Assembly: GCF_000245735.1 (NCBI RefSeq)
Contig: NZ_AHTH01000012.1
Location: 1-64,000 of the forward strand
Source of the DNA: Alishewanella jeotgali KCTC 22429
GTDB lineage: Bacteria; Pseudomonadota; Gammaproteobacteria; Enterobacterales; Alteromonadaceae
DNA length: 64,000 nt
Direction of reading: 5' to 3'
Below are positions 1 to 64,000 of this stretch, piece after piece (the stretch's first letter is position 1; each line of letters opens with the position of its first letter). Under the pieces are notes generated by a model, which worked only from the letters and a program-made list of their open reading frames with translations, was not told the DNA's origin and ran no database searches. A program made the translations under genes and the position numbers.

Positions 1-137
1 CGTCAGGCCAGCATTTTGCTTTCAGCTTCCTTCAGATCCTACCTCACGATAGGCACCCTTGCCGTTCAGCTAACACTTCCCCTTGCCGGGTGTGTAGAGG
101 ACTTTCACCTCCAAGTCACCTGCTAACCACCACAGTC
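1..137 (-). mobile_element. Probable 5' part of a group II intron (domain I), cut by window edge
   Basis: Read on the minus strand this stretch has the look of the conserved 5' domain of bacterial group II introns: GGTGAAAGTCC, then a CCGGCAAGGGG segment, a GTTAGCTGAACGGCAAGG segment and a GGATCTGAAGGAAGC segment, spaced as I remember them in proteobacterial introns. No protein is coded here; the reverse transcriptase/maturase would lie outside the window, beyond base 1. The exact 5' splice site is not clear and is placed near 130-140. The element lies just after the HiPIP terminator, in the same orientation. Recognition is from memory of the family, without an alignment. Confidence 0.55.
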
Positions 138-185
138 AGCAGATAGCGCCGGTCAAGGCGCTGCGCGCCATGCCCGGCGCACCAC

Positions 186-212
186 AAAAACGCCGGCAGC
201 AGGCCGGCGTTT
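186..212 (-). terminator. Rho-independent terminator of the HiPIP gene
   Basis: On the minus strand a GC-rich hairpin (AACGCCGGC with GCCGGCGTT, 3-4 base loop) is followed directly by a run of T. It lies 18 bases after the HiPIP stop codon. Confidence 0.8.
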
Positions 213-229
213 ATCCTCAAGGCGTTAGC

Positions 230-520
230 TTAAACCTTTTTCACCCAGGCAGCACACCAGCCTTCTGAGGCGACTAATTTGCCCGGGAAAATGGCGCAAG
301 GCCGCCATTCCTGGCCATCTTCACCCTGGATCAGGTTACAGTTACTGCATTTCTGACCTTCCACTTCCGACTTGTGGGTATAGCGCATGGCTGCCGCTAA
401 AGGGTCATCCAGCTTTAATTGCTCAGCGGCAAAGGCTCTGAGCGTGACACCGCCCAGCGTCATACCAATGACGGTACCGGCTGAGATTTTGAAAAAGTTA
501 CGACGGTTAATATTATTCAT
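230..520 (-). CDS. High-potential iron-sulfur protein (HiPIP), Tat-exported
   Basis: Small periplasmic electron carrier of 96 residues with one [4Fe-4S] cluster, usually passing electrons between the bc1 complex and a terminal oxidase or reaction centre. The N-terminus has a twin-arginine signal (RRNFFK followed by a hydrophobic stretch and AFAA). The mature part carries the four cluster cysteines in the HiPIP order: C-x2-C (CSNC), then CAIF, then a Cys near the C-terminus in GWCAAW. I chose the ATG at 520 because an AGGAG motif lies just upstream and because it places the RR motif near the start; a longer frame reaches 628 without support. The gene stands alone, with a terminator behind it. 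Confidence 0.92.
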   Translation of the reverse strand: MNNINRRNFFKISAGTVIGMTLGGVTLRAFAAEQLKLDDPLAAAMRYTHKSEVEGQKCSNCNLIQGEDGQEWRPCAIFPGKLVASEGWCAAWVKKV

Positions 521-823
521 TCGAACACTCCTGCATTGTAGTAAGGGCCGCTGGCCGTTGCCGGCTAACGCTGGTCTGCCCTGATTATCATACTGAGGAT
601 CCGTCTTTGCGGATTTGATAAGTATCAACTTAAGTTCGGCTTTTTAACCATAACAGCTATAGCGATACCCGGTGTAGGGTAGCAGACAATGGCCCGGGCT
701 GCGACCAGGCGGGACAGCTACGCGGCAGAAAGATTGCCAGCTGTGGCCTTTTTACGGCACACTAGCAACACCCCAGCGCCTGAACTCGCTCTGGCGCCCA
801 CTTCTGACTTATAAGAATAATAT
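521..823. other. Divergent intergenic region, HiPIP / DUF819
   Basis: 303 bases between two divergently transcribed genes. It should hold both promoters and the ribosome site of the HiPIP gene (at about 525-535). I see no repeat, RNA gene or convincing binding site. Confidence 0.5.
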
Positions 824-2062
824 ATGCAAGAAACCACTGTTTTGATCACCAACGATGCCGTCGTTCTTGGCCTGCTGGCGCTGATCCTGGGGCTGGTGTT
901 TTATACCAGTCACAGTGCTAACCGCTACTGTAAAGCTTTTTATCGTTATGTACCTGCCCTGCTGCTTTGCTACTTTATTCCGTCACTGCTAAACAGCTTT
1001 GGCATTATTGATGGGGAAGGCTCGGCCCTGTACAAGATGGCATCGCGCTATTTATTACCGGCCAGTCTGGTATTGCTGACGCTGAGTGTCGACTTTAAAG
1101 CCATTATTGGCCTTGGCCCGAAAGCGCTGATTATGTTTCTTACCGGCACCCTGGGGATTATTATTGGCGGTCCACTGGCACTTTTGATGCTGGGTAGCCT
1201 GTACCCCGAAGCACTGGGCGGTGATATCTGGCGTGGCATGAGTACTATCGCCGGTAGCTGGATTGGTGGTGGCGCCAATCAGGCCGCGATGAAAGAAGTG
1301 TTTGAAGTTGATGGCAGCATTTTCTCGGTGATGATTACCGTGGATGTCATAGTGGCTAATGTCTGGATGGCGGTGCTGTTGCTGATGGCCAGTCGCGCCA
1401 GCTATTTCGACCAGAAAACCGGTGCCGACACCAGTGCTATTCGTCATCTACAACAGAAGATCGAGAATTATCAGGCTCAGCATGCGCGCATTCCGACCAT
1501 GCATGATCTGATGCTGATCTTTGCCGTCGCCTTTGGCGTGACCGGTTTTTCACATTTAATTGCCGATATCGTTGCGCCCTGGATTGGCCGCGAAGCACCG
1601 GTGCTGGCAGACTATAGCCTGGCCAGTACCTTCTTCTGGCTGGTGGTGGTAGCCACCACCGTTGGCCTGATCCTGTCCGCAACCCGGGTCAGACAACTCG
1701 AGGCAGTAGGCGCCTCTAAAGTCGGCAGTGCTTTTTTGTATATCCTGGTAGCGACTATCGGTATGCATATGGATGTGACCGCCATTTTAGACTATCCCCT
1801 GATGTTTGTAGTCGGTATCGTCTGGATGGCCTTTCATGCCGGCCTGATGTTACTGGTGGCGAAATTGATTAAGGCACCGCTGTTTTATATGGCGGTAGGT
1901 AGCCAGGCGAATGTCGGTGGCGCCGCGTCGGCACCGGTGGTCGCTGCCGCCTTTCATCCATCTTTGGCGCCGGTGGGCGTACTATTGGCGATCCTCGGTT
2001 ATGGCCTGGGTACCTATGGCGCCTATCTGTGTGGCCTGTTACTGCGGATGGTGGCACCTTAA
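824..2062 (+). CDS. DUF819 family integral membrane protein
   Basis: A 412-residue inner-membrane protein with about ten to twelve hydrophobic segments. The family is recognised from the GSWIGGGANQAAMKE stretch at about residues 144-158 and the glycine-rich GSQANVGGAASAPV stretch near residue 360, both typical of DUF819 (YjcL-like) proteins. These resemble two-domain anion or amino-acid carriers, but the substrate is unknown. The ribosome site before the ATG is weak (AAGAATAAT). It is monocistronic, with a strong shared terminator before typA. Confidence 0.85.
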   Translation: MQETTVLITNDAVVLGLLALILGLVFYTSHSANRYCKAFYRYVPALLLCYFIPSLLNSFGIIDGEGSALYKMASRYLLPASLVLLTLSVDFKAIIGLGPKALIMFLTGTLGIIIGGPLALLMLGSLYPEALGGDIWRGMSTIAGSWIGGGANQAAMKEVFEVDGSIFSVMITVDVIVANVWMAVLLLMASRASYFDQKTGADTSAIRHLQQKIENYQAQHARIPTMHDLMLIFAVAFGVTGFSHLIADIVAPWIGREAPVLADYSLASTFFWLVVVATTVGLILSATRVRQLEAVGASKVGSAFLYILVATIGMHMDVTAILDYPLMFVVGIVWMAFHAGLMLLVAKLIKAPLFYMAVGSQANVGGAASAPVVAAAFHPSLAPVGVLLAILGYGLGTYGAYLCGLLLRMVAP

Positions 2063-2085
2063 AGCCTTGTTGTTAGCGCCGATAA

Positions 2086-2116
2086 AACAAAGCCCCGCGT
2101 TAAGCGGGGCTTTGTT
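2086..2116. terminator. Bidirectional terminator between DUF819 gene and typA
   Basis: A perfect 13-bp stem (AACAAAGCCCCGC / GCGGGGCTTTGTT) with a five-base loop sits between two convergent genes. The A/T flanks on both arms suit termination in either direction. Confidence 0.85.
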
Positions 2117-2133
2117 ATGTCACAGCAAAGCGC

Positions 2134-3969
2134 TTACTCTGACTGACGGCTGGCGCGTTTACGCTCGTTCTCGGTCAGGTGCTTTTTGCGAATGCGGATC
2201 GATTTTGGCGTCACTTCAACCAGTTCGTCGTCATCGATAAATTCCAGTGCGCTTTCTAGCGTCAGCTTGATCGGTGGCGTCAGGGTTAAGGCTTCGTCGG
2301 TACCGGCAGCCCGGATGTTGGTCAGCTGCTTACCTTTTAAACAGTTAACGGTCAGGTCATTGCTGCGGCTATGAATACCGATAATCTGGCCTTCGTACAC
2401 TTCGTCAGCATGGCTGGTAAACAAGCGACCACGCTCCTGCAGCGTAAACAGCGCATAAGCCAGCGCTTTACCGGTAGCGTTAGAGATCAGTACGCCGTTG
2501 TTACGCTGACCGATGTTACCGCCTTTAAAGTCACCGTAGTGATCAAAGGTGTGGTACATCAAACCGGTGCCAGAAGTCAGCGTCATAAACTCGGTACGGA
2601 AACCGATTAAACCGCGGCTTGGCATCACGAAGTCCATCCGGATCCGGCCTTTGCCATCCGGTTGCATATCGGTCATTTCGGCCTTACGCTCACCCATCTT
2701 CTCCATGATTGAGCCCTGATGCTGCTCTTCCACGTCGATGGTCACTACTTCAAACGGTTCCTGCTTCACGCCATCGACCATTTTCATGATCACTTCCGGC
2801 CGTGATACCGCTAATTCAAAGCCTTCGCGACGCATATTTTCAATTAATACGCCCAGGTGCAGTTCACCGCGGCCTGAAACCCGGAATTTATCGCCGTCTT
2901 CGGTTTCTTCTACTCGCAGTGCCACGTTATGCTTCAGCTCGTTGTTCAGGCGCTCCAAAATTTGGCGCGAAGTGACAAACTTACCTTCTTTACCAGCAAA
3001 CGGCGAGGTATTGACCTGGAAGGTCATGGTTACGGTCGGTTCATCAACCTGTAACGCCGGTAAAGCTTCAACCTTACTTGGGGCACAGATGGTATCAGAG
3101 ATTTTCAGCTCACCTAAACCGGTAAAAGCCACGATATCCCCAGCGGTGGCTTCCAGCGTTTCATGCCGTTCTAAGCCTAAATAACCGAATACCTGACCAA
3201 CCTTACCGTTACGCTTGCTACCGTCCGCGCCAACAATGGTGACCTGTTGGTTTGGCTTTAAAGTACCGCGTTTAATCCGGCCGATACCAATAATACCTAG
3301 GTAGCTGGAGTAATCCAGTTGCGATACCTGCACCTGAGTTTCGCCCTCCAGCTCAACTTTCGGTGGCTCAACGTATTTCACGATGGCTTCGAACAGATCC
3401 GTAATATCGTCTTTCTTCACATCGGCTTCTAACGATGCCCAGCCGTTTAAGCCTGAGGCATACACGATTGGGAAATCCAGTTGCTCATCTGAAGCACCCA
3501 GATTGTCGAACAGATCGAATACTTGATCGATAACCCAGTTGACCCGTGCACCCGGCTTATCAACTTTGTTGATGACTACGATTGGCTTTAAACCGTGGGC
3601 AAAGGCTTTTTGCGTCACAAAGCGGGTTTGTGGCATTGGGCCTTCAACGGCATCAACCAGCAGTAATACCGAGTCTGCCATAGAGAGTACCCGCTCTACC
3701 TCACCACCGAAGTCGGCGTGGCCAGGGGTATCCAGGATATTGATCTGATAGCCATTCCAGCGTACAGACGTATTTTTTGCCAGGATGGTAATACCCCGCT
3801 CAGATTCCTGAGCATTGGAGTCCATGATCCGCTCCTGCAGCTTGGCGCGCGAATCCAGGGTACCGGATTGCTGCAACAGCTTATCAACCATAGTAGTTTT
3901 ACCGTGGTCAACGTGGGCGATAATGGCAATATTACGAAGCTTGTCGATGGATGACGCTGTGACGCTCAT
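2134..3969 (-). CDS. typA: Ribosome-associated translational GTPase TypA/BipA
   Basis: A 611-residue translation-factor GTPase (E. coli BipA has 607) that binds the ribosome and helps 50S assembly and stress or cold adaptation. The G domain shows AHVDHGKTT (about residues 18-26), DTPGHADF and NKVDKPGA. These are followed by the EF-G-like domains and the TypA-specific C-terminus, whose landmarks are [13 protein letters not shown] and GTGLMYHTF. The ATG at 3969 is preceded by GAGGATAG and gives the usual family N-terminus. It is divergent from glnA, as in many gammaproteobacteria. Confidence 0.97.
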
Positions 3970-4160
3970 GAATAACTATCCTCTGTGTGGCACTAGATGA
4001 CCAGAATGACCACCAGGCGAACGCAAATAAAAACTAAAGGGCGCATATTCTACTCTGTTTTCGCGCCGAAACAAAAAACTCCTGCAAGCATTTCGGTATT
4101 TTTTTTCGGCAGCCCCTTTTCGCCGCCGATAATTGACTACACTGAAACGGGTTAGCTTTA

Positions 4161-4175
4161 GCACCATTATGAAGC
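4161..4175 (+). promoter_or_regulatory. Weak second NtrC-like site upstream of glnA
   Basis: GCAC-N5-TGAAGC matches the left half of the NtrC consensus GCAC-N5-TGGTGC well and the right half poorly. It starts exactly 21 bases (two helical turns) before the perfect NtrC site at 4182, as expected for cooperative binding on one DNA face. Confidence 0.45.
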
Positions 4176-4181
4176 AGTTGC

Positions 4182-4196
4182 GCACCAAGTTGGTGC
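4182..4196 (+). promoter_or_regulatory. NtrC-binding site upstream of glnA
   Basis: GCACCAAGTTGGTGC is a perfect dyad matching the NtrC consensus GCAC-N5-TGGTGC. It lies about 80 bases before the sigma-54 promoter, a normal enhancer distance. Confidence 0.88.
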
Positions 4197-4259
4197 AACA
4201 CTAAGGCTTGGCGCAGCAGCCTTGCAAATTAAACCAATTAAATACAACACCTTAAGATA

Positions 4260-4276
4260 TTGGCATATATCTGGCA
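4260..4276 (+). promoter_or_regulatory. Sigma-54 promoter of glnA
   Basis: TTGGCATATATCTGGCA has the invariant GG (4262-4263) and GC (4274-4275) ten bases apart, with a good -24 TTGGCA and a near-consensus -12. Transcription would start near 4287, leaving a leader of about 45 bases before the glnA start. Confidence 0.75.
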
Positions 4277-4331
4277 TTTAACAGGGCAACCAACCGGATA
4301 TTTGCTCAAAATGGGTCACTTGGAGGAATAC

Positions 4332-5741
4332 ATGTCTGTAGAAAACGTACTGAAATTAATCAAAGAGAACGAGGTTAAATTTGTTGACCTGCGTTTTACC
4401 GATACTAAAGGTAAAGAGCAGCATGTAACGGTACCGGTCAGCCAGATCTCAGAGAGCACCTTTGAAGACGGCAAGATGTTTGATGGTTCTTCTATCATGG
4501 GCTGGAAAGGTATCAATGACTCAGACATGATCCTGTTACCGGACCCAACCACTGCCGTGCTGGACCCGTTTTTTGAAGAAACCACGCTGAATATCACCTG
4601 CGACGTCATTGAACCAAGCACTATGCAAGGTTATGACCGCGATCCACGTTCTATCGCCAAACGTGCCGAAGACTATCTGAAGTCAACCGGTATTGCCGAT
4701 ACCGTGCTGTTTGGCCCGGAACCAGAATTCTTTATGTTCGACGATATTCGTTTCGAAACCAATATGTCGGGCTCATTCTTTAAAATTAACTCTACGGAAG
4801 CCGCCTGGAACTCAGGTACCGCTTACGAAGAGGGTAACAAAGGCCACCGTCCGGGCGTTAAAGGCGGTTACTTCCCGTTACCACCGGTAGACTCAGGCCA
4901 TGACATCCGTAGCGCCATGTGTATGGTGCTGGAAGAAATGGGTCAGGTAGTCGAAGCTCACCACCATGAAGTCGCCACTGCCGGTCAGAACGAAATCGCG
5001 ACCCGTTTCAATACCTTAACCAAAAAAGCCGATGAAATTCAGCAGTTAAAGTATGTGATCCATAACGTGGCACACCTGTATGGCAAAACTGTTACCTTTA
5101 TGCCAAAACCACTGGTTGGCGATAACGGTTCAGGTATGCACTGTCACCAGTCACTGGCTAAAGACGGCGTCAACCTGTTTGCTGGTGATAAATATGCCGG
5201 TTTATCTGAGCTGGCGCTGTACTACATTGGCGGTATTATCAAACACGCTAAAGCGCTGAACGCCTTTACTAACCCGTCAACCAACTCGTACAAGCGTCTG
5301 GTTCCGCACTTTGAAGCCCCGGTGATGCTGGCTTACTCTGCCCGTAACCGTTCTGCGTCAATCCGGATCCCGCTGGTACCAAGCGCCAAAGCCCGTCGTA
5401 TTGAGTGTCGTTTCCCGGATCCGGCCGCTAACCCATATCTGGCCTTTGCTGCCCAGTTAATGGCCGGTATTGACGGTATTCAGAATAAGATCCACCCAGG
5501 CGATGCGATGGATAAAGATCTGTACGATCTGCCAGCAGAAGAAGCAGCTAACATTCCACAGGTTGCTACCTCGCTGGATGAGGCCCTGAACGAGCTGGAT
5601 AAAAACCGCGCCATCTTCACCAAGGGCGGCGTAATGTCAGACGATATGATTGATGCTTACATCGCTATCAAGCGCGCCGAAGCCCGCAAAGTATCGATGG
5701 CAGTACATCCACTGGAATTCGAACTGTACTACAGCGTTTAA
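4332..5741 (+). CDS. glnA: Glutamine synthetase, type I
   Basis: Catalyses ATP-dependent condensation of ammonia with glutamate as a dodecamer. The product is 469 residues, the same length as the E. coli enzyme. Visible landmarks are the beta-grasp start, [20 protein letters not shown], the metal/ATP motif [16 protein letters not shown] and the NRSASIRIP substrate motif. The adenylylation-site region (KDLYDLP) is also present, so control by GlnE is expected. The ATG at 4332 follows GGAGG and starts the standard [11 protein letters not shown]-terminus; an in-frame extension to 4260 would run through the promoter. Expression is probably driven by NtrC and sigma-54. Confidence 0.98.
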
Positions 5742-5775
5742 ATCTTGATCTGACTAGTAATAAATGGTTAGAACA

Positions 5776-5803
5776 CAAAGCTCACTTCGGTGAGCTTTTT
5801 TTT
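5776..5803 (+). terminator. glnA terminator
   Basis: An AAGCTCAC / GTGAGCTT stem with a UUCG tetraloop is followed by eight T, 35 bases after the glnA stop. Confidence 0.93.
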
Positions 5804-5876
5804 GTAGAAAATTTAACATTTTCCGGCTAAAGTTATAAAACGACGTCAGGAAGACATAGCATGGGAATAAGGGTAG

Positions 5877-6392
5877 ATGCGCCATTTTTTAATAGTAGTT
5901 ATCTTATATTCATTATCATTCCCGGCATTAGCCCAGGAAAAGCGTATCTATGTCAGCCGTGACGCTAATGGCGTAGTAATCTTTTCAGATAGCCCATCCC
6001 CCGGTGCAGAGGAAATAACGCTTACGGTGCGTCCTAATCTGATGGAAGCAACCGAAGTACGACCAATAGAGAAAAAAGCTCCCGCGCCTGAAGCATTTAA
6101 AGTTGAAATAACTCAGCCTCTGGACCAAGCGACCGTACGAGATAATACGGGCTCAGTTTATATCGAGGGTCGCATTCAACCTCGTTTCCAGCGAGGCTTT
6201 CGCGTCCGTTTAGTCTTTGACGGCTTAGCTTATGGCGAACCTCAAAATACTACGGTTTTCGTGCTTCGGGATATCGACCGCGGCGCTCATACTATCCAAC
6301 TCGAACTTATCGACCAAAACGGCAAGCTAATTGCAATAAGTCCTGTCACAACCTTTTATTTGCATCGGGCCAGCGTAATTTCACCAAATTAG
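5877..6392 (+). CDS. DUF4124 domain-containing periplasmic protein
   Basis: A 171-residue secreted protein. Residues 1-19 form a signal peptide ending in ALAQ. Residues of about 20-50 (RIYVSRDANGVVIFSDSP) fit the DUF4124 domain, a short beta domain found in many gammaproteobacterial envelope proteins. The rest resembles a beta-sandwich with no catalytic motif that I can see. Homologues often sit between glnA and ntrB, as here, but no role in nitrogen control is established. Base composition is slightly more AT-rich than in its neighbours. Confidence 0.8.
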   Translation: MRHFLIVVILYSLSFPALAQEKRIYVSRDANGVVIFSDSPSPGAEEITLTVRPNLMEATEVRPIEKKAPAPEAFKVEITQPLDQATVRDNTGSVYIEGRIQPRFQRGFRVRLVFDGLAYGEPQNTTVFVLRDIDRGAHTIQLELIDQNGKLIAISPVTTFYLHRASVISPN

Positions 6393-6442
6393 TGCAAAGC
6401 CAGTGTAATCCGACTTCAGTCGGGCTAAACTGCCGCTCACAA

Positions 6443-6457
6443 GCACCGATTTGGTGC
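6443..6457 (+). promoter_or_regulatory. NtrC-binding site in front of ntrB
   Basis: GCACCGATTTGGTGC fits GCAC-N5-TGGTGC exactly. It ends 11 bases before the ntrB ATG and adjoins its ribosome site (AAAGGAGGGG). In E. coli an NtrC site at the glnL promoter represses ntrBC; the position here suggests the same autorepression. Confidence 0.85.
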
Positions 6458-6468
6458 AAAGGAGGGGT

Positions 6469-7530
6469 ATGACAGCACACGCAAGCAGCCAGGGCTTGAC
6501 CGAGCAGCTCACCACTGCAGTACTGGTGTTGGATAGCCAGTTACAGATTTGTTATTTCAATACCGCCAGCTGTGCGGTATTAGGGCTGGGCGAAAAACGT
6601 CTGGCGCAACATTATTTTCCGGCCTTATTCCAGCATCTGGATTTAAAAGCAAGCCACTTACACAATGCTTTATTGCACCGCCAATCCTTTAGTGTTGGCG
6701 ATGTGCAGGCGGTGACTATCGACGGCCGCCTGTTACTGCTGGATATTGCGGTAACCCTGCTGGAGCAGGAACAGCCGCAGTTGTTGCTGGAACTGAGACA
6801 AGTCGAGCAGCAGCGCAAGATTAGTATGGAAAATCTGCAACAACATCAGCATCTGGCTGCCCGCGAGCTGGTGCGCAATCTGGCACATGAAATTAAAAAC
6901 CCGCTCGGCGGCCTGCGTGGCGCGGCACAATTGCTGGAAGAGTCGCTGAATGACGAACAAAAAGAGTACACCCAGCTCATCATTGCTCAGGCCGATCGCT
7001 TGCGCAATCTGGTGGACCGCTTACTGGGCCCGTACCGGCCACCGCAGCGTATCCTGAGCAATTTACATCAGATGGCCGAGCAGGTACTGCAACTGGCGCA
7101 AATTGATAATCCGGCGCCGATCCGTTTTCACCGCGACTATGATCCCAGTATTCCGGATTTTTACTTTGACCCTGAGCTGTTACAGCAGGCGCTGCTGAAT
7201 ATCGTGCGTAATGCCCAGCAAGCATTGCAGGACGGCGGCGATATTACGTTGCAAAGCCGTATTCTGTCGCAGCACACCCTGCACGGCAAAAGATACAAAC
7301 TGGTCGCCTGTATTAAAGTGATTGATAACGGGCCGGGGATCCCGGCGGAGATCCGCGATACCCTATTCTATCCGATGGTCAGTGGCAAAGCCGGCGGCAC
7401 CGGCCTTGGTCTGTCCATCGCGCAAACCCTGATCCATCAACAACGTGGCTGGATCGACTGCGAAAGCTGGCCCGGTCACACCGCCTTTATGCTTTATCTG
7501 CCAATTTCAGACTATGAGGAAGCACCATGA
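6469..7530 (+). CDS. glnL: Nitrogen regulation sensor kinase NtrB
   Basis: A cytosolic histidine kinase/phosphatase of 353 residues that controls NtrC phosphorylation in response to PII. It has an N-terminal PAS domain (about residues 10-120) and no membrane segment. The phosphoacceptor motif is the NtrB-specific HEIKNPLGGLRGAAQLL near residue 145, and the ATPase N-, G1- and G2-boxes follow (NIVRNAQQAL, DNGPGIP, GGTGLGLS). The ATG at 6469 is chosen for its strong AGGAGG ribosome site. The ntrC start overlaps its stop by four bases. Confidence 0.96.
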   Translation: MTAHASSQGLTEQLTTAVLVLDSQLQICYFNTASCAVLGLGEKRLAQHYFPALFQHLDLKASHLHNALLHRQSFSVGDVQAVTIDGRLLLLDIAVTLLEQEQPQLLLELRQVEQQRKISMENLQQHQHLAARELVRNLAHEIKNPLGGLRGAAQLLEESLNDEQKEYTQLIIAQADRLRNLVDRLLGPYRPPQRILSNLHQMAEQVLQLAQIDNPAPIRFHRDYDPSIPDFYFDPELLQQALLNIVRNAQQALQDGGDITLQSRILSQHTLHGKRYKLVACIKVIDNGPGIPAEIRDTLFYPMVSGKAGGTGLGLSIAQTLIHQQRGWIDCESWPGHTAFMLYLPISDYEEAP

Positions 7531-8939
7531 AACAGGATGTCTGGATCATTGACGATGATAATTCTATTCGCTGGGTACTGGAAAAGGCGCTGAGCCGCAG
7601 TGCCATTGACTGCGAAAGTTTTGCCTCAGCCGATCTGATGTTACAGCGGCTGGAATATGAACAGCCGGCGGTCGTGGTATCCGATATCCGGATGCCGGGT
7701 ACCGATGGTATGGAGCTGTTGAGCCGTTTACAGCAACTAAGTCCGGAATTGCCGGTGATCATTATGACGGCGCATTCGGATCTGGACAGTGCGGTCAACG
7801 CCTTTAAACGGGGCGCCTTCGAGTATCTGCCGAAACCCTTTGACGTGAACGATGCCGTCAGCCTGATCAGCCGCGCGCTGGAGCATAGCAAAAACCGGCG
7901 CGCCAAACAGCAGCCGGCAGCACCGCTGCTCAGTACCGAAATTATTGGTGAAGCGCCGGCGATGCAGGAAGTGTTTCGAGCCATCGGCCGCCTGGCCCGC
8001 TCCAGTATCAGTGTGCTGATTAATGGCCAGTCCGGTACCGGTAAAGAGCTGGTGGCGCGGGCACTGCATAAACACAGTCCACGCCATGAACAGCCTTTTA
8101 TTGCGCTGAATATGGCCGCAATCCCGAAGGATCTGATCGAGTCTGAACTCTTTGGCCATGAAAAGGGTGCCTTTACCGGTGCTCAGAATGCCCGTAAAGG
8201 CCGCTTTGAGCAGGCCGATGGTGGCACCCTGTTTCTGGATGAAATCGGCGATATGCCGCTGGACGTACAAACCCGGCTGCTGCGGGTGCTGGCCGATGGC
8301 CAGTTTTACCGGGTCGGTGGCCATCAACCGGTAAACGTCGATGTGCGGATCATTGCCGCGACACACCAGGATTTAGAGCAACTGGCGGCGCAGGGCAAGT
8401 TCCGGGAAGACTTATTCCACCGCTTAAATGTGATCCGTATTCATCTGCCGTCCCTGAAAGATCGCCGCGAAGATATCGGTAAACTCGCGCGGCACTTTTT
8501 ACAGCAAGCAGCAACCGAACTGAATGTGGAAGCCAAAACGCTAAGTAAGGAAGCCGAGCAGGTGCTGACCCGGCTTGACTGGCCGGGCAATGTGCGGCAA
8601 CTGGAAAATACCTGTCGCTGGTTAACCGTGATGGCCAGTGGCAAGCATATCGTGGTGGCGGACTTGCCGCCAGAATTACTGCAGCAACCGAAAGCTCAGC
8701 CGAAACTGAGTAGCGCTGAGGGCCATACCGATTGGCAAAGTTTATTGGCGGCCTGGGTCAGCGAGCGCCTGGCAGCCGGTCAGGATAATATCCTTGACGA
8801 AGCCGCACCAGCCTTTGAGAAAATTGTGCTGGAACAGGCGCTGCGTTATACACACGGCCATAAACAGGAAGCGGCCCGCAAACTGGGTTGGGGCCGCAAT
8901 ACGTTAACCCGCAAGCTGAAAGAGCTGGGGGTAGAATAG
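7527..8939 (+). CDS. glnG: Nitrogen regulation response regulator NtrC
   Basis: A sigma-54 enhancer-binding activator of 470 residues (E. coli 469). The receiver domain carries the acceptor Asp53 in SDIRMPG and a Lys in LPKPFD. The AAA+ domain has GQSGTGKE (Walker A), the sigma-54 contact loop [15 protein letters not shown] (Walker B) and an arginine-finger region. The Fis-type helix-turn-helix at the end reads [19 protein letters not shown]. Its targets in this window are the dyads before glnA and ntrB. It is translationally coupled to ntrB through an ATGA overlap. Confidence 0.97.
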
Positions 8940-8959
8940 CTACCTGAGCTGGTTGACGT

Positions 8960-9448
8960 TTAGCCCGCGTTCGCCGGCTGCCGGGCTTTGCGTTCTTTTC
9001 GCTCGCCCGAATGCTGACGCCATGGTTTGCCCTCGCCGCTTTGGCGTTGACTACGCAGCTCTGCCAATTGCTGCCGTTGTTCCGGCGTTAACAGCTGATG
9101 GATTTGATGCTGTAACTTTAAGCGCGCTAACTGGTGCTGCTCACGTTGCTCTGCACGCTGTGCCAGCAGTTGTTGCGCCGCCAGCTCGTCAAACTGTGGC
9201 GCGTCCAGCAGCTGTTGCATGGCTTCTGGATTACGCTGTTGTTGCCGGGCTTCGCGATGTTGCTGCATCAAACTCTGGATTTGTGCCCGCTGTTCAGCAC
9301 TCAGATCCAATTGCTTTAATGGCAGCATAGTTCGCTCATGCCGCTGTCCCTCACCCTGCCAGCCTTTGCCAGGATGCGCCAGCGCCAGTGGGCTGCTTAA
9401 CAGTAATACAGTACTTAAGGTCAAAATTAAGGTATTCGTTTTCATCAT
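8960..9448 (-). CDS. cpxP: CpxP/Spy-family periplasmic protein
   Basis: A periplasmic, mostly helical protein of 162 residues with a signal peptide ending in ALAHP. It contains the two LTxxQ-like repeats of the CpxP/Spy family, seen as DLSAEQRAQIQ and LLTPEQRQQLAEL, with a Q/R-rich chain between. CpxP binds the sensor CpxA and restrains it, and also acts as a chaperone. The divergent position next to cpxRA and the shared CpxR box support the name. Two in-frame ATGs (9448 and 9445) fit the GGAG motif about equally well; a GTG further upstream overlaps that motif. Confidence 0.82.
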   Translation of the reverse strand: MMKTNTLILTLSTVLLLSSPLALAHPGKGWQGEGQRHERTMLPLKQLDLSAEQRAQIQSLMQQHREARQQQRNPEAMQQLLDAPQFDELAAQQLLAQRAEQREQHQLARLKLQHQIHQLLTPEQRQQLAELRSQRQSGEGKPWRQHSGERKERKARQPANAG

Positions 9449-9512
9449 CTGCACTCCGCTTGGTTGACGCTTTCAGTTTAGCGCCGCTATTGCAAAGCAA
9501 CGCAAAGCCAGC

Positions 9513-9528
9513 GTAAAGGTTCTGTAAA
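9513..9528. promoter_or_regulatory. CpxR box between cpxP and cpxR
   Basis: GTAAA-N6-GTAAA is a direct repeat close to the CpxR consensus GTAAA-N5-GTAAA. It lies in the divergent gap, and related GCAAAG copies sit just upstream. It is likely to serve cpxP and autoregulate cpxRA. Confidence 0.75.
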
Positions 9529-9589
9529 GGCCCTGACATTGCCCAGTCAAGCACGTAAACTGCAATTGTGATCACCTTTGAGGTATAAG

Positions 9590-10288
9590 ATGCCGAAAAT
9601 TCTGATGATTGACGACGATGTTGAGCTGACCCGCTTAGTGGCGGAGTATCTGGCATTAGATGGCTTCGAGTTTCTGGCAGTGCATGACGGCGAGCAGGGC
9701 CTGCAACAGGCCGCCAGTGCCGGTTGCGACCTGATCCTGCTGGATGTGATGTTACCCAAACTGGATGGCTTGTCCGTTCTGAAAGCGCTACGCCAGGGCC
9801 CCTACTGCCCGGTACTAATGTTAACGGCACGCGGTGACGATATTGATCGCATCCTCGGTTTAGAGTTGGGAGCCGATGACTACCTGGCTAAGCCCTTTAA
9901 TCCACGCGAACTGGTAGCCCGGATCAAAGCCATTCTGCGCCGGATCGAATTATTACAGCAAGACGCGCCGCAGCAAGCCAGCGTGTTGGAGCTGAATGCC
10001 GTTAAACTCAATAGTCAGAACCGTCAGGTCAGCTGTAATCAGCAGCCGGTCACACTCACCGCGACGGAATTTCAGATTTTGGAGCAGCTGATGCGCCGCG
10101 CCGGCGAAATTGTCAGTAAGGATGAATTAAGCCGCCTGGTGCTGGGGCGGCGGCTGCAGCAGTATGATCGCAGTCTGGATATGCATATCAGTAATATCCG
10201 CAAAAAGCTGGCGCAACATAGCGACAGCGAAAAAATCCAGACCCTGCGTGGCAGTGGCTATTTATTTCTGACGCAGGGTAACGCATGA
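9590..10288 (+). CDS. cpxR: Envelope-stress response regulator CpxR
   Basis: An OmpR/PhoB-class regulator of 232 residues. The receiver has the acidic pocket IDDD near the start, the phosphoacceptor Asp in LILLDVMLP and the Lys in LAKPFNP. The C-terminal winged helix includes LTATEFQILEQL and ends with DMHISNIRKKL. It activates envelope-folding genes when phosphorylated by CpxA. The ATG at 9590 follows a GAGGTAT motif; an earlier start at 9578 overlaps that site. The cpxA start overlaps the end by four bases. Confidence 0.93.
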   Translation: MPKILMIDDDVELTRLVAEYLALDGFEFLAVHDGEQGLQQAASAGCDLILLDVMLPKLDGLSVLKALRQGPYCPVLMLTARGDDIDRILGLELGADDYLAKPFNPRELVARIKAILRRIELLQQDAPQQASVLELNAVKLNSQNRQVSCNQQPVTLTATEFQILEQLMRRAGEIVSKDELSRLVLGRRLQQYDRSLDMHISNIRKKLAQHSDSEKIQTLRGSGYLFLTQGNA

Positions 10289-11646
10289 ACTGGCAACACT
10301 TAAACCCGTTAAACTCGCTGGCCGGCCGGATCTTCCTCTGGTTCTGGCTGGTATTGCTGTTGACCGTGGCTTTAACTTTAGTGCTGTCGCGCCAGCTGAT
10401 GGAAGATACCGAGATCCGGCGGCTACCACCCGGGGTGATCCAGCAACTGCAGCAACAGCTACAGCCCTTGCGGCAAAGTCAATCCGCTGCTGAGCTGCTA
10501 CAGCGCCTGGCCGCGCACGGCGAAGCACGCTGGGTGGTGGTGCAAACGGCGGATAATCAAGTGCTGACGCCGACACTGCTACCGCGCAACTTTAACCAGA
10601 ACTGGCTGGCTGAGCTAAATCAGCTGAACCGGCCACGCTTGCTACGCCACAATAATACTCATCTGGCCGGCCCCTTTATGCTGCAGCTTGGCGAACAGCA
10701 ACTGGCGCTATATCAGCTGCGACAACGGCCGGCGCAGCCCTGGTGGCGCCTGAGCAGCCTGTCACAGCCGCTGCTGATCCTGCTGCTGGTACTGATCTCC
10801 GCGGCCGCCAGCTTTGCGTTAGCCATTTCAATCTCGCGGCCACTGCGCGAGCTGGTGCAACAAAACCTGCAATTTGCCAGCGGCAAACTCGATAGCCGGG
10901 TGCAGCGGCTGGCCAGACGCCCGGATGAATTGGGACAACTGGGCCGTAGCTTTAATACCATGGCTGAACAAATCAGTGCTCTGCTACATAATCAGCAGCG
11001 GCTGATGCGGGATATCTCGCATGAGTTGCGTTCGCCGCTGGCCAGAGCCCAACTGGCAATAGCGCTGAGTGAACGCCAGCAGGATCTGCAGCAGTTGCCG
11101 CGCTTAAAAAGCGAATTGGAACGGCTGGAAGCCATGCTGGATGAATTACTGACCTTCAGTAAGCTGGACGCCGGCCAGTATCAACTGGAGCGCCACCCGC
11201 TGGATTTGGTCGCTCTGGCCGAGGAAGTACTGAGTATTAATCAGCTGGAAGCCGATGCCAAACAACAACAGCTGGTGCTACAGGCTCCCGAACAGCTATG
11301 GCTGGAAGGCGACAGCCGTTTGCTGGGCCGGGCACTGGAGAATATTGTCCGTAATGCGATGAAATACAGTCCGTCCGGCAGCCAGATTAATTGCACCATA
11401 AAGGTGCATGACACTCAGGCACAGCTGAGTATCAGCGATCAGGGCCCGGGCTTGGCCAGTGACCAACTGGAGCAAATTTTTCAGCCGTTTTACCGCGTTA
11501 GCCACAGCCGCGATAGCCAAACCGGCGGTACTGGTCTGGGGCTGGCTATTGTGGCCCAGATCATCCGCCAGCATCAGGGGCAGGTCAGCGCCAGCAATGT
11601 CAGTAGTGGCGGTTTGCAGATTAATGTTACACTGCCCCTTACCTGA
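10285..11646 (+). CDS. cpxA: Envelope-stress sensor kinase CpxA
   Basis: An inner-membrane histidine kinase of 453 residues. The first membrane helix lies at about residues 14-36, a periplasmic sensor domain of roughly 130 residues follows, and the second helix is near 165-185. A HAMP linker comes next, then the HisKA motif RDISHELRSPLAR, and an ATPase domain with NIVRNAMKYSP, DQGPG and GGTGLGLA. CpxA senses misfolded envelope proteins and phosphorylates CpxR. The sensor domain is Q- and L-rich, as in relatives outside Enterobacteria. Confidence 0.92.
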   Translation: MNWQHLNPLNSLAGRIFLWFWLVLLLTVALTLVLSRQLMEDTEIRRLPPGVIQQLQQQLQPLRQSQSAAELLQRLAAHGEARWVVVQTADNQVLTPTLLPRNFNQNWLAELNQLNRPRLLRHNNTHLAGPFMLQLGEQQLALYQLRQRPAQPWWRLSSLSQPLLILLLVLISAAASFALAISISRPLRELVQQNLQFASGKLDSRVQRLARRPDELGQLGRSFNTMAEQISALLHNQQRLMRDISHELRSPLARAQLAIALSERQQDLQQLPRLKSELERLEAMLDELLTFSKLDAGQYQLERHPLDLVALAEEVLSINQLEADAKQQQLVLQAPEQLWLEGDSRLLGRALENIVRNAMKYSPSGSQINCTIKVHDTQAQLSISDQGPGLASDQLEQIFQPFYRVSHSRDSQTGGTGLGLAIVAQIIRQHQGQVSASNVSSGGLQINVTLPLT

Positions 11647-11670
11647 ACCAAGCCGTTACCCTGTCTGCCG

Positions 11671-12708
11671 ATGACTCAAGCTTTTCCCGATATTCAGCAA
11701 CTGGCCACTGAAACCGACCTCAGTGAGCACTGGCAAAGCCGCTTGCTGCCATTCTGGCAGCAGCTGCAGCATGGCGTTTTAAGCGGTAGCGGCGATGTGC
11801 CACTGGCCTATAGCTATCATCGTAACCCCGCCGCCAGCACGGCCTGGGTGATCAGCAGTGGCCGCATTGAAACGGCGATTAAATACAGTGAATTGATGCT
11901 GGAACTGGTTAACGCCGGTTACAGTGTTTATATCATCGATCACCGCGGTCAGGGCCGCTCTGGCCGCTTACTGGCCGATCCGCAACCCGGTTATGTCGAG
12001 AGCTTTGCGCATTATCAGCAGGATCTGGCACAGTTTTTACAGCAAATCGTTGAACCTGGCGGCCATCAGCGGCATCTGCTGCTCGGCCACTCTATGGGCT
12101 GTGCCATCGCAGCGGGTTTACTCACTGCTGAGCCCTGGCAGCGCTGGTGGCGTTTTTTTGATGCGGCGGTCTTCTGCTCTCCGATGTTGGGGATCCATAG
12201 CGGACCTGTGCCAACCCGGGTCGCTGAAGGCCTGGCGCTGGCTTATTGCCGCAAGCTCAGAGCTGAGCCAGCAGCTCAGGCTGGCTATTTCCCAGGCCAG
12301 CAAGCCTATCAGGCCAAGCCTTTTGCCGGTAATGATTTAACCTCCAGCCCGGCGCGCTATCAGGCGCTGCGCGATTGCTATCAGCGTGAGCCAGAGTTGC
12401 AACTGGGCGGTGTCAGTTGCCAGTGGCTGGTGCAGGCGATCCTGGCCATGCGCCAGCTCAGGCGGGATGTAGTACATTGCCAGACCCCGCTGTTATTGCT
12501 ACAGGGCAGTGCCGATAAGGTGGTGGCCAATGGTGCACAACGGCAGTGGTTCGATGCACTGCCCGCCGCTTTACCCAAGGCGCTGTATAGCCTGAATGGC
12601 GGCAGGCATGAGCTGTTAATGGAGCAGGATGCGATCCGCCAACAGGTGCTGGCGGCCATTAATCAGTTTTTACAGCAACTAAGTCATGGCAGCGAAAGGG
12701 CCCTTTAA
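11671..12708 (+). CDS. pldB: Alpha/beta hydrolase, lysophospholipase (PldB-like)
   Basis: A 345-residue serine hydrolase. The nucleophile elbow is GHSMG near residue 140. [14 protein letters not shown] stretch typical of monoglyceride lipase/lysophospholipase L2 precedes it. The acid [10 protein letters not shown] and the His in [10 protein letters not shown] complete the triad. It probably removes acyl chains from lysophospholipids. It starts 24 bases after cpxA and may be read with it. Its end overlaps the convergent trmL by four bases. Confidence 0.85.
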
Positions 12709-13169
12709 AGTCCGCCCGGATATCCCAGCTGCCGCCACGCCTCATAGCTGACAATAGCCACACTGTTCGACAGATTCAGACTGCGGGCGCCCGCTTGCAT
12801 CGGGATCCGCAATTTCTGCTCTGTCGGCAGGCTATCGCGTACACTGTCCGGTAAGCCGCTGGTTTCCGAGCCAAACAGCAAGACATCGTCCGGCTGAAAG
12901 CTAACCTGATGATAAAAGCGCGTCCCCTTGGTAGTGATCGCAAAAATCCGCCGACCCTGCATGGCGCTTAAAAACTGCGGATAATCCGGATAACGGCTGA
13001 CATTGGCCAAATCATGGTAATCCAGCCCGGCCCGCCGCAACTTTTTTTCTTCAAAATCAAAACCCATCGGCTCGATAATATGCAAGCGGCAGCCATTATT
13101 AGCGGCCAGACGGATGATATTGCCGGTATTGGGGGCGATTTGTGGTTCAAATAGTGCAATATGCAACAT
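12705..13169 (-). CDS. trmL: tRNA (cytidine/uridine(34)-2'-O)-methyltransferase TrmL
   Basis: A 154-residue SPOUT methyltransferase that methylates the ribose at wobble position 34 of tRNA-Leu, with SAM as donor. It has the N-terminal signature [14 protein letters not shown] and the knot motifs [11 protein letters not shown] and [19 protein letters not shown] chose the ATG at 13169, since the preceding in-frame TTG is less likely and MLHIALFEP is the family start. Confidence 0.95.
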
Positions 13170-13307
13170 CAAAAATACCTTACGCAGCTATGACTACAGT
13201 ACTAAATCCGGCAGCACAGACTTTTTTTTCGACCCAGCCTTGTGTCCAATCAGCAACTGCAACTATATTCAAGATTGTACATTTATTATACAGGGAAAGT
13301 TTCAGGC

Positions 13308-15185
13308 ATGTTTTACCTAACGTCCGGTGTACTTTTTTTGCTGGTAGCGCTTAGTGCTCCTGCTTATGCGGAGCAGAACCTGCTGGAAGGCGGGTTATTG
13401 CTCACTGCGGCTGCCTTGAGCGTAATGGCACTGGCGTTAATTCTTACGCTCCGAAGTCTAGCTCGCCGCAACGCCAAACTTTCTCGCCAAAAGCAGAGTT
13501 TTCAGCGGCTTTTAGCTGAAACCCCCGGCATTATAGCGATTTTGGATAAAAATTTATTACTTATTAATGCGAGCAGCTCGCTAAAAAGCCTGGTTACGGA
13601 GCAAGATCACAGTACACTGGCTATCCCCGTACCACTATTTGCTGATGCAAATGGCAGTATCGATTTACTACCGGAAATCAGACAACAGCTAAAACAACAA
13701 GGTATTTGGCACGGTGAGGTCTGGCTTAAAAACGAGCATCACTGTGAAGCCTTTAAAATCAGTGTGCATAATTTATCGAGTCATCAGGGCAAAACAAGCA
13801 CCTATATTCTGTTTGGTCAAAATATCACGAAATTTAGGCAACTGGCAGCACATCAACAGCAACAGCAATTGCGTGATGACACTACCCTGCTACCCAATCA
13901 GTTGCTTTTTATTGAACAAGTCCGGCAAGCGATAGCCAGTTGTGATGAGCACTATCCATCAGCAGCCCTGTTAATCCTGGATTTTGTTGTTGCTAGCCAG
14001 AGTGAGCGAGAAGTCCGATTGAACGAGCAGCAAATACTGGATATCGCAACGAATTTAAAATTATTGGTGCCAGAAACCTTGCTGCTGGCCCGCTTCCAAC
14101 ACAATATCTTTAGCATTTTAGTGCCGCCGCATTTATGCAAACAGTACAACACTATTTTTTTAAATCAGCTTGCTCATAAACTGATTGCTGGTTTTAATCA
14201 GGTCGATAGCCAAGGCATGCGTTCTCCGCTAAGGATTTATATCGGGATTAGTATTAGCCCGAATGACGGTGATAATGTAGACCTGTTATTGAACAGCGCC
14301 CTGAAGGCGGCAAATCGGGCGAGTGAACAAAGCGATAGTGCCCTTTGTTTTGCAGATAGTGCTAATCAACAACAAGCACCCGATTTTTTGGCTATGGAAG
14401 CCGAGCTCTATCGCAGTGCGGCTCATGGTGAATTTGATTTATATTTTCAGCCCAAATTTAGTATTAGTAGCAATAGAATTGTCGGCTTCGAGGCGCTTCT
14501 GCGTTGGCCAAGCCCCAAGCGAGGCATGTTGCCCCCCCCAACTTTTATGCCGTTGGTAGAAGAAACCGGTTTAATTATTAACTTAGATCGGCTGGTATTC
14601 CGTAAAGCCTGCCAGCAAGTCAGCTATTGGCAACAAACAGGCCTGATGCGTGGTAGATTGGCGCTGAATATCTCCATCCAACACTTTACGCAGCGAGATT
14701 TTCTGCGCTATCTGCAAGATACTCTGACTGAGTTTGAACTCGCTGCCAGCTTATTCGAATTGGAATTGCCCGAGAGCATCTTTAATCACCCGACGATTTG
14801 GCTAAGAGAACGTTTGCACAGTTTAGAACGCCTGGGGTTTAAGCTGATTCTGGACAATTTTGGTGATGGCATATCCTCAATTACGCAGTTACGCCTTTTT
14901 CCTCTTCATGGGGTGAAACTGGCCCCAGCCTTAGTCAAATATATTGAGCAGCAGGAACAACAGCGAAATATCTGTGCCACCCTAATCCGTTTAATTGGTT
15001 ACATGGAACTTGATGTGACGGCTACCAATATCGAAACTGAAATGCAGGCGTATCTGCTGCATGTGATGGGCTGCGACTGTCAGCAAGGACATCGCTTCAG
15101 CCGGGCGGTGCCGGCTGAGGATATCGGACAACTATTACTAAAAGAAAATCAGCTGCTGAATAATCAGCGGCAGCTGGCTAACTGA
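13308..15185 (+). CDS. PAS / degenerate GGDEF / EAL domain protein
   Basis: A 625-residue membrane-anchored protein related to cyclic-di-GMP turnover. It starts with a signal-like segment ending in PAYA, then a second membrane helix (about residues 28-48) and a PAS-like region. The GGDEF-type domain has lost its motif, reading [11 protein letters not shown] where RxGGDEF is expected. The EAL domain keeps EALLRW, the Asn in LALNIS and the Glu in IETEMQ. The usual DDFG motif is LDNFG, and the KID motif is KLA, so two metal or catalytic-pocket residues are changed. It may be a weak phosphodiesterase or a c-di-GMP sensor. The start at 13308 yields the signal peptide; a GTG at 13242 has no support. 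Confidence 0.82.
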
Positions 15186-16188
15186 TCTCGTCTTTACGCT
15201 CGCGGCCCAATAGATCCTGGGCTGCCAGCTTGACGTTTTTCCCTTGATATAACACCTGATAGATCTGCTCAGTGATCGGCATTTCAACGCCAACCCGCTG
15301 CGCCAGATTAAACACCTCTTTGGCGTTACGGAAACCTTCCACCACCTGACCGATCGCCTGCATCGCCTCTTCGACCCCTTTGCCCTGCCCCAACAGCAAG
15401 CCAAAGCGGCGGTTACGTGACTGGTTATCAGTACAGGTTAATACCAGATCACCCAGCCCGGCCATGCCCATAAAGGTATCCTTTTGCGCGCCCATGGCAC
15501 AACCAAGACGACACATTTCAGCCAGCCCCCGGGTGATCAGGGCTGTGCGGGCATTAGCACCAAAACCAATACCATCGGCCATACCAGCACCAATGGCGAT
15601 CACGTTCTTCACCGCGCCCCCCAGTTGCACACCAATAAAGTCGCTATTGGTATAGACGCGGAAAGTACGGGCACAATGTAGCAGATCAGACAGCTGTTTG
15701 ATAAAAGCCGGATCGGCAGAAGATAACGAGATAGCAGTGGGTAAACCAGCAGCCATTTCTTTGGCAAAGGTGGGCCCGGACAGTACCGCCAGTGCTACCT
15801 GTTCACCAAGGATCTCACGAGCAACATCCTGTAATAAACGACCGGTTTCCGGCTCCAGACCTTTGGTTGCCCAGGCCACCCTGGCATCCGCAGCCAGTAA
15901 CGGCTTAATCTGTCGCAGGGTTTCAGCAAAGGCGTGGCTGGGCACCACTACCAGAATATCGCGGCTTTGTTGCACGGCATGCGCCAAATCCGCTGTCACT
16001 TCCAGGGTTGGCGGCAGTGGAATATCCGGCAGGTATTTCTGATTCAGCCGTTGCTGCTGCATCTGCGCCATTTCGGCAGCATTGCGGCCCCACAGCGTAA
16101 TAGGGTTACCATTGCGGGCCAGACAAATGGCAAGGGCAGTGCCGTAAGACCCTGCCCCTAATACCGTGATCGCAGAAGCGCTGCTCAT
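15178..16188 (-). CDS. gpsA: Glycerol-3-phosphate dehydrogenase [NAD(P)+]
   Basis: Makes sn-glycerol-3-phosphate from dihydroxyacetone phosphate for phospholipid synthesis. The 336-residue product has the Rossmann motif [10 protein letters not shown] at the N-terminus, the LSGPTFAKE stretch near residue 140 and the catalytic [13 protein letters not shown] region with its Lys. It is last in the yibN-grxC-secB-gpsA order that is also found in E. coli. Its 3' end overlaps the convergent EAL gene by eight bases. Confidence 0.96.
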
Positions 16189-16676
16189 TAAGCGTTCAGT
16201 TGCTGAGTTTCGGCCTGACGCTGTTGCAGATACTGTGCAAATAAGGCGTCAAAGTTAACCGGTGCCAGATTCAGCTGTGGGAAGGTACCACGGTTAACCA
16301 GGTTAGACACCGCTTCCCGTGCGTACGGGAACAGAATGTTCGGACAGAATGCCGCCAGCATATGCGCCATTTGCGGCTCTTCTAAAGCACCGATAGAGAA
16401 AATACCTGCTTGTTGTACTTCACACAGGAAGGCAGTTTCTTCACCAACAGTAGTAGTCACGGTCAGTGACAGGATAACCTGATAGACATTGTCTTCCAGC
16501 TTTTCGCTGCGGGTATCTAAATCCAGTTTAACTTCCGGCTTCCACTCTTTGCGGAAAATCGCAGGGGCATTTGGCGCTTCAAAAGAAATGTCTTTTACGA
16601 AGATGCGTTGAATTGCAAACTGTAAACCCTGTGCAGCCTGTTCTGCTGCGATGCCATTGGCTTGTTGTTCTGCCAT
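16188..16676 (-). CDS. secB: Protein-export chaperone SecB
   Basis: A cytosolic tetrameric chaperone that keeps preproteins unfolded and hands them to SecA. The product is 162 residues. The family stretches [19 protein letters not shown] and [12 protein letters not shown] are present, as is the [11 protein letters not shown] motif. It overlaps gpsA by one base and follows grxC by 16 bases, so it is in one operon with them. Confidence 0.96.
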
Positions 16677-16692
16677 GATAAATCCTGTTTAG

Positions 16693-16950
16693 TTATGCTT
16701 GTAATAATGAATCGAGTTTACCCTGGTTATCCAGAGCAACCATATCGTCACAGCCACCAATGTGCTGTTCACCAATAAAGATCTGCGGCACTGTGGTGCG
16801 GCCATTCGCCCGGCTAATCATCTCATCCCGGCGCTCAGGGTGCAGATCGATGCGGATCTCCTGATAAGGCACCTGCTTCTCACGCAATAAGCCTACCGCT
16901 CTGACACAGTAGGGGCAATATGCTTTAGTGTAAATAACAACGTCTGCCAT
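16693..16950 (-). CDS. grxC: Glutaredoxin 3
   Basis: An 85-residue thiol-disulfide oxidoreductase using glutathione. The active site is CPYC at about residues 12-15, followed by the TVPQIFIGEQHIGGCDD stretch with the cis-Pro and the glutathione-binding GG. It lies two bases after yibN in the conserved redox/export operon. Confidence 0.95.
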   Translation of the reverse strand: MADVVIYTKAYCPYCVRAVGLLREKQVPYQEIRIDLHPERRDEMISRANGRTTVPQIFIGEQHIGGCDDMVALDNQGKLDSLLQA

Positions 16951-16952
16951 GC

Positions 16953-17387
16953 TTACCTCTTTGCTTTAACAACCGGCAAACTGGCACCGGTCCAGGCATT
17001 CATACCGCCCTGCAGCACTGAAACCTGAGTAAAACCTTGCTTAGACAGGGTTGCCGCGGCTTTTTGCGCACTGACACCCATCTGACACACTACTATAATG
17101 GGCGTATCTTTTTGCTTTTCAAGGCCAGACAACTGCAGATTAGCAATTTGCTCCTGCTTAACGTTCCGGGCGTCGGTAATATGCCCCTTGCGGAAATCGT
17201 CCTCACTGCGAATATCCAGTAGCACGGCATTTTCACGGTTCACTTTTAACGTCAGTTCGGTCGGGCTGACCGCTTTCACCGGTGACAATTTCGACTTTAA
17301 CCAGCCACCGATAATCAGTACCACTAACACCAGCCAGATCATGCTGAGCAGCAGATGATTTCCAATAAATTCGATCATTTGGTCCAT
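16953..17387 (-). CDS. yibN: Membrane-anchored rhodanese-like protein YibN
   Basis: 144 residues with one N-terminal membrane helix (about residues 10-30) and a rhodanese domain. The active-site loop is VVCQMGVSAQKA, so the sulfur-accepting Cys is kept. It heads the yibN-grxC-secB-gpsA operon and is divergent from gpmM. Its physiological substrate is unknown. Confidence 0.88.
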   Translation of the reverse strand: MDQMIEFIGNHLLLSMIWLVLVVLIIGGWLKSKLSPVKAVSPTELTLKVNRENAVLLDIRSEDDFRKGHITDARNVKQEQIANLQLSGLEKQKDTPIIVVCQMGVSAQKAAATLSKQGFTQVSVLQGGMNAWTGASLPVVKAKR

Positions 17388-17580
17388 AGGGCAAAATTTC
17401 TTCTGGTTGAGATTAAAAACAGCGCTGAGTATACCGATTTTATCGAAAATCGACAGCTAAAAAACCGCTCAGCCGGTTAGTACCGGCGGCTAACGGCGAA
17501 TCATCACTGGTGCAAAAGCAAAAAAACGGTAAGATAAGCGCATTATTCCGCCACCTTTGTAATCTGTTAAGGGAGATGCT

Positions 17581-19125
17581 ATGTCCGCACCGAAAAAACC
17601 CCTGGTTTTATTAATTCTGGATGGATGGGGCTACCGTGAGGAACAACAGCATAATGCGATCGCCCAGGCCAACACTCCAGTCATGGATGCCTTATGGCAA
17701 CAGTATCCACACACCCTGATTTCCGGCTCTGGCCTGGATGTCGGTTTGCCTGACGGGCAAATGGGTAACTCCGAGGTTGGCCATGTCAATCTTGGCTCGG
17801 GCCGGGTGGTCTATCAGGACTTTACCCGCATTACCAAAGCCATCGCTGATGGTGATTTTTATCAGAATCCAGTGCTGGTGCAGGCGGTAGATGCCGCAGT
17901 TAGTCAGGGCAAAGCCGTGCATCTGATGGGCTTGCTGTCACCGGGTGGTGTGCATAGCCATGAAGAACACTTATTGGCAATGGTGCAACTGGCCGAGCAA
18001 CGTGGCGCGACCCAGGTGTATCTGCATGCCTTTTTGGATGGCCGCGACACTCCACCGCGCAGTGCCGCCGCCTCGCTGGCACTGTTTGAACAACATTTTG
18101 CGCAAAGTGGTAAAGGTCAGATCGCGTCCATTATCGGCCGTTACTACGCGATGGACCGTGACAAACGTTGGGACCGGGTAGAACAAGCCTATAATCTGCT
18201 GACGCAAGGTCAGGCCGCGTATCGCTTTAACTCGGCCAGTGACGCCTTGCAAGCCGCCTATCAGCGTGATGAGAACGATGAGTTTGTCAAAGCCTCTGCC
18301 ATTTTGAATGCTGCCGGCGAACCTATTCACTTACAGGACGGCGATGCGTTGATTTTTATGAATTTCCGCGCTGACCGGGCCCGCCAGTTTACCCGCGCCT
18401 TTGTCGATGCCGATTTCAATGGCTTTGTCCGCCAGGCACAACCGAAGTTATGCCAGTTTGTGATGCTGACCGAATATGCTGCTGATATTGCGGCGCCCTG
18501 TGCTTACCCGCCGGAAAGTCTGAACAATGTGCTGGGTGAATGGCTGGCTAAGCATCAGAAAACCCAGCTGCGGATCTCCGAAACCGAAAAATATGCGCAT
18601 GTGACCTTCTTTTTCAGTGGCGGTCGCGAAGAGCTGTTTGCCGGCGAAGAGCGGATCCTGGTGCCGTCGCCACAGGTCGCCACCTATGACCTGCAACCGG
18701 AAATGAGCTCGGAAGAACTGACTGACAAGTTAGTCGCCGCCATTCACAGCGGTAAGTTTGATGTGATTATCTGTAACTATCCGAACGGCGATATGGTCGG
18801 TCATACCGGCATTATGTCAGCCGCCATCAAGGCCGTCGAAGCAGTTGACCGTAGTATTGGCCGGGTGGTTGCCGCCTTACAACAGGTTGGTGGTGAGTGC
18901 CTGATCACCGCAGATCACGGTAATGCTGAACAAATGCAGGATCCGGATTCTGGCCAGGCCCATACCGCCCATACCAGTGATCCAGTGCCGCTGATCTATG
19001 TCGGTCGTCCGGCTACAGCAGTGGAAGGTGGCATCCTCAGTGATATCGCCCCGACCATGCTGCAGCTGATGGGTATGCCGATCCCCGCCGAGATGACCGG
19101 CAAAGTCCTGATGCAATTGCGTTAA
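17581..19125 (+). CDS. gpmM: 2,3-bisphosphoglycerate-independent phosphoglycerate mutase
   Basis: A manganese-dependent glycolytic mutase of 514 residues. The N-terminus has [12 protein letters not shown], and the phosphoserine motif is MGNSEVGH. The metal sites are seen in [24 protein letters not shown] and [14 protein letters not shown] lies seven bases before the ATG. It shares a TAATG junction with envC, as in the E. coli gpmM-envC-yibQ unit. Confidence 0.97.
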
Positions 19126-20264
19126 TGTCAAAGCGCTTGCCTTACCTGTTTGCAGGCTGTTTCTGGCTCAGCCTGCTGTCCACGGCCGCGTCTGCCCAGC
19201 AGACGCCGCAGGCTGAGCGGGAATTACAGCAGCTACAGCAACAAATCAAGCAAACCGAGCAGCAAGTCCGGCAACAACGCCGGCAGTTGCAACAGGCGGA
19301 GCAGCGATTACAGGCCGCAGACAAAGCCCTGGCGGAAGCCGCTCGTAAACTCAGGGACACTCAGGGCCGTCAGCAACGGCTGGAGCGGGAAAGTGCTAAC
19401 CTGAACCGGCAGCAACAGCAATTGCAGCAACAACTGGCAGAGCAGCAGCAATTATTGGCTGAACAACTAAAAAGTGCCTACAGCCTGGGTCAGCACGATT
19501 ACTCGCGCTTGCTGTTAAACCAACAGGATACCGGCAAGCTGGAACGGGTGCTGACCTATTATCAGTACTTTAATCAGGCCAGATTACGTCAGCTAGCTCA
19601 AATTAATCATACCGTCAGTGAACTGGAGCAGGTTAAACAGCAACTGGCCAATCAACAGCAGCAGTTACAAACCGAACTCAGTGCCCTGCAACAACAGCAA
19701 CAACAACTGAGCGAAGCCCGCGGTAGCCAGCAGGCGTCCGTCAATGAATTGCAGGCGCTGTTAAAGCAGCAGGGTAATCAGCTTAGTTATCTGCGGCAAA
19801 ACGAAACCACGCTGCAAAATACCATCAACGAGCTACGTCGTCTGGCGGAGCGTAATCGCGATCTGTCAGGGCTGACCGCAGGTCGGGGCAAGTACCCCTG
19901 GCCACTGCGTGGCCGGGTATTGCAGCGTTTTGGGCAAAACCGCCAAGGTGGCCTGGCCTCACGCGGTATCCTGATCCAGGGGGTAAGCGGTGCTAATGTG
20001 CAGAGCATCGCGGATGGCCGGGTGATCTACGCCGACTGGCTAAAAGGCTATGGCTGGGTGATTGTGGTTGACCATGGTAAAGGCTTTATGAGCCTGTATG
20101 GTCATAACCAGAGTTTACTGAAGCAGCCCGGTGACAATGTGCGTGCCGGTGATGCCATTGCCCAGGTCGGTGCCAGCGGCGGCCAGGCTGATCCGGCACT
20201 GTACTTTGAGATCCGGGAAAAAGGCGAAGCGGTTAACCCGTTAAATTGGCTGGGCGCACAATAA
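19125..20264 (+). CDS. envC: Murein hydrolase activator EnvC
   Basis: A 379-residue periplasmic activator of the amidases AmiA/AmiB at the division septum. It has a signal peptide (cleavage near ASAQQ), a long Q-rich coiled coil (about residues 25-245) and a C-terminal LytM domain. The LytM metal ligands are lost: GILIQG stands where active M23 peptidases have a His motif, although LYGHNQSL is kept. This is as in E. coli EnvC, which activates rather than cuts. FtsEX, its membrane partner, is coded at 22.4-24.0 kb in this window. Confidence 0.93.
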   Translation: MSKRLPYLFAGCFWLSLLSTAASAQQTPQAERELQQLQQQIKQTEQQVRQQRRQLQQAEQRLQAADKALAEAARKLRDTQGRQQRLERESANLNRQQQQLQQQLAEQQQLLAEQLKSAYSLGQHDYSRLLLNQQDTGKLERVLTYYQYFNQARLRQLAQINHTVSELEQVKQQLANQQQQLQTELSALQQQQQQLSEARGSQQASVNELQALLKQQGNQLSYLRQNETTLQNTINELRRLAERNRDLSGLTAGRGKYPWPLRGRVLQRFGQNRQGGLASRGILIQGVSGANVQSIADGRVIYADWLKGYGWVIVVDHGKGFMSLYGHNQSLLKQPGDNVRAGDAIAQVGASGGQADPALYFEIREKGEAVNPLNWLGAQ

Positions 20265-20378
20265 AAAACTTGCACCCGACTAAGGCTGTCCTATAACCTG
20301 AATGGGTGAGGTTAATATCAGGTTTTTCAGTATGCTGCGCATGACAAGCGGAAAACCGGAGCAATAAAAGGAATCCTA

Positions 20379-21155
20379 GTGCGACTGCTGCGTCTGTTAT
20401 GTCTGAGCCTGTGCTGTCTGAGTTTACCGCTACTGGCCAGCCCCCGGATTGCGATCATTATCGATGATATTGGTTATCAACGCGCCGATCTGAAGATGGT
20501 GGAGCTGCCGCATGCGCTAACCTATGCCGTTCTGCCGCATACTCCCTATGGCCGGCAAGCCGCCAGACAAGCCGCTCAGGCGAAAAAAGATGTGATGCTG
20601 CATATGCCGATGGAAGCCAGCCAGCAAAATGCGCTGGGGCCAGGCGCGCTGACCCGCAATATGAGCCGCCAGCAAATTCATCATACCCTGCAGCAGGCGC
20701 TGGCAGATATCCCATACGCCATTGGCATTAACAACCATATGGGAAGTCTGTTTACCGCGCTGGAGCAGCCAATGGACTGGACCATGGAGTACCTGCAGCA
20801 GCGCCGGTTGTTCTTTGTCGACAGCCTGACCACCCCACAAAGTACCGCCAAAAAGTACGCCAGCCAGCATGGCGTGACGCTGCTGTCGCGGCATGTATTT
20901 TTAGACAATGAGTTAAGCGAAGCGGCGCTGGAGCGGCAGTTTAAACAATTACTGCAAATTGCCCGCCGCCATCAGGTCGCGATTGCGATTGGTCATCCGT
21001 ACCCGGAAACCTATCGCTTTCTCAAACGCCGCTTGCCGCAGTTGCAGGCAGAAGGCATTGAGCTGGTGGGGATCTCAGCATTACTGCCACAGGAACATCA
21101 GGTGATAGCGGCAGGTGTGACCGCACCGGCGATCGCGGCACCACAAGAAGAATAA
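20379..21155 (+). CDS. yibQ: Divergent polysaccharide deacetylase family protein YibQ
   Basis: A 258-residue periplasmic protein with a signal peptide (ending near LLASP) and a NodB-like fold of the divergent deacetylase family. The motif IAIIIDDIGYQRAD marks the start of the fold, and HMPMEA and GINNHMGS follow. The function is not established. It starts with GTG after an AAGGAAT ribosome site and completes the gpmM-envC-yibQ group. Confidence 0.88.
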   Translation: MRLLRLLCLSLCCLSLPLLASPRIAIIIDDIGYQRADLKMVELPHALTYAVLPHTPYGRQAARQAAQAKKDVMLHMPMEASQQNALGPGALTRNMSRQQIHHTLQQALADIPYAIGINNHMGSLFTALEQPMDWTMEYLQQRRLFFVDSLTTPQSTAKKYASQHGVTLLSRHVFLDNELSEAALERQFKQLLQIARRHQVAIAIGHPYPETYRFLKRRLPQLQAEGIELVGISALLPQEHQVIAAGVTAPAIAAPQEE

Positions 21156-21160
21156 TCACC

Positions 21161-21329
21161 GCTTATTATACCCAATGGATTTCAAGATGCACGTAGGCGG
21201 CAAGTTCGTTCACTGGAGCGCCAGTCCGACCCCATGAGCTTAGCTTTACTAAGTGATTGGGCCGGGCTGGCGTTCCAGTGGACGGACGCAGCCAACACCC
21301 GTGCATCTTGAAAGACGAAGGGAATAAGC
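21161..21329. repeat. ERIC-like palindromic intergenic repeat
   Basis: About 169 bases form one long imperfect palindrome. The outer arms are GCTTATTATACCC and GGGAATAAGC. Inside them TTCAAGATGCAC faces GTGCATCTTGAA, and then CACTGGAGCGCCAG faces CTGGCGTTCCAGTG. The centre (ACCCCATGAGCTTA ... TACTAAGTGATTGGG) closely resembles the core of the enterobacterial repetitive intergenic consensus. No coding capacity is apparent. It sits between the convergent yibQ and rpoH. Confidence 0.75.
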
Positions 21330-21356
21330 AAAAACGGCGCTGCGGCGCCGTTTTTT
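21330..21356. terminator. Bidirectional terminator, yibQ / rpoH
   Basis: AAAACGGCGC / GCGCCGTTTT stem with a short TGCG loop. A-tract and T-tract on either side suit termination of both convergent genes. Confidence 0.88.
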
Positions 21357-21374
21357 GTCAGTCTGTTTTGACTA

Positions 21375-22226
21375 TTAGTGCTGCAATGCCTGCTGCAGCT
21401 TTTTCATCGCATTTTTCTCCAGCTGCCGCACCCGCTCAGCTGAGACCTGATAGCGATCGGCCAGCTCCTGCAGGGTCAGCTTCTGGTTATCCAGCCAACG
21501 GGCGCGTACGATATCCTGGCTGCGATCATCCAGGGTGCGAATCGCTGCCTGTAGCCGATCCACTGCTGCGGTATCCCACTGATCATCGGCAACCTGCGCC
21601 GCCAGATCAGAACTTTTATCTTCCAGATAGTATACCGGCGCCGTATAGGCCTGCTCGTCGTCCTCATCCGGCGCATCGAATGGCATATCATAGTTGCTCA
21701 TCCGCGCTTCCATTTCACGCACTTCGTGCTCGGCCACACCCAGTGATTCAGCGACCTGCTGTACTTCCTGCTGATTAAACCAGCCCAGATGCTTTTTGGC
21801 CTTACGCAGATTAAAGAACAGTTTACGCTGTGCCTTGGTAGTGGCAATTTTAACGATGCGCCAGTTTTTTAGCACATATTCATGAATTTCGGCTTTAATC
21901 CAGTGCACGGCGAAAGACACCAGGCGCACGCCTACCGCCGGATCAAAGCGCTTTACCGCTTTCATCAGGCCAATATTACCTTCCTGAATTAAATCGCTGA
22001 TTGGCAGGCCATAACCGGCATAGCTGCGGGCGATATGCACCACAAAACGCAGATGCGACATAATCAACTGGCGCGCCGCTTCTAAATCACCGTCTTGCTG
22101 CAGGCGTTCGGCCAGACCGCGCTCTTCTTCAGCGCTCAGCATCGGGATAGTACTGACGGCATGGGTGTAAGCCTCCAGACTACCGCTGGCTGCTACCGTA
22201 AGGGGCATGTAAGCTGATTTCGTCAT
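21375..22226 (-). CDS. rpoH: Heat-shock sigma factor RpoH (sigma-32)
   Basis: A 283-residue sigma-70-family factor (E. coli 284) directing RNA polymerase to chaperone and protease genes. Region 2 shows [20 protein letters not shown] and [18 protein letters not shown]. The RpoH box [10 protein letters not shown] follows. Region 4 has [22 protein letters not shown] placed the start at the ATG at 22226, which gives the family N-terminus MTKSAYMPL; the frame is open further upstream into the CIRCE palindrome. It lies downstream of ftsX on the same strand but has its own leader. Confidence 0.97.
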
Positions 22227-22264
22227 GGTATTGCTTATCCTGTGTTGAACTAAGTGAGCTGATA

Positions 22265-22291
22265 TTAGCACTCTTTGACTGAGAGTGCTAA
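22265..22291 (-). promoter_or_regulatory. Perfect CIRCE operator upstream of rpoH
   Basis: TTAGCACTC-N9-GAGTGCTAA is an exact match to the CIRCE inverted repeat bound by the heat-shock repressor HrcA. It ends 38 bases before the rpoH ATG, where it would lie in the early transcribed region or promoter. Confidence 0.9.
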
Positions 22292-22373
22292 TACTAGTTG
22301 CAACTCTTTATAGATCTGGTTTTTATAAGATAAGCAATTTTTATAACCAGCTGTCAGCTTAGCGGCAACTGGC

Positions 22374-23348
22374 TCAGGACGGCTCAATGGCCCGTAAATG
22401 ACGGCGTACCGACAGATAGGATCCCATTACTCCGAGTAGGATCGCCAGTAACAGCAAGCCGCCGAACTCATGCAGACTCATTGCCTGTAACTGAAAATCG
22501 CTCTGGTACAGGCTGCTGATACTGGCAATGGCGCCGCGCAACCACCAGAGTAAGGCTTCGGTAACCAGAAAGGCCAATAGCCCACCAAAGACGCCGAACC
22601 AAAGCCCGGTGTAAAGAAAAGGTCGCTGAATAAAAGCATCGGTCGCGCCGACCAGCTTCATCACTTCAATTTCATCGCGTTTATTAATAATTGATAAGCG
22701 GATGGTATTGCTGACAATCAGTAACACGGCACTGAGTAACAGCAGACCAATGGCCACCACCGCTTGCTGTAACAGCAGCACCAGCGCATCCAGCCGTTGC
22801 AGCCATTCCAGATCCAGCTTGGCAAACTCGACTATCCGCTCTTTTTCCAGCTGCTGTTGTAACTGACGGGCGGCTGCGGGCTCAGTATGCACCGGTAGCA
22901 CCACCAGCACATCCGGCAGCGGGTTGTCGGTCAGATAATTTAGCGCAGCGCCAAAGCCGGACGCCTCGCGAAATTCTGCCATCGCCGCCTCTTTACTGAT
23001 ATGCCGTACGCCGGCGATCTGGCTATCTGCTTCGAGAATGGTTTTCAGGCTCTGCACTTGCTGTGGTGTCGCAGTATCACGGATAAATAAATTGATTTCT
23101 GCAGCCTTGGCAAAGCCACCACTGATCTGCTGCACATTCTTGACCAGCAGGTGCAGCGTCGTTGGCAGCGTCAGACTCAATCCCAGTACCGCTATCGTCA
23201 TCAGTGAGGAACCCGGGGTACGCCAAAGCTCCCCCAAACTAAATACCGCCTGACGGATATGGTGCACAAAAAACATCACAAAACGCTGTATGGGATTGAC
23301 CCGGCTAGCTTTAGCGCCACTGGCCCGACTACTGAACAAAATACTCAT
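22374..23348 (-). CDS. ftsX: Cell-division ABC permease FtsX
   Basis: A 324-residue inner-membrane partner of FtsE. It has four membrane segments (about residues 45-65, 195-220, 245-270 and 295-315) and a large periplasmic loop between the first two, the part that binds EnvC in E. coli. The N-terminal cytosolic part reads NPIQRFVMFFVHHIRQA. It overlaps ftsE by four bases. Confidence 0.95.
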   Translation of the reverse strand: MSILFSSRASGAKASRVNPIQRFVMFFVHHIRQAVFSLGELWRTPGSSLMTIAVLGLSLTLPTTLHLLVKNVQQISGGFAKAAEINLFIRDTATPQQVQSLKTILEADSQIAGVRHISKEAAMAEFREASGFGAALNYLTDNPLPDVLVVLPVHTEPAAARQLQQQLEKERIVEFAKLDLEWLQRLDALVLLLQQAVVAIGLLLLSAVLLIVSNTIRLSIINKRDEIEVMKLVGATDAFIQRPFLYTGLWFGVFGGLLAFLVTEALLWWLRGAIASISSLYQSDFQLQAMSLHEFGGLLLLAILLGVMGSYLSVRRHLRAIEPS

Positions 23349-24028
23349 AACACCCCCGGAGCAGGCATCAGGCCGTCATTAATCATCCGGCCCTGCTTTA
23401 ACGTCAGGGTGCGGTAACGCATCCGGGCGATCAGTCCCAAATCATGGGTTGCCACCAGCACCGAGACGCCAACCTGATTAAAGGCTTCAAACACCCGCAT
23501 AATGTCACGTGATAGTTCCGGATCCAGGTTACCGGTTGGCTCGTCAGCCAGTAGTAACGGCGGCTTATTAACCACGGCGCGGGCAATACCAACCCGCTGC
23601 TGCTCACCGCCTGATAAGGTCTGTGGTAAACAACGCTGCTTATCCAGTAAACCGACCTTATCCAGCGCGGCGTGCACCCGTTTTACCATTTCCTTACCGG
23701 TAAAACCTTCAATCACCAGCGGCAAAGCCACATTATCAAATACGGTATGGTTCATTAGCAGCCGGTGATTCTGGTAAATAATGCCGACATCGCGCCGGAC
23801 ATAAGGAATTTGACTGCGTTTTAAGCGGCTAAGATCGATATTGTTAATCATCACCCGGCCAGTGCTGGGGCGTTCAATCATGCTGATCAGTTTCAGGATA
23901 GTACTTTTACCTGCGCCGGAGTGGCCGGTCAGAAACACCATTTCGCCTTTCGCGATGCGAAAGTTAATCCGCTCCAGTGCTACAAAGCCACCCGGATAGC
24001 TTTTACTTACCTGATCAAACTGCAGCAT
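23345..24028 (-). CDS. ftsE: Cell-division ATP-binding protein FtsE
   Basis: A 227-residue ABC ATPase. Walker A is GHSGAGKST, the Q-loop is YQNHRLL, the signature is LSGGEQQR and Walker B is LLLADEPTGNLD. With FtsX it transmits ATP hydrolysis across the membrane to EnvC and so to the amidases. It sits between ftsY and ftsX, as in most gammaproteobacteria. Confidence 0.97.
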   Translation of the reverse strand: MLQFDQVSKSYPGGFVALERINFRIAKGEMVFLTGHSGAGKSTILKLISMIERPSTGRVMINNIDLSRLKRSQIPYVRRDVGIIYQNHRLLMNHTVFDNVALPLVIEGFTGKEMVKRVHAALDKVGLLDKQRCLPQTLSGGEQQRVGIARAVVNKPPLLLADEPTGNLDPELSRDIMRVFEAFNQVGVSVLVATHDLGLIARMRYRTLTLKQGRMINDGLMPAPGVL

Positions 24029-24033
24029 AGCGG

Positions 24034-25281
24034 TTATTCCTTGTTAAACAGTGCCCGGATAAAGTCCTGGGCCTGGAACTGCCGCAGGTCATCGATGGCT
24101 TCCCCCACCCCGATAAAACGGATCGGCACCTTAAACTGATCGGCAATCGCAAAGATCACCCCGCCTTTGGCAGTACCATCCAGCTTGGTCAAACTAATAC
24201 CGGTCAGGGGGACCGCTTCGTTAAAAAGTTTGGCCTGACTCAGCGCATTCTGGCCGGTACCGGCATCCAGCGTCAGCATCACTTCGTGCGGTGCCGCCGG
24301 CTCAATCTTTTGCAATACCCGGACAATCTTCTTCAGCTCTTCCATCAAATGCGCTTTATTTTGTAAGCGGCCGGCGGTATCAGCGATCAGCACATCGACT
24401 TTACGGGCTTTGGCCGCCTGATAGGCATCAAAAATCACTGAGGCGCTATCTGCGCCGGTATGCTGGGCAATCACCGGGATCTGATTACGTTCGCCCCACA
24501 CCTGCAGCTGCTCCACCGCGGCGGCCCGGAAGGTATCGCCAGCCGCCAGCATCACGGTTTTGCCCTGCTGCTTAAACTGCTGTGCCATCTTACCGATAGT
24601 CGTGGTTTTACCAACACCGTTTACCCCGACCATCAGGATCACAAAGGGGCCGTCACTGGCTTCAGGTTGCAGCGGCTGTTCCACGTGCTGCAACAACTCG
24701 GCCATATCCTGCTGCAGTTTTTCATACAGCAGACCGGCGTCTTTCAGTGCCTTGCGATCAGCATGGCTGGTTAACTGTTTAATCAGCTTCTGGGTCGTAT
24801 CCATACCGACGTCAGCCAGCAGTAACTGCGTTTCCAGCTCTTCGTACAGCTCGTCATCAATTTTCTTGCCAACGAACAGTGAGGCTAAACCAGCCCCCAG
24901 ATTCAGACTGGTTTTCGCCAGTCCCTGCTTTAAGCGGGCAAACAGACCTGGCTTTTTCGGGTTATCCAAGATCGGGTTAACCTTGGGTGCTGCGGCCTCT
25001 GTCGGTGCTGCTGGCGCTGGTGCAGCGGTAACCAGCGCCGGACTGCTGTCTGCCTGCTGTGCGGCGGCCGGATTCTCCTGGACCGGCACGTCGGCCGCAG
25101 GCGCATCCGTTACTGGCGCTGCCGTTACCGCAGCATCTGCAACCGGCGTAGCAGCGGCTGGGGTTTCCGTTGTTGCTGTCGCGTTAGCGGCTGTAGACTC
25201 GGGCTGAGTTGCCGTGTCGGGTGCGTCTGATGGCTTCTTACCAAAACCAAGCCAGGAAAAGAGTTTATTCTGTTTTGTCAT
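24034..25281 (-). CDS. ftsY: Signal-recognition-particle receptor FtsY
   Basis: A 415-residue GTPase that docks SRP-ribosome complexes at the membrane. Residues of about 10-110 form a long low-complexity A/T/P-rich region, while relatives often have an acidic one. The NG domain follows, with GVNGVGKTTTIGKMA (G1), DTAGRLQNKAHL (G3) and TKLDGTAKGGV (G4). It is first in ftsY-ftsE-ftsX and divergent from rsmD. Confidence 0.96.
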   Translation of the reverse strand: MTKQNKLFSWLGFGKKPSDAPDTATQPESTAANATATTETPAAATPVADAAVTAAPVTDAPAADVPVQENPAAAQQADSSPALVTAAPAPAAPTEAAAPKVNPILDNPKKPGLFARLKQGLAKTSLNLGAGLASLFVGKKIDDELYEELETQLLLADVGMDTTQKLIKQLTSHADRKALKDAGLLYEKLQQDMAELLQHVEQPLQPEASDGPFVILMVGVNGVGKTTTIGKMAQQFKQQGKTVMLAAGDTFRAAAVEQLQVWGERNQIPVIAQHTGADSASVIFDAYQAAKARKVDVLIADTAGRLQNKAHLMEELKKIVRVLQKIEPAAPHEVMLTLDAGTGQNALSQAKLFNEAVPLTGISLTKLDGTAKGGVIFAIADQFKVPIRFIGVGEAIDDLRQFQAQDFIRALFNKE

Positions 25282-25361
25282 ATGCAGTTAGGTCAGAGCT
25301 GAAAACTAGGATAAAATTGGCCTTATACTAACACCTTTATCTGTCAGGCAAAAACGAATCA

Positions 25362-25961
25362 ATGAAACAATCGAGCAGTCGTGGTAGCGCAGGCGGCCCC
25401 AGCGGTTTCGTCAGAATCATCAGTGGTAAATGGCGGGGTAAAAAGCTGCCGGTAACCGATGCCGCGGGCCTCAGACCCACGACCGATCGCGTTAAGGAAA
25501 CCCTGTTTAACTGGCTGATGCAGGATACGGCACAAAGTACGGTGCTGGATTGTTTTGCCGGTAGCGGTAGCCTGGGTTTAGAGGCACTGTCACGCTACGC
25601 TGCTTATCTGACACTGGTAGAAAAAGCGCCGGCATTGGCGCGGCAGCTGCAGCAACATCTGAAAGCGTTAGCAGCGAGCAATGCTGAGGTCGTCAATGCC
25701 GATTGTCTGCAATGGCTGCAGCGCCCGGCACAGCGGCAATATAATCTGGTGTTGATCGACCCGCCATTCCGGCAGGGCTTGGCACTGCCTTGCTGTCTGG
25801 CGTTAGAGCAACAGGGCTGGCTGACAGACAGCGCCCTGATCTATCTGGAAACCGAGAAAGAACTGGCATTAGGAACCATACCCGCCAACTGGCAGCTGCT
25901 AAAGGAAAAGGTTGCCGGCCAGCTGGCCTATCGCCTCTTTCTGCGCCAGAGTAGCCGCTAA
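25362..25961 (+). CDS. rsmD: 16S rRNA (guanine(966)-N2)-methyltransferase RsmD
   Basis: A 199-residue SAM-dependent methyltransferase acting on 16S rRNA during 30S assembly. RIISGKWRGKKL and RPTTDRVKETLFNWL are family motifs, DCFAGSGSLGLEALSR binds SAM and LIDPPF is the catalytic motif. It is divergent from ftsY, the usual arrangement. Confidence 0.95.
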   Translation: MKQSSSRGSAGGPSGFVRIISGKWRGKKLPVTDAAGLRPTTDRVKETLFNWLMQDTAQSTVLDCFAGSGSLGLEALSRYAAYLTLVEKAPALARQLQQHLKALAASNAEVVNADCLQWLQRPAQRQYNLVLIDPPFRQGLALPCCLALEQQGWLTDSALIYLETEKELALGTIPANWQLLKEKVAGQLAYRLFLRQSSR

Positions 25962-25967
25962 ATAGGG

Positions 25968-26585
25968 TTACTCAGTCTCCGGGCTAAGCTCCATACCGAG
26001 GTTAGTTAGCCCCTGCTCTTTGACCCAGGCTTTTAACTGCTGCATTTGTTCGCGGCCGATCCGCGTCATAGGTTTGACCAGTTCGATTAGCTCCGCCAGA
26101 CACTCCATCTCGTATTGCATCAAGGGGTGATCCCGCACCAGCTTTTTCAGCTCAGCTTCGGTGGTAATATCCGCGTCTTCCGCTTCATATTCAATCAGCC
26201 GGGCCACGGTGGCCTGCGAAATCTTCGCCACATTAATAAATTCGGCGGCATCCTGTTCGCGGATGCCATTGAGCATCATATCCAGCGCCGTGGCGCAATC
26301 AACCGCCGGATAGACCCCGAACATATCGTAATGATTGACCTCAGGCGTCGCCAGCTCCAGTTCTTCCGCCAGGCGCTCGAAATTGATTTTCGCTTTCGGT
26401 ACCGTCAGCCACTCCCAGCACAGATCAAGAATTTTGCGCACCAACACCGGATCGCCGAACTGACTGACTTCGCTAAACAGTTGATAATTCGGTAACATCC
26501 GCTCCAGCAAACTGGCAGCAATTGCCGCCTGCTGCGCCAGATTAAGTTCGCGCATCTGCTGAAAGTTATTGGCTTTTTGTTTCAT
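25968..26585 (-). CDS. DUF416 (YjaG) family protein
   Basis: A 205-residue cytosolic, mostly helical protein. The segment NYQLFSEVSQFGDPVLVRKILDLCWE and the HYDMFGVYPAVDCATALDMML stretch mark the family. No function is known for it and I see no catalytic motif. The ATG at 26585 has AGGA upstream and gives the family N-terminus; ten extra in-frame residues upstream are not supported. Confidence 0.85.
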   Translation of the reverse strand: MKQKANNFQQMRELNLAQQAAIAASLLERMLPNYQLFSEVSQFGDPVLVRKILDLCWEWLTVPKAKINFERLAEELELATPEVNHYDMFGVYPAVDCATALDMMLNGIREQDAAEFINVAKISQATVARLIEYEAEDADITTEAELKKLVRDHPLMQYEMECLAELIELVKPMTRIGREQMQQLKAWVKEQGLTNLGMELSPETE

Positions 26586-26613
26586 AGCATTCCTAAAAAA
26601 GAGTATTCCTGTC

Positions 26614-26641
26614 AAAAAAATAGCAGGCTAGCCGGCCTGCT
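26614..26641 (-). terminator. Terminator of the coiled-coil gene
   Basis: On the minus strand AGCAGGC / GCCTGCT form a stem that is followed by seven T, ten bases after the stop of the gene ending at 26652. Confidence 0.8.
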
Positions 26642-26651
26642 TTGGCGCCTA

Positions 26652-28112
26652 TTATGGCATAGTCGACAGCTGACGCTGTGCATATTCAAATTTCAGCTTA
26701 TATTCGGTCAGCCGGCTTTGCAGATCGGATAAGGTCGCCTGATGCTCTTCCTGGCCTTTGGCTAATTCCTGCCGCAGCACCCGAATGGTCTCCCGGGCCT
26801 GATCCGCTTCCAACTGCTGTTTCTCGACTGTGACCTCCAGCCGCAAGCGGGCCTGTTGCAGCAGTAAATCCTGCCGCTCCAGCTGTTCCCGTAATTGCTG
26901 CTCACTGGCGGCCAGTTGCTGTAATTGGGCAAGCTGCTCGCTTTGTTGCTGATTCAGCACCTGATTTTCTTCCTGCAATTGCAGATACATCTGCTGCTTA
27001 AACTGCAGTTTCTGCCCCAGCTCTGTCTGCTGCTCAGTCAATTGCTGTATCTGCTGGCGTTGTGACTCAAACTCAGCCTGTACCAGCTCCAGTTGCTGCT
27101 GTAATGACGCCCCCTGAGCCGCCAGCTCGTCAGCCTTTTGTTGTTCAGCGGCAACAGCTGCTGCCGCTTGTTGTTTGTGTTGCTGCAGCTGTTCGGTCAG
27201 TTCGGTCAGTTTCTGTTCGGCTTCTGCCTGGGCGGCTGCCGCTTGCTGTTCACGCTGTTGTAGCTGTTCGGTTAACTCCGCCAGTTTCTGCTCAGCGCCT
27301 GCCTGGGCGGCTACCGCTTGCTGCTCACGCTGCTGTAGCTGTTCGGTTAATTCCACCAGTTTCTGCTCAGCGTCTGCCTGGGTGGCGGTAACCTGCTGTT
27401 CGCGCTGCTGTAACTGCTCGCTAAGCGCCGCCAGTTTCTGTTCGGCTTCTACCCGGGCCTTGGCAGCCTGTTGTTCGTGTTGCTGCAGCTGCGCGGTGGT
27501 CTGTGCTAGTTGTTGTTGCAGCTCGGTTACTTTTTGCTGTTCAGCACTTAGCGTACTGGCAGTGCCGACACTGGCTGCAGCCAGCTGCTGCTCCAGCTCT
27601 GCCACCTTTTGCCGCTCCGCTGCATAAGCGGTATCGGCCACGGTCAGTGCCTCCTGCTGCACCTGCATTGCCTGTTGCAGCTCGGCTAACTGTTGCTGAA
27701 ACTGACCAGCCATTTGCTGTTCTGAGGCGTGTTGTTCTACCGCACTGGCTTGTTGTTGCTGCAACCCGGCTAACTGCGCTTCTAATTGCTGCAGTCTTTG
27801 CCGTAATTGCTGATTTTGCCGTTCCTGTTCCTGTAACAGCCGCGGATCGGCAGCAGGTGCCGGCACAGCCAACTCCAGCTGCTGCCGGCTTTGTTGCCAA
27901 TCTTTATACAGTTTCTGATAAGCCTGTTCGTGGGCGATAAGCCGCTGTTGCCATTGGGCATCCAGCGCAGTTTGCATTTGTTGCAGCCAGAGTTGCTGCT
28001 GTTGCTGTAACTGGGTGGCAAAGCTGGCCAGTGCATCAGACAGGGCGGCTGAGGCCTGTTGACTGACTGCTTCAGGTTCAGCTCTGGTTGGCGTTTTATC
28101 CTTTGTTTTCAT
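26652..28112 (-). CDS. Glutamine-rich long coiled-coil protein
   Basis: 486 residues, with almost the whole chain predicted as coiled coil from its Q/E/A/L pattern. There is no signal peptide, membrane segment or known domain that I recognise. A central block holds four near-identical 25-residue repeats beginning AEQKL. Such proteins often have structural or scaffold roles, but nothing here shows which. The start at ATG 28112 has GAGATAA before it. The gene is monocistronic, with a terminator behind. Confidence 0.75.
   Translation of the reverse strand: MKTKDKTPTRAEPEAVSQQASAALSDALASFATQLQQQQQLWLQQMQTALDAQWQQRLIAHEQAYQKLYKDWQQSRQQLELAVPAPAADPRLLQEQERQNQQLRQRLQQLEAQLAGLQQQQASAVEQHASEQQMAGQFQQQLAELQQAMQVQQEALTVADTAYAAERQKVAELEQQLAAASVGTASTLSAEQQKVTELQQQLAQTTAQLQQHEQQAAKARVEAEQKLAALSEQLQQREQQVTATQADAEQKLVELTEQLQQREQQAVAAQAGAEQKLAELTEQLQQREQQAAAAQAEAEQKLTELTEQLQQHKQQAAAAVAAEQQKADELAAQGASLQQQLELVQAEFESQRQQIQQLTEQQTELGQKLQFKQQMYLQLQEENQVLNQQQSEQLAQLQQLAASEQQLREQLERQDLLLQQARLRLEVTVEKQQLEADQARETIRVLRQELAKGQEEHQATLSDLQSRLTEYKLKFEYAQRQLSTMP
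27160..27450 (-). repeat. 75-bp tandem repeats inside the coiled-coil gene
   Basis: Four in-frame copies of a 75-base unit code a 25-residue repeat with the pattern AEQKLxELTEQLQQREQQ plus seven Ala-rich residues. The copies differ by a few substitutions. The 25-residue period equals two heptads plus one hendecad. Confidence 0.8.
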
Positions 28113-28366
28113 TATTATCTCGTAAAATCTGCCGTTACAGGCTGGCAATACACTATGCTAAGTGTAATAGCAGCGCGCATGCAATGCTAACTTCTTAGCA
28201 GCACAAAGTCAGTGACTCCTGTCTGGCCGGGTAATTTGCTGTGCCAGCCGGAACTTAGTTTGCTTGCCAGCGTCAAAATATGCAAGTCGCAGCCGGGTTG
28301 ATCGCAGAAATGGCTGGCGCAGTATAGTAAGATATCAAGGCTAAGTTGATTGAGATGGCGGTAGTT

Positions 28367-28945
28367 ATGAATAAGCAGCATTCTTCCTGGCTCTGGCGCG
28401 GCATTCTGCTCGCCTCAGCCTTGTGGTTAACAGCCTGTGCCTCAGGCCCTAAAGTGCGGACCGATCAGGCGCCGAACGTCGACCTGAGTAGTTATCAAAC
28501 CTTTGGCTTTATGTCCGAATTGGCAACTGATCGCGCCGGCTATACCAGCCTGGTGACCCAGCACCTGAAAGCCGCTATTACGGCGGAGATGACGGCGCGC
28601 GGTTACCGGCTAAGCGATGAGCCACAGCTGTTGATTAACTTTAACTCTAACGTGGCTCAGCGTTCAGAAGTGCGCAGTACCACTTCACCCAGTCTGCATC
28701 CGTACAGCTACTATTATTATCGCCGTGGTCTGTATGCGCCTTTCCCCTATTATCAAACCGATGTCGAAACGGTACATTACCGCGTTGGCACCGTAAATAT
28801 TGATTTAGTGGATGCCAGCCGTAAGCAGCTGGTGTGGGAAGGGATTGCCGAGGGTGTATTAAGCCAGCAGGATCTGCAGCAACCACGCGAGTCCACTGCG
28901 CGGGTCGTCAATCATATTTTTCAGCAGTTTCCAAGCCGCCGCTAA
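28367..28945 (+). CDS. DUF4136 domain-containing lipoprotein
   Basis: A 192-residue lipoprotein. The signal peptide ends in a lipobox LTAC near residue 24. The mature part matches DUF4136: SYQTFGFM, then MTARGYRLSDEPQLLINF, a Y-rich stretch and the closing RVVNHIFQQFP. The residue after the lipid Cys is Ala, so outer-membrane sorting is expected. I chose the third in-frame ATG (28367) for its position relative to the signal peptide. The function is unknown. Confidence 0.82.
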   Translation: MNKQHSSWLWRGILLASALWLTACASGPKVRTDQAPNVDLSSYQTFGFMSELATDRAGYTSLVTQHLKAAITAEMTARGYRLSDEPQLLINFNSNVAQRSEVRSTTSPSLHPYSYYYYRRGLYAPFPYYQTDVETVHYRVGTVNIDLVDASRKQLVWEGIAEGVLSQQDLQQPRESTARVVNHIFQQFPSRR

Positions 28946-28959
28946 ATGTATTCAACATT

Positions 28960-28982
28960 GTTGAGCCCACAGCGGGCTCAAC
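28960..28982. terminator. Hairpin between convergent DUF4136 and DUF3833 genes
   Basis: GTTGAGCCC / GGGCTCAAC form a nine-bp stem with a five-base loop. No strong T-run follows on either strand, so its role in termination is only suggested by its place. Confidence 0.5.
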
Positions 28983-29001
28983 AGTGCAACACCCGATCCT
29001 G

Positions 29002-29577
29002 CTACAACTTGGCTGCCAGCTCAGCAACCTGCTGCTTTAATGGCGTACAGTCTGCACTGCTATCGGTTTGCTGGATCGATAACGTCAACTCCGCCACCTT
29101 CAACCCAAACTTATGCATCGTTGTGCGGTTAATCAGATTTTGCGGATCAATCAGATATAGCCAGTCTTTAACTGTCACATCCAGGGTGCTACCGTCGTAA
29201 GGGATGCGCAATACATATTGCCAATACAACGCATTACCGGCCAGTTGGCCGCTGGCTTCCCCTACCACGTCACCGGCCGTACCACTGATTTTGCCTGAAC
29301 TGTCTTGCTGCAACCGCCAGTGCCGCTGCTCAATACGGCCGTCACTAAAATAGAACACCTCGTACAGGTCGCCACGGCCTTGTTGCCATTCGCCACACAG
29401 ATCCGCCGTAAAGCGTAGCGTCTGGCGGCCACGCCAGTCGTGTAGCACGCCATAGGCGCGGCCACTGCCGGCGAAAAACTCATCCAGTTTTAATACCGGC
29501 GTTTGTTGCCGGTAGTCCAGTACAGTTTTGCTGCAAGCGGTCAGCAGCAGTGTCGCCGCAAGTAAAGCGATGCGCAT
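29002..29577 (-). CDS. DUF3833 family lipoprotein
   Basis: A 191-residue lipoprotein with lipobox LTAC near residue 15. The mature domain has the DUF3833 stretches FFAGSGRAYGVLHDWRGRQ and WLYLIDPQNLINRTTMHKFG. The fold is probably a lipocalin-like beta-barrel; the function is unknown. The second ATG (29577) is chosen because AGGAGG lies at the right distance from it and runs into the first ATG. Confidence 0.85.
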   Translation of the reverse strand: MRIALLAATLLLTACSKTVLDYRQQTPVLKLDEFFAGSGRAYGVLHDWRGRQTLRFTADLCGEWQQGRGDLYEVFYFSDGRIEQRHWRLQQDSSGKISGTAGDVVGEASGQLAGNALYWQYVLRIPYDGSTLDVTVKDWLYLIDPQNLINRTTMHKFGLKVAELTLSIQQTDSSADCTPLKQQVAELAAKL

Positions 29578-29675
29578 GGTCATTCCTCCTGTTTCTTATG
29601 TTGCTGATACGCGAGTCGCTATGAGCTGGCTCACTGCTATGGCAAACTATGTCCGTTACCGCTTTTGGAGTCATT

Positions 29676-30293
29676 ATGTCAGCGCCAACCGCAACCGACT
29701 GGGACAGCATTATCACCCCCTTCTATCAGCAGGGCTGGGTTTGGCTACCCACTTTTTTACCCGAACCGCTAACCTCTGCGTTATTGGAGGATTTACAGCA
29801 GCAACCGCTACGCGCGGCAGGCGTGGGCCGTCAGGCCGCGCATTTGCAGGATCAACAGATCCGGCGCGACCACACCGCCTGGCTGGACGGCAGTACGCCG
29901 GCACAACAGCAGTATCTGGCACTGATGCAGCAGTTGCAGCAGGTATTTAATCAACGCTGTCTGCTCGGCCTGTTTGATTTTGAATGCCATTATGCGCGTT
30001 ATCAAAGCGGTGACTTTTATCAGAAGCATCTGGACGCCTTTCAGGGCCGCTCCAATCGGGTGCTGACCACGGTTACCTATCTTAACAGCGTCAGAGAAGG
30101 TGGCGCTCTGGCATTGTATGACGAGCAGGATCAGTTGATCCGGCAGTTTCAGCCAGCAGCCGGCGGGTTAATTGTATTTGAGAGTGAGCGCTTTCCACAT
30201 GAAGTGTTGCCGGCCAGCAGCCCGCGCTTTAGCATCGCCGGCTGGTTTCGGCGCAATAACAGCCTGAATGGCCTGATTGATCCCAGCCGCTAG
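29676..30293 (+). CDS. 2OG-Fe(II) oxygenase family protein
   Basis: A 205-residue member of the prolyl-4-hydroxylase-like dioxygenases. The iron ligands are visible as H-x-D in KHLDAF (about residue 120) and the distal His in FPHEVLP, with the 2-oxoglutarate Arg in RFSIAGWFR. The YLN and GGALALYDE segments fit the family. The substrate is unknown; relatives hydroxylate proteins or amino acids. The start at 29676 follows GGAG. Confidence 0.85.
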   Translation: MSAPTATDWDSIITPFYQQGWVWLPTFLPEPLTSALLEDLQQQPLRAAGVGRQAAHLQDQQIRRDHTAWLDGSTPAQQQYLALMQQLQQVFNQRCLLGLFDFECHYARYQSGDFYQKHLDAFQGRSNRVLTTVTYLNSVREGGALALYDEQDQLIRQFQPAAGGLIVFESERFPHEVLPASSPRFSIAGWFRRNNSLNGLIDPSR

Positions 30294-30300
30294 CCGGCTG

Positions 30301-30720
30301 TCAGTCGCGAACTAAGCTGAGCTGACTGCCGACCGTCAAGCCGCGGGCGGCAAACCAGCCGCGCGGTTTCTCCAGGGCGGCAATCACCGGGCCTTCCGAG
30401 CTGACAATGCTTTCATCATAAGGCTCAAGTGGCTTAATACTCTGGATCTGCCAGTTGGCATCAATAAAGGCGACATCCAGCTCCAGGCCGGTATTGCGCA
30501 TCCACAAACTTATTGGCTCCGGCACCGTGTATAACAGCAGCATACCAGGCTCGGCACTTTGCTGAAACATCAGACCGCGGGCTCGTAACGCCGGTGTATC
30601 GGCCAGTTGCACCGCAACTTGCTGCCCGGCAAAGGCGATCTGGGCCCTGCCAAACGGCGGCTCTGCCTGCACGCTGCTGCAACCCGCTAACAGCAGTAAA
30701 CTGAGTAAATAGGCTTTCAT
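30301..30720 (-). CDS. DUF192 family exported protein
   Basis: A 139-residue protein with an N-terminal signal that carries a lipobox-like LLAGC, so it is probably a lipoprotein. The DUF192 core reads RARGLMFQ, then MLLLYTVPEPISLWMRNTGLELDVAFID. The function is unknown. Its ribosome-site region (GGAAAGAG) lies within the inverted repeat of the adjoining MITE-like element. Confidence 0.85.
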   Translation of the reverse strand: MKAYLLSLLLLAGCSSVQAEPPFGRAQIAFAGQQVAVQLADTPALRARGLMFQQSAEPGMLLLYTVPEPISLWMRNTGLELDVAFIDANWQIQSIKPLEPYDESIVSSEGPVIAALEKPRGWFAARGLTVGSQLSLVRD

Positions 30721-30723
30721 ATC

Positions 30724-30989
30724 AGTGCTCTTTCCAGTTAATTATGAATGATTCAGTCGGAATTAAAATGCCCTCAGGCTAGGCGCTTGTTTGCAGGTTT
30801 AGTGGCGCTAAATCAAAAACAAGCAACGACGTCTGAGGGCATTTTAAACCGACCCTGCGGGCGTTTGCCCGGGCTTCCAATGCCGCGTTGTCTCGTCTTG
30901 ACAGAGCGCCACTATGCCTTCGACGAGTCGCCTTGCCTTGAAAGCCCGGGCAAACGCTGAACACGTCATAATTAACTGGAAAGAGCACT
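30724..30989. mobile_element. MITE-like element with three nested inverted repeats
   Basis: 266 bases bounded by an exact 24-base inverted repeat (30724-30747 and 30966-30989). Inside lie a 14-bp palindrome pair (TAAAATGCCCTCAG at 30764-30777 against 30833-30846) and a 16-bp pair (GCGTTTGCCCGGGCTT at 30861-30876 against 30942-30957). There is no coding capacity. It looks like a non-autonomous transposable element or a folded RNA module. It lies between ubiA and the DUF192 gene and touches both: the ubiA stop codon begins in the right repeat. Confidence 0.72.
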
Positions 30990-31845
30990 ATACTCCCACC
31001 GCCACCCCGACAAACAGCAGCATACCAACATAATGGTTATCCAGGAACGCGGCAAAGGCGCCCTGAGGCCCCTTCGTCGCCCGGTAGTGCTGCCAGGCAA
31101 AAGCCGGCACACAGAGCGCCAGGGCTAAAAAGAACGGCCAGCCCAGTGCCAGCGTTTGCCCAAGCAATGCCAACAGGCCCAAAAAGCCGAGTTGCAACAG
31201 CGCAATCACCGGCTGGGCATAGCGGCCAAACAACACCGCCGTCGATTTAATACCCGCCTTGAGATCATCGTCACGGTCGACCAGCGCATAAAAGGTATCA
31301 TAGGCCACTGTCCACAGCAGATTCGCCAGATACAGCCACCAGGCATACAGCGGTACCTCGCCCTGCAGCGCCATAAAGGCCATCGGGATCCCCCAGCTAT
31401 AGGCCGCACCCAATACCAGCTGTGGCAGATGGGTGTAGCGTTTCATAAAGGGATAGCTGCTGGCCAGCAGCACGGCCACCAGCGCAAGCAGTTGGGTTTG
31501 CCGGTTTAAGAACAGCAATAAGCTGGCGGCCAGTAACAGCAACAGCAGAAACAGCTGCAGCGCTTCAACTGGCTGCAGCTGGCCACTGGCCAGCGGCCGG
31601 GCTTTAGTGCGGCTAACCTGACCATCAAAATGGCGATCGGCATAATCATTGATCACACAACCTGCTGAGCGCATTAACAGCACGCCGAGGCTAAAGATCA
31701 GCCAGTAATCGAGAGGCGGGATCCCATCCGCAGCAAGCCATAATGCCCACCAGGTAGGCCATAGCAGCAGATAGGTGCCGATCGGCTTATCCAGCCGCAT
31801 CAATTGCCAGTAGGCCTGGCGTCGTTGCCAGCTTAGCGTTGTCAT
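30988..31845 (-). CDS. ubiA: 4-hydroxybenzoate octaprenyltransferase UbiA
   Basis: A 285-residue inner-membrane prenyltransferase in ubiquinone synthesis, with eight to nine membrane segments. The two Asp-rich prenyl-diphosphate sites are INDYADRHFD (about residue 70) and DRDDDLKAGIKSTA (about residue 190). The start at ATG 31845 gives the family N-terminus and overlaps the ubiC stop by four bases. The stop codon is formed at the edge of the MITE-like element, so the extreme C-terminus (FVGVAVGV) may have been altered by it. Confidence 0.95.
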   Translation of the reverse strand: MTTLSWQRRQAYWQLMRLDKPIGTYLLLWPTWWALWLAADGIPPLDYWLIFSLGVLLMRSAGCVINDYADRHFDGQVSRTKARPLASGQLQPVEALQLFLLLLLLAASLLLFLNRQTQLLALVAVLLASSYPFMKRYTHLPQLVLGAAYSWGIPMAFMALQGEVPLYAWWLYLANLLWTVAYDTFYALVDRDDDLKAGIKSTAVLFGRYAQPVIALLQLGFLGLLALLGQTLALGWPFFLALALCVPAFAWQHYRATKGPQGAFAAFLDNHYVGMLLFVGVAVGV

Positions 31846-32366
31846 AGCGTCTCCACCACCGGCAGAAAAACCTCTGCCACTAATAAGGGCGCACCGGCTA
31901 CCGAAAACACGGAGCGTCTGGCCCAATATTCACCCGCAGCGATCTCTGCGCTTGGCCACGGCAGGCTAAGCCGGGCAATTTCAATCGGACTGCGTTGCAA
32001 ATCCGGATACTGAAACAACAACTCGCCCAATGGCTGTTCCCCGAGGGCAGCCAGCTGCTGCAAGCGTTGTTGGCTGGACTGCGGGATCCAACTCTGGGCA
32101 TAGACGGCCGCTTGTTGATCGCACCACATTAACACCTCGCGGCGGGTACAAAGGCTACTGGCCGGCAGCAGCGACTGTAAGGTCTGCGGCAGTGGCAAAG
32201 ATTGTTCCGCCAGCAACTGCAGCCGGAATTGCTGACAGTGCGCTTTTAAACGGGCGGTCAGTGACGCCGGCTCCAACAGCCAGGGTAACAGGGTAGCCGG
32301 TGCCTTACTGGCATCAGCCTGTTGCCAGGGTTCGGCACAGGCCGCCAGCGAAAATACTGCTGTCAT
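31842..32366 (-). CDS. ubiC: Chorismate lyase UbiC
   Basis: A 174-residue enzyme that splits chorismate into 4-hydroxybenzoate and pyruvate, the first step of ubiquinone synthesis. The segments LLPWLLEPASLTARLKA, LCTRREVLMWCDQ and EYWARRSVFSVAGAPLLVAEVF fit the family, including the Glu and Arg near the active site. It is paired with ubiA through a four-base overlap. Confidence 0.92.
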   Translation of the reverse strand: MTAVFSLAACAEPWQQADASKAPATLLPWLLEPASLTARLKAHCQQFRLQLLAEQSLPLPQTLQSLLPASSLCTRREVLMWCDQQAAVYAQSWIPQSSQQRLQQLAALGEQPLGELLFQYPDLQRSPIEIARLSLPWPSAEIAAGEYWARRSVFSVAGAPLLVAEVFLPVVETL

Positions 32367-32525
32367 CAGTTAGTCGGGTTCAGAATGCAAAAATTGCCGC
32401 ATTATAGCAAGGGTAGGAATTTTTTTAAGCGGCAATTAGCCTAACTATTTTTAGTCGGCCATTCGCCTAACTAAGAGACTACTGATATGATTATCAGAAA
32501 CCCGCTCCGATGAGGAAAGCTAACC

Positions 32526-32930
32526 TTGCGCGCATTACTGCCCCTGATCTTTGCACCGCTACTGTTATTAACAGCGCTGCCTGCCCAAGCACAGCAAAAT
32601 GTGCCTGAGGTGGTGTATTACGGCTTTGACCCGGATATCGTCACCAACTATGTCACCGAAAACCGCCGCACCCTGGGTTACTTGCGGGTGTCAGTCGAGC
32701 TGATGTTACCCAGCCGGGATATGCTGAAAACCATCGAGTACCATGAGCCACTGATCCTGGATACCATTATTGGCATTCTGAGTAAGCAATCGGAAGAGAA
32801 GGTCAAATCCCTGCATGGGCGCGAAGAGATCCGACTGATTATTCTGGAACAGCTGCAACAGGTGCTACGCCGGGAAACCGGACAGCCGATGGTGCAGGAT
32901 GTGTTGTTTACCAAATATCTGTATCAGTAA
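32526..32930 (+). CDS. FliL-like exported protein
   Basis: A 134-residue protein resembling flagellar basal-body protein FliL in its C-terminal part: LGYLRVSVELML, then LILDTIIGILSKQ and QVLRRETGQPMVQDVLFTKYLYQ. Unlike FliL, which keeps a membrane anchor, the N-terminus looks like a cleavable signal peptide ending in PAQAQQ. No flagellar genes are nearby. The start is TTG at 32526, after GAGGAAAG. It may be a FliL paralogue with a separate role. Confidence 0.8.
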   Translation: MRALLPLIFAPLLLLTALPAQAQQNVPEVVYYGFDPDIVTNYVTENRRTLGYLRVSVELMLPSRDMLKTIEYHEPLILDTIIGILSKQSEEKVKSLHGREEIRLIILEQLQQVLRRETGQPMVQDVLFTKYLYQ

Positions 32931-32948
32931 CGGCAGAGCCTGCCGTTA
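32928..32948. terminator. Hairpin between fliL-like gene and glpG
   Basis: TAACGGCAG / CTGCCGTTA form a nine-bp stem with a three-base loop that begins in the stop codon of the fliL-like gene. It has no T-run. Confidence 0.45.
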
Positions 32949-32960
32949 CTGCCAGCTGAA

Positions 32961-33767
32961 TTATTGATGCCGCCGGTCCCGGCTTAACCAGGCCCAGAGT
33001 AAGCCACAGCCCAAGCCGCCCAGATGCGCCCAGTTCGCCATATTAACCCACAGCAGATCGAAGAAGCCCAGCAGCAACCACAGCAACATAAAGCCAAACA
33101 GACCATGCCCCAACTGATAGCGCTGACGACCGCTTAATACATCACTCAGGTAGCAATAGCCCACCAGCGCATACACCACCCCGGATAAGCCACCAAAATT
33201 GGGACCGGCCAGTGCCAGTTGCAAGCCATTGGAAATCACCGCACTGCTCAGGGTCAGTTGCAATAAAAAGCCACTGCCTCTGAAGCGTTCGATTTTGGCG
33301 CCCAACAAGCCCCACCAGGCCAGATTAAACACCAGATGCGTCAGTGAGAAATGCAGCAATATCGGAGTTAGCCAACGCCAGAGCTCTGCATTATTGGTTA
33401 ACAGCAGTGCCTGAGCGGCCGCGCGAAAATCCAGCTGTTGCCAGCCATAGACCGCCAGCGTCAGCGCAACCAGCAGCAGGGTTAGCGGCAGTTGGCGCCA
33501 TAGCTGCTTGGACGGCAGCCGGATCGATGGCTCCAGTTGCACACTGTTACTCTGTTGCCAGGCTGCTGCCTGATAGCGCGGATGATCCGGCTCACGGATA
33601 AATTCCGTCAACAGGGCTTCCACTTGCGGCAACTGCGCGCTGTCGGCCAGCAGCAGTGTCAGCTCGCCTTCCAGCTGCAGCTGCACCGTCAGCCCCTGAC
33701 TGGTGCAGTAATCGGCAAATAACAGCGCCGCCGGCTGGGCGCGAAACTCCGCAACCTTAGTCAGCAT
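32961..33767 (-). CDS. glpG: Rhomboid intramembrane serine protease GlpG
   Basis: A 268-residue protease with a cytosolic N-terminal domain (about residues 1-80) and six membrane helices. The catalytic Ser is in FGGLSGVVYAL and the His in NWAHLGGLGCGL. An N-rich oxyanion region is present (THLVFNLAWW). It cleaves membrane proteins within the bilayer. It shares one base with glpE, the usual glpE-glpG pair. Confidence 0.94.
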   Translation of the reverse strand: MLTKVAEFRAQPAALLFADYCTSQGLTVQLQLEGELTLLLADSAQLPQVEALLTEFIREPDHPRYQAAAWQQSNSVQLEPSIRLPSKQLWRQLPLTLLLVALTLAVYGWQQLDFRAAAQALLLTNNAELWRWLTPILLHFSLTHLVFNLAWWGLLGAKIERFRGSGFLLQLTLSSAVISNGLQLALAGPNFGGLSGVVYALVGYCYLSDVLSGRQRYQLGHGLFGFMLLWLLLGFFDLLWVNMANWAHLGGLGCGLLWAWLSRDRRHQ

Positions 33768-34093
33768 CAGGCGTCACTGTGCCCGCTGACAACAGGCTGT
33801 TGCGTGCGCCAGCTCTCAACGCCGCCATCCATACTGTACACCTGTTCGTAGCCCTGCTCTGCCAGATAACGCGCCGCGCCCTGACTGGAATTACCGTGAT
33901 AACAGACTACGACCACCGGCTGTTCAAATGGCACCTGGCGCATAAACTGGCCCAGGCTGGTGTTGGTCAAATGAAAGGCGCCCGCCATATGACCACTGGC
34001 AAAGCTTTGCTCGTCGCGGATATCGGCAATTACTGCCTGCTGGGCTAATAACTCCAGCGTTTCTGCCACTGAAATACGTTTAAAATCACTCAT
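33767..34093 (-). CDS. glpE: Thiosulfate sulfurtransferase GlpE
   Basis: A single-domain rhodanese of 108 residues. The active-site loop is VVCYHGNSSQGAA, with the persulfide Cys near residue 64. It transfers sulfane sulfur from thiosulfate to cyanide or, in the cell, probably to thioredoxin. It is upstream of and coupled to glpG; no glpR or glpD is adjacent. Confidence 0.93.
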   Translation of the reverse strand: MSDFKRISVAETLELLAQQAVIADIRDEQSFASGHMAGAFHLTNTSLGQFMRQVPFEQPVVVVCYHGNSSQGAARYLAEQGYEQVYSMDGGVESWRTQQPVVSGHSDA

Positions 34094-34234
34094 AACTACT
34101 CCCGGTACAAGGCCGTTATCATACCGCAGGTTGCCGCACTTTAGTACTAATCCGGCGAAATCCGGCCGCAGACACTGGACAGAAGGTTAAACTTTCATTA
34201 ACAATAGGCGTTAATATCCTGTAAGGAGCTTAAA

Positions 34235-34825
34235 ATGACGTTACTGATAATTCTGGCCTTGCTGGCGGCGGTGGTATTTTACCTGATCAGCATTTTTAAC
34301 CAGCTGGTTAAACTGAAAAACCGTTTTCAGAATGCTTTTGCACAAATCGAAGTACAACTTAAGCGCCGTTATGATCTGATCCCCAACCTGGTGGAAACTG
34401 CCAAAGCCTATATGCAGCATGAACGCGAAACGCTGGAAGCTGTGATCGCCGCCCGTAATGCCGCGTTGGCCGGGCTGAAAGTGGCCGCCAATAATCCGGG
34501 CGATGCCGGTGCCATCAGCCAGTTAGCCCAGGCCGAAGGCGCCCTGCAAGGTGCAATGAGCCGCTTTAGTATGGTGATGGAAGCTTATCCGGACCTGAAA
34601 GCCAGCGCCAATATGCAGCAGCTGTCGGAAGAGCTGACCAGCACCGAGAATCGTGTTGCTTTTGCCCGTCAGGCTTTTAATGATGCGGTAACCGAATATA
34701 ACACCTATAAACAAAGCTTCCCGCCGATGTTCTTTGCCGCCAGCTTTGGCCACAAACAGGATGCCAAGCTGCTGGAATTCGCTGAAAGCGCGCAAATTCA
34801 ACAGGCACCCAAAGTCAGCTTTTAA
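34235..34825 (+). CDS. LemA family protein
   Basis: A 196-residue protein with an N-terminal membrane helix (about residues 2-20) and a long helical-bundle domain. Family motifs are FNQLVKLKNRFQNAFAQIEVQLKRRYDLIPNLVE and RVAFARQAFNDAVTEYN. The function is uncertain. It is three bases from the following M48 protease, a pairing found widely. GGAG precedes the ATG. Confidence 0.92.
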   Translation: MTLLIILALLAAVVFYLISIFNQLVKLKNRFQNAFAQIEVQLKRRYDLIPNLVETAKAYMQHERETLEAVIAARNAALAGLKVAANNPGDAGAISQLAQAEGALQGAMSRFSMVMEAYPDLKASANMQQLSEELTSTENRVAFARQAFNDAVTEYNTYKQSFPPMFFAASFGHKQDAKLLEFAESAQIQQAPKVSF

Positions 34826-34828
34826 GCA

Positions 34829-36631
34829 ATGGCGAGCAATTTCTTCCAGCAACAGGATCTGGCCCGGCGCAATACCCGGGTCCTGATCACGCTGTTCGCT
34901 TTAGCGGTGCTGGCGCTGATCATCCTGACCAATCTGCTGGTGATGCTGAGTTTCAGCCTGTTTCAGGGTGGCCCGGTACAACTGCCGTGGGAAGTGATCA
35001 GCAGCATCAGCCTGGTGGTCCTTGCCGTGGTGGGCCTGGCGATTATGGCCAAGTGGCAGCAACTGAAACTGGGTGGCCGCAGTGTAGCCGAAGCGCTTGG
35101 CGGGGTGCGTCTGAAACCGGATGCACAAGATCCGCTGCAGCGCCGGTTACTGAATGTGGTAGAGGAGATGGCGCTGGCAGCTAACCTGCCGGTGCCACCG
35201 GTTTATCTGCTGGCCGAACGCGGCATTAACGCCTTTGCTGCCGGTTACAGCCCGGCCGATGCGGTTATTGGCGTCACGCAGGGCGCGCTGGAGCAACTTA
35301 GCCGCGACGAACTGCAGGGCGTGATCGCCCATGAATTCAGCCATATTCTGAACGGCGATATGCGCATGAATATCCGGCTGATCGCGGTGCTGAATGGCAT
35401 TTTATTTATCGGCCATCTTGGTTATTACCTGTTACGCGCCGGTCGTGGCGCCAGCTATGCCCGCTCCAGACGCAATAATAATGATGGTGCCGGCGCCATT
35501 ATGCTGCTGGGTCTTGGCCTGGTCGTGATCGGCTATCTCGGTTCGTTTTTTGGTAATCTGATTAAGGCTGCCGTCAGCCGACAGCGCGAGTATCTGGCCG
35601 ATGCTTCGGCGGTACAGTTTAGCCGTAATCCAAGCGGTATTGCCGGCGCCTTAAAGCGCATCGGTGGCCATCAATACGGCGCCAAAGTACAACACGCCAA
35701 TGCCGATGAAGTCAGCCATTTGTTTTTTGGCGAAGCGCTAAGCCGCTGGGTGGCGATCTTCGCTACCCATCCGCCGCTTGAAAAACGCATTCGCCGGCTG
35801 GATCCAAGCTGGAACGGCCGTTATCCGAGCAGCCAACAGCCAGTCAAACCCACTGTATCCCAGACCCCGGAACAACCGCAGGAGCGCCAGCGTCGCGCCA
35901 TGCTGGCCGCTATCCCGCTGCTGCTAAGCCAAAGCAGCCATCAAACCCGTCCGGCACAGGCTATCGCCTGTGCGTTATTGCTCAGAACTGAGCAGCTGGC
36001 CAACCAACTGGCCCAGATTAAAGCCTATGGCGGCAGCCAACTGCTGGCCGAAGTTGATCAACTCTCCGATGCGGTACAACGCCTGGCCCTGCCACAGCAG
36101 GTGCAGTTGTTGCAAATGTCGGTGCCAGCGTTAAAGCAGCTGAGTGAGTCAGAATTCCGTGCCTTTGATAAGTTACTGCGACAACTGGCCGGTAACACGC
36201 CGGATCTGTCACAGTGGCTTAGCTTAAGTTTGCTGGAGCATGTGGTGGCCAGTGAATTCGACAGCAAAGAACTGGTTCGCCAGTATAACCGCCAAAGCCT
36301 GGCCGACCTGTTGCCCGCCCTGCTGCCCTTGCTCAGCGCCGTTGCCAGCGCCGCCGGCGACAGCAACAAGCAGCAGCAAGCCTGGCAGGCCGCGCTAAAT
36401 GCGCTGCAACTGCCGGCGGATACCACGGCACCACCGGTAGACTTTAGCCGCCTGGATCAGGCACTGCGGCCGCTACTGAGTGCGGCTCCGGCAATCAAAC
36501 AACAGGTCTGGCAGAGCATCCTGGCAGCAGTTTCTGCCGATCAGGCGGCAACGGCCGCAGAGCAGGGCTTACTTAACCTGCTGGCGTTACTGCTGGAGCT
36601 GCCGGTGCCGCTGACAGCGGATTTCCACTAG
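34829..36631 (+). CDS. M48 family membrane metalloprotease with long C-terminal extension
   Basis: A 600-residue zinc protease. Two membrane helices come first (about residues 20-75). The catalytic HEFSHILNGD lies near residue 167, with the third zinc ligand in REYLADASAV near 250. Helices of about 185-240 surround it. Residues from about 335 to 600 form an extra, A/L/Q-rich helical region not present in HtpX (about 290 residues). It probably works with LemA in membrane protein quality control (inference). Confidence 0.88.
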   Translation: MASNFFQQQDLARRNTRVLITLFALAVLALIILTNLLVMLSFSLFQGGPVQLPWEVISSISLVVLAVVGLAIMAKWQQLKLGGRSVAEALGGVRLKPDAQDPLQRRLLNVVEEMALAANLPVPPVYLLAERGINAFAAGYSPADAVIGVTQGALEQLSRDELQGVIAHEFSHILNGDMRMNIRLIAVLNGILFIGHLGYYLLRAGRGASYARSRRNNNDGAGAIMLLGLGLVVIGYLGSFFGNLIKAAVSRQREYLADASAVQFSRNPSGIAGALKRIGGHQYGAKVQHANADEVSHLFFGEALSRWVAIFATHPPLEKRIRRLDPSWNGRYPSSQQPVKPTVSQTPEQPQERQRRAMLAAIPLLLSQSSHQTRPAQAIACALLLRTEQLANQLAQIKAYGGSQLLAEVDQLSDAVQRLALPQQVQLLQMSVPALKQLSESEFRAFDKLLRQLAGNTPDLSQWLSLSLLEHVVASEFDSKELVRQYNRQSLADLLPALLPLLSAVASAAGDSNKQQQAWQAALNALQLPADTTAPPVDFSRLDQALRPLLSAAPAIKQQVWQSILAAVSADQAATAAEQGLLNLLALLLELPVPLTADFH

Positions 36632-36737
36632 CCGGGCCGGCAATTGCGGTTAAATCGCTACAAGATCCGGCCAGAGGGCTTTAGTGCAGCTCCGACCTCA
36701 GGTAGAATAGCCGCTTGTTTAGCAAGCCGGGGTCGCC

Positions 36738-37202
36738 ATGTCTGATAATCGTTTGTTCCTGTTGTACGATCCGTCGTTCGACGAAATGGATGCCGAAGGC
36801 TGCCCGGGTTTTGGCTATGTGCTGCTGTTTTCCGAGCAGGATGCCGAACAATTTACCCCGGGTGAAAACCCCAGCTGCGCCGCTGTTTCAATGCTGTTTA
36901 CCGATCATGCCGATGGCAGCATCAGCGGTGACTTATTAGGCTGGGCGCATCTGGATGATCCGGTATTTCAGCGCTATCCGCTCGGGCATTTTCTCGCCTT
37001 AATGGAGCAAGCCGCCCAGGTGGCGATTAATGCCTACCGTCAGGTGCATCAGGTACCGGATAAGCTGGTGGCGGTGCATTTAGCAGACGACGACCTGCTG
37101 CAATTTGATGTGCAGTTTCTCGACCTGCAGCTCACTGATCAGCAGGCAGAAACGCAACTGGCACAGCAATTAATGCTGGGCCGGCCTTACCTCGATTCGT
37201 AA
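36738..37202 (+). CDS. Hypothetical acidic protein
   Basis: I do not recognise this 154-residue protein. It is acidic and cytosolic, with no signal or membrane segment. It opens with RLFLLYDPSFDEMDAEGCPGF-type sequence, and the C-terminal half looks helical. A possible ribosome site is GGGG before the ATG. It is on the same strand as the HDOD gene, 69 bases upstream of it. Confidence 0.7.
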   Translation: MSDNRLFLLYDPSFDEMDAEGCPGFGYVLLFSEQDAEQFTPGENPSCAAVSMLFTDHADGSISGDLLGWAHLDDPVFQRYPLGHFLALMEQAAQVAINAYRQVHQVPDKLVAVHLADDDLLQFDVQFLDLQLTDQQAETQLAQQLMLGRPYLDS

Positions 37203-37271
37203 ATCCTTAGTTCTGATTAGCGGCGCACGACAAAAGGCATACCCAAAAGTGCACAACCGGGAGTAAAGCAG

Positions 37272-38144
37272 ATGGTAAAAGCAATCGATATGAGCCTGGT
37301 TGAGCATGCGCTGCAGGGCTTTACCATTCCGCCACAACCCCAGGTACTGCGGCATATCCAGCAACAACTGAATGCTGCCGAACCGGACTTAAACCGTATT
37401 GCTTCGCTGATTGCGCTGGATATCGGTATTGCCGGCTTTACGCTCAAGGTAGTCAACTCGGCCTACTTTGGGCTGCGCAATAAAATTACCTCGGTGGAGC
37501 AAGCCTGCCGCTATCTGGGATTAAACCGGGTAGTCATGCTGGTACGCAGTGTACTGCTGCGCTTTACGCTGGAAGAAGGCCGCCAGGATGAGTTTAGCCG
37601 CAAGCTCTGGACCAATGCCCTGCATACCGCCACCCTGGCGATGACACTGGCGAAACAGCTGAATTTTGATCAGCAGTGCCAGGACGATTGTTACTCACTG
37701 GGGCTATTTCGCAACGCCGGCATGGCACTGATTAGCCAACAGGCGCCGCAATATGCCACTGTGCTGCAGCAAGGTTTGCTGCAACAGCAGGCGGTCAGCA
37801 GTATTGAAGAGCAGCATTTTCATACCAGCCATGAAGTGCTGGGCTATCTGATTGCCGAATCCTGGGGTCTGACCCAGACACTGTGTAATATTATTGCCTA
37901 TCACCACAGCCCGGCGCTGTTGCTGGAAACCGATAACCAAACCGAACATCAGCGCTTTGCCATTTTAAAAATTGCCGAATTTTTCAGTGGTGAAAGCCGG
38001 CAGCTGTTTCAGGTTAATCTGGATCCGGAATGGCAGCTGCATCAAAGCCGTATTCTGGATGTGCTGGAGCTGGAGCCGCTGCAATTACCGGAGCTGGCCG
38101 AGCTGTTGCACCGCCAGGAACTGCGCACCATCTATAGCGTTTAA
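37272..38144 (+). CDS. HDOD domain protein
   Basis: A 290-residue single-domain HDOD protein, a relative of HD phosphohydrolases that has lost catalytic residues and acts in signalling. Landmarks are PPQPQVLRHIQQ, IASLIALDIGIAGFTLKVVNSAYFG and the VEQACRYLGLNRV stretch. A HTSHEVLGYLIAESWGL segment and an AYHHSPALL segment follow. It sits just upstream of the DUF2256-dusC group. The start at 37272 has GGGAGTA upstream. Confidence 0.87.
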   Translation: MVKAIDMSLVEHALQGFTIPPQPQVLRHIQQQLNAAEPDLNRIASLIALDIGIAGFTLKVVNSAYFGLRNKITSVEQACRYLGLNRVVMLVRSVLLRFTLEEGRQDEFSRKLWTNALHTATLAMTLAKQLNFDQQCQDDCYSLGLFRNAGMALISQQAPQYATVLQQGLLQQQAVSSIEEQHFHTSHEVLGYLIAESWGLTQTLCNIIAYHHSPALLLETDNQTEHQRFAILKIAEFFSGESRQLFQVNLDPEWQLHQSRILDVLELEPLQLPELAELLHRQELRTIYSV

Positions 38145-38153
38145 GGCGGCTTT

Positions 38154-38324
38154 ATGGCCCACCACAAAACCACCCTGCCGCAAAAAATCTGCCCGGTGTG
38201 CCAGTTAGCTTTTAGCTGGCGCAAAAAGTGGCAGCGTAACTGGGATGACGTGCGCTACTGCTCCGAGCGCTGCCGCCGGCAACGCCAGCATGCGCACGCC
38301 ACCTCGCCGCAAGACAGCAACTAA
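38154..38324 (+). CDS. DUF2256 zinc-ribbon small protein
   Basis: A 56-residue protein beginning [16 protein letters not shown]. It has CPVC and a second YCSERC pair, a four-Cys zinc site. Between them lies the family stretch [20 protein letters not shown]2256 proteins are common and often lie next to photolyase-related or tRNA-modification genes; the function is unknown. It lies nine bases after the HDOD gene and 21 bases before dusC. Confidence 0.88.
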
Positions 38325-38345
38325 ATGAAGCAAAACAGTAACTAA

Positions 38346-39284
38346 ATGAAAATCGTACTGGCCCCGATGGAGGGCGTGGTTGATCACCTGATGCGCGAAA
38401 TGCTGACGCAAATTGGCGGCTATGACTTGTGTATTACCGAATTTGTGCGGGTGGTGGACCAAAAACTGCCGGCCCGGGTGTTTACCCGGCTGTGCCCGGA
38501 ACTGCTGCAAGGTGGTAAAACCCGCGCCGGCACCCCGGTACGGGTGCAATTATTGGGGCAGGAACCACACTGGCTGGCCGAAAATGCAGCGCGGGCGGTG
38601 GAACTGGGCTCACCCGGCGTCGATCTGAATTTTGGTTGCCCGGCAAAAGCAGTGAATAAGAGCCGCGGCGGCGCCGTGCTGTTAAAAGAAACCGAGACCC
38701 TGTATCGGATCGTAAAAGCCGTGCGCGACGCCGTACCGGCGCAGTTCCCGGTCAGCGCCAAAATTCGGCTCGGTTATGACGATACCAGTCTGGCGCTTGA
38801 CAATGCTAAAGCCATTGCCGAGGCCGGCGCCAGCAGCCTGGCGATCCATGCCCGCACCAAAAGCGATGGGTACCGGCCACCGGCGTATTGGCCCTGGATT
38901 GCCAAAATAAAGCAGCAGGTAAAAATACCGCTGGTTGCTAATGGCGAGATCTGGAATGCCGAACAAGCGCTGCTCTGTCAGCAGCAAAGTCAATGCCAGG
39001 ATATTATGCTTGGCCGCGGCGCGCTGGCGATGCCCAATCTGGCGCGGCATATCCGGGATCAGGCCGCTCCACTGCCCTGGCCAGAGGTGCTGGCGTTATT
39101 GATGCACTATTCCGAATTTGAAATTGCCGGCGATAAAGGCAAATATTACGCTAACCGGGTAAAGCAATGGTTTAGTTACCTGAAACTGCAATACCCCGAG
39201 GCGCAGCAGTTATTTAGCCAGCTGCGCTTACTGACCAAAAGCCGGGATATTTTGCAGTTACTTGAGCAACAACGCAGCGACTAG
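38346..39284 (+). CDS. dusC: tRNA-dihydrouridine(16) synthase DusC
   Basis: A 312-residue FMN-dependent enzyme that reduces uridine 16 in the tRNA D-loop. It starts with VLAPMEGVVDHLMRE, then has the catalytic Cys in NFGCPAKAVNKSRGGA. The SAKIRLGYDD, IHARTK and VANGEIW stretches bind FMN. The ALLCQQQSQCQDIMLGRGAL region fits subgroup C. It is eight bases upstream of the borosin-type methyltransferase. Confidence 0.94.
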   Translation: MKIVLAPMEGVVDHLMREMLTQIGGYDLCITEFVRVVDQKLPARVFTRLCPELLQGGKTRAGTPVRVQLLGQEPHWLAENAARAVELGSPGVDLNFGCPAKAVNKSRGGAVLLKETETLYRIVKAVRDAVPAQFPVSAKIRLGYDDTSLALDNAKAIAEAGASSLAIHARTKSDGYRPPAYWPWIAKIKQQVKIPLVANGEIWNAEQALLCQQQSQCQDIMLGRGALAMPNLARHIRDQAAPLPWPEVLALLMHYSEFEIAGDKGKYYANRVKQWFSYLKLQYPEAQQLFSQLRLLTKSRDILQLLEQQRSD

Positions 39285-39292
39285 GAGACCAC

Positions 39293-40090
39293 ATGACGCA
39301 GGGCAGTCTGATTTGCCTGGGTACCGGCATTATGCTGGGTGCCCATCTGGACCCGCTTAGCCGCAACTATATCGCTGCTGCCGATGTGGTCTTTGTGCTA
39401 ATGGCCGATGCGTTAACCGAGCAATGGTTACTGGAGATGCACCCGGACGCCCGCTCACTGCAGCCTTATTATCATCAGGGGCCTTCACGCCAGCATAGCT
39501 ATCAGCTAATGGTTGAGGCGATGCTGGCTGAAGTCGCGGCCGGTAAGAAGGTGGTTGGCGCCTTTTATGGTCATCCGGGGGTCTTTGCCTGGGTACCGCA
39601 TCAGGCAGTGAAGCAGGCACAGCAACAAGGCTATTTTAGCCGGATGCTACCGGCGATCTCAGCCGAAGACTGTCTGTATGCCGATCTGGGGATTGATCCG
39701 GGCCGCTATGGTTGCCAGCTGTACGAATGCAGCCAGTTTATGTTTTATCAGCGCACTATCGATACCGCCGCCTACCTTATTTTATGGCAACTGGGTGTTG
39801 CCGGCGACCGCAGTCTGGCACGCTTTGCCACCCCCGGCCAATACCGGCAGCTGTTAAGCGACTATTTATGCCGTTTTTATCCGCCGGCACATCAGGTTAC
39901 CCTGTATGAAGCGGCCAGCCTGCCGACCCAGCAAGCCCGCATTGAGCATTTGCCTCTATCAGAGCTGGCACAGGCCACTGTCAGCGGTAAAACCACACTG
40001 GTGATCCCGCCCTGCAGCGCGCTACAGGCCAATACGGAACTGCTGCAACAATTGGCCGCACTGGATCAGACAACAGATGTTAGCCGTTAA
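39293..40090 (+). CDS. SonM-like split-borosin alpha-N-methyltransferase
   Basis: 265 residues with the tetrapyrrole-methylase fold. Unlike CobA/CbiF proteins it follows the SonM/OphMA borosin pattern throughout: GSLICLGTGIMLGAH (residues 4-18), LSRNYIAAADVVF, R66-x3-Y70 in SRQHSYQLMV, Y92-GHPGVF, ISAEDCLYADLGIDPG and YECSQFMFY. SonM methylates backbone amides of a separate precursor, SonA, using SAM. The R/Y/Y residues correspond, from memory, to the catalytic set of SonM. It is eight bases after dusC and overlapped by the GNAT gene. A candidate precursor lies at 40714. The family is clear; the substrate is inferred. Confidence 0.85.
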   Translation: MTQGSLICLGTGIMLGAHLDPLSRNYIAAADVVFVLMADALTEQWLLEMHPDARSLQPYYHQGPSRQHSYQLMVEAMLAEVAAGKKVVGAFYGHPGVFAWVPHQAVKQAQQQGYFSRMLPAISAEDCLYADLGIDPGRYGCQLYECSQFMFYQRTIDTAAYLILWQLGVAGDRSLARFATPGQYRQLLSDYLCRFYPPAHQVTLYEAASLPTQQARIEHLPLSELAQATVSGKTTLVIPPCSALQANTELLQQLAALDQTTDVSR

Positions 40091-40637
40091 CGGCACCAGC
40101 CAACCCGGCCTGACGTTACAGGCTCTTGACCCTGCGGCCGAGCCACTATTTCTGGCGTTATTTTGCGAACCCCAGGTAATGCGGCATATCGGTCCGGCAC
40201 TAAGCATAACGCAGGCGCGGGCGCGTTTTAATACGCTGCTACAGCACCTGCAGCAGCCTGCCTCTTTGCCTGTGACCACAGCGACAACCACCAGCTGGCC
40301 GGCAGCGTATTTTCAGGTACAACTGGCCGGAGTGGGCGCTATCGGGCTGGCGATGTTATTACCGGGCGCCAATGTCAGCGAGGCTGAGCTTGGCCGTATG
40401 TTGTTACCTGCCTGGCAACAGCAGGGGCTCGGCACCCAACTTAGCCGATTGTTGATTGCGCAGGCCGGGAGTCTGGGCGGAATTGAAACCCTGAGCAAAA
40501 GGATCCAGCAGCAAAATCTCGCCGCCCTGCATTCGGCAGCCAAGCTGGGGTTTAAGGTCAGTGCCGAACTAGCGGATGGTTTTTTACGGCTAAGCCGGCC
40601 ACTTAAGCTGAACCCGGCGGAAGAATCCCGAAAATAA
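40077..40637 (+). CDS. GNAT family N-acetyltransferase
   Basis: A 186-residue protein with a GNAT fold. The acetyl-CoA segment LLPAWQQQGLGTQLSRLLI (about residues 117-135) and the later LAALHSAAKLGFKV are visible. It begins inside the methyltransferase gene (14-base overlap), so the two are probably translated together. It could tailor the same product or act elsewhere; the substrate cannot be told. Confidence 0.78.
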   Translation: MLAVNGTSQPGLTLQALDPAAEPLFLALFCEPQVMRHIGPALSITQARARFNTLLQHLQQPASLPVTTATTTSWPAAYFQVQLAGVGAIGLAMLLPGANVSEAELGRMLLPAWQQQGLGTQLSRLLIAQAGSLGGIETLSKRIQQQNLAALHSAAKLGFKVSAELADGFLRLSRPLKLNPAEESRK

Positions 40638-40651
40638 AACCAAAGGCCCCT

Positions 40652-40680
40652 TGCTGCTGTCATAAAAACTGCCTACATTA
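40652..40680 (+). promoter_or_regulatory. Sigma-70-type promoter before the candidate borosin precursor
   Basis: TTGCTG and TACATT are separated by exactly 17 bases. They lie 33 bases before the ATG of the 86-residue protein, suggesting separate transcription of the precursor candidate and the diguanylate cyclase. Confidence 0.5.
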
Positions 40681-40713
40681 GGCATATCGACTTTTAATTA
40701 CCGAGCCCTGCTA

Positions 40714-40974
40714 ATGCCTTCTTTATCCGAGCAACTACTAAGCCTGGCACTTACGCCGGTCTGGCAACCCAGCGTCGAATCCGATAATGCTGCGCTACTG
40801 GCTACGCTTAATACGGCAGAGCAGGCATTATTGCGGGAAAAGATTATCTGTTTTGTACTCACACCAGAGCCAGAAGAGCCCGAAAAACCAGAGCAACCTG
40901 AACCTGATAAACCAGAACCTGATGAAGAGAAGTTGACGATTGCTGCTGTATCGGTGATGCGGCGCGCAGGGTAA
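40714..40974 (+). CDS. Candidate split-borosin precursor peptide
   Basis: 86 residues in three parts. Residues 1-48 (LSEQLLSLALTP, then DNAALLATLNTAEQALLREK) look like the helical recognition domain of borosin precursors such as SonA, which share an N-x2-A ... E-Q pattern (from memory). Residues of about 50-71 are an acidic Pro linker of PE/PD units. The last 14 residues, KLTIAAVSVMRRAG, are a short beta-prone hydrophobic tail suited to be the methylated core. A second hydrophobic stretch is IICFVLT. It lacks a signal peptide. The methyltransferase is 0.6 kb upstream on the same strand. The ribosome site is weak. The gene could instead code an unrelated small protein. Confidence 0.55.
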   Translation: MPSLSEQLLSLALTPVWQPSVESDNAALLATLNTAEQALLREKIICFVLTPEPEEPEKPEQPEPDKPEPDEEKLTIAAVSVMRRAG

Positions 40975-40986
40975 ACAGGGTCGATA

Positions 40987-42738
40987 ATGACGCTCGCTAA
41001 GGCGATACTCTCAGCTCTGTTTAGTTTGGTGGTTCTATCAGTACAGGCTAACGTAAACAGTATTTCAGAACAGCTCAGAGAGCTTGATGAGCTGCGCCTG
41101 AAAAATCGTACTGAGTTTACTGACAGGCTTGCCTCTTTGAAAGCGAGCACAAATGATCAGCAAATTAGCGAGCATGACAAACATAAACTTTCACTATTAT
41201 CAGCATGGGATCTGGTAATAAAAGGCGACTTCAATCAAGCGCTCCAACTTGCTGAAGGAATTGAACAGCGCGCAGATAGACAACTGGCCATTAGAGCTTC
41301 GAGTTTAATTGTAAATATTCATACCCTTAGTTTTAAGTATATCGACGCCTTTGCTGGCGTTGAGAAACTGCTCAGTTATGCTGTATCGATAAACGATGAG
41401 CATCTTTACTATCAGACTATCGGGCAAGTCATTCTGCTTTACAGCAAAATTGAGCGTTATGAGCAGATCCAACAATTAATTAGCCATGGTTTAAAGATTA
41501 CCCGCGATACGACTCTGCGCTGTCGTCTCCAGGCACTGGGATTACAAAGCCTGTATCACTCAGTGCCTTTTAATGAATATCAACAGACATTTAATGAGAT
41601 AAGTGAATTATGCGAGGCCACTACAGAGGCAATGTTTAATTTACTAATTATCCGCAACCATATGTTCTATTTACTGGAACAACAGCAAGCCGCTGCTGCC
41701 CTGGCGTTTTATCAGCAGTATTATTCTCAGGTTGAACAGATTAATTATCCGATTTTAACCGCCGGTTTTAACGCCGCCGCCGCAGAAGCGCTTTTACAAC
41801 AGGGCGAGTTGGCTGCAGCCAGTGAGCTGGCGCAGCGCGCTGAGCAAAGTTTACCGGGTGATCGGAATGACCCGGCGGTGCTGAGTACCTACCGGGTACT
41901 AACGCTGCTGGCGCAGGCGGAGCGTAACTTTGACAACCTGCTGCGTTATAGCGAAAAACGCCGTGATACCGAGCTGGCGATTGCCAGAGAAAAAGCCTCG
42001 CAGCAATTGGCTTACCAGCTGGCCAGTGGCGAAGCCCGTCTGAAAGAGCAACGGATCCAGCTATTGGATAAAGATAATGAACTGCTTACGCTGGAACGTA
42101 ATTTATATCAGCAGCAGGCGGAAAATCGCTATTTAATGCTATTACTGATTGGTAGCCTGAGTTTAATCCTTGGCTTACTGACCTACCGTGGCCTGACCCG
42201 CAGTAAGCGTTATCGCAAAATGGCCGAGTTTGACCAACTTACCGGCATTAGCAACCGTTATCATTTTACTGAGCAGGCGCAGCGGGAAATTGCCCATTGT
42301 ATCCGGGCGCAGCGGCCGGTAGCGCTGATCCTGTTTGATTTGGACCACTTTAAACAAATTAATGACCGCTTTGGTCATGCCGCCGGCGACTGGACCTTGC
42401 AACAAGTGGTGCTAAGTTGCCGCAACTTTATCCGGCATAGCGATATTTTTGGCCGTATTGGTGGCGAAGAGTTTGTGATCCTGCTGACAGACTGCACGGC
42501 CGAGCAGGCGGTGATGCTGGCTGATATTTGTCGTACCGCACTGGCAGATATTGATACCAGTGGTTATCAGCCAAAATTTAAGGTTACGGCCAGCTTTGGC
42601 ATTAGCGACAGTCAGCAGGCGGGTTATGATCTCAGTGCCTTGCTGGCAGCTGCCGATGCAGCTATGTATCAGGCCAAACAGCAGGGACGTAATCAGGTGT
42701 ACTGCCCCGCCACAGCGGACGGGGCCAGGGCGTGTTGA
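40987..42738 (+). CDS. TPR-like sensor diguanylate cyclase
   Basis: A 583-residue membrane-bound enzyme making cyclic di-GMP. A signal peptide (about residues 1-22) leads into a periplasmic helical-repeat (TPR-like) region to about residue 370. A membrane helix at about 378-398 follows, then the GGDEF domain. The active site is GGEEF and the inhibitory RxxD site (RHSD) lies five residues before it. The 12-base gap suggests co-transcription with the candidate borosin precursor. The first half of the gene is visibly more AT-rich than the second. Confidence 0.88.
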   Translation: MTLAKAILSALFSLVVLSVQANVNSISEQLRELDELRLKNRTEFTDRLASLKASTNDQQISEHDKHKLSLLSAWDLVIKGDFNQALQLAEGIEQRADRQLAIRASSLIVNIHTLSFKYIDAFAGVEKLLSYAVSINDEHLYYQTIGQVILLYSKIERYEQIQQLISHGLKITRDTTLRCRLQALGLQSLYHSVPFNEYQQTFNEISELCEATTEAMFNLLIIRNHMFYLLEQQQAAAALAFYQQYYSQVEQINYPILTAGFNAAAAEALLQQGELAAASELAQRAEQSLPGDRNDPAVLSTYRVLTLLAQAERNFDNLLRYSEKRRDTELAIAREKASQQLAYQLASGEARLKEQRIQLLDKDNELLTLERNLYQQQAENRYLMLLLIGSLSLILGLLTYRGLTRSKRYRKMAEFDQLTGISNRYHFTEQAQREIAHCIRAQRPVALILFDLDHFKQINDRFGHAAGDWTLQQVVLSCRNFIRHSDIFGRIGGEEFVILLTDCTAEQAVMLADICRTALADIDTSGYQPKFKVTASFGISDSQQAGYDLSALLAAADAAMYQAKQQGRNQVYCPATADGARAC

Positions 42739-42774
42739 TGTTTGCTGCTTGTTTTTGCAGCTATCAACACGCCC
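42728..42774. terminator. Long nested hairpin after the diguanylate cyclase gene
   Basis: GGGCGTGTTGAT (42728-42739) pairs with ATCAACACGCCC (42763-42774), enclosing a smaller GCTGC / GCAGC stem. The outer stem covers the TGA stop codon. It lies between convergent genes and has no T-run, so termination is probable but not certain. Confidence 0.6.
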
Positions 42775-42794
42775 TCGTTAAAACCAGCCTTAGC

Positions 42795-43820
42795 TTAAGA
42801 CCAGTTTAGGATCACCTTACCCGACTGGCCTGAGCACATAATCTCAAAGCCTTCTTGATAGTTTTCCATTGGCATTTCGTGGGTAATAATCGGGCTTAAA
42901 TCCAGACCAGACTGAATTAAGCTCGCCATCTTATACCAGGTTTCAAACATTTCCCGGCCGTAAATGCCTTTAATTACCAGGCCTTTAAAGATGACCTTAT
43001 TCCAGTCAATCGCCATGGTCGACGGCGGAATGCCCAGCATCGCAATCTTACCGCCATGGTTCATGGTATCCAGCATGCTGTTAAAGGCTGCCGGTACGCC
43101 AGACATCTCCAACCCAACATCAAAGCCCTCGGTCATGCCCAGCTCCTGCATCACGTCTTTCAGGTTCTGTTTGCTGACATCAACGGCGCGTCTGGCGCCC
43201 ATTTTTAGCGCCAGCTCAAGCCGGTACGGGTTAACGTCTGTTACCACCACATGCCGGGCACCAACATGGCGCGCTACCGCGGCTGCCATAATACCGATAG
43301 GGCCGGCCCCGGTGATCAGCACATCTTCACCCACCAGATCAAAAGACAGGGCGGTATGTACGGCATTGCCAAAGGGGTCAAAGATCGCCGCGATATTATC
43401 CGGGATATTGTCCGGCAGCTTAAAGGCGTTATAAGCCGGGATCACCAGATATTCAGCAAAAGAGCCGGTACGGTTTACCCCTACGCCAATGGTATTACGG
43501 CATAAATGCACGCGGCCGGCGCGGCAGTTACGGCAGTAGCCGCAGGTAATATGGCCTTCGCCGGAGACACGGTCACCCACTTTAAAGCCGCGCACTTCTG
43601 AGCCCATGCCTTCAATGACGCCGACATATTCATGACCAACCACCATGCCATGCGGAATGGTATTTTGCGCCCATTCATCCCATTTGTAGATATGCACGTC
43701 TGTGCCACAGATGGCGGTTTTTTTAATCCGGATCAGCACATCGTTTGGCCCCACTTCCGGTTTCTCAACCTCGGTTTGCCAGATGCCCGGTTCTGCTTTT
43801 AATTTTGCTAATGCTTTCAT
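42795..43820 (-). CDS. tdh: L-threonine 3-dehydrogenase
   Basis: A 341-residue zinc- and NAD-dependent enzyme making 2-amino-3-ketobutyrate from threonine. The catalytic zinc region is [19 protein letters not shown], then [12 protein letters not shown]. The structural zinc cysteines are in [19 protein letters not shown]. The NAD site is [15 protein letters not shown]. With kbl, 14 bases upstream, it forms the threonine-to-glycine pathway. Confidence 0.97.
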
Positions 43821-43834
43821 TATTACGCCCCGCC

Positions 43835-45031
43835 TTATGCGATCACGCCCATGTCTTTACCAATGCGGATAAAGGCCGCAATGGCTTTATCCAGCTGCTC
43901 TTTTGTATGTGCCGCCGAAATCTGGGTGCGGATCCGCGCCTGCCCTTTCGGTACCACCGGAAAGGAGAAGCCAACCACATAGATGCCCTCGGCCAGCATG
44001 CGTTTCGCCATTTCGGCGGCCACCTTGGCATCACCCAGCATCACCGGAATAATGGCATGATCTTTACCGGCCAGCGTAAAGCCGGCGGCCGTCATCTGCT
44101 CGCGGAAATAATTGGCGTTTTGCCACAGCTTTTCCCGCAGCGCGCCGCCCTGCTCCAGCATCTCCAGCACCTTGATTGACGCAGTAACAATAGAAGGCGC
44201 TAACGAGTTCGAGAACAGATAAGGCCGTGAACGCTGCCGCAGCCATTCGATAATTTCTTTTTTACCTGAGGTATAACCACCGGAGGCACCGCCCAGCGCC
44301 TTGCCCAGGGTACCGGTAATAATATCGACTCTGTCCATCACCTCACAGTATTCGTGGGTACCACGGCCATTTTTACCCACAAAACCCACGGCATGGCTAT
44401 CGTCAACCATTACCATGGCGTTGTATTTATCGGCCAGATCACACACCGCTTTTAAGTCGGCAATCACGCCATCCATCGAGAACACGCCATCAGTGGCAAT
44501 CAGCTTAAAACGGGCGCCATCGGCATCGGCCTGCTGCAGCTGGGCTTCCAGCTCGGCCATATTGTTATTGGCATAACGGTAGCGTTTGGCTTTACACAGC
44601 CGCACGCCGTCAATAATAGAGGCATGATTCAGTGCATCCGAGATCACCGCATCTTCAGCACCGAGGATGGTTTCAAACAAACCGCCATTGGCATCAAAGC
44701 AGGAAGAGTACAGGATGGTATCTTCGGTACCTAAAAAGGCACTGATTTTCGCTTCCAGCTGTTTATGGATATCCTGGGTACCACAGATAAACCGCACTGA
44801 GGCGACACCAAAGCCGTGGCTTTGCAGGCCCTGCTGCGCGACAGCAATCAGTTCGGGGTTATTGGCCAGGCCCAGATAGTTATTGGCACAAAAGTTTAGT
44901 ACCTGCTCGCTGCCAACGGTAACGCTGGCTTGTTGTTGTGAGCTGATAATACGTTCTGCTTTGTACAGACCTTCTGCTTTCACCTCTTCGATTTGTTGTT
45001 GTAGATGGTGCAGAAAAGCGCCATTGCGCAT
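43835..45031 (-). CDS. kbl: Glycine C-acetyltransferase (2-amino-3-ketobutyrate CoA ligase)
   Basis: A 398-residue PLP enzyme that splits 2-amino-3-ketobutyrate with CoA into glycine and acetyl-CoA. [15 protein letters not shown] is the N-terminal motif, [12 protein letters not shown] holds the PLP Asp/His and [13 protein letters not shown] holds the Schiff-base Lys. It is first in the kbl-tdh operon. The acetyl-CoA product links it to the acetate and ketone-body genes further on. Confidence 0.97.
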
Positions 45032-45123
45032 AAAGCCTCCTCTGGCAATGTAGGCGGGTAAGTTGATTTGACGCGCTATTGTACTTTTTAGCGGCCCTTG
45101 CTGCAGCGATTATACCGAAGATT

Positions 45124-45145
45124 AGCGGGGCTTGCCTGCCCCGCT
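45124..45145. terminator. Hairpin between kbl and the TetR gene
   Basis: AGCGGGGC / GCCCCGCT form an eight-bp GC stem with a six-base loop, 13 bases after the TetR stop codon on the minus strand. No T-run is seen. Confidence 0.5.
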
Positions 45146-45158
45146 TGTAAAGAATTGG

Positions 45159-45830
45159 CTACAAATCGGCCGCTGCCTGATCTGTTCCGACCAGCTGACT
45201 ATAGTAGTGCTGCAGTTGCAGCATATCGGCGCGGGCGGCAGCGGTGGCATAGGGCTTAAATAACAGCAGTACTTTTAGTACGCCACGGTACAGGTTGGCC
45301 TGATTCACTTCAGCCTGTGGCGCCTGGGTTTTCAGATAGCTGATCCAAAAGGTAACCAGCAGTTTGATATTGTGCGCCAGATCGCGGATATCGGCTTCAT
45401 CAACTGCGATGACGCCCTGGGCTTTTAAGGCTTTAATTACCGTCATCACCCGCGCCAGTACGCCCTGCTGCACCTGCAGGTAATCCTGTTGCAACGCCGG
45501 ATCCCGTGACAGGATATCCGGCAGATTGGCGTAGAAAAAATGAAACCGCCACATCAGCTCAAATACGATATCCAGATAATCAGTCAGGGCATCCAGCGGC
45601 TTGGCCTGGGCTGAAGGCGGTTTAATCCGGGTTTCCAGCAGCTTGGTATATTCACGGAAAATATGCCGGATAATGTCTTCTTTATTGCGGAAGTGGTAAT
45701 ACAGGTTGCCGGGGCTGATGCCCAGATGGGCTGCAATATGGTTAGTGGTAACCTGACGCTCACCAACCTCATTAAATAACGCAATACTGGCTTGAATAAT
45801 CCGGTCTTTGGTTCTGAGCTTCTTTTCCAT
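45159..45830 (-). CDS. TetR/AcrR family transcriptional regulator
   Basis: A 223-residue regulator. The N-terminal DNA-binding part reads RIIQASIALFNEVG, VTTNHIAAHLGISPGNLYYHFRNKEDII, a canonical TetR helix-turn-helix. The C-terminal ligand domain is helical and includes FELMWRFHFFYANLPDIL, seen in regulators next to fatty-acid or envelope genes. The ligand is unknown. It is divergent from coaD. Confidence 0.88.
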   Translation of the reverse strand: MEKKLRTKDRIIQASIALFNEVGERQVTTNHIAAHLGISPGNLYYHFRNKEDIIRHIFREYTKLLETRIKPPSAQAKPLDALTDYLDIVFELMWRFHFFYANLPDILSRDPALQQDYLQVQQGVLARVMTVIKALKAQGVIAVDEADIRDLAHNIKLLVTFWISYLKTQAPQAEVNQANLYRGVLKVLLLFKPYATAAARADMLQLQHYYSQLVGTDQAAADL

Positions 45831-45922
45831 TGCGAACTGCAGGCTTCTTTTTTTAGGCGGTTATTTTGCTATAGTAACGCCAAATTGACGTTAAATGCCA
45901 GCAAGCTCTGCGCTGGCCCTGA

Positions 45923-46423
<501 letters not shown>

Positions 46424-46469
46424 TCACGCTTAGCCGCGTTTAACAGTATGTGGTAGCCATCAAACGCAA

Positions 46470-46491
46470 AACGGCAGCCGAGGCTGCCGTT
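46470..46491 (-). terminator. Terminator between coaD and the SapC gene
   Basis: AACGGCAGCC / GGCTGCCGTT form a ten-bp stem with a two-base gap at its tip. On the minus strand it is followed by TTTTGCGTTT, after the SapC stop; it may also serve coaD. Confidence 0.68.
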
Positions 46492-46509
46492 GCTGTTTGC
46501 CGATAACGC

Positions 46510-47235
46510 TTAGGCCTTAGCGGCTTCTTCGCGCTCAGCCAGTTTTTGTACCAGCTTCTGCGTATGCTGCAGTGACATCAGGTGCGCATAAATTGCCGTC
46601 AGATAACCCAGCTTACGCAGTTCCAGGAAGGTTTCGTCGCTCAGCTCATTCAGCTTTTGATCGTCAACCATATGGATGCCGTTGATATTGCGTTTTTCAC
46701 CGTTAATGGTAACTGTTAGTACCTGCTCTTTCAGTAAGTCCAGGCTTTTCAGTTTTTCCATAAACACTTGCGTCATCTGGGAATAATCAACATACTCACC
46801 CATTTGCTGCTTACGTGCAGTTAAAAACTCGCTCTCGCTGCCATCGTCGTTAAACAGCGGGAAACCTTCGGTTTCATTTACCCGCTCTGAAGTTTCATCA
46901 ATGGCGACAATTAAACGATCACTATCAGGTGCGTCTTGAACCAGCACTAATGGATAGTTACGGACGACTCGTGGCACATACAATGCCCCCCACTTATCAT
47001 CTTTCAGGATCAAATTCTGTTGTGCCGCCAGGCCTAATAAGACTACTGGTTGGAAGCGTTCAGATTGTTGGTCTTTAACAAACACCACCGGGAACTCAGC
47101 ACCGGCTACTACAAATTCATGTACTACTACCGGCAGCATATGTTCCTGCGCGATATGACTTAACGGCCGCACTGAGCTGATTTTGGTTTTCGCGTGTTTT
47201 TCTTTATGCAGCCCTACAACTTTATTCTGTTCCAT
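46510..47235 (-). CDS. SapC family protein
   Basis: A 241-residue cytosolic protein matching the SapC family (PF07277-type): HMLPVVVHEFVVAGAEFPVVFV, then WGALYVPRVVRNYPLVL and DETSERV. Relatives are often next to tryptophan halogenases or TonB-dependent receptors in marine bacteria; here it stands alone. The function is unknown. The last 30 residues are a charged helix. Confidence 0.88.
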   Translation of the reverse strand: MEQNKVVGLHKEKHAKTKISSVRPLSHIAQEHMLPVVVHEFVVAGAEFPVVFVKDQQSERFQPVVLLGLAAQQNLILKDDKWGALYVPRVVRNYPLVLVQDAPDSDRLIVAIDETSERVNETEGFPLFNDDGSESEFLTARKQQMGEYVDYSQMTQVFMEKLKSLDLLKEQVLTVTINGEKRNINGIHMVDDQKLNELSDETFLELRKLGYLTAIYAHLMSLQHTQKLVQKLAEREEAAKA

Positions 47236-47394
47236 AAACGACTCTGTTCTCTGAATTTTTTCTCTAATTGCCCGCCGGTCGCGGGCACCTGTAGCAGATC
47301 GGCAGCGCTTTCGGCCAGTTTAGCGAGCAGCTGACCGCGCAATCTGCCCGTGTTATATCACAGCTTTATGACCACAGTAAGACCCTGTTGCCTA

Positions 47395-48993
47395 TTACTG
47401 CGTGAATTCATAATAGGTCGGTGAGCCCGGACCAACCGGCAGCCCCAGTAAAAACACCCAGATATAAAACAGCACCACCCAACCGATAAAGAAAATCATG
47501 GTATAGGGCAGCATGGTAGCAATCAGGGTACCTATGCCTAGGTCTTTCTTATAGCGGGCAGCCACCGCCAGGATCAAGCCAAAATAGCTCATCATCGGGG
47601 TGATCAGGTTGGTTACCGAATCGCCAATGCGGTAAGCAGCCTGGATCACTTCGGGCGAGTAGCCGACAATCATTAGCATCGGTACGAAGATGGGCGCAAA
47701 AATTGCCCACTGTGCCGAGGCCGAGCCCAGCGACAGGTTAACAATGGCGCACATCGCAATAAAGAACACAAACAGCATCGGGCCGGTTAAACCGATATCC
47801 TGCAGTAAGTTCGCGCCTTTCACCGCCAGAATGGCCCCCAGATTCGACCAGCCAAAAAAGGCCACAAACTGCGCCGCAAAAAATACCAGCACGATATAGA
47901 GCCCCATCGAGCTGATGCTTTTCGCCATCGCATTAATCACATCGCGGTCGGTTTGCATGGTGCCGACCACCTTGCCATAAACAAAGCCCGGAATCGCAAA
48001 GGACACAAAGATAAACACCACTATGCCTTTTAAGAAAGGCGAATCGGCGACTAAGCCGGTATCCGGGTGGCGCAGCACACCATCGGCCGGCACCACGCTA
48101 AGTGCCAATAGCAAACAAATACCGAGAAAAGCTAAACCGGCCAGCTTTAAACCCTTACGCTCCTGCGCGCTAAGCTGCTCCAGCTTTTGTTCGCCCAAAT
48201 CGACGGCAGCTTCACTCACGTTATATTTGCCCAGTTTCGGCTCAACAATTTTTTCAGTGACAAAGGCACCCAGGCCAGCAATAACAAAGGTGCTGACAAT
48301 CATAAAGAACCAGTTTGCTTCCGGGCCGACTACATAGTTCGGGTCAATCAGATTCGCTGCCGAGGTGGTAAAGCCGGCCAGTAACGGATCGACAGTGCCG
48401 ATAAAGAGGTTAGCGCTGTAGCCACCGGATACGCCGGCAAAGGCCGCCGCTAAACCCGCCAGCGGATGGCGCCCCAGCGAGTGGAAAATTACTGCCGCCA
48501 TCGGGATCAGTACCACATAGCCCAGCTCAGAAGCGGTATTCGAGATAATACCGGCAAAGACTATAGTCACTGTGACCATGCGCTTAGAGGCATTCATCAC
48601 CAGGCCGCGCATGGCGGCAGAAATCAGACCGGAATGTTCGGCAATACTGACCCCCAGTAACGCAACCAGCACCACGCCCAGTGGCGGGAAGTTGGTAAAG
48701 TTGGTGACCAGATTCGAGACAATACGCTGCAAGCCATCTACATTCATCAGGCTGACTACCCGGATCATGCCATCGGCGGCGCGACCGGCAGTGCCTTCTG
48801 GGCGAGGATCGACAGCACTGAAATCAAAGTAACCGGCAATACCGCTGCCAATCACCACAGCCAGCGCAAAGCAGGCAAACAGCGTAACCGGATGCGGTAA
48901 TAAATTACCTAAAAATTCTACGGTATCGAGAAAGCGGGTAAACCAGCCACGTTGTTCCGGGGCGCCTTGCGGCGTCCTGCTGGTAGTTGTCAT
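47395..48993 (-). CDS. AbgT family transporter
   Basis: A 532-residue inner-membrane carrier with about ten to twelve membrane segments. Family stretches are FPPLGVVLVALLGVSIAEHSGLI, GIISNTASELGYVVLIPMAA and YSANLFIGTVDPLLAG; LITPMMSYFGLI lies near the C-terminus. AbgT imports p-aminobenzoyl-glutamate in E. coli, but several relatives export sulfonamides or move other acids, so the substrate is open. The ATG at 48993 follows AGAGGA. It is divergent from hbdH. Confidence 0.9.
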   Translation of the reverse strand: MTTTSRTPQGAPEQRGWFTRFLDTVEFLGNLLPHPVTLFACFALAVVIGSGIAGYFDFSAVDPRPEGTAGRAADGMIRVVSLMNVDGLQRIVSNLVTNFTNFPPLGVVLVALLGVSIAEHSGLISAAMRGLVMNASKRMVTVTIVFAGIISNTASELGYVVLIPMAAVIFHSLGRHPLAGLAAAFAGVSGGYSANLFIGTVDPLLAGFTTSAANLIDPNYVVGPEANWFFMIVSTFVIAGLGAFVTEKIVEPKLGKYNVSEAAVDLGEQKLEQLSAQERKGLKLAGLAFLGICLLLALSVVPADGVLRHPDTGLVADSPFLKGIVVFIFVSFAIPGFVYGKVVGTMQTDRDVINAMAKSISSMGLYIVLVFFAAQFVAFFGWSNLGAILAVKGANLLQDIGLTGPMLFVFFIAMCAIVNLSLGSASAQWAIFAPIFVPMLMIVGYSPEVIQAAYRIGDSVTNLITPMMSYFGLILAVAARYKKDLGIGTLIATMLPYTMIFFIGWVVLFYIWVFLLGLPVGPGSPTYYEFTQ

Positions 48994-49304
48994 AGGTGTA
49001 TCCTCTTGGTCTGCGGTAGGCACTGTCTTGGCAGGCCTTTGTTCTGGCTCTGGTTTTTAGTGGACAACAACGCTCAGCAAGCTAATGCCGACAGTTTGTC
49101 ATGGCGCAACCAGGCCCGATTATTATATAAAGTGGCTAAAGTTATCATAAGACGCCGCCTTAGCAAAGGCGCGCTGCCGCAGCTGACCGGCGCTTTAGCC
49201 TGCCGGCAGCAGCACCAAACTGCGGGTTATAGCACTAAAGTACCGTTGAGGAAGCGGCCACGCTTTTCTAGTATCGCAGCATAACCCTTTGCCGGAGAGA
49301 GAAA
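48994..49304. other. Divergent intergenic region, abgT-family gene / hbdH
   Basis: 311 bases without a gene. It should contain both promoters; a short AT-rich part is at 49118-49155. I see no clear operator, repeat or RNA. Confidence 0.4.
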
Positions 49305-50054
49305 ATGCGGGTACTGATTACAGGAGCAACAGGTGGTATTGGCTTTGCGGTCGCGGAGGCCTTTGCCGCCGCCGGCTATCAGGTGGTACTGGCCGATTTG
49401 GATGAAGGCTTGCTCAACACCAAGGCGTTGTTGTTGCGCAGCCGTGGCTATCAGGCCGACTGCTGCGTGCTGGATGTGACCAATGCCGAGCACATTGCGG
49501 CCTGTGCCGCGCGTTTTCCGGCCGATATTCTGGTCAATAATGCCGGTATTCAGCATGTGGCGCGGCTGGAAGACTTTCCACCGGAAAAGTGGCAGCTGCT
49601 AATTGACGTGATGCTGACCGGCCCGGCGATGCTGACCCGCGCCATGCTACCGCAGATGCGCGCCAACAACTTTGGTCGGATAATTAATATTGGCTCTATT
49701 CATGCGCTGGTCGCCTCGCCGTTTAAATCGGCCTATGTCGCTGCTAAACACGGCCTGCTGGGCTTTAGTAAGGTGGTGGCGCTGGAGAATGCTGACTGTA
49801 ATTTGACGATCAATACGATCTGTCCGGCTTATGTCAAAACGCCACTGGTAGAAAAACAGATCGCCGCCCAGGCCAAGGAGCATAATCTGACCGAACAACA
49901 GGTCGTGGAGCAGATTATGCTAGCACCAATGCCGCAAAAAGCCTTTATTGATGTCAGTGAAATTGCTCAGACCGCGCTGTTTTTATGCCAGGACGCCGCC
50001 AAACATATCACCGCGCAAACGCTGGTATTGGACGGTGGCTGGACGGCGCGCTAG
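49305..50054 (+). CDS. 3-hydroxybutyrate dehydrogenase
   Basis: A 249-residue short-chain dehydrogenase that oxidises D-3-hydroxybutyrate to acetoacetate with NAD. The NAD motif is GATGGIGFAVA. NNAGIQHVARLEDFP is the segment typical of this enzyme. The catalytic Ser and Y-x3-K are in NIGSIHALVASPFKSAYVAAKHG, and NTICPAYVKTPLVEKQI matches the substrate loop. GAGAGAAA precedes the ATG. It is 40 bases upstream of the CrbS-like kinase, which suggests joint regulation with short-chain acid use. Confidence 0.9.
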   Translation: MRVLITGATGGIGFAVAEAFAAAGYQVVLADLDEGLLNTKALLLRSRGYQADCCVLDVTNAEHIAACAARFPADILVNNAGIQHVARLEDFPPEKWQLLIDVMLTGPAMLTRAMLPQMRANNFGRIINIGSIHALVASPFKSAYVAAKHGLLGFSKVVALENADCNLTINTICPAYVKTPLVEKQIAAQAKEHNLTEQQVVEQIMLAPMPQKAFIDVSEIAQTALFLCQDAAKHITAQTLVLDGGWTAR

Positions 50055-50094
50055 CAAGTTGCCCACTTCTTCGGCACAATCAGCTTAATCTTTT

Positions 50095-53000
50095 ATGCAA
50101 GCTGCGGCTGAAATGATTCAAAATGCCAGCGGCATCGGTCTGGCGACCCTTGCTGCCATCTCATTGCTGTATTTACTGGTGCTGTATTCGGTGGGCTTAT
50201 TTGGCCGCCGGGTCAGTGCCGGCCATCCGCTGGCGCCCTGGGTTTTTAGTTTAGCACTGTCGATTTACTGCACCTCCTGGGCGTTCTATGGCGTGACCGC
50301 ACAGGCAGTGGTTAATGGCTGGTGGCTGCCGCCAACCTATATCGGCTCTTTTATCCTGTTCTGGTTTGGCTTTAAGTTGGTGGCGCGTATCGCCATTGCC
50401 TGTCGCCGCTACCGCATTACCTCCATTGCTGACTTTATCGCCACCCGCTTTGGTCATTCCCGGCTGCTGGCAGTATTAACCACCGTGATCCTGTTTTTGG
50501 CGGTGATGCCCTATGTCGCACTGCAGTTGCAGGCGGTGGCCACCAGTATTAATACGCTGGTGGGCAGCGAAACCGGTGAGCATTGGTATACCGATACCGG
50601 GCTCTATGTGTGCCTGTGGATGGCGGTATTTGCGATGTTGTTTGTCAGCAAAAGTGCCAAGGCACACCAGCCTAACCCCGGCCTGATGACCGCCATTGCT
50701 TTTGAGTCTTTGGTCAAGTTACTGGCATTGCTGGCCATTGGGGCCTTTGTGGTTTGGGGCATGTTTGATGGCTTTGCCGATATTTTCCAGCGCGCGGCCG
50801 ACAGCGAAGCCGTGCAGCAGGTGCAACAGCGTGCGCTGCCGGCACATACCTATTGGGTGCATGTGCTGCTCGGTTTTGCCGCCACCCTCTGTTTACCGCG
50901 GCAGTTTCACGTCAGCTTTGTCGAAAACCAGCGCCTGAGCCATTTACGCAGCGCGCGCTGGCTATTTCCGCTCTATCTGCTCCTAATGGGGATCTTTACG
51001 CTTCCGCTGGGGCTGGCCGGGGTAATGTTACTGGGCAGTCAGGCCAATATTGATTTGGTGGTATTACAACTGCCGCTGGCGGCTAACCGCACTGATATTG
51101 CGCTGCTGGCCTATCTGGGCGGCTTTTCGGCAGCGACCAGTATGGTGGTGGTGGCGTCGGTTGTATTGGGGATCCTGATCACCAACGAATTACTGGTGCC
51201 GCTGTTATTCCGGCGCCGCCGGCTGACCGAAACTCACCAGAACCCGATTAAAATTGCCACCCTGCGCCGGCTATCAATGCTACTGGTGTTGTTAATCGGC
51301 TTTATTTATTACCGCGCCGTCGGCAGTGGCACGGCGCTGGCACAGCTGGGTTTAATGGCCTTTGCCCTGGTCGCCCAACTGGCACCGGTACTGATCCTGG
51401 GACTGTTATCGCGGCGCATTAACCGCAGCGGCGCCATTGCCGGCCTGATTAGCGGTGCGCTGATCTGGGCCTATATCCTGCTGCTGCCCGAACTGGTACG
51501 AGCCGGTGTTTTCCACAGTGATTTGCTGCAGCAAGGGCCTTTTGGTATCGGCCTGCTGGCACCGCAGCAATTATTCGGCTGGCAGAGCGACAGCATTACG
51601 CTGGGGGTGGTGTTAAGCCTGAGTGTAAACTGTCTGATGATTCTGCTGGTGAGCCAGTTTAGCAAAACCGGTTTAGGCGAATATCTGCAGGGCAGCCGCT
51701 TTTTACGCCATAGCCGTGCCAGTGGCACTAAACCGCAGTTACAGCTGACCAGCGAGGAGTGTGTTTTACTGGTCAGGCGCTTTGCCGGCGAGCGCGAAGC
51801 GCAGCGGCTGTTACAGCGCAATCTTAAACAACCGGCAACTGAGCTGCAGCGCCAGGCGCCGGCTAATCTGATCCAGGCCACCGAGCGCAGCCTCGCAGCG
51901 GTGCTGGGTGGAGCCTCGATGCGTCTGGTAATAGATGCGGTGAGCCGCCATCATCCGCTGCCGATGGAAACGGTCGAACGCTTTGTCGATGAGGCCAGTC
52001 AGGTGTTTCGCTTTAACCAAAATTTGCTGTTATCAACCATCGACAATATCAGCCAGGGCATTGCTGTGGTGGATGCCGAGCAGCGGCTGATCGCCTGGAA
52101 CCGGCGCTATATTGAGATGTTTGACTACCCGGCCGGTATGGTCGAAGTCGGCAAACCCGTTGCCGAGCTGATCCGCTTTAATTTGCAGCGCGGCCTGATC
52201 GACAGCGCCGATATTGAAGCTGAAATTCAAAAACGTATCGGCTATTTACGCCAGGGCAGCCCCTATAAGGTGCAGCGGCAGCAGCAGGATGGCCGGGTGC
52301 TGGAAATTCAGGGTAACCCGCTGCCCGGTGGCGGCTTTGTCACTACCTATACCGATGTCAGCTCCTTTATTGCCGTACAGCAACAGCTGGAGCAAAGTAA
52401 CCAGTTGCTGGAACAACGGGTAACGGAGCGCACCAGCGAGCTGCAGCAGCTGAATAATCAGCTGCAAAAAACCCAGCGCCAGCTCGAGGCCAGTACCCAG
52501 GCCAAGACCCGCTTTTTTGCTGCTGCCAGCCATGATTTGATGCAGCCTTTTAATGCCGCCGCCCTCTTTGCCAGCTTATTGCGGCAAAAGTGTACAGAGC
52601 CTGAGCTGCAGCAGCTAAGCAGTAACCTTAGTCAGTCACTGGACTCAGCTGAAGAATTACTGACGGCCATTCTCGATCTGACCAAGCTCGACTCCGGTAT
52701 TGTGAAACCGCATTATCAGCCGGTAGCGGTCACGCAACTGCTGCAGGATCTGGCGCGTGACGCTGCAGTGTTGGCCGAGCGCAAAGGGCTGAGTTTCAGG
52801 TTACATAGCAGCAAGCTAACGGTTAATACCGACCGCAAGCTGCTAAAGCGGGTGCTGCAAAACCTGCTGGCCAATGCGATTCGTTATACGCCAAGCGGCC
52901 GGGTGGTACTGGGGGTGAAACGTAGCGGCGGCCAGCTCAGAATTTGTGTGCTGGATACCGGTGTTGGCATTGCCGCTGCCGATCAGCAGCGTATTTTTGA

Positions 53001-53577
53001 AGAATTCCAGCAAGGCAGCCAACCCGACCAAAAGGGCCTCGGCTTAGGGCTGGCCATTGCGCATCGGATTAGTACCATGCTGCAGCATCCGTTACAGCTG
53101 CAGTCGATAGAAGGCCATGGCAGCTGCTTTAGTGTCGCGGTGCCGCTCAGCGCAGCCAGCCAGACCGCCGCCAGCAGTGCCCTGCTGCCAAATGAAGTCA
53201 GCGCCAGCTTTTCTGATAAAAAGATCCTGCTGCTGGATAACGAACCCCAGCTATTAAAGGCCGTACAGAGTCTGCTGCAAAGCTGGCACTGCGAAGTAAA
53301 GGCCGTAAGCCAACCCGCCGAGGCGCTGACGGCACTGCAACAGGGCTTTGTCCCGGACCTGTGTTTATTTGACTACCATTTGGACAATAACGCCACCGGC
53401 ATCGAGGTCGCCAATCAACTCAGCGCCCATTTAGCTTTAACCGCACCGGTGATTATCCACTCTGCCGATCATGACCAACAGATCCGCGAGTTAGCGCTAA
53501 ATAGCGGTTATTACTTTTTACTAAAACCGTTAAAGCCAGCAGCATTAAAGCGCTTATTTCAGCGGTTGTTGAAATAA
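50095..53577 (+). CDS. Transporter-fused hybrid histidine kinase (CrbS-like)
   Basis: 1160 residues. The first 520 or so form a sodium/solute-symporter-like domain with about 13 membrane helices (SWAFYGVTAQAV, then RFHV-type and FSAATSMVVVASV stretches). A linker of the STAC type, a PAS domain (about 640-760) and a short coiled coil follow. HisKA has AASHDLMQPFNAA with the phospho-His near residue 812. The ATPase has LLANAIRYTP and GLGLGLAIAH. A C-terminal receiver has its Asp in CLFDYHL near 1092. This is the domain order of CrbS, which with CrbR switches on acetyl-CoA synthetase. A crbR-like gene lies at 60388, beyond an inserted island. Confidence 0.9.
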   Translation: MQAAAEMIQNASGIGLATLAAISLLYLLVLYSVGLFGRRVSAGHPLAPWVFSLALSIYCTSWAFYGVTAQAVVNGWWLPPTYIGSFILFWFGFKLVARIAIACRRYRITSIADFIATRFGHSRLLAVLTTVILFLAVMPYVALQLQAVATSINTLVGSETGEHWYTDTGLYVCLWMAVFAMLFVSKSAKAHQPNPGLMTAIAFESLVKLLALLAIGAFVVWGMFDGFADIFQRAADSEAVQQVQQRALPAHTYWVHVLLGFAATLCLPRQFHVSFVENQRLSHLRSARWLFPLYLLLMGIFTLPLGLAGVMLLGSQANIDLVVLQLPLAANRTDIALLAYLGGFSAATSMVVVASVVLGILITNELLVPLLFRRRRLTETHQNPIKIATLRRLSMLLVLLIGFIYYRAVGSGTALAQLGLMAFALVAQLAPVLILGLLSRRINRSGAIAGLISGALIWAYILLLPELVRAGVFHSDLLQQGPFGIGLLAPQQLFGWQSDSITLGVVLSLSVNCLMILLVSQFSKTGLGEYLQGSRFLRHSRASGTKPQLQLTSEECVLLVRRFAGEREAQRLLQRNLKQPATELQRQAPANLIQATERSLAAVLGGASMRLVIDAVSRHHPLPMETVERFVDEASQVFRFNQNLLLSTIDNISQGIAVVDAEQRLIAWNRRYIEMFDYPAGMVEVGKPVAELIRFNLQRGLIDSADIEAEIQKRIGYLRQGSPYKVQRQQQDGRVLEIQGNPLPGGGFVTTYTDVSSFIAVQQQLEQSNQLLEQRVTERTSELQQLNNQLQKTQRQLEASTQAKTRFFAAASHDLMQPFNAAALFASLLRQKCTEPELQQLSSNLSQSLDSAEELLTAILDLTKLDSGIVKPHYQPVAVTQLLQDLARDAAVLAERKGLSFRLHSSKLTVNTDRKLLKRVLQNLLANAIRYTPSGRVVLGVKRSGGQLRICVLDTGVGIAAADQQRIFEEFQQGSQPDQKGLGLGLAIAHRISTMLQHPLQLQSIEGHGSCFSVAVPLSAASQTAASSALLPNEVSASFSDKKILLLDNEPQLLKAVQSLLQSWHCEVKAVSQPAEALTALQQGFVPDLCLFDYHLDNNATGIEVANQLSAHLALTAPVIIHSADHDQQIRELALNSGYYFLLKPLKPAALKRLFQRLLK

Positions 53578-53750
53578 GTACAGTTAGGTTTGGTTGCTGG
53601 CGCTGCACCACATTGACAGCCCTGCTGGTGATGACTGATCACTTCTACTGAAATTCACTGACCAGGCAGCTGTTGGTTTTGCACATGTTGGATAGAAAAA
53701 AGGACACCGGTTTATGGGTGTCCATTTGTTTAATTTATAGTTTACGAGCA

Positions 53751-53981
53751 TTTATTGAAGCTCAAGGTTGCGTGGCCAATATTCCGAGGAAAGAGAACAG
53801 CAAAACAGGGAATGGCCATATGGACTGGTGCCTTTATAAGTACCGGCACTTGGTTGAGAACGCCGTTTTAAAGATTAAAAAATATCGGGCTATTGCTACT
53901 CGCTACGACAAACTGGCAAGAAACTACGCCAGTAATGTCGCGTTAGCCTTTGTCATGGTCTGGCTACCAATGCATTGCTGA
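53751..53981 (+). pseudogene. IS5-family transposase remnant (C-terminus)
   Basis: The frame holds only the C-terminal end of an IS5-type DDE transposase: ANIPRKENSK, then LYKYRHLVENAVLKIK and RAIATRYDKLARNYASNVALA, the usual end of such enzymes. The catalytic Glu region is the only active-site part left. No intact ends or N-terminus are visible, so it is a dead fragment. It marks the left edge of the AT-rich island. Confidence 0.85.
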
Positions 53982-54016
53982 ATAAAGTTTGAGCAAAGAT
54001 CAACAGCCTCTAGTGA

Positions 54017-54271
54017 TCAGCTGCCTTTTTTATTTATCCCTTTTATTAGATCAATAAATAAATATATGAACAGTCTTAAGTTAACTAGCACTACTATGAA
54101 AAGCAGAACGAAAAGTAACACCCAGAAATAATAATAGCTCATACTCAAATCCCAACTATAAATAACGCTGAGAAGTAAGGTGCCAATTACGCTTCCGAAA
54201 GCGCAATACAATATAAATCTGAGAAGGGCTCTTAAAGAGCTCATACTTCTATCATTAATTTTGTTTTTCAT
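54017..54271 (-). CDS. Small membrane protein downstream of the RHS gene
   Basis: 84 residues with two strong membrane helices (about residues 15-40 and 45-75) and a positively charged end (KGINKKGS). It overlaps the end of the RHS gene by 17 bases. A gene in this place is often an immunity or accessory protein for the RHS tip, but the sequence itself does not show that. An alternative ATG lies at 54244. The base composition is as AT-rich as the island. Confidence 0.6.
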   Translation of the reverse strand: MKNKINDRSMSSLRALLRFILYCAFGSVIGTLLLSVIYSWDLSMSYYYFWVLLFVLLFIVVLVNLRLFIYLFIDLIKGINKKGS

Positions 54272-57200
54272 ATAAATCTGTCGCTATTGTAATTGATGCC
54301 TCTGTTGCTACACCTGCAGCAGCACCTACGCTCGCTCCTGGCTGCGAGCCGAAAATAGCATTCGCTCGGCTATCCCCTAAAATTCTTTGAGCAGCATCCG
54401 CTTGCACTGCACCATTTACTCCGCCAGCAACTCCTCCGATAACCGCACCGGCAGCAGTATCCTTCAAAAGTTTTCCTCCATCAACAGCGCCTGTATCTGC
54501 ATACTGTGTCAGAGCGCTGGAAGTGGCACCTGAAGCAGCCCCTGAAACTAGTCCTTTCCCACCTTCAGTGAGAACTCTTGAAGCAGGTGAGCTTAAAGCA
54601 GTGCCCGTACCTCTAACAGCTGCATTTCCTGCAGCGGATGCTAGTCTAGAAGCTGCTCCTCCCACTCCACCAGAAACAGCACCAATAGCGGCAGACTGAC
54701 CAATTCTTCCCGGATCTAACTGAGAAAAGCCTTTTCCCTCAACCATAACTTGAACAGCGATTTCTGCAGCAGCCCCGATCAATGCTCCTATAGCAAAGTT
54801 TACAAATTCGCCATCAGGATCAACATATTTATATGGATTATTATTGGCATAAGCATACCGATTAAACCCCATAGCCAGATTACCACGTTGCATATGCCCC
54901 AGAAAATCTACCGGGTCATTGCTGTAAAACCGACCAATAATTGGATCATAATACCGCTGCTGCATATAGGTTAACTGCAGGTCATTATCTTCTACATGGC
55001 CGGTATAACCTGGCTCATCCGATTGAGTCCGAGGATCTGCATACTTGGCTACGAGCTGGCTGCCTAAGTAGTAATAGTCGGTATAACCATTGCTTTCGTA
55101 CGTACTCATCAAAACACCAGCGCTGTTATACAGACTATAGGTTTTTGCGCCGTTTTTGTTTTTGATTATCCGCCGACCATGGCCATCATAAACATAGCTA
55201 TTAATACCCGAGCTGGCTAAACGGTTTGCCCTGTTAAATGTAAAGGCTCTTACCCCATTATTAATGACATTTCCACGACTGTCGTAGCTAAAGCTCTGGC
55301 TAAAACTGCCACTGATGCTAGTAAGTCGGTTACTGCTATTGTAGGTGTAACTGATATCCTGGGTACCCAACGTTTTACGCGTGATATTGCCAAGAGCGTC
55401 ATAGTTAAAGCTGCCGGCACCCCAAAAACCGTTCGCGGTTTTTAAGCGGCCAAGTCCGTCATATGTCATGTTGGTAACACTATTGGACGGCGAGACTGAA
55501 TCGGTTATCGAGGTAAGATTACTGTTAGCATCATAACTGTACTGCTGTGACAGTAAGTTAGCCGATAGACTTACCCGGCGCTGCTCTGGTCGTTGCTGAC
55601 TATCTAGTGTTTGTGTAAAGGTTAATGCGTTGCCATAGTTGAAGCTTTTAAGTTGGCCATTTGGGAAGTACTGGGCATTGGTCGCATAACTACCACTGCT
55701 GAGTGTTCGACCTAAGGCATCAACGGTAAAGGTCACACTTCTGCCAGATGGATAACTTAAGGACGTTAACTGCCCCAGTGCATTGTATCCAGGGTCTAGC
55801 ACAAAGGTTAGGTTGTCGACATTAAGTAATTCTTTCTCTATCAGGCCAAGTGAATTGTATTGATACTCCCACGCAGTACTTCCTGAAGTCAGACTACTCA
55901 GGTTACCCTGCGCATCGTAGGTATAAAGGCTATTGCCGCTACTATCCGGATAGGTAATTTGCCGAATATTGCCGATATTGTCATAGCTAAAACTGGTTTT
56001 CTCACTCGCGAGCACACTCGCCGTAGCACAGGTGTTATTGGCACCGGACGCCCCTTTTGCTTCCCAAAGAATATCGCCAACCGCATTATAATCGTATGCC
56101 GTTGCTCCAACATCCGGACGGTACAGACGGCATAGCCGCTGCTGCGCATTGTAGTAGCGTGACTCTGTTACGCCACCCTGAACAATACTTGAGACATTGT
56201 CGAACACGTTATAGCTAATTGTTGTTGTGACATTCTCAGGTTGACTGATAAGCGAGGGGAGTTTTTGCTCTGGCGAACCAAATGCTCGATAGGTGGTAGT
56301 GGTACGGTTACCTAACGCATCAACTGTTTCTACACGATTGTTCGTTAAATAATAATAATCAACCCCCGTATTATCGACGGTGGAGTACTGCCGCTTAACC
56401 CGTTGCAACCCATCGTACAGGGTTGCCTGACCATTTGATTCATAATCATTTTCACTTGGAAACGACTTAAATACGGGCTGGTTATAGGCATCAAACTGCT
56501 GACGTACGTACACATTAATATTACGCGCTGTATCACGCTCACGAGTTAACAATGGCCTGAATAACGCATCCATTTCGATGCGCTTTTCATAGGCGCCGCG
56601 CCTTATCGTTTGAATAAAACGACCACTCTGATTGCTGTAGCTTATTGTTGTCGGTGCCCACGGTGAGGGGGGAGTAATAGAAGCCAGTCGACCGATGGCA
56701 TCATAGCTGTAACTCGTTGTGTAACCAAGGAAATTCGTTACGCTGGTAATTTCACCATAATTATTAACGGTTTGCGTTGCTGCTTGAGTGGGTGTAGCCG
56801 TATACCTCCCCGGTAACGTAATTTGTTGCGGAGTTCCCCGCATGTAGTTATTAAATTCAACCCAGCGGTTCGTTGCATTCAGGGATTGGCGCCTAACGCT
56901 CCCTGCTGCGTTACCAGTAGTATGATAGGTATAGGTGTTTATTAAACTCCCGAATTGATATTCTTGATGGGGTAATAATTTACTATCACTATTCGCTGCG
57001 TGGTAAGTCGTTTGCCGCACCGTTGTCCAATTTATATTATCCGCAGAAATCTCGACCGTTGTTGGTAGATTTAGCACCCAAAGCGACGTATCGTGCTGAT
57101 AGCGTAATCGTTTGTAACGTACACCACTTGGCCCAGTCTCTGTAATCAACTCAGGCTGGCTAAAGATGTTATAAGCACTGTAACTTGTATTATAAGACGT

Positions 57201-59054
57201 TGTTGCGCCATTACTGTAAAGTGTTGTGCTCACCCGATTTGGATAGATATGATTGTCGTGTGAGTGATTGTTATCAAACGGTTGATAACCTAACATTTCA
57301 CAAGTTTCCCTACGACTTACTGGATAGTGATCCGGCTTGCACGACTCCAGCCTGACTAAGCCGACCTTAGGCACAATGTGAAAGGTATGTTCTACAGTTT
57401 GAAGTAAAGTTGTGCCATCCGTATCAAAATACAAAGTCATCATTTCTTTGCCTTCTAATGCGGTGTAGCTGCGATTTATAACATGTGCCGTTTTACTGCC
57501 ATCCGGATTACTTACTGTGGTCGACCTCAAGTCCATCAAATGGATACCATGAGGATACACAGGTAAGCCACTTAGTGCTGCTGGCTGAGGTGAGGATGTA
57601 GTAGTGCGCTTAGGGGAACCTGCATTTTGAGAGTAAGAATAATTCCAGACTAAATTTTGTTGATTAAAAATTAGCTCTTTTTTTATCAAAGCAAGATTAA
57701 CAAAGCATCGACCTGCACCAGATGCAAGCGGTATCTGAGAGCGTCCAAATCTTGTTGGGCGGTGTGTTAGTCTAATCAAAGCCCCTTCAGGATGTTCAAT
57801 GGTTGACATTGTTGTATGCGTACTGGGTGCCACACAATCACTAATCGTCGGGTCGGCGAAGGAGTAACCGCCTGTTACATTAAAATTAAGATTGAACTGC
57901 CAGCGTTTTCCGTCAGGTCTGGTGACCGACGTCAGCTTATCTTTATAACGGCCGATGGCAGATTCGTAGTAAGTTTGATATGCATAGCGCCATACACGGT
58001 CATGCTGGATAATTTCCTTTATACGTTCAGACGTAGCGCCTTGCTCATATACAATATCAATTACCCTAGCATCACTTGATTCAATCTTTACTAGTTTGTT
58101 TGAATATTGCACAAAAGAAAAGGGCATTTCACCGCCATAATCAACGGACTCATAGGTATATTTAACCCAGTTACCGAAACGGTCCTCGATTCTGCTCACC
58201 TGGATATTTATGGTGTAAAGATCCATCAATACGTTAGCGCCAAACTCCGGGTTCCACACTTCCCCTTCTTGAGCGACCGATATTTGGGTCGCTGGTACTA
58301 ACGAAACAACATCGAACGTATAGGTCACCCCCTCTGGAGAGACTGCGACGAATCCGTAGCGCCCACTGAGGCATGAAACTTTCCAGTTATCCGCAATTCG
58401 AGTGCCAAATCCTTGACCTTGCTCAGTAGTATTTGTTTCCCGAAGTTTTTCATTTAACACTCCTGGAATATTAAGTGTATCTCCACTCCAATACTGTGAC
58501 GCCCCTACAGTCGCGAAACCCGTATCGACGAAAGTAGGCGGTAAATTGTTACAGTTTGGTATATGGCTTAGTAATTTTTGGCCACTTGGCAAACGCGATT
58601 TATACTCTAATGTAGTTGATGAGATACTGGGCAAATCCAGTGACCAGTCTCCAAAGCTCAGATTATTTGAATAGTTACTTACTGAACCCCTATATGACCT
58701 TTGCACACCGACAGGTAAAGTATTGTTACCTTTTATAGAAACATCACTATGGATAAAACTAATAATACCAGCATTGACGTCGACTTTATCTCCAAATAAT
58801 GCTGTTGTCTCAGGGGTGATCTGCTCATTCACTTTCATTCGCGCTAATGCAAGATCTAAGACAGTATTAGATGAAGCACTTGAGGTAGTGACATTTAATG
58901 GTGCAATGACACTCTGCGATTCAATGACGGAAGCGTTTTTTGCAGCCAGGATCGCGTTACTAAATGCTTCGAGTTCTTCATCGGTGTAAGCGTGCGCATG
59001 AGCAAAAAAACCACCTGCGACTAATAAGGTTAAGGTTCGTGTAAAATGCATCAT
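54255..59054 (-). CDS. RHS/YD-repeat secreted protein
   Basis: 1599 residues with a signal peptide (ending HAHAY) and an N-terminal region of about 600 residues. Next comes a long run of YD repeats (YDALGN, YDGLGRL, YDANSNL, YDSRGNV and others). The RHS core closes with YTGHVEDNDLQLTYMQQRYYDPIIGRFYSNDPVDF and DPDGEF (from about residue 1360). The tip after the core is about 190 residues and Gly/Ala-rich, with no toxin fold I recognise. The HTD-LGS segment usually found just before YTGH is missing. These proteins form closed beta-cocoon shells that may carry a C-terminal effector. It is AT-rich and probably acquired. Confidence 0.9.
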   Translation of the reverse strand: MMHFTRTLTLLVAGGFFAHAHAYTDEELEAFSNAILAAKNASVIESQSVIAPLNVTTSSASSNTVLDLALARMKVNEQITPETTALFGDKVDVNAGIISFIHSDVSIKGNNTLPVGVQRSYRGSVSNYSNNLSFGDWSLDLPSISSTTLEYKSRLPSGQKLLSHIPNCNNLPPTFVDTGFATVGASQYWSGDTLNIPGVLNEKLRETNTTEQGQGFGTRIADNWKVSCLSGRYGFVAVSPEGVTYTFDVVSLVPATQISVAQEGEVWNPEFGANVLMDLYTINIQVSRIEDRFGNWVKYTYESVDYGGEMPFSFVQYSNKLVKIESSDARVIDIVYEQGATSERIKEIIQHDRVWRYAYQTYYESAIGRYKDKLTSVTRPDGKRWQFNLNFNVTGGYSFADPTISDCVAPSTHTTMSTIEHPEGALIRLTHRPTRFGRSQIPLASGAGRCFVNLALIKKELIFNQQNLVWNYSYSQNAGSPKRTTTSSPQPAALSGLPVYPHGIHLMDLRSTTVSNPDGSKTAHVINRSYTALEGKEMMTLYFDTDGTTLLQTVEHTFHIVPKVGLVRLESCKPDHYPVSRRETCEMLGYQPFDNNHSHDNHIYPNRVSTTLYSNGATTSYNTSYSAYNIFSQPELITETGPSGVRYKRLRYQHDTSLWVLNLPTTVEISADNINWTTVRQTTYHAANSDSKLLPHQEYQFGSLINTYTYHTTGNAAGSVRRQSLNATNRWVEFNNYMRGTPQQITLPGRYTATPTQAATQTVNNYGEITSVTNFLGYTTSYSYDAIGRLASITPPSPWAPTTISYSNQSGRFIQTIRRGAYEKRIEMDALFRPLLTRERDTARNINVYVRQQFDAYNQPVFKSFPSENDYESNGQATLYDGLQRVKRQYSTVDNTGVDYYYLTNNRVETVDALGNRTTTTYRAFGSPEQKLPSLISQPENVTTTISYNVFDNVSSIVQGGVTESRYYNAQQRLCRLYRPDVGATAYDYNAVGDILWEAKGASGANNTCATASVLASEKTSFSYDNIGNIRQITYPDSSGNSLYTYDAQGNLSSLTSGSTAWEYQYNSLGLIEKELLNVDNLTFVLDPGYNALGQLTSLSYPSGRSVTFTVDALGRTLSSGSYATNAQYFPNGQLKSFNYGNALTFTQTLDSQQRPEQRRVSLSANLLSQQYSYDANSNLTSITDSVSPSNSVTNMTYDGLGRLKTANGFWGAGSFNYDALGNITRKTLGTQDISYTYNSSNRLTSISGSFSQSFSYDSRGNVINNGVRAFTFNRANRLASSGINSYVYDGHGRRIIKNKNGAKTYSLYNSAGVLMSTYESNGYTDYYYLGSQLVAKYADPRTQSDEPGYTGHVEDNDLQLTYMQQRYYDPIIGRFYSNDPVDFLGHMQRGNLAMGFNRYAYANNNPYKYVDPDGEFVNFAIGALIGAAAEIAVQVMVEGKGFSQLDPGRIGQSAAIGAVSGGVGGAASRLASAAGNAAVRGTGTALSSPASRVLTEGGKGLVSGAASGATSSALTQYADTGAVDGGKLLKDTAAGAVIGGVAGGVNGAVQADAAQRILGDSRANAIFGSQPGASVGAAAGVATEASITIATDLYEKQN

Positions 59055-59863
59055 TATTGCTCCTTGCGCTCACCGTAGGGTTTATGTTCCGTTTTCTTCA
59101 GCATAACGCCTGACTGATTACTCTCCCCAATCACACTGCCCAGAATGTCGGTATGAATATAAGTAACAGCAGGTGAAGTATTGATGGTAAGTACATATGA
59201 CCAATCTGAGCATTGTGATGACGCATTACAGCCGCGTACCTGATAGCCGTAAATGTTATTTGCACTCACAGTAAAACTATGGCTGCGAGCTGTTCCTTTA
59301 TTAATTTCGGCTTGCCAGACACCATTGAGATTTTGCTTTATAAAATATGTACTCCCATTAACAATAGGATCCCAACTAATACTTACTGAAGTACCGGATG
59401 TTATTGCCGTTAGATTTGCAGGTGCAGCCAAAAATATAGGAGCAGGGGCCGCTGGCACAGTAAAAGAACCAGAGTTATTAATTAGCAAATTGGGATGATT
59501 TACAGAAATACCATGAACGTAAACCGTTTTACCTTGGTGTATAGCTACGTCGGCACTAGGCATTTCAACAGTGAAACGATGAGGAATACCAGCTGTGTTA
59601 CATGCTGATGATACAGCGGTTTCGCTTGAGAGGTTAGCATTCGCTGCCCTGTAAAGCTGCCCAGTTCCTGCAGCTCCATTAAAATAAATATGAATTGAAA
59701 TCGAAGATTGCACTCCTGTATCACAAGCCCAGCCGTGAAGCCTAACAGTACCATTGGATTGTAGTGTTACAAAATCTAAAACGCCTTTAATAGCTGCAAC
59801 ACATTGCGACGAAACAAACAGTAATGAACAAAATAACACAAATATTAAATGATGTGACTTCAC
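59054..59863 (-). CDS. Secreted FN3-like protein with RHS segment at its end
   Basis: 269 residues. A GTG start at 59863 is favoured: GGAGG lies five bases before it and it opens a clean signal peptide (MKSHHLIFVLF to CVAA). A beta-rich domain of about residues 25-130 is followed by a fibronectin-III-like domain (about 145-230, APANLTAITSGTSVSISWDP). The last 35 residues, YIHTDILGSVIGESNQSG and on to KPYGERKEQ, match the segment that precedes YTGH in RHS proteins. It ends where the RHS gene begins (TAATG), so the two are coupled. Confidence 0.75.
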   Translation of the reverse strand: MKSHHLIFVLFCSLLFVSSQCVAAIKGVLDFVTLQSNGTVRLHGWACDTGVQSSISIHIYFNGAAGTGQLYRAANANLSSETAVSSACNTAGIPHRFTVEMPSADVAIHQGKTVYVHGISVNHPNLLINNSGSFTVPAAPAPIFLAAPANLTAITSGTSVSISWDPIVNGSTYFIKQNLNGVWQAEINKGTARSHSFTVSANNIYGYQVRGCNASSQCSDWSYVLTINTSPAVTYIHTDILGSVIGESNQSGVMLKKTEHKPYGERKEQ

Positions 59864-59969
59864 TTTAGCCTCCATGCAAAAGTAGCGAGAATACCCCAAT
59901 ATACCGTTAGTATTCAATGACGTTATCGAGTTTTTATGAAGGCCGAATTTCCTGCCATTTTCCTGTTGA

Positions 59970-60308
59970 CGATCGCATCAGGATATTCTGGCGATGCCAA
60001 TGGGCTATAACAGCCTGGTCGGTGATATGGGCAGTTCCTTATCCGGCGGTCAAAAGCAGCGCTTACTGCTGGCCCGCGCCCTATACCGGCAACCGAAGAT
60101 CCTCTTTCTCGATGAAGCGACCAGCCATTTGGATGTGCAGCTGGAACACTATGTTAATAAGGCAGTGCAGCAGCTAAAGATGACCCGGATTATTATTGCC
60201 CATCGCCCGGAAACTATCTTAAGTGCAGAACGGATTTTACTGTTACAACAAGGGCAACTGATTGATATCAGTCAGAGCTACCGCGCGCAGTGTCAGAAAT
60301 CATCATAG
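59970..60308 (+). pseudogene. Truncated ABC exporter (RaxB/CvaB-type), 3' end
   Basis: Only the last 110 or so residues of a bacteriocin-type ABC exporter remain. They read DILAMPMGYNSLVGDMG, SLSGGQKQRLLLARAL (signature), ILFLDEATSHLD (Walker B) and IIIAHRPETI. The frame is closed by TGA at 59967, and the Walker A, membrane and peptidase parts are gone. Related sequence in another frame upstream (about 59955-59985, VDDRIR) suggests an older frameshift. The RHS island joins directly to the break, so insertion or deletion there probably removed the 5' part. Confidence 0.85.
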
Positions 60309-60387
60309 CGGCAGCTATCGCCAACCTATCCGCTCGTCCGCCTTAACGTTGCGCTGACCAGGCGACTTGGTTGGCCTGGTGACTTGG

Positions 60388-61038
60388 CTAACTTCCTTGC
60401 TCCGGCAAGCGCAGCTTATCAAATAGTATTCCGGCCAGGGTGCGGTTATTTACATTCAACTTGCGTAAAATCGCCGACACATGCTGCTTGATGGTGGTTT
60501 CCTGCACCTGCATCTCATAGGCAATTTGCTTATTGAGCAAGCCATCAGCAATCATTTTCAGTACCCGGAACTGCTGGGGTGTAAGTTGCTCCAGACGCTG
60601 GGCAAAATCCTGATCAATCAGCGGCCGGGCATTTTTTACATCTTCAGACAATTCAGCCGGCAACCAGCTATCACCATTTAATACCGCATTAATGGCTTCG
60701 GACAGCAATTCCAGTGGTGCCGATTTTGGAATATAGGCGCCCGCCCCCAGTGTCAGAGCTTGCTTAATAATCACTGGATCTTCTTCGGCTGATACCATTA
60801 CCACCGGCACATCCGGATATTCGGTGCGCAGCGCGGTTAAGCCGGTAAAGCCGTCTGAACCCGGCATTTTCAGATCCAGAAAAATTAAATGGGTATCAGG
60901 ATGTTGGCGTAGTAAGGGCCAGACCTGCTGCATGGTTTGCGCCTGCAGTAAGGTGGCATCACTGCCCAGTATGGCCGCACAGGCTTGAGATAGCGCGACA
61001 CGGAATAGCGGGTGGTCATCTGCAATAATGGCAATCAT
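60388..61038 (-). CDS. LuxR-type response regulator (CrbR-like)
   Basis: A 216-residue NarL/LuxR-class regulator. The receiver has the acidic pair in IIADDHPLF, the phospho-Asp in IFLDLKMPG and the Lys in YIPKSAPLE. The C-terminal helix-turn-helix is LTPQQFRVLKMIADGLLNKQIAYEMQVQETTIKQHVSAIL. This fits CrbR, the partner of CrbS in the acetate switch. It is about 7 kb from the CrbS-like kinase and in opposite orientation, with the island between. Confidence 0.87.
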   Translation of the reverse strand: MIAIIADDHPLFRVALSQACAAILGSDATLLQAQTMQQVWPLLRQHPDTHLIFLDLKMPGSDGFTGLTALRTEYPDVPVVMVSAEEDPVIIKQALTLGAGAYIPKSAPLELLSEAINAVLNGDSWLPAELSEDVKNARPLIDQDFAQRLEQLTPQQFRVLKMIADGLLNKQIAYEMQVQETTIKQHVSAILRKLNVNNRTLAGILFDKLRLPEQGS

Positions 61039-61071
61039 AAGGTCACTTTGGGGTTTTTACCCAATAATGAA

Positions 61072-61089
61072 CCGGGGCTGACGCCCCGG
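61072..61089 (-). terminator. Possible terminator after the TonB-dependent receptor
   Basis: CCGGGGC / GCCCCGG form a seven-bp stem with a four-base loop, 14 bases after the receptor's stop on the minus strand. There is no adjacent T-run. Confidence 0.45.
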
Positions 61090-61102
61090 CAAGTGTTTTT
61101 AC

Positions 61103-63346
61103 TTAGAAGCGATAGCCTACCGACAAACTCACCGTACGAGGATCAATGTAGAAACCTAACACTGAGTTATCCAGTACTGGTCCGGCAAAGTTGTAACCGG
61201 CGATCCTCGCCTGCTTATTACCAAGGTTTTTACCTTGCAGTGACAGGTCCCAATGTCCATCATTTGAATACCAGGTTACGCCGGCATTAAATAATGTGTA
61301 ACCGCCGTAATCCAGTATAGATGGGATCTCGAAGATCTGAGTCTTACCACGATGCGCCATATTACCCGCTACCACAATCTCACCCACACTGGTAGCAATA
61401 CTGTAGGTTCCTGCCAGGGTCGCGGTGACTTTAGGTGTATTAGCGAAAGACCATAAATTTGAAACGTCAATCACTCGCTGTTGATTCGGGTCGAAAAACT
61501 CAACTTCGTTAAACTCTGCGTCAACGTAACCCAGGATTAAGCTCAGGTTGAAATCACGGGTAGCGGCAAATGTTGCCTCCAGCTCGGCGCCTTTAATATC
61601 TGCGTTTGCCGCATTCAGCACCTGGGAGGCTACAGTAACAGAGCCGTTTAATTCTACTGAACGTTGCACTGTAACCTGCATATCATCATATTTAGACATA
61701 AAGACCGCAGCATTTAAGCGCAGGCGCTGGTTTAGCCACTCGCTCTTCATCCCCAGTTCATAGGTATCTACGGTTTCCTCGGTATAAGGCTTATTGGCAT
61801 CCGGGTTAACCGCCTGATTGGCCCGCATATCAAAACCACCTGACTTAAAGCCATTGGTATAGCTACCGTATAACATCAGATCGTTACTGTGCTGGTATTC
61901 AACCCCTAAGCGCGGAGAGAAATGGCTAAAGCTGGCGCTGTCAGTAAAGTCTGTTTGCACACCGATACGGGTGCCGCCACTTTGCCGCGGAAATTTATAA
62001 CCGTTGTAAACATAACGATATACAGAGGCGTCTTTATCATCTTTGGTGTAACGGCCTCCTAAGGTCAGAGACCATTTTTCATCCAACTGATAAGTCCCTT
62101 GAGAATAGAAAGCGGTACTGTCGGTATCAACGCAGCCGCCATTCTCCGTGGTTGTTAAGCCATACACCACCTGGCCGAAAGCACCACAGGCTTCACCGCT
62201 ATAATAATAAAAGCCGCTGGCTAGCTTTAAGCGTTCGCCGCTATACAGCAGCTGTAACTCTTGAGAAGTTTGCTTATCTTCATAGAAGGCCGGAATATCC
62301 AAGGTTGGAAAGGAGGTTGAATCAAAGTCAATGTTAGTGTCCGTAACCCCTTCGCGTCTCGCCGTGACCGATTTAATCGTCCAGTTGTCCGTTAGATCCC
62401 AGTTCAGGGTTAATGACTGCCCCTCGGTTTCTACTTTATTCTTAACCGGCATACTGATATTGGCGTCGTAGACTTTGGTCGGCCGGATATCGGTTGGCGC
62501 TAGTGCACTTGGGAATAAGCGGAAACCGCCACGAGGATTAGAATCGTCTACGGTTTTGTCCGCAGCCAAATTAACCCGGAAGTTATCTGCCAGGTTCCAT
62601 TGCAAGCTAACACGCCCTGACATCAAGTCTTTATTGTAGTTATCATCTCCCGTATTCAGGAACTTACCAAAGCCATCCCGATTAAAGGTTGCAAAGGCGC
62701 CACTAATAAAGACACTATCACTTAACCCGGTTTGCCCCGAAATTTTTAAATCGCGCTGATTATAACTCCCTAAGGTGCCACGAACGGCAAACTGGTTATC
62801 GCCAGTAAGTGTTTTAGTCACATATTTTACCGCGCCACCGATAGTATTACGGCCATAAAGCGTGCCTTGTGGACCACGCAATACTTCAATTCGCTCAACA
62901 TCATACACATCCAGCGCCGCACCCTGCGGCCGGGCCAGATAGACATCATCGATATAGATACCGACGCCAGGTTCAAAGCCCCACAATGGATCCTGCTGCC
63001 CAATACCGCGGATATAAGCGGTCAGGGTGCTGTTGGTGCCGCGCGACACCTGTAAGGTGGTATTCGGTGAGTACTGTTGTACCGAAGTAATATTATCGAT
63101 ACCACGCTGTGCCAGCTGCTCTTCGCCTAATGAGGTTACTGCTACCGGTACCGTTTGTAGGTTTTCTACGGTGCGACGGGCGGTCACTTCGATGCGCTCC
63201 AGCTTAACCGCCTCATCATCGCTGCTGGTGGTTTCCTGTGCCAAAGCCGGCATGGCCAGACAGCTGCTAATTGCCAGTGCCAGCAGGCTCGGCTTGAGAT
63301 TACGGGGATAAGTGGCGCGATAGTTAATCTTATTGTTGTTGGCCAT
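61103..63346 (-). CDS. TonB-dependent receptor
   Basis: A 747-residue outer-membrane channel. A signal peptide ends near PALAQE, and a TonB-box-like stretch KLERIEVTARR follows. The plug domain has VPVAVTSLG, TLTAYIRGIGQ and VEVLRGPQGTLYGRNTIGGAV-type sequence (residues of about 50-200). The beta-barrel ends with YRF. The sequence fits the large family in Sphingomonads and Alteromonads whose substrates vary (siderophores, glycans, small organics). It is divergent from the GntP-type permease, so a joint uptake role is possible. Confidence 0.93.
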   Translation of the reverse strand: MANNNKINYRATYPRNLKPSLLALAISSCLAMPALAQETTSSDDEAVKLERIEVTARRTVENLQTVPVAVTSLGEEQLAQRGIDNITSVQQYSPNTTLQVSRGTNSTLTAYIRGIGQQDPLWGFEPGVGIYIDDVYLARPQGAALDVYDVERIEVLRGPQGTLYGRNTIGGAVKYVTKTLTGDNQFAVRGTLGSYNQRDLKISGQTGLSDSVFISGAFATFNRDGFGKFLNTGDDNYNKDLMSGRVSLQWNLADNFRVNLAADKTVDDSNPRGGFRLFPSALAPTDIRPTKVYDANISMPVKNKVETEGQSLTLNWDLTDNWTIKSVTARREGVTDTNIDFDSTSFPTLDIPAFYEDKQTSQELQLLYSGERLKLASGFYYYSGEACGAFGQVVYGLTTTENGGCVDTDSTAFYSQGTYQLDEKWSLTLGGRYTKDDKDASVYRYVYNGYKFPRQSGGTRIGVQTDFTDSASFSHFSPRLGVEYQHSNDLMLYGSYTNGFKSGGFDMRANQAVNPDANKPYTEETVDTYELGMKSEWLNQRLRLNAAVFMSKYDDMQVTVQRSVELNGSVTVASQVLNAANADIKGAELEATFAATRDFNLSLILGYVDAEFNEVEFFDPNQQRVIDVSNLWSFANTPKVTATLAGTYSIATSVGEIVVAGNMAHRGKTQIFEIPSILDYGGYTLFNAGVTWYSNDGHWDLSLQGKNLGNKQARIAGYNFAGPVLDNSVLGFYIDPRTVSLSVGYRF

Positions 63347-63532
63347 AACCGGCCCTCCTGTTGTGTCGATGTTGTGCTGTCTGCTTCTTGTAACCGGAAT
63401 CCCATGGCACTCCGGCGTTGTTATATGTTTAGAGTAGCCGCGATTGCAGAAATATTAACCTGTACCTTAGTACTATGGCTGACATGGGCAGACTGTATCA
63501 GACTAGAAAAAAACAAGAACAAGGATTATCCG

Positions 63533-64000
63533 ATGTTAAGTTTGCTCGGTTTACTGCTTGGTCTGGGACTGCTGATTGTCCTGACCATGCGCGGCTTTAA
63601 CCTCTTTATCACGGCCCCGCTCTGTGCCCTGCTGGTGGCGCTGACTAATGGTATCCCGTTCTGGCAGGTAGCCGATAAGATTGATTTTGTGCACGGCTAT
63701 ATGAACGGTTTTTCCGGTTTTGTCGCTAACTGGTTTCTGATGTTCCTGCTCGGCTCGCTGTTCGGCAAGCTAATGGAGCATACCGGCGCTGCCGATGCAG
63801 TGGCACTGGCGATTGTGAAACGACTGGGGCATAAGCGGGCGGTGCTGGCTATCGTACTGGCTTGTGCGGTATTAACCTATGGTGGCGTCAGCTTATTTGT
63901 GGTGGCGTTTTCCGCTTACCCGATGGCCGTAAGCCTGTTTAAAGGCGCTAACTTACCACGGCGCTTTATTCCGGCAACATTGGCGCTCGGCTCTGTCACC
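63533..64000 (+). CDS. GntP family permease, N-terminal part
   Basis: The first 156 residues of an inner-membrane carrier, cut by the window edge. The helices run LLGLLLGLGLLIVLTMRGFN, then FLLGSLFGKLMEHTGAADAVALAI and YGGVSLFVVAFSAYPMAVSLF. The GNWFLMFLLGS-like and TYGGVS regions are typical of GntP carriers, some of which carry gluconate and others 3-hydroxybutyrate or citrate. AAGGATTATCCG precedes the ATG. The nearby HBDH gene makes a hydroxy-acid substrate plausible (inference). Confidence 0.88.
   Translation, partial: MLSLLGLLLGLGLLIVLTMRGFNLFITAPLCALLVALTNGIPFWQVADKIDFVHGYMNGFSGFVANWFLMFLLGSLFGKLMEHTGAADAVALAIVKRLGHKRAVLAIVLACAVLTYGGVSLFVVAFSAYPMAVSLFKGANLPRRFIPATLALGSVT

Follow-up and report, generated by a model that had tools for sequence, protein, structure and literature searches.

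The window, i.e. the whole 64,000-nucleotide stretch of DNA that was analysed, contains a locus in which a dus gene precedes, in this order, genes for a methyltransferase, a GNAT acetyltransferase, an 86-residue protein and a GGDEF protein (Table 1). The methyltransferase, the GNAT overlapping it and the small protein had been located by a first-pass annotation made from the sequence, and all three genes were confirmed. A gap of 12 nt separates the gene of the small protein, the presumed precursor, from the GGDEF gene. From its N- to its C-terminus the GGDEF protein, a diguanylate cyclase, is composed of a signal-peptide-like start, a TPR sensor predicted to be periplasmic, a transmembrane segment and the GGDEF domain. 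The 24-nt stretch ahead of the precursor includes the dyad TGCCTA-CAT-TAGGCA (positions 40670-40684); it is changed but recognisable in loci L035, L037 and L038, and has no recognisable counterpart in the remaining genus loci. In genome G011 23 of its 24 nucleotides stand before the cyclase gene, the precursor itself being gone. Among the ORFs between 38.2 and 43.9 kb we found no dedicated processing or export gene and no protease.

Table 1. Features of the methyltransferase-precursor-cyclase locus (positions in the window)
Feature	Position	Strand	Remarks
SonM-like alpha-N-methyltransferase, TP_methylase PF00590	39293..40090	+	265 aa; Pfam E=1.2e-16
GNAT acetyltransferase	40077..40637	+	186 aa; Pfam Acetyltransf_3 E=1.6e-12; overlaps methyltransferase by 14 nt
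Conserved 24-nt stretch 5' of precursor; candidate promoter or operator	40663..40686	+	23/24 nt kept in G011
Precursor protein	40714..40974	+	86 aa; equivalent ORF in 26 loci; precursor-model match before 129/149 GGDEF ORFs
Leader, residues 1-42, shortened borosin-binding-domain-like, helical	40714..40839	+	alignment, AF2
Predicted core/methylation stretch IICFVLT, residues 44-50	40843..40863	+	SonA-like YVMVA/YLVIS alignment position
Hypervariable acidic Pro/Glu tail, residues 51-86, ending MRRAG	40864..40971	+	alignment, sibling DNA comparison
Hypervariable exchanged block: core end, tail, first ~217 cyclase codons	40858..41637	+	sibling DNA identity
Membrane diguanylate cyclase	40987..42738	+	583 aa; GGDEF E=1.6e-45

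The earlier view that the methyltransferase follows the SonM/OphMA pattern over its whole length was borne out by a phmmer search against the PDB, in which it matched SonM with E=2.2e-73 and OphMA with E=4e-45 over nearly the full length. The R66-x3-Y70 and Y92-GHPGVF motifs pointed out in the first-pass annotation are present, and R66, Y70 and Y92 are, together with Y60, invariant across 30 methyltransferase homologues (alignment A4). Between siblings 9-10 of the 265 methyltransferase codons differ silently and 2-3 by an amino acid; the enzyme is under purifying selection. It was present in 22 of the 24 same-genus relatives first searched and in 29 of the 31 genomes of the whole genus, and the search for the same gene pair in relatives, which had been proposed as a check, showed that the enzyme and the small protein are co-conserved. 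In locus L041 there is a second, partial methyltransferase of about 110 aa (9029-9358), and L070 carries a tandem pair of methyltransferase genes (5137-6778) followed by a 132-aa ORF, with no GGDEF gene near. The coupling of the GNAT to the methyltransferase, suggested earlier as a new detail of such pathways, holds inside the genus, where the GNAT gene lies directly 3' of the methyltransferase in all 28 loci with this arrangement; outside the genus it was seen in one case, L077. As a general borosin partner the GNAT was therefore rejected; it belongs to the locus as an accessory constant within this genus.

Searched alone, the 86-residue protein gave no match in Pfam, NCBIfam or the PDB. In each of 26 related loci, those looked at first, a small ORF of like build was found directly 5' of the GGDEF gene, in agreement with the earlier proposal that the SonM-type enzyme has a separate small precursor beside it. 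These ORFs have in common a leader of helical build, a stretch of hydrophobic residues (KIVCMI-PAEEP kind) and an acidic tail, frequently with a C-terminal ending such as IKxAG. Codons 1-47 of the window precursor are kept in two sibling genomes, with four amino-acid differences in each. Aligned to the fuller leaders, the window leader shows two gaps. AF2 placed helices at residues 4-13 and 19-40 in what is a poor model (mean pLDDT 70.9, pTM 0.26), and a fold search with this model found no PDB match at E values up to 10. No signal peptide was recognised on the window precursor. A profile built from 21 relatives, which left out the window clade and L066, matched only SonA chains in the PDB, and these weakly (E=0.011-0.017). 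The precursor of L066, a locus of another family, is a straightforward homologue of SonA (E=3.2e-14), and it likewise precedes a GGDEF gene.

The methylated residues of SonA are L63 and I65, as described in PMC8429565. When 27 precursors were aligned with MAFFT, IICFVLT fell at this position, at low identity to the SonA-like rows; EKIICF is invariant among the five nearest precursors. The first-pass annotation had taken the last 14 residues for the core and named IICFVLT only as an alternative; the alignment favours the latter. As aligned methylation site the C-terminal KLTIAAVSVMRRAG was rejected, because the position of the SonA core is occupied by IICFVLT and the precursor end is hypervariable. 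With the core at IICFVLT, the acidic PE/PD stretch, previously regarded as a linker between leader and core, becomes a tail behind the core. Despite the hypervariability of the C-terminus, an ending of the form hydrophobic-K/R-x-A-G/V recurs in many precursors of the genus. A pepsin-like protease (PF00026, the shewasin family), considered as maturation enzyme in view of the role of shewasin A, was rejected; the family is absent from genome G000 and occurs in 3 of the 31 genus genomes. Taken together, the split-borosin reading of the window locus is well supported at the gene level, and the Alishewanella cluster probably makes a backbone-methylated peptide.

The gene order with a diguanylate cyclase had been considered unusual. 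Our survey of 394 genomes of the order, 95 of them with the methyltransferase, shows the opposite: a diguanylate cyclase is the rule near such methyltransferases. Enzyme loci were fetched in two rounds, 117 at first and then 46 more, the latter mostly from Shewanella. A same-strand GGDEF gene within -300 to +2600 nt was found for 75 of the 84 methyltransferases that scored at least 320 bits in the order-wide sample and for 39 of the 40 in the Shewanella sample, where the contig of the sole miss (L161) ends at that place. The chance expectation is about 2.4%, with 51 GGDEF matches in G000. At least six (L058, L077, L087, L095, L124 and L127) of the nine high-scoring enzymes without adjacent GGDEF gene have a sensor-family match beside them; the other three are L068, L126 and L149. 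An ORF matching the precursor model stood directly 5' of 129 of the 149 GGDEF ORFs near such methyltransferases, the model having been refined on the same candidates (126 in the first round). The 20 without precursor include two misses of the script, L036 (in-frame stop) and L044 (start too far upstream), each of which did have a precursor-like ORF when the 26 loci were examined. The gene order in the 128 usable pairs is enzyme-precursor-cyclase in 107 cases and precursor-cyclase-enzyme in 21. The median gap between precursor and cyclase genes is 6 nt, and the two genes overlap or nearly overlap. The precursor of L190, which over 70 residues is identical in sequence to SonA, lies directly 5' of a TPR-GGDEF gene.

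The association is also seen in the content of whole genomes. The sensor family occurs in 84 of the 394 genomes; sensor and enzyme were found together in 80 genomes, the sensor alone in 4, the enzyme alone in 15 and neither in 295 (Fisher p=1.6e-62, the genomes not being independent). One could imagine that the two have separate functions, the borosin pathway making a natural product and the cyclase merely sharing its operon, and the enzyme family does work without GGDEF, for only 7 of the 37 methyltransferases below 320 bits have a GGDEF neighbour. The co-occurrence, an adjacency far above the background and the linked exchange described below make this scarcely credible.

Several loci depart from the standard arrangement. 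Tandem precursor+cyclase units following a single enzyme were observed in L040, L042, L043, L046 and L075, the second precursor being of the KVVCAICPPEEP kind and overlapping the cyclase gene; in the first four of these loci the second unit comes without a second enzyme. Beside the enzyme and precursor of L127 (6300-8480, a tandem pair) and L124 (5630-6805) there are TPR proteins without GGDEF domain, which points to the TPR part as the partner that does not change. In G011 the dus gene and an intact 577-aa TPR-GGDEF gene (L262, 907-2640 and 3036-3977) are found at the same place; dus, cyclase and tdh are there, and methyltransferase, GNAT and precursor are gone. Genome G419 has a second sensor-family cyclase (L263, 1471-3219) with no enzyme or precursor adjoining, an orphan receptor by its context.

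Partner-only genomes of this kind (G011, one sensor of G419), the polymorphic cassettes and the occurrence of TPR proteins without GGDEF would fit orphan immunity equally well, if the borosin were antagonistic and the polymorphic TPR protein guarded the producer or detected an attack. However, the partner mostly has an intact GGDEF output domain, which is conserved while the sensor changes, and there is no export gene beside the precursors. We regard a toxin/immunity pair as clearly improbable.

A comparison of the window with its siblings L035 and L036, made in 150-nt segments over 8.5 kb (36.6-45.1 kb), revealed a sharply bounded block of divergence. The flanking DNA is mostly 93-100% identical, apart from a few segments of 82-90% around 36.6 kb and 42.3-42.7 kb, whereas identity drops to 80-81% in the segment starting at 40801 and to 45-65% in the segments covering 40951-41700. 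Within the precursor the divergent block starts after IICFV; its other end is sharp and lies at about residue 217 of the cyclase, past which the sibling proteins are nearly identical again. The block takes in the precursor tail and, of the periplasmic TPR sensor, the N-terminal half. As a control we took 30 GGDEF loci each from G000 (51 matches) and G003 (49 matches). Among the 23 with a counterpart, the window pair was the only one with an N-terminal-only block and at least 92% identity on both sides; several of the 23 pairs diverge across the whole gene. The cyclase gene of A. agri BL06 (L036, about 6530-8266) has one in-frame stop in the sensor part, and is either a broken gene or the result of a sequencing error.

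Natural swaps were also found in Shewanella. L191 and L190 are 87-95% identical in the flanks and the GGDEF domain and 45-56% in core and sensor, whereas the L191/L181 pair is alike in core and sensor (95-98%) and less similar in the domain (65-87%). In the pair L199/L200 the divergent tract spans the whole precursor. Core/tail and sensor are thus exchanged as one cassette among close relatives, while the enzyme, the leader and the GGDEF domain stay. Related species trade the variable end of the peptide along with the sensor half of the neighbouring signalling enzyme, a pattern that suggests a peptide signal with a receptor of its own.

The linkage was quantified with close pairs, defined by at least 93% methyltransferase identity, in which sensors were called different at an identity of at most 0.70 and similar at 0.80 or above; loci recur among the pairs, which are not independent of one another. 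The sensor identities of such pairs show a largely bimodal distribution. In all 48 different-sensor pairs (16+24+8) core identity was 0.21-0.68, and in all 17 similar-sensor pairs (13+2+2) it was 0.69-1.0. An in-between pair, L173/L171, is a misfit (sensor 0.79, core 0.26). Partial Mantel tests of sensor against core, given methyltransferase, domain and leader, yielded r=0.69 (n=26), 0.48 (n=23) and 0.47 (n=26) in the three sets, with p=0.0002 each; the correlation of domain with core, given the sensor, was 0.03, -0.17 and -0.25. A set of 11 Shewanella loci falls into two sensor classes, and core class and sensor class coincided in 11 of 11, with three class changes on the tree of the enzyme, five on that of the domain and four on that of the leader. 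A sign test on these class switches had 2-3 independent pairs on starred branches (p 0.25-0.5), too few for significance. In the PAED and genus sets the change counts say little, because the sensor classes mostly have a single member.

Because the precursor end adjoins the sensor start, a single recombination tract will move the two regardless of what they do. A main rival reading is therefore that only the sensor is under diversifying selection, in response to an outside ligand, a phage or a predator, and takes the 3' end of the precursor with it. The short gap between the two genes, the L199/L200 tract and the co-variation of the leader with the sensor in two of the three sets (partial Mantel given core: r=0.12, p=0.15; r=0.24, p=0.018; r=0.55, p=0.0002) are in line with such hitchhiking. 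But the core is changed in all 16 different-sensor pairs of SonA-type Shewanella, and at 95% methyltransferase identity the identity of the leader is 0.91 and that of the core 0.29. Passive transport would leave the dedicated adjacency unexplained, and the duplicated units retain precursor and sensor together. We consider it unlikely that the precursor end is a mere passenger.

The most telling part of the locus, overlooked in the first-pass annotation, is the sensor of the cyclase. AF2 modelled cyclase residues 1-380 as an all-helical superhelix and stalk with a pLDDT of 93.8, and profile as well as fold searches identified the sensor as TPR. In the fold search LGN came first, and Rap-pheromone complexes and NprR were among the best 20 matches; as the TPRs of LGN rank above it, the likeness to Rap is not specific. 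Two cysteines, C179 and C209, are invariant in 67 sensor sequences and fit the predicted periplasmic location. This location bears on the idea that the methylated precursor is never released and serves, as a folded protein, as partner of the cyclase in its own cell, e.g. at membrane insertion. The lack of an exporter, signal peptide or protease in the locus and the overlapping or near-overlapping genes, suggestive of coupled translation, speak for such internal regulation, whereas the sensor is predicted to be periplasmic by its signal-peptide-like start, C-terminal transmembrane segment and invariant cysteines, and the precursor is made in the cytoplasm. Internal regulation appears highly improbable to us.

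The explanation that we favour, with a probability of roughly 0.6, is that the locus encodes a type IV-like split borosin pathway whose mature product is the dedicated ligand of the sensor of the cyclase encoded directly behind, and acts through c-di-GMP. By homology, the SonM-like enzyme would bind the helical leader and N-methylate backbone amides of IICFVLT, and in this genus the GNAT may add a further modification. The peptide, comprising core and acidic tail, would then be released and reach the periplasm, where it may bind, to judge from the co-variation, the N-terminal half of the TPR superhelix. According to the order of the domains, binding would alter c-di-GMP synthesis through the stalk, the membrane helix and the GGDEF domain. 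A ligand and its receptor would explain the adjacency, the joint exchange, the duplication of precursor and cyclase together and the G011 locus, in which an intact cyclase without enzyme, GNAT and precursor is as expected of receptor-only cells. It speaks against this explanation that no signal peptide, exporter or protease was seen in the locus, and that variation in the window clade is confined to the tail and the final residue of the core, IICFV being conserved, so that the tail would have to carry the specificity. A broader version, for which we would offer somewhat less than even odds, is that split borosins of bacteria of the Alteromonadales type are polymorphic peptide signals, each N-methylated core/tail having its own periplasmic TPR-cyclase receptor; core and sensor would pass between species as a cassette, and the system would tell like from unlike cells and set c-di-GMP to match.

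The closest characterised system is SonM/SonA of Shewanella oneidensis, a type IV split borosin that, as described in PMC8429565, likewise consists of a separate methyltransferase and a small adjoining precursor. The window enzyme is homologous to SonM over its full length, including the key residues, and its putative substrate also has a predicted helical leader and a candidate hydrophobic core. The window locus differs in its shorter leader, for which two helices are predicted (a borosin-binding domain has five), in the longer acidic tail behind the core and in the GNAT between enzyme and precursor. The arrangement before a TPR-GGDEF gene is common to the window precursor and the SonA-identical one of L190. 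The accessible part of PMC8429565 contains neither the term "GGDEF" nor "biological role". GGDEF is drawn in some borosin architecture in the legend of Fig. 1 of PMC11395268, thus the association of GGDEF with borosins as such may be known; in the accessible part of that paper no receptor role and no linked variation is proposed for the borosin types with GGDEF. Literature searches, which mostly did not reach subscription papers, gave no match for borosin together with diguanylate cyclase or for SO1480, and for backbone N-methylation together with GGDEF a figure legend only. The receptor reading and the linked exchange of core and sensor were not met in the literature searched, as far as its text was accessible. 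We propose the TPR sensor encoded by the adjoining gene as the partner of bacterial split borosins, in answer to the question of their role. The pattern points to a ligand, a receptor, the variable half of that receptor, natural swap pairs and, with the SonA locus, a well-studied organism. If the proposal is true, bacterial borosins gain a biological role and c-di-GMP a class of peptide-ligand receptors, and a drug-like peptide chemistry becomes tied to signalling by c-di-GMP and to the way in which strains recognise one another.

The agr and comQXP pheromone loci are known for the linked hypervariability of the peptide and the sensor domain next to a conserved output domain. In the window locus, too, peptide and sensor vary together while the flanks and the output domain stay, with L173/L171 as a misfit. 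The receptor is a diguanylate cyclase here and a histidine kinase there, the chemistry of the peptides differs, and the window locus is without a processing or export gene.

A second likeness is to the RRNPP receptors (Rap, NprR; PDB 8rsv, 4gyo, 5dbk), which bind their peptides in a TPR superhelix and of which RapF and RapJ were matched by profile. The TM score with the window sensor is about 0.5-0.6 at a sequence identity of about 10%, LGN scores higher, and the two have the TPR fold alone in common. RRNPP receptors, which occur in Gram-positive bacteria and phages, are cytoplasmic and have an HTH or phosphatase domain, whereas the window cyclase has a signal-peptide-like start, a transmembrane segment and a GGDEF domain instead.
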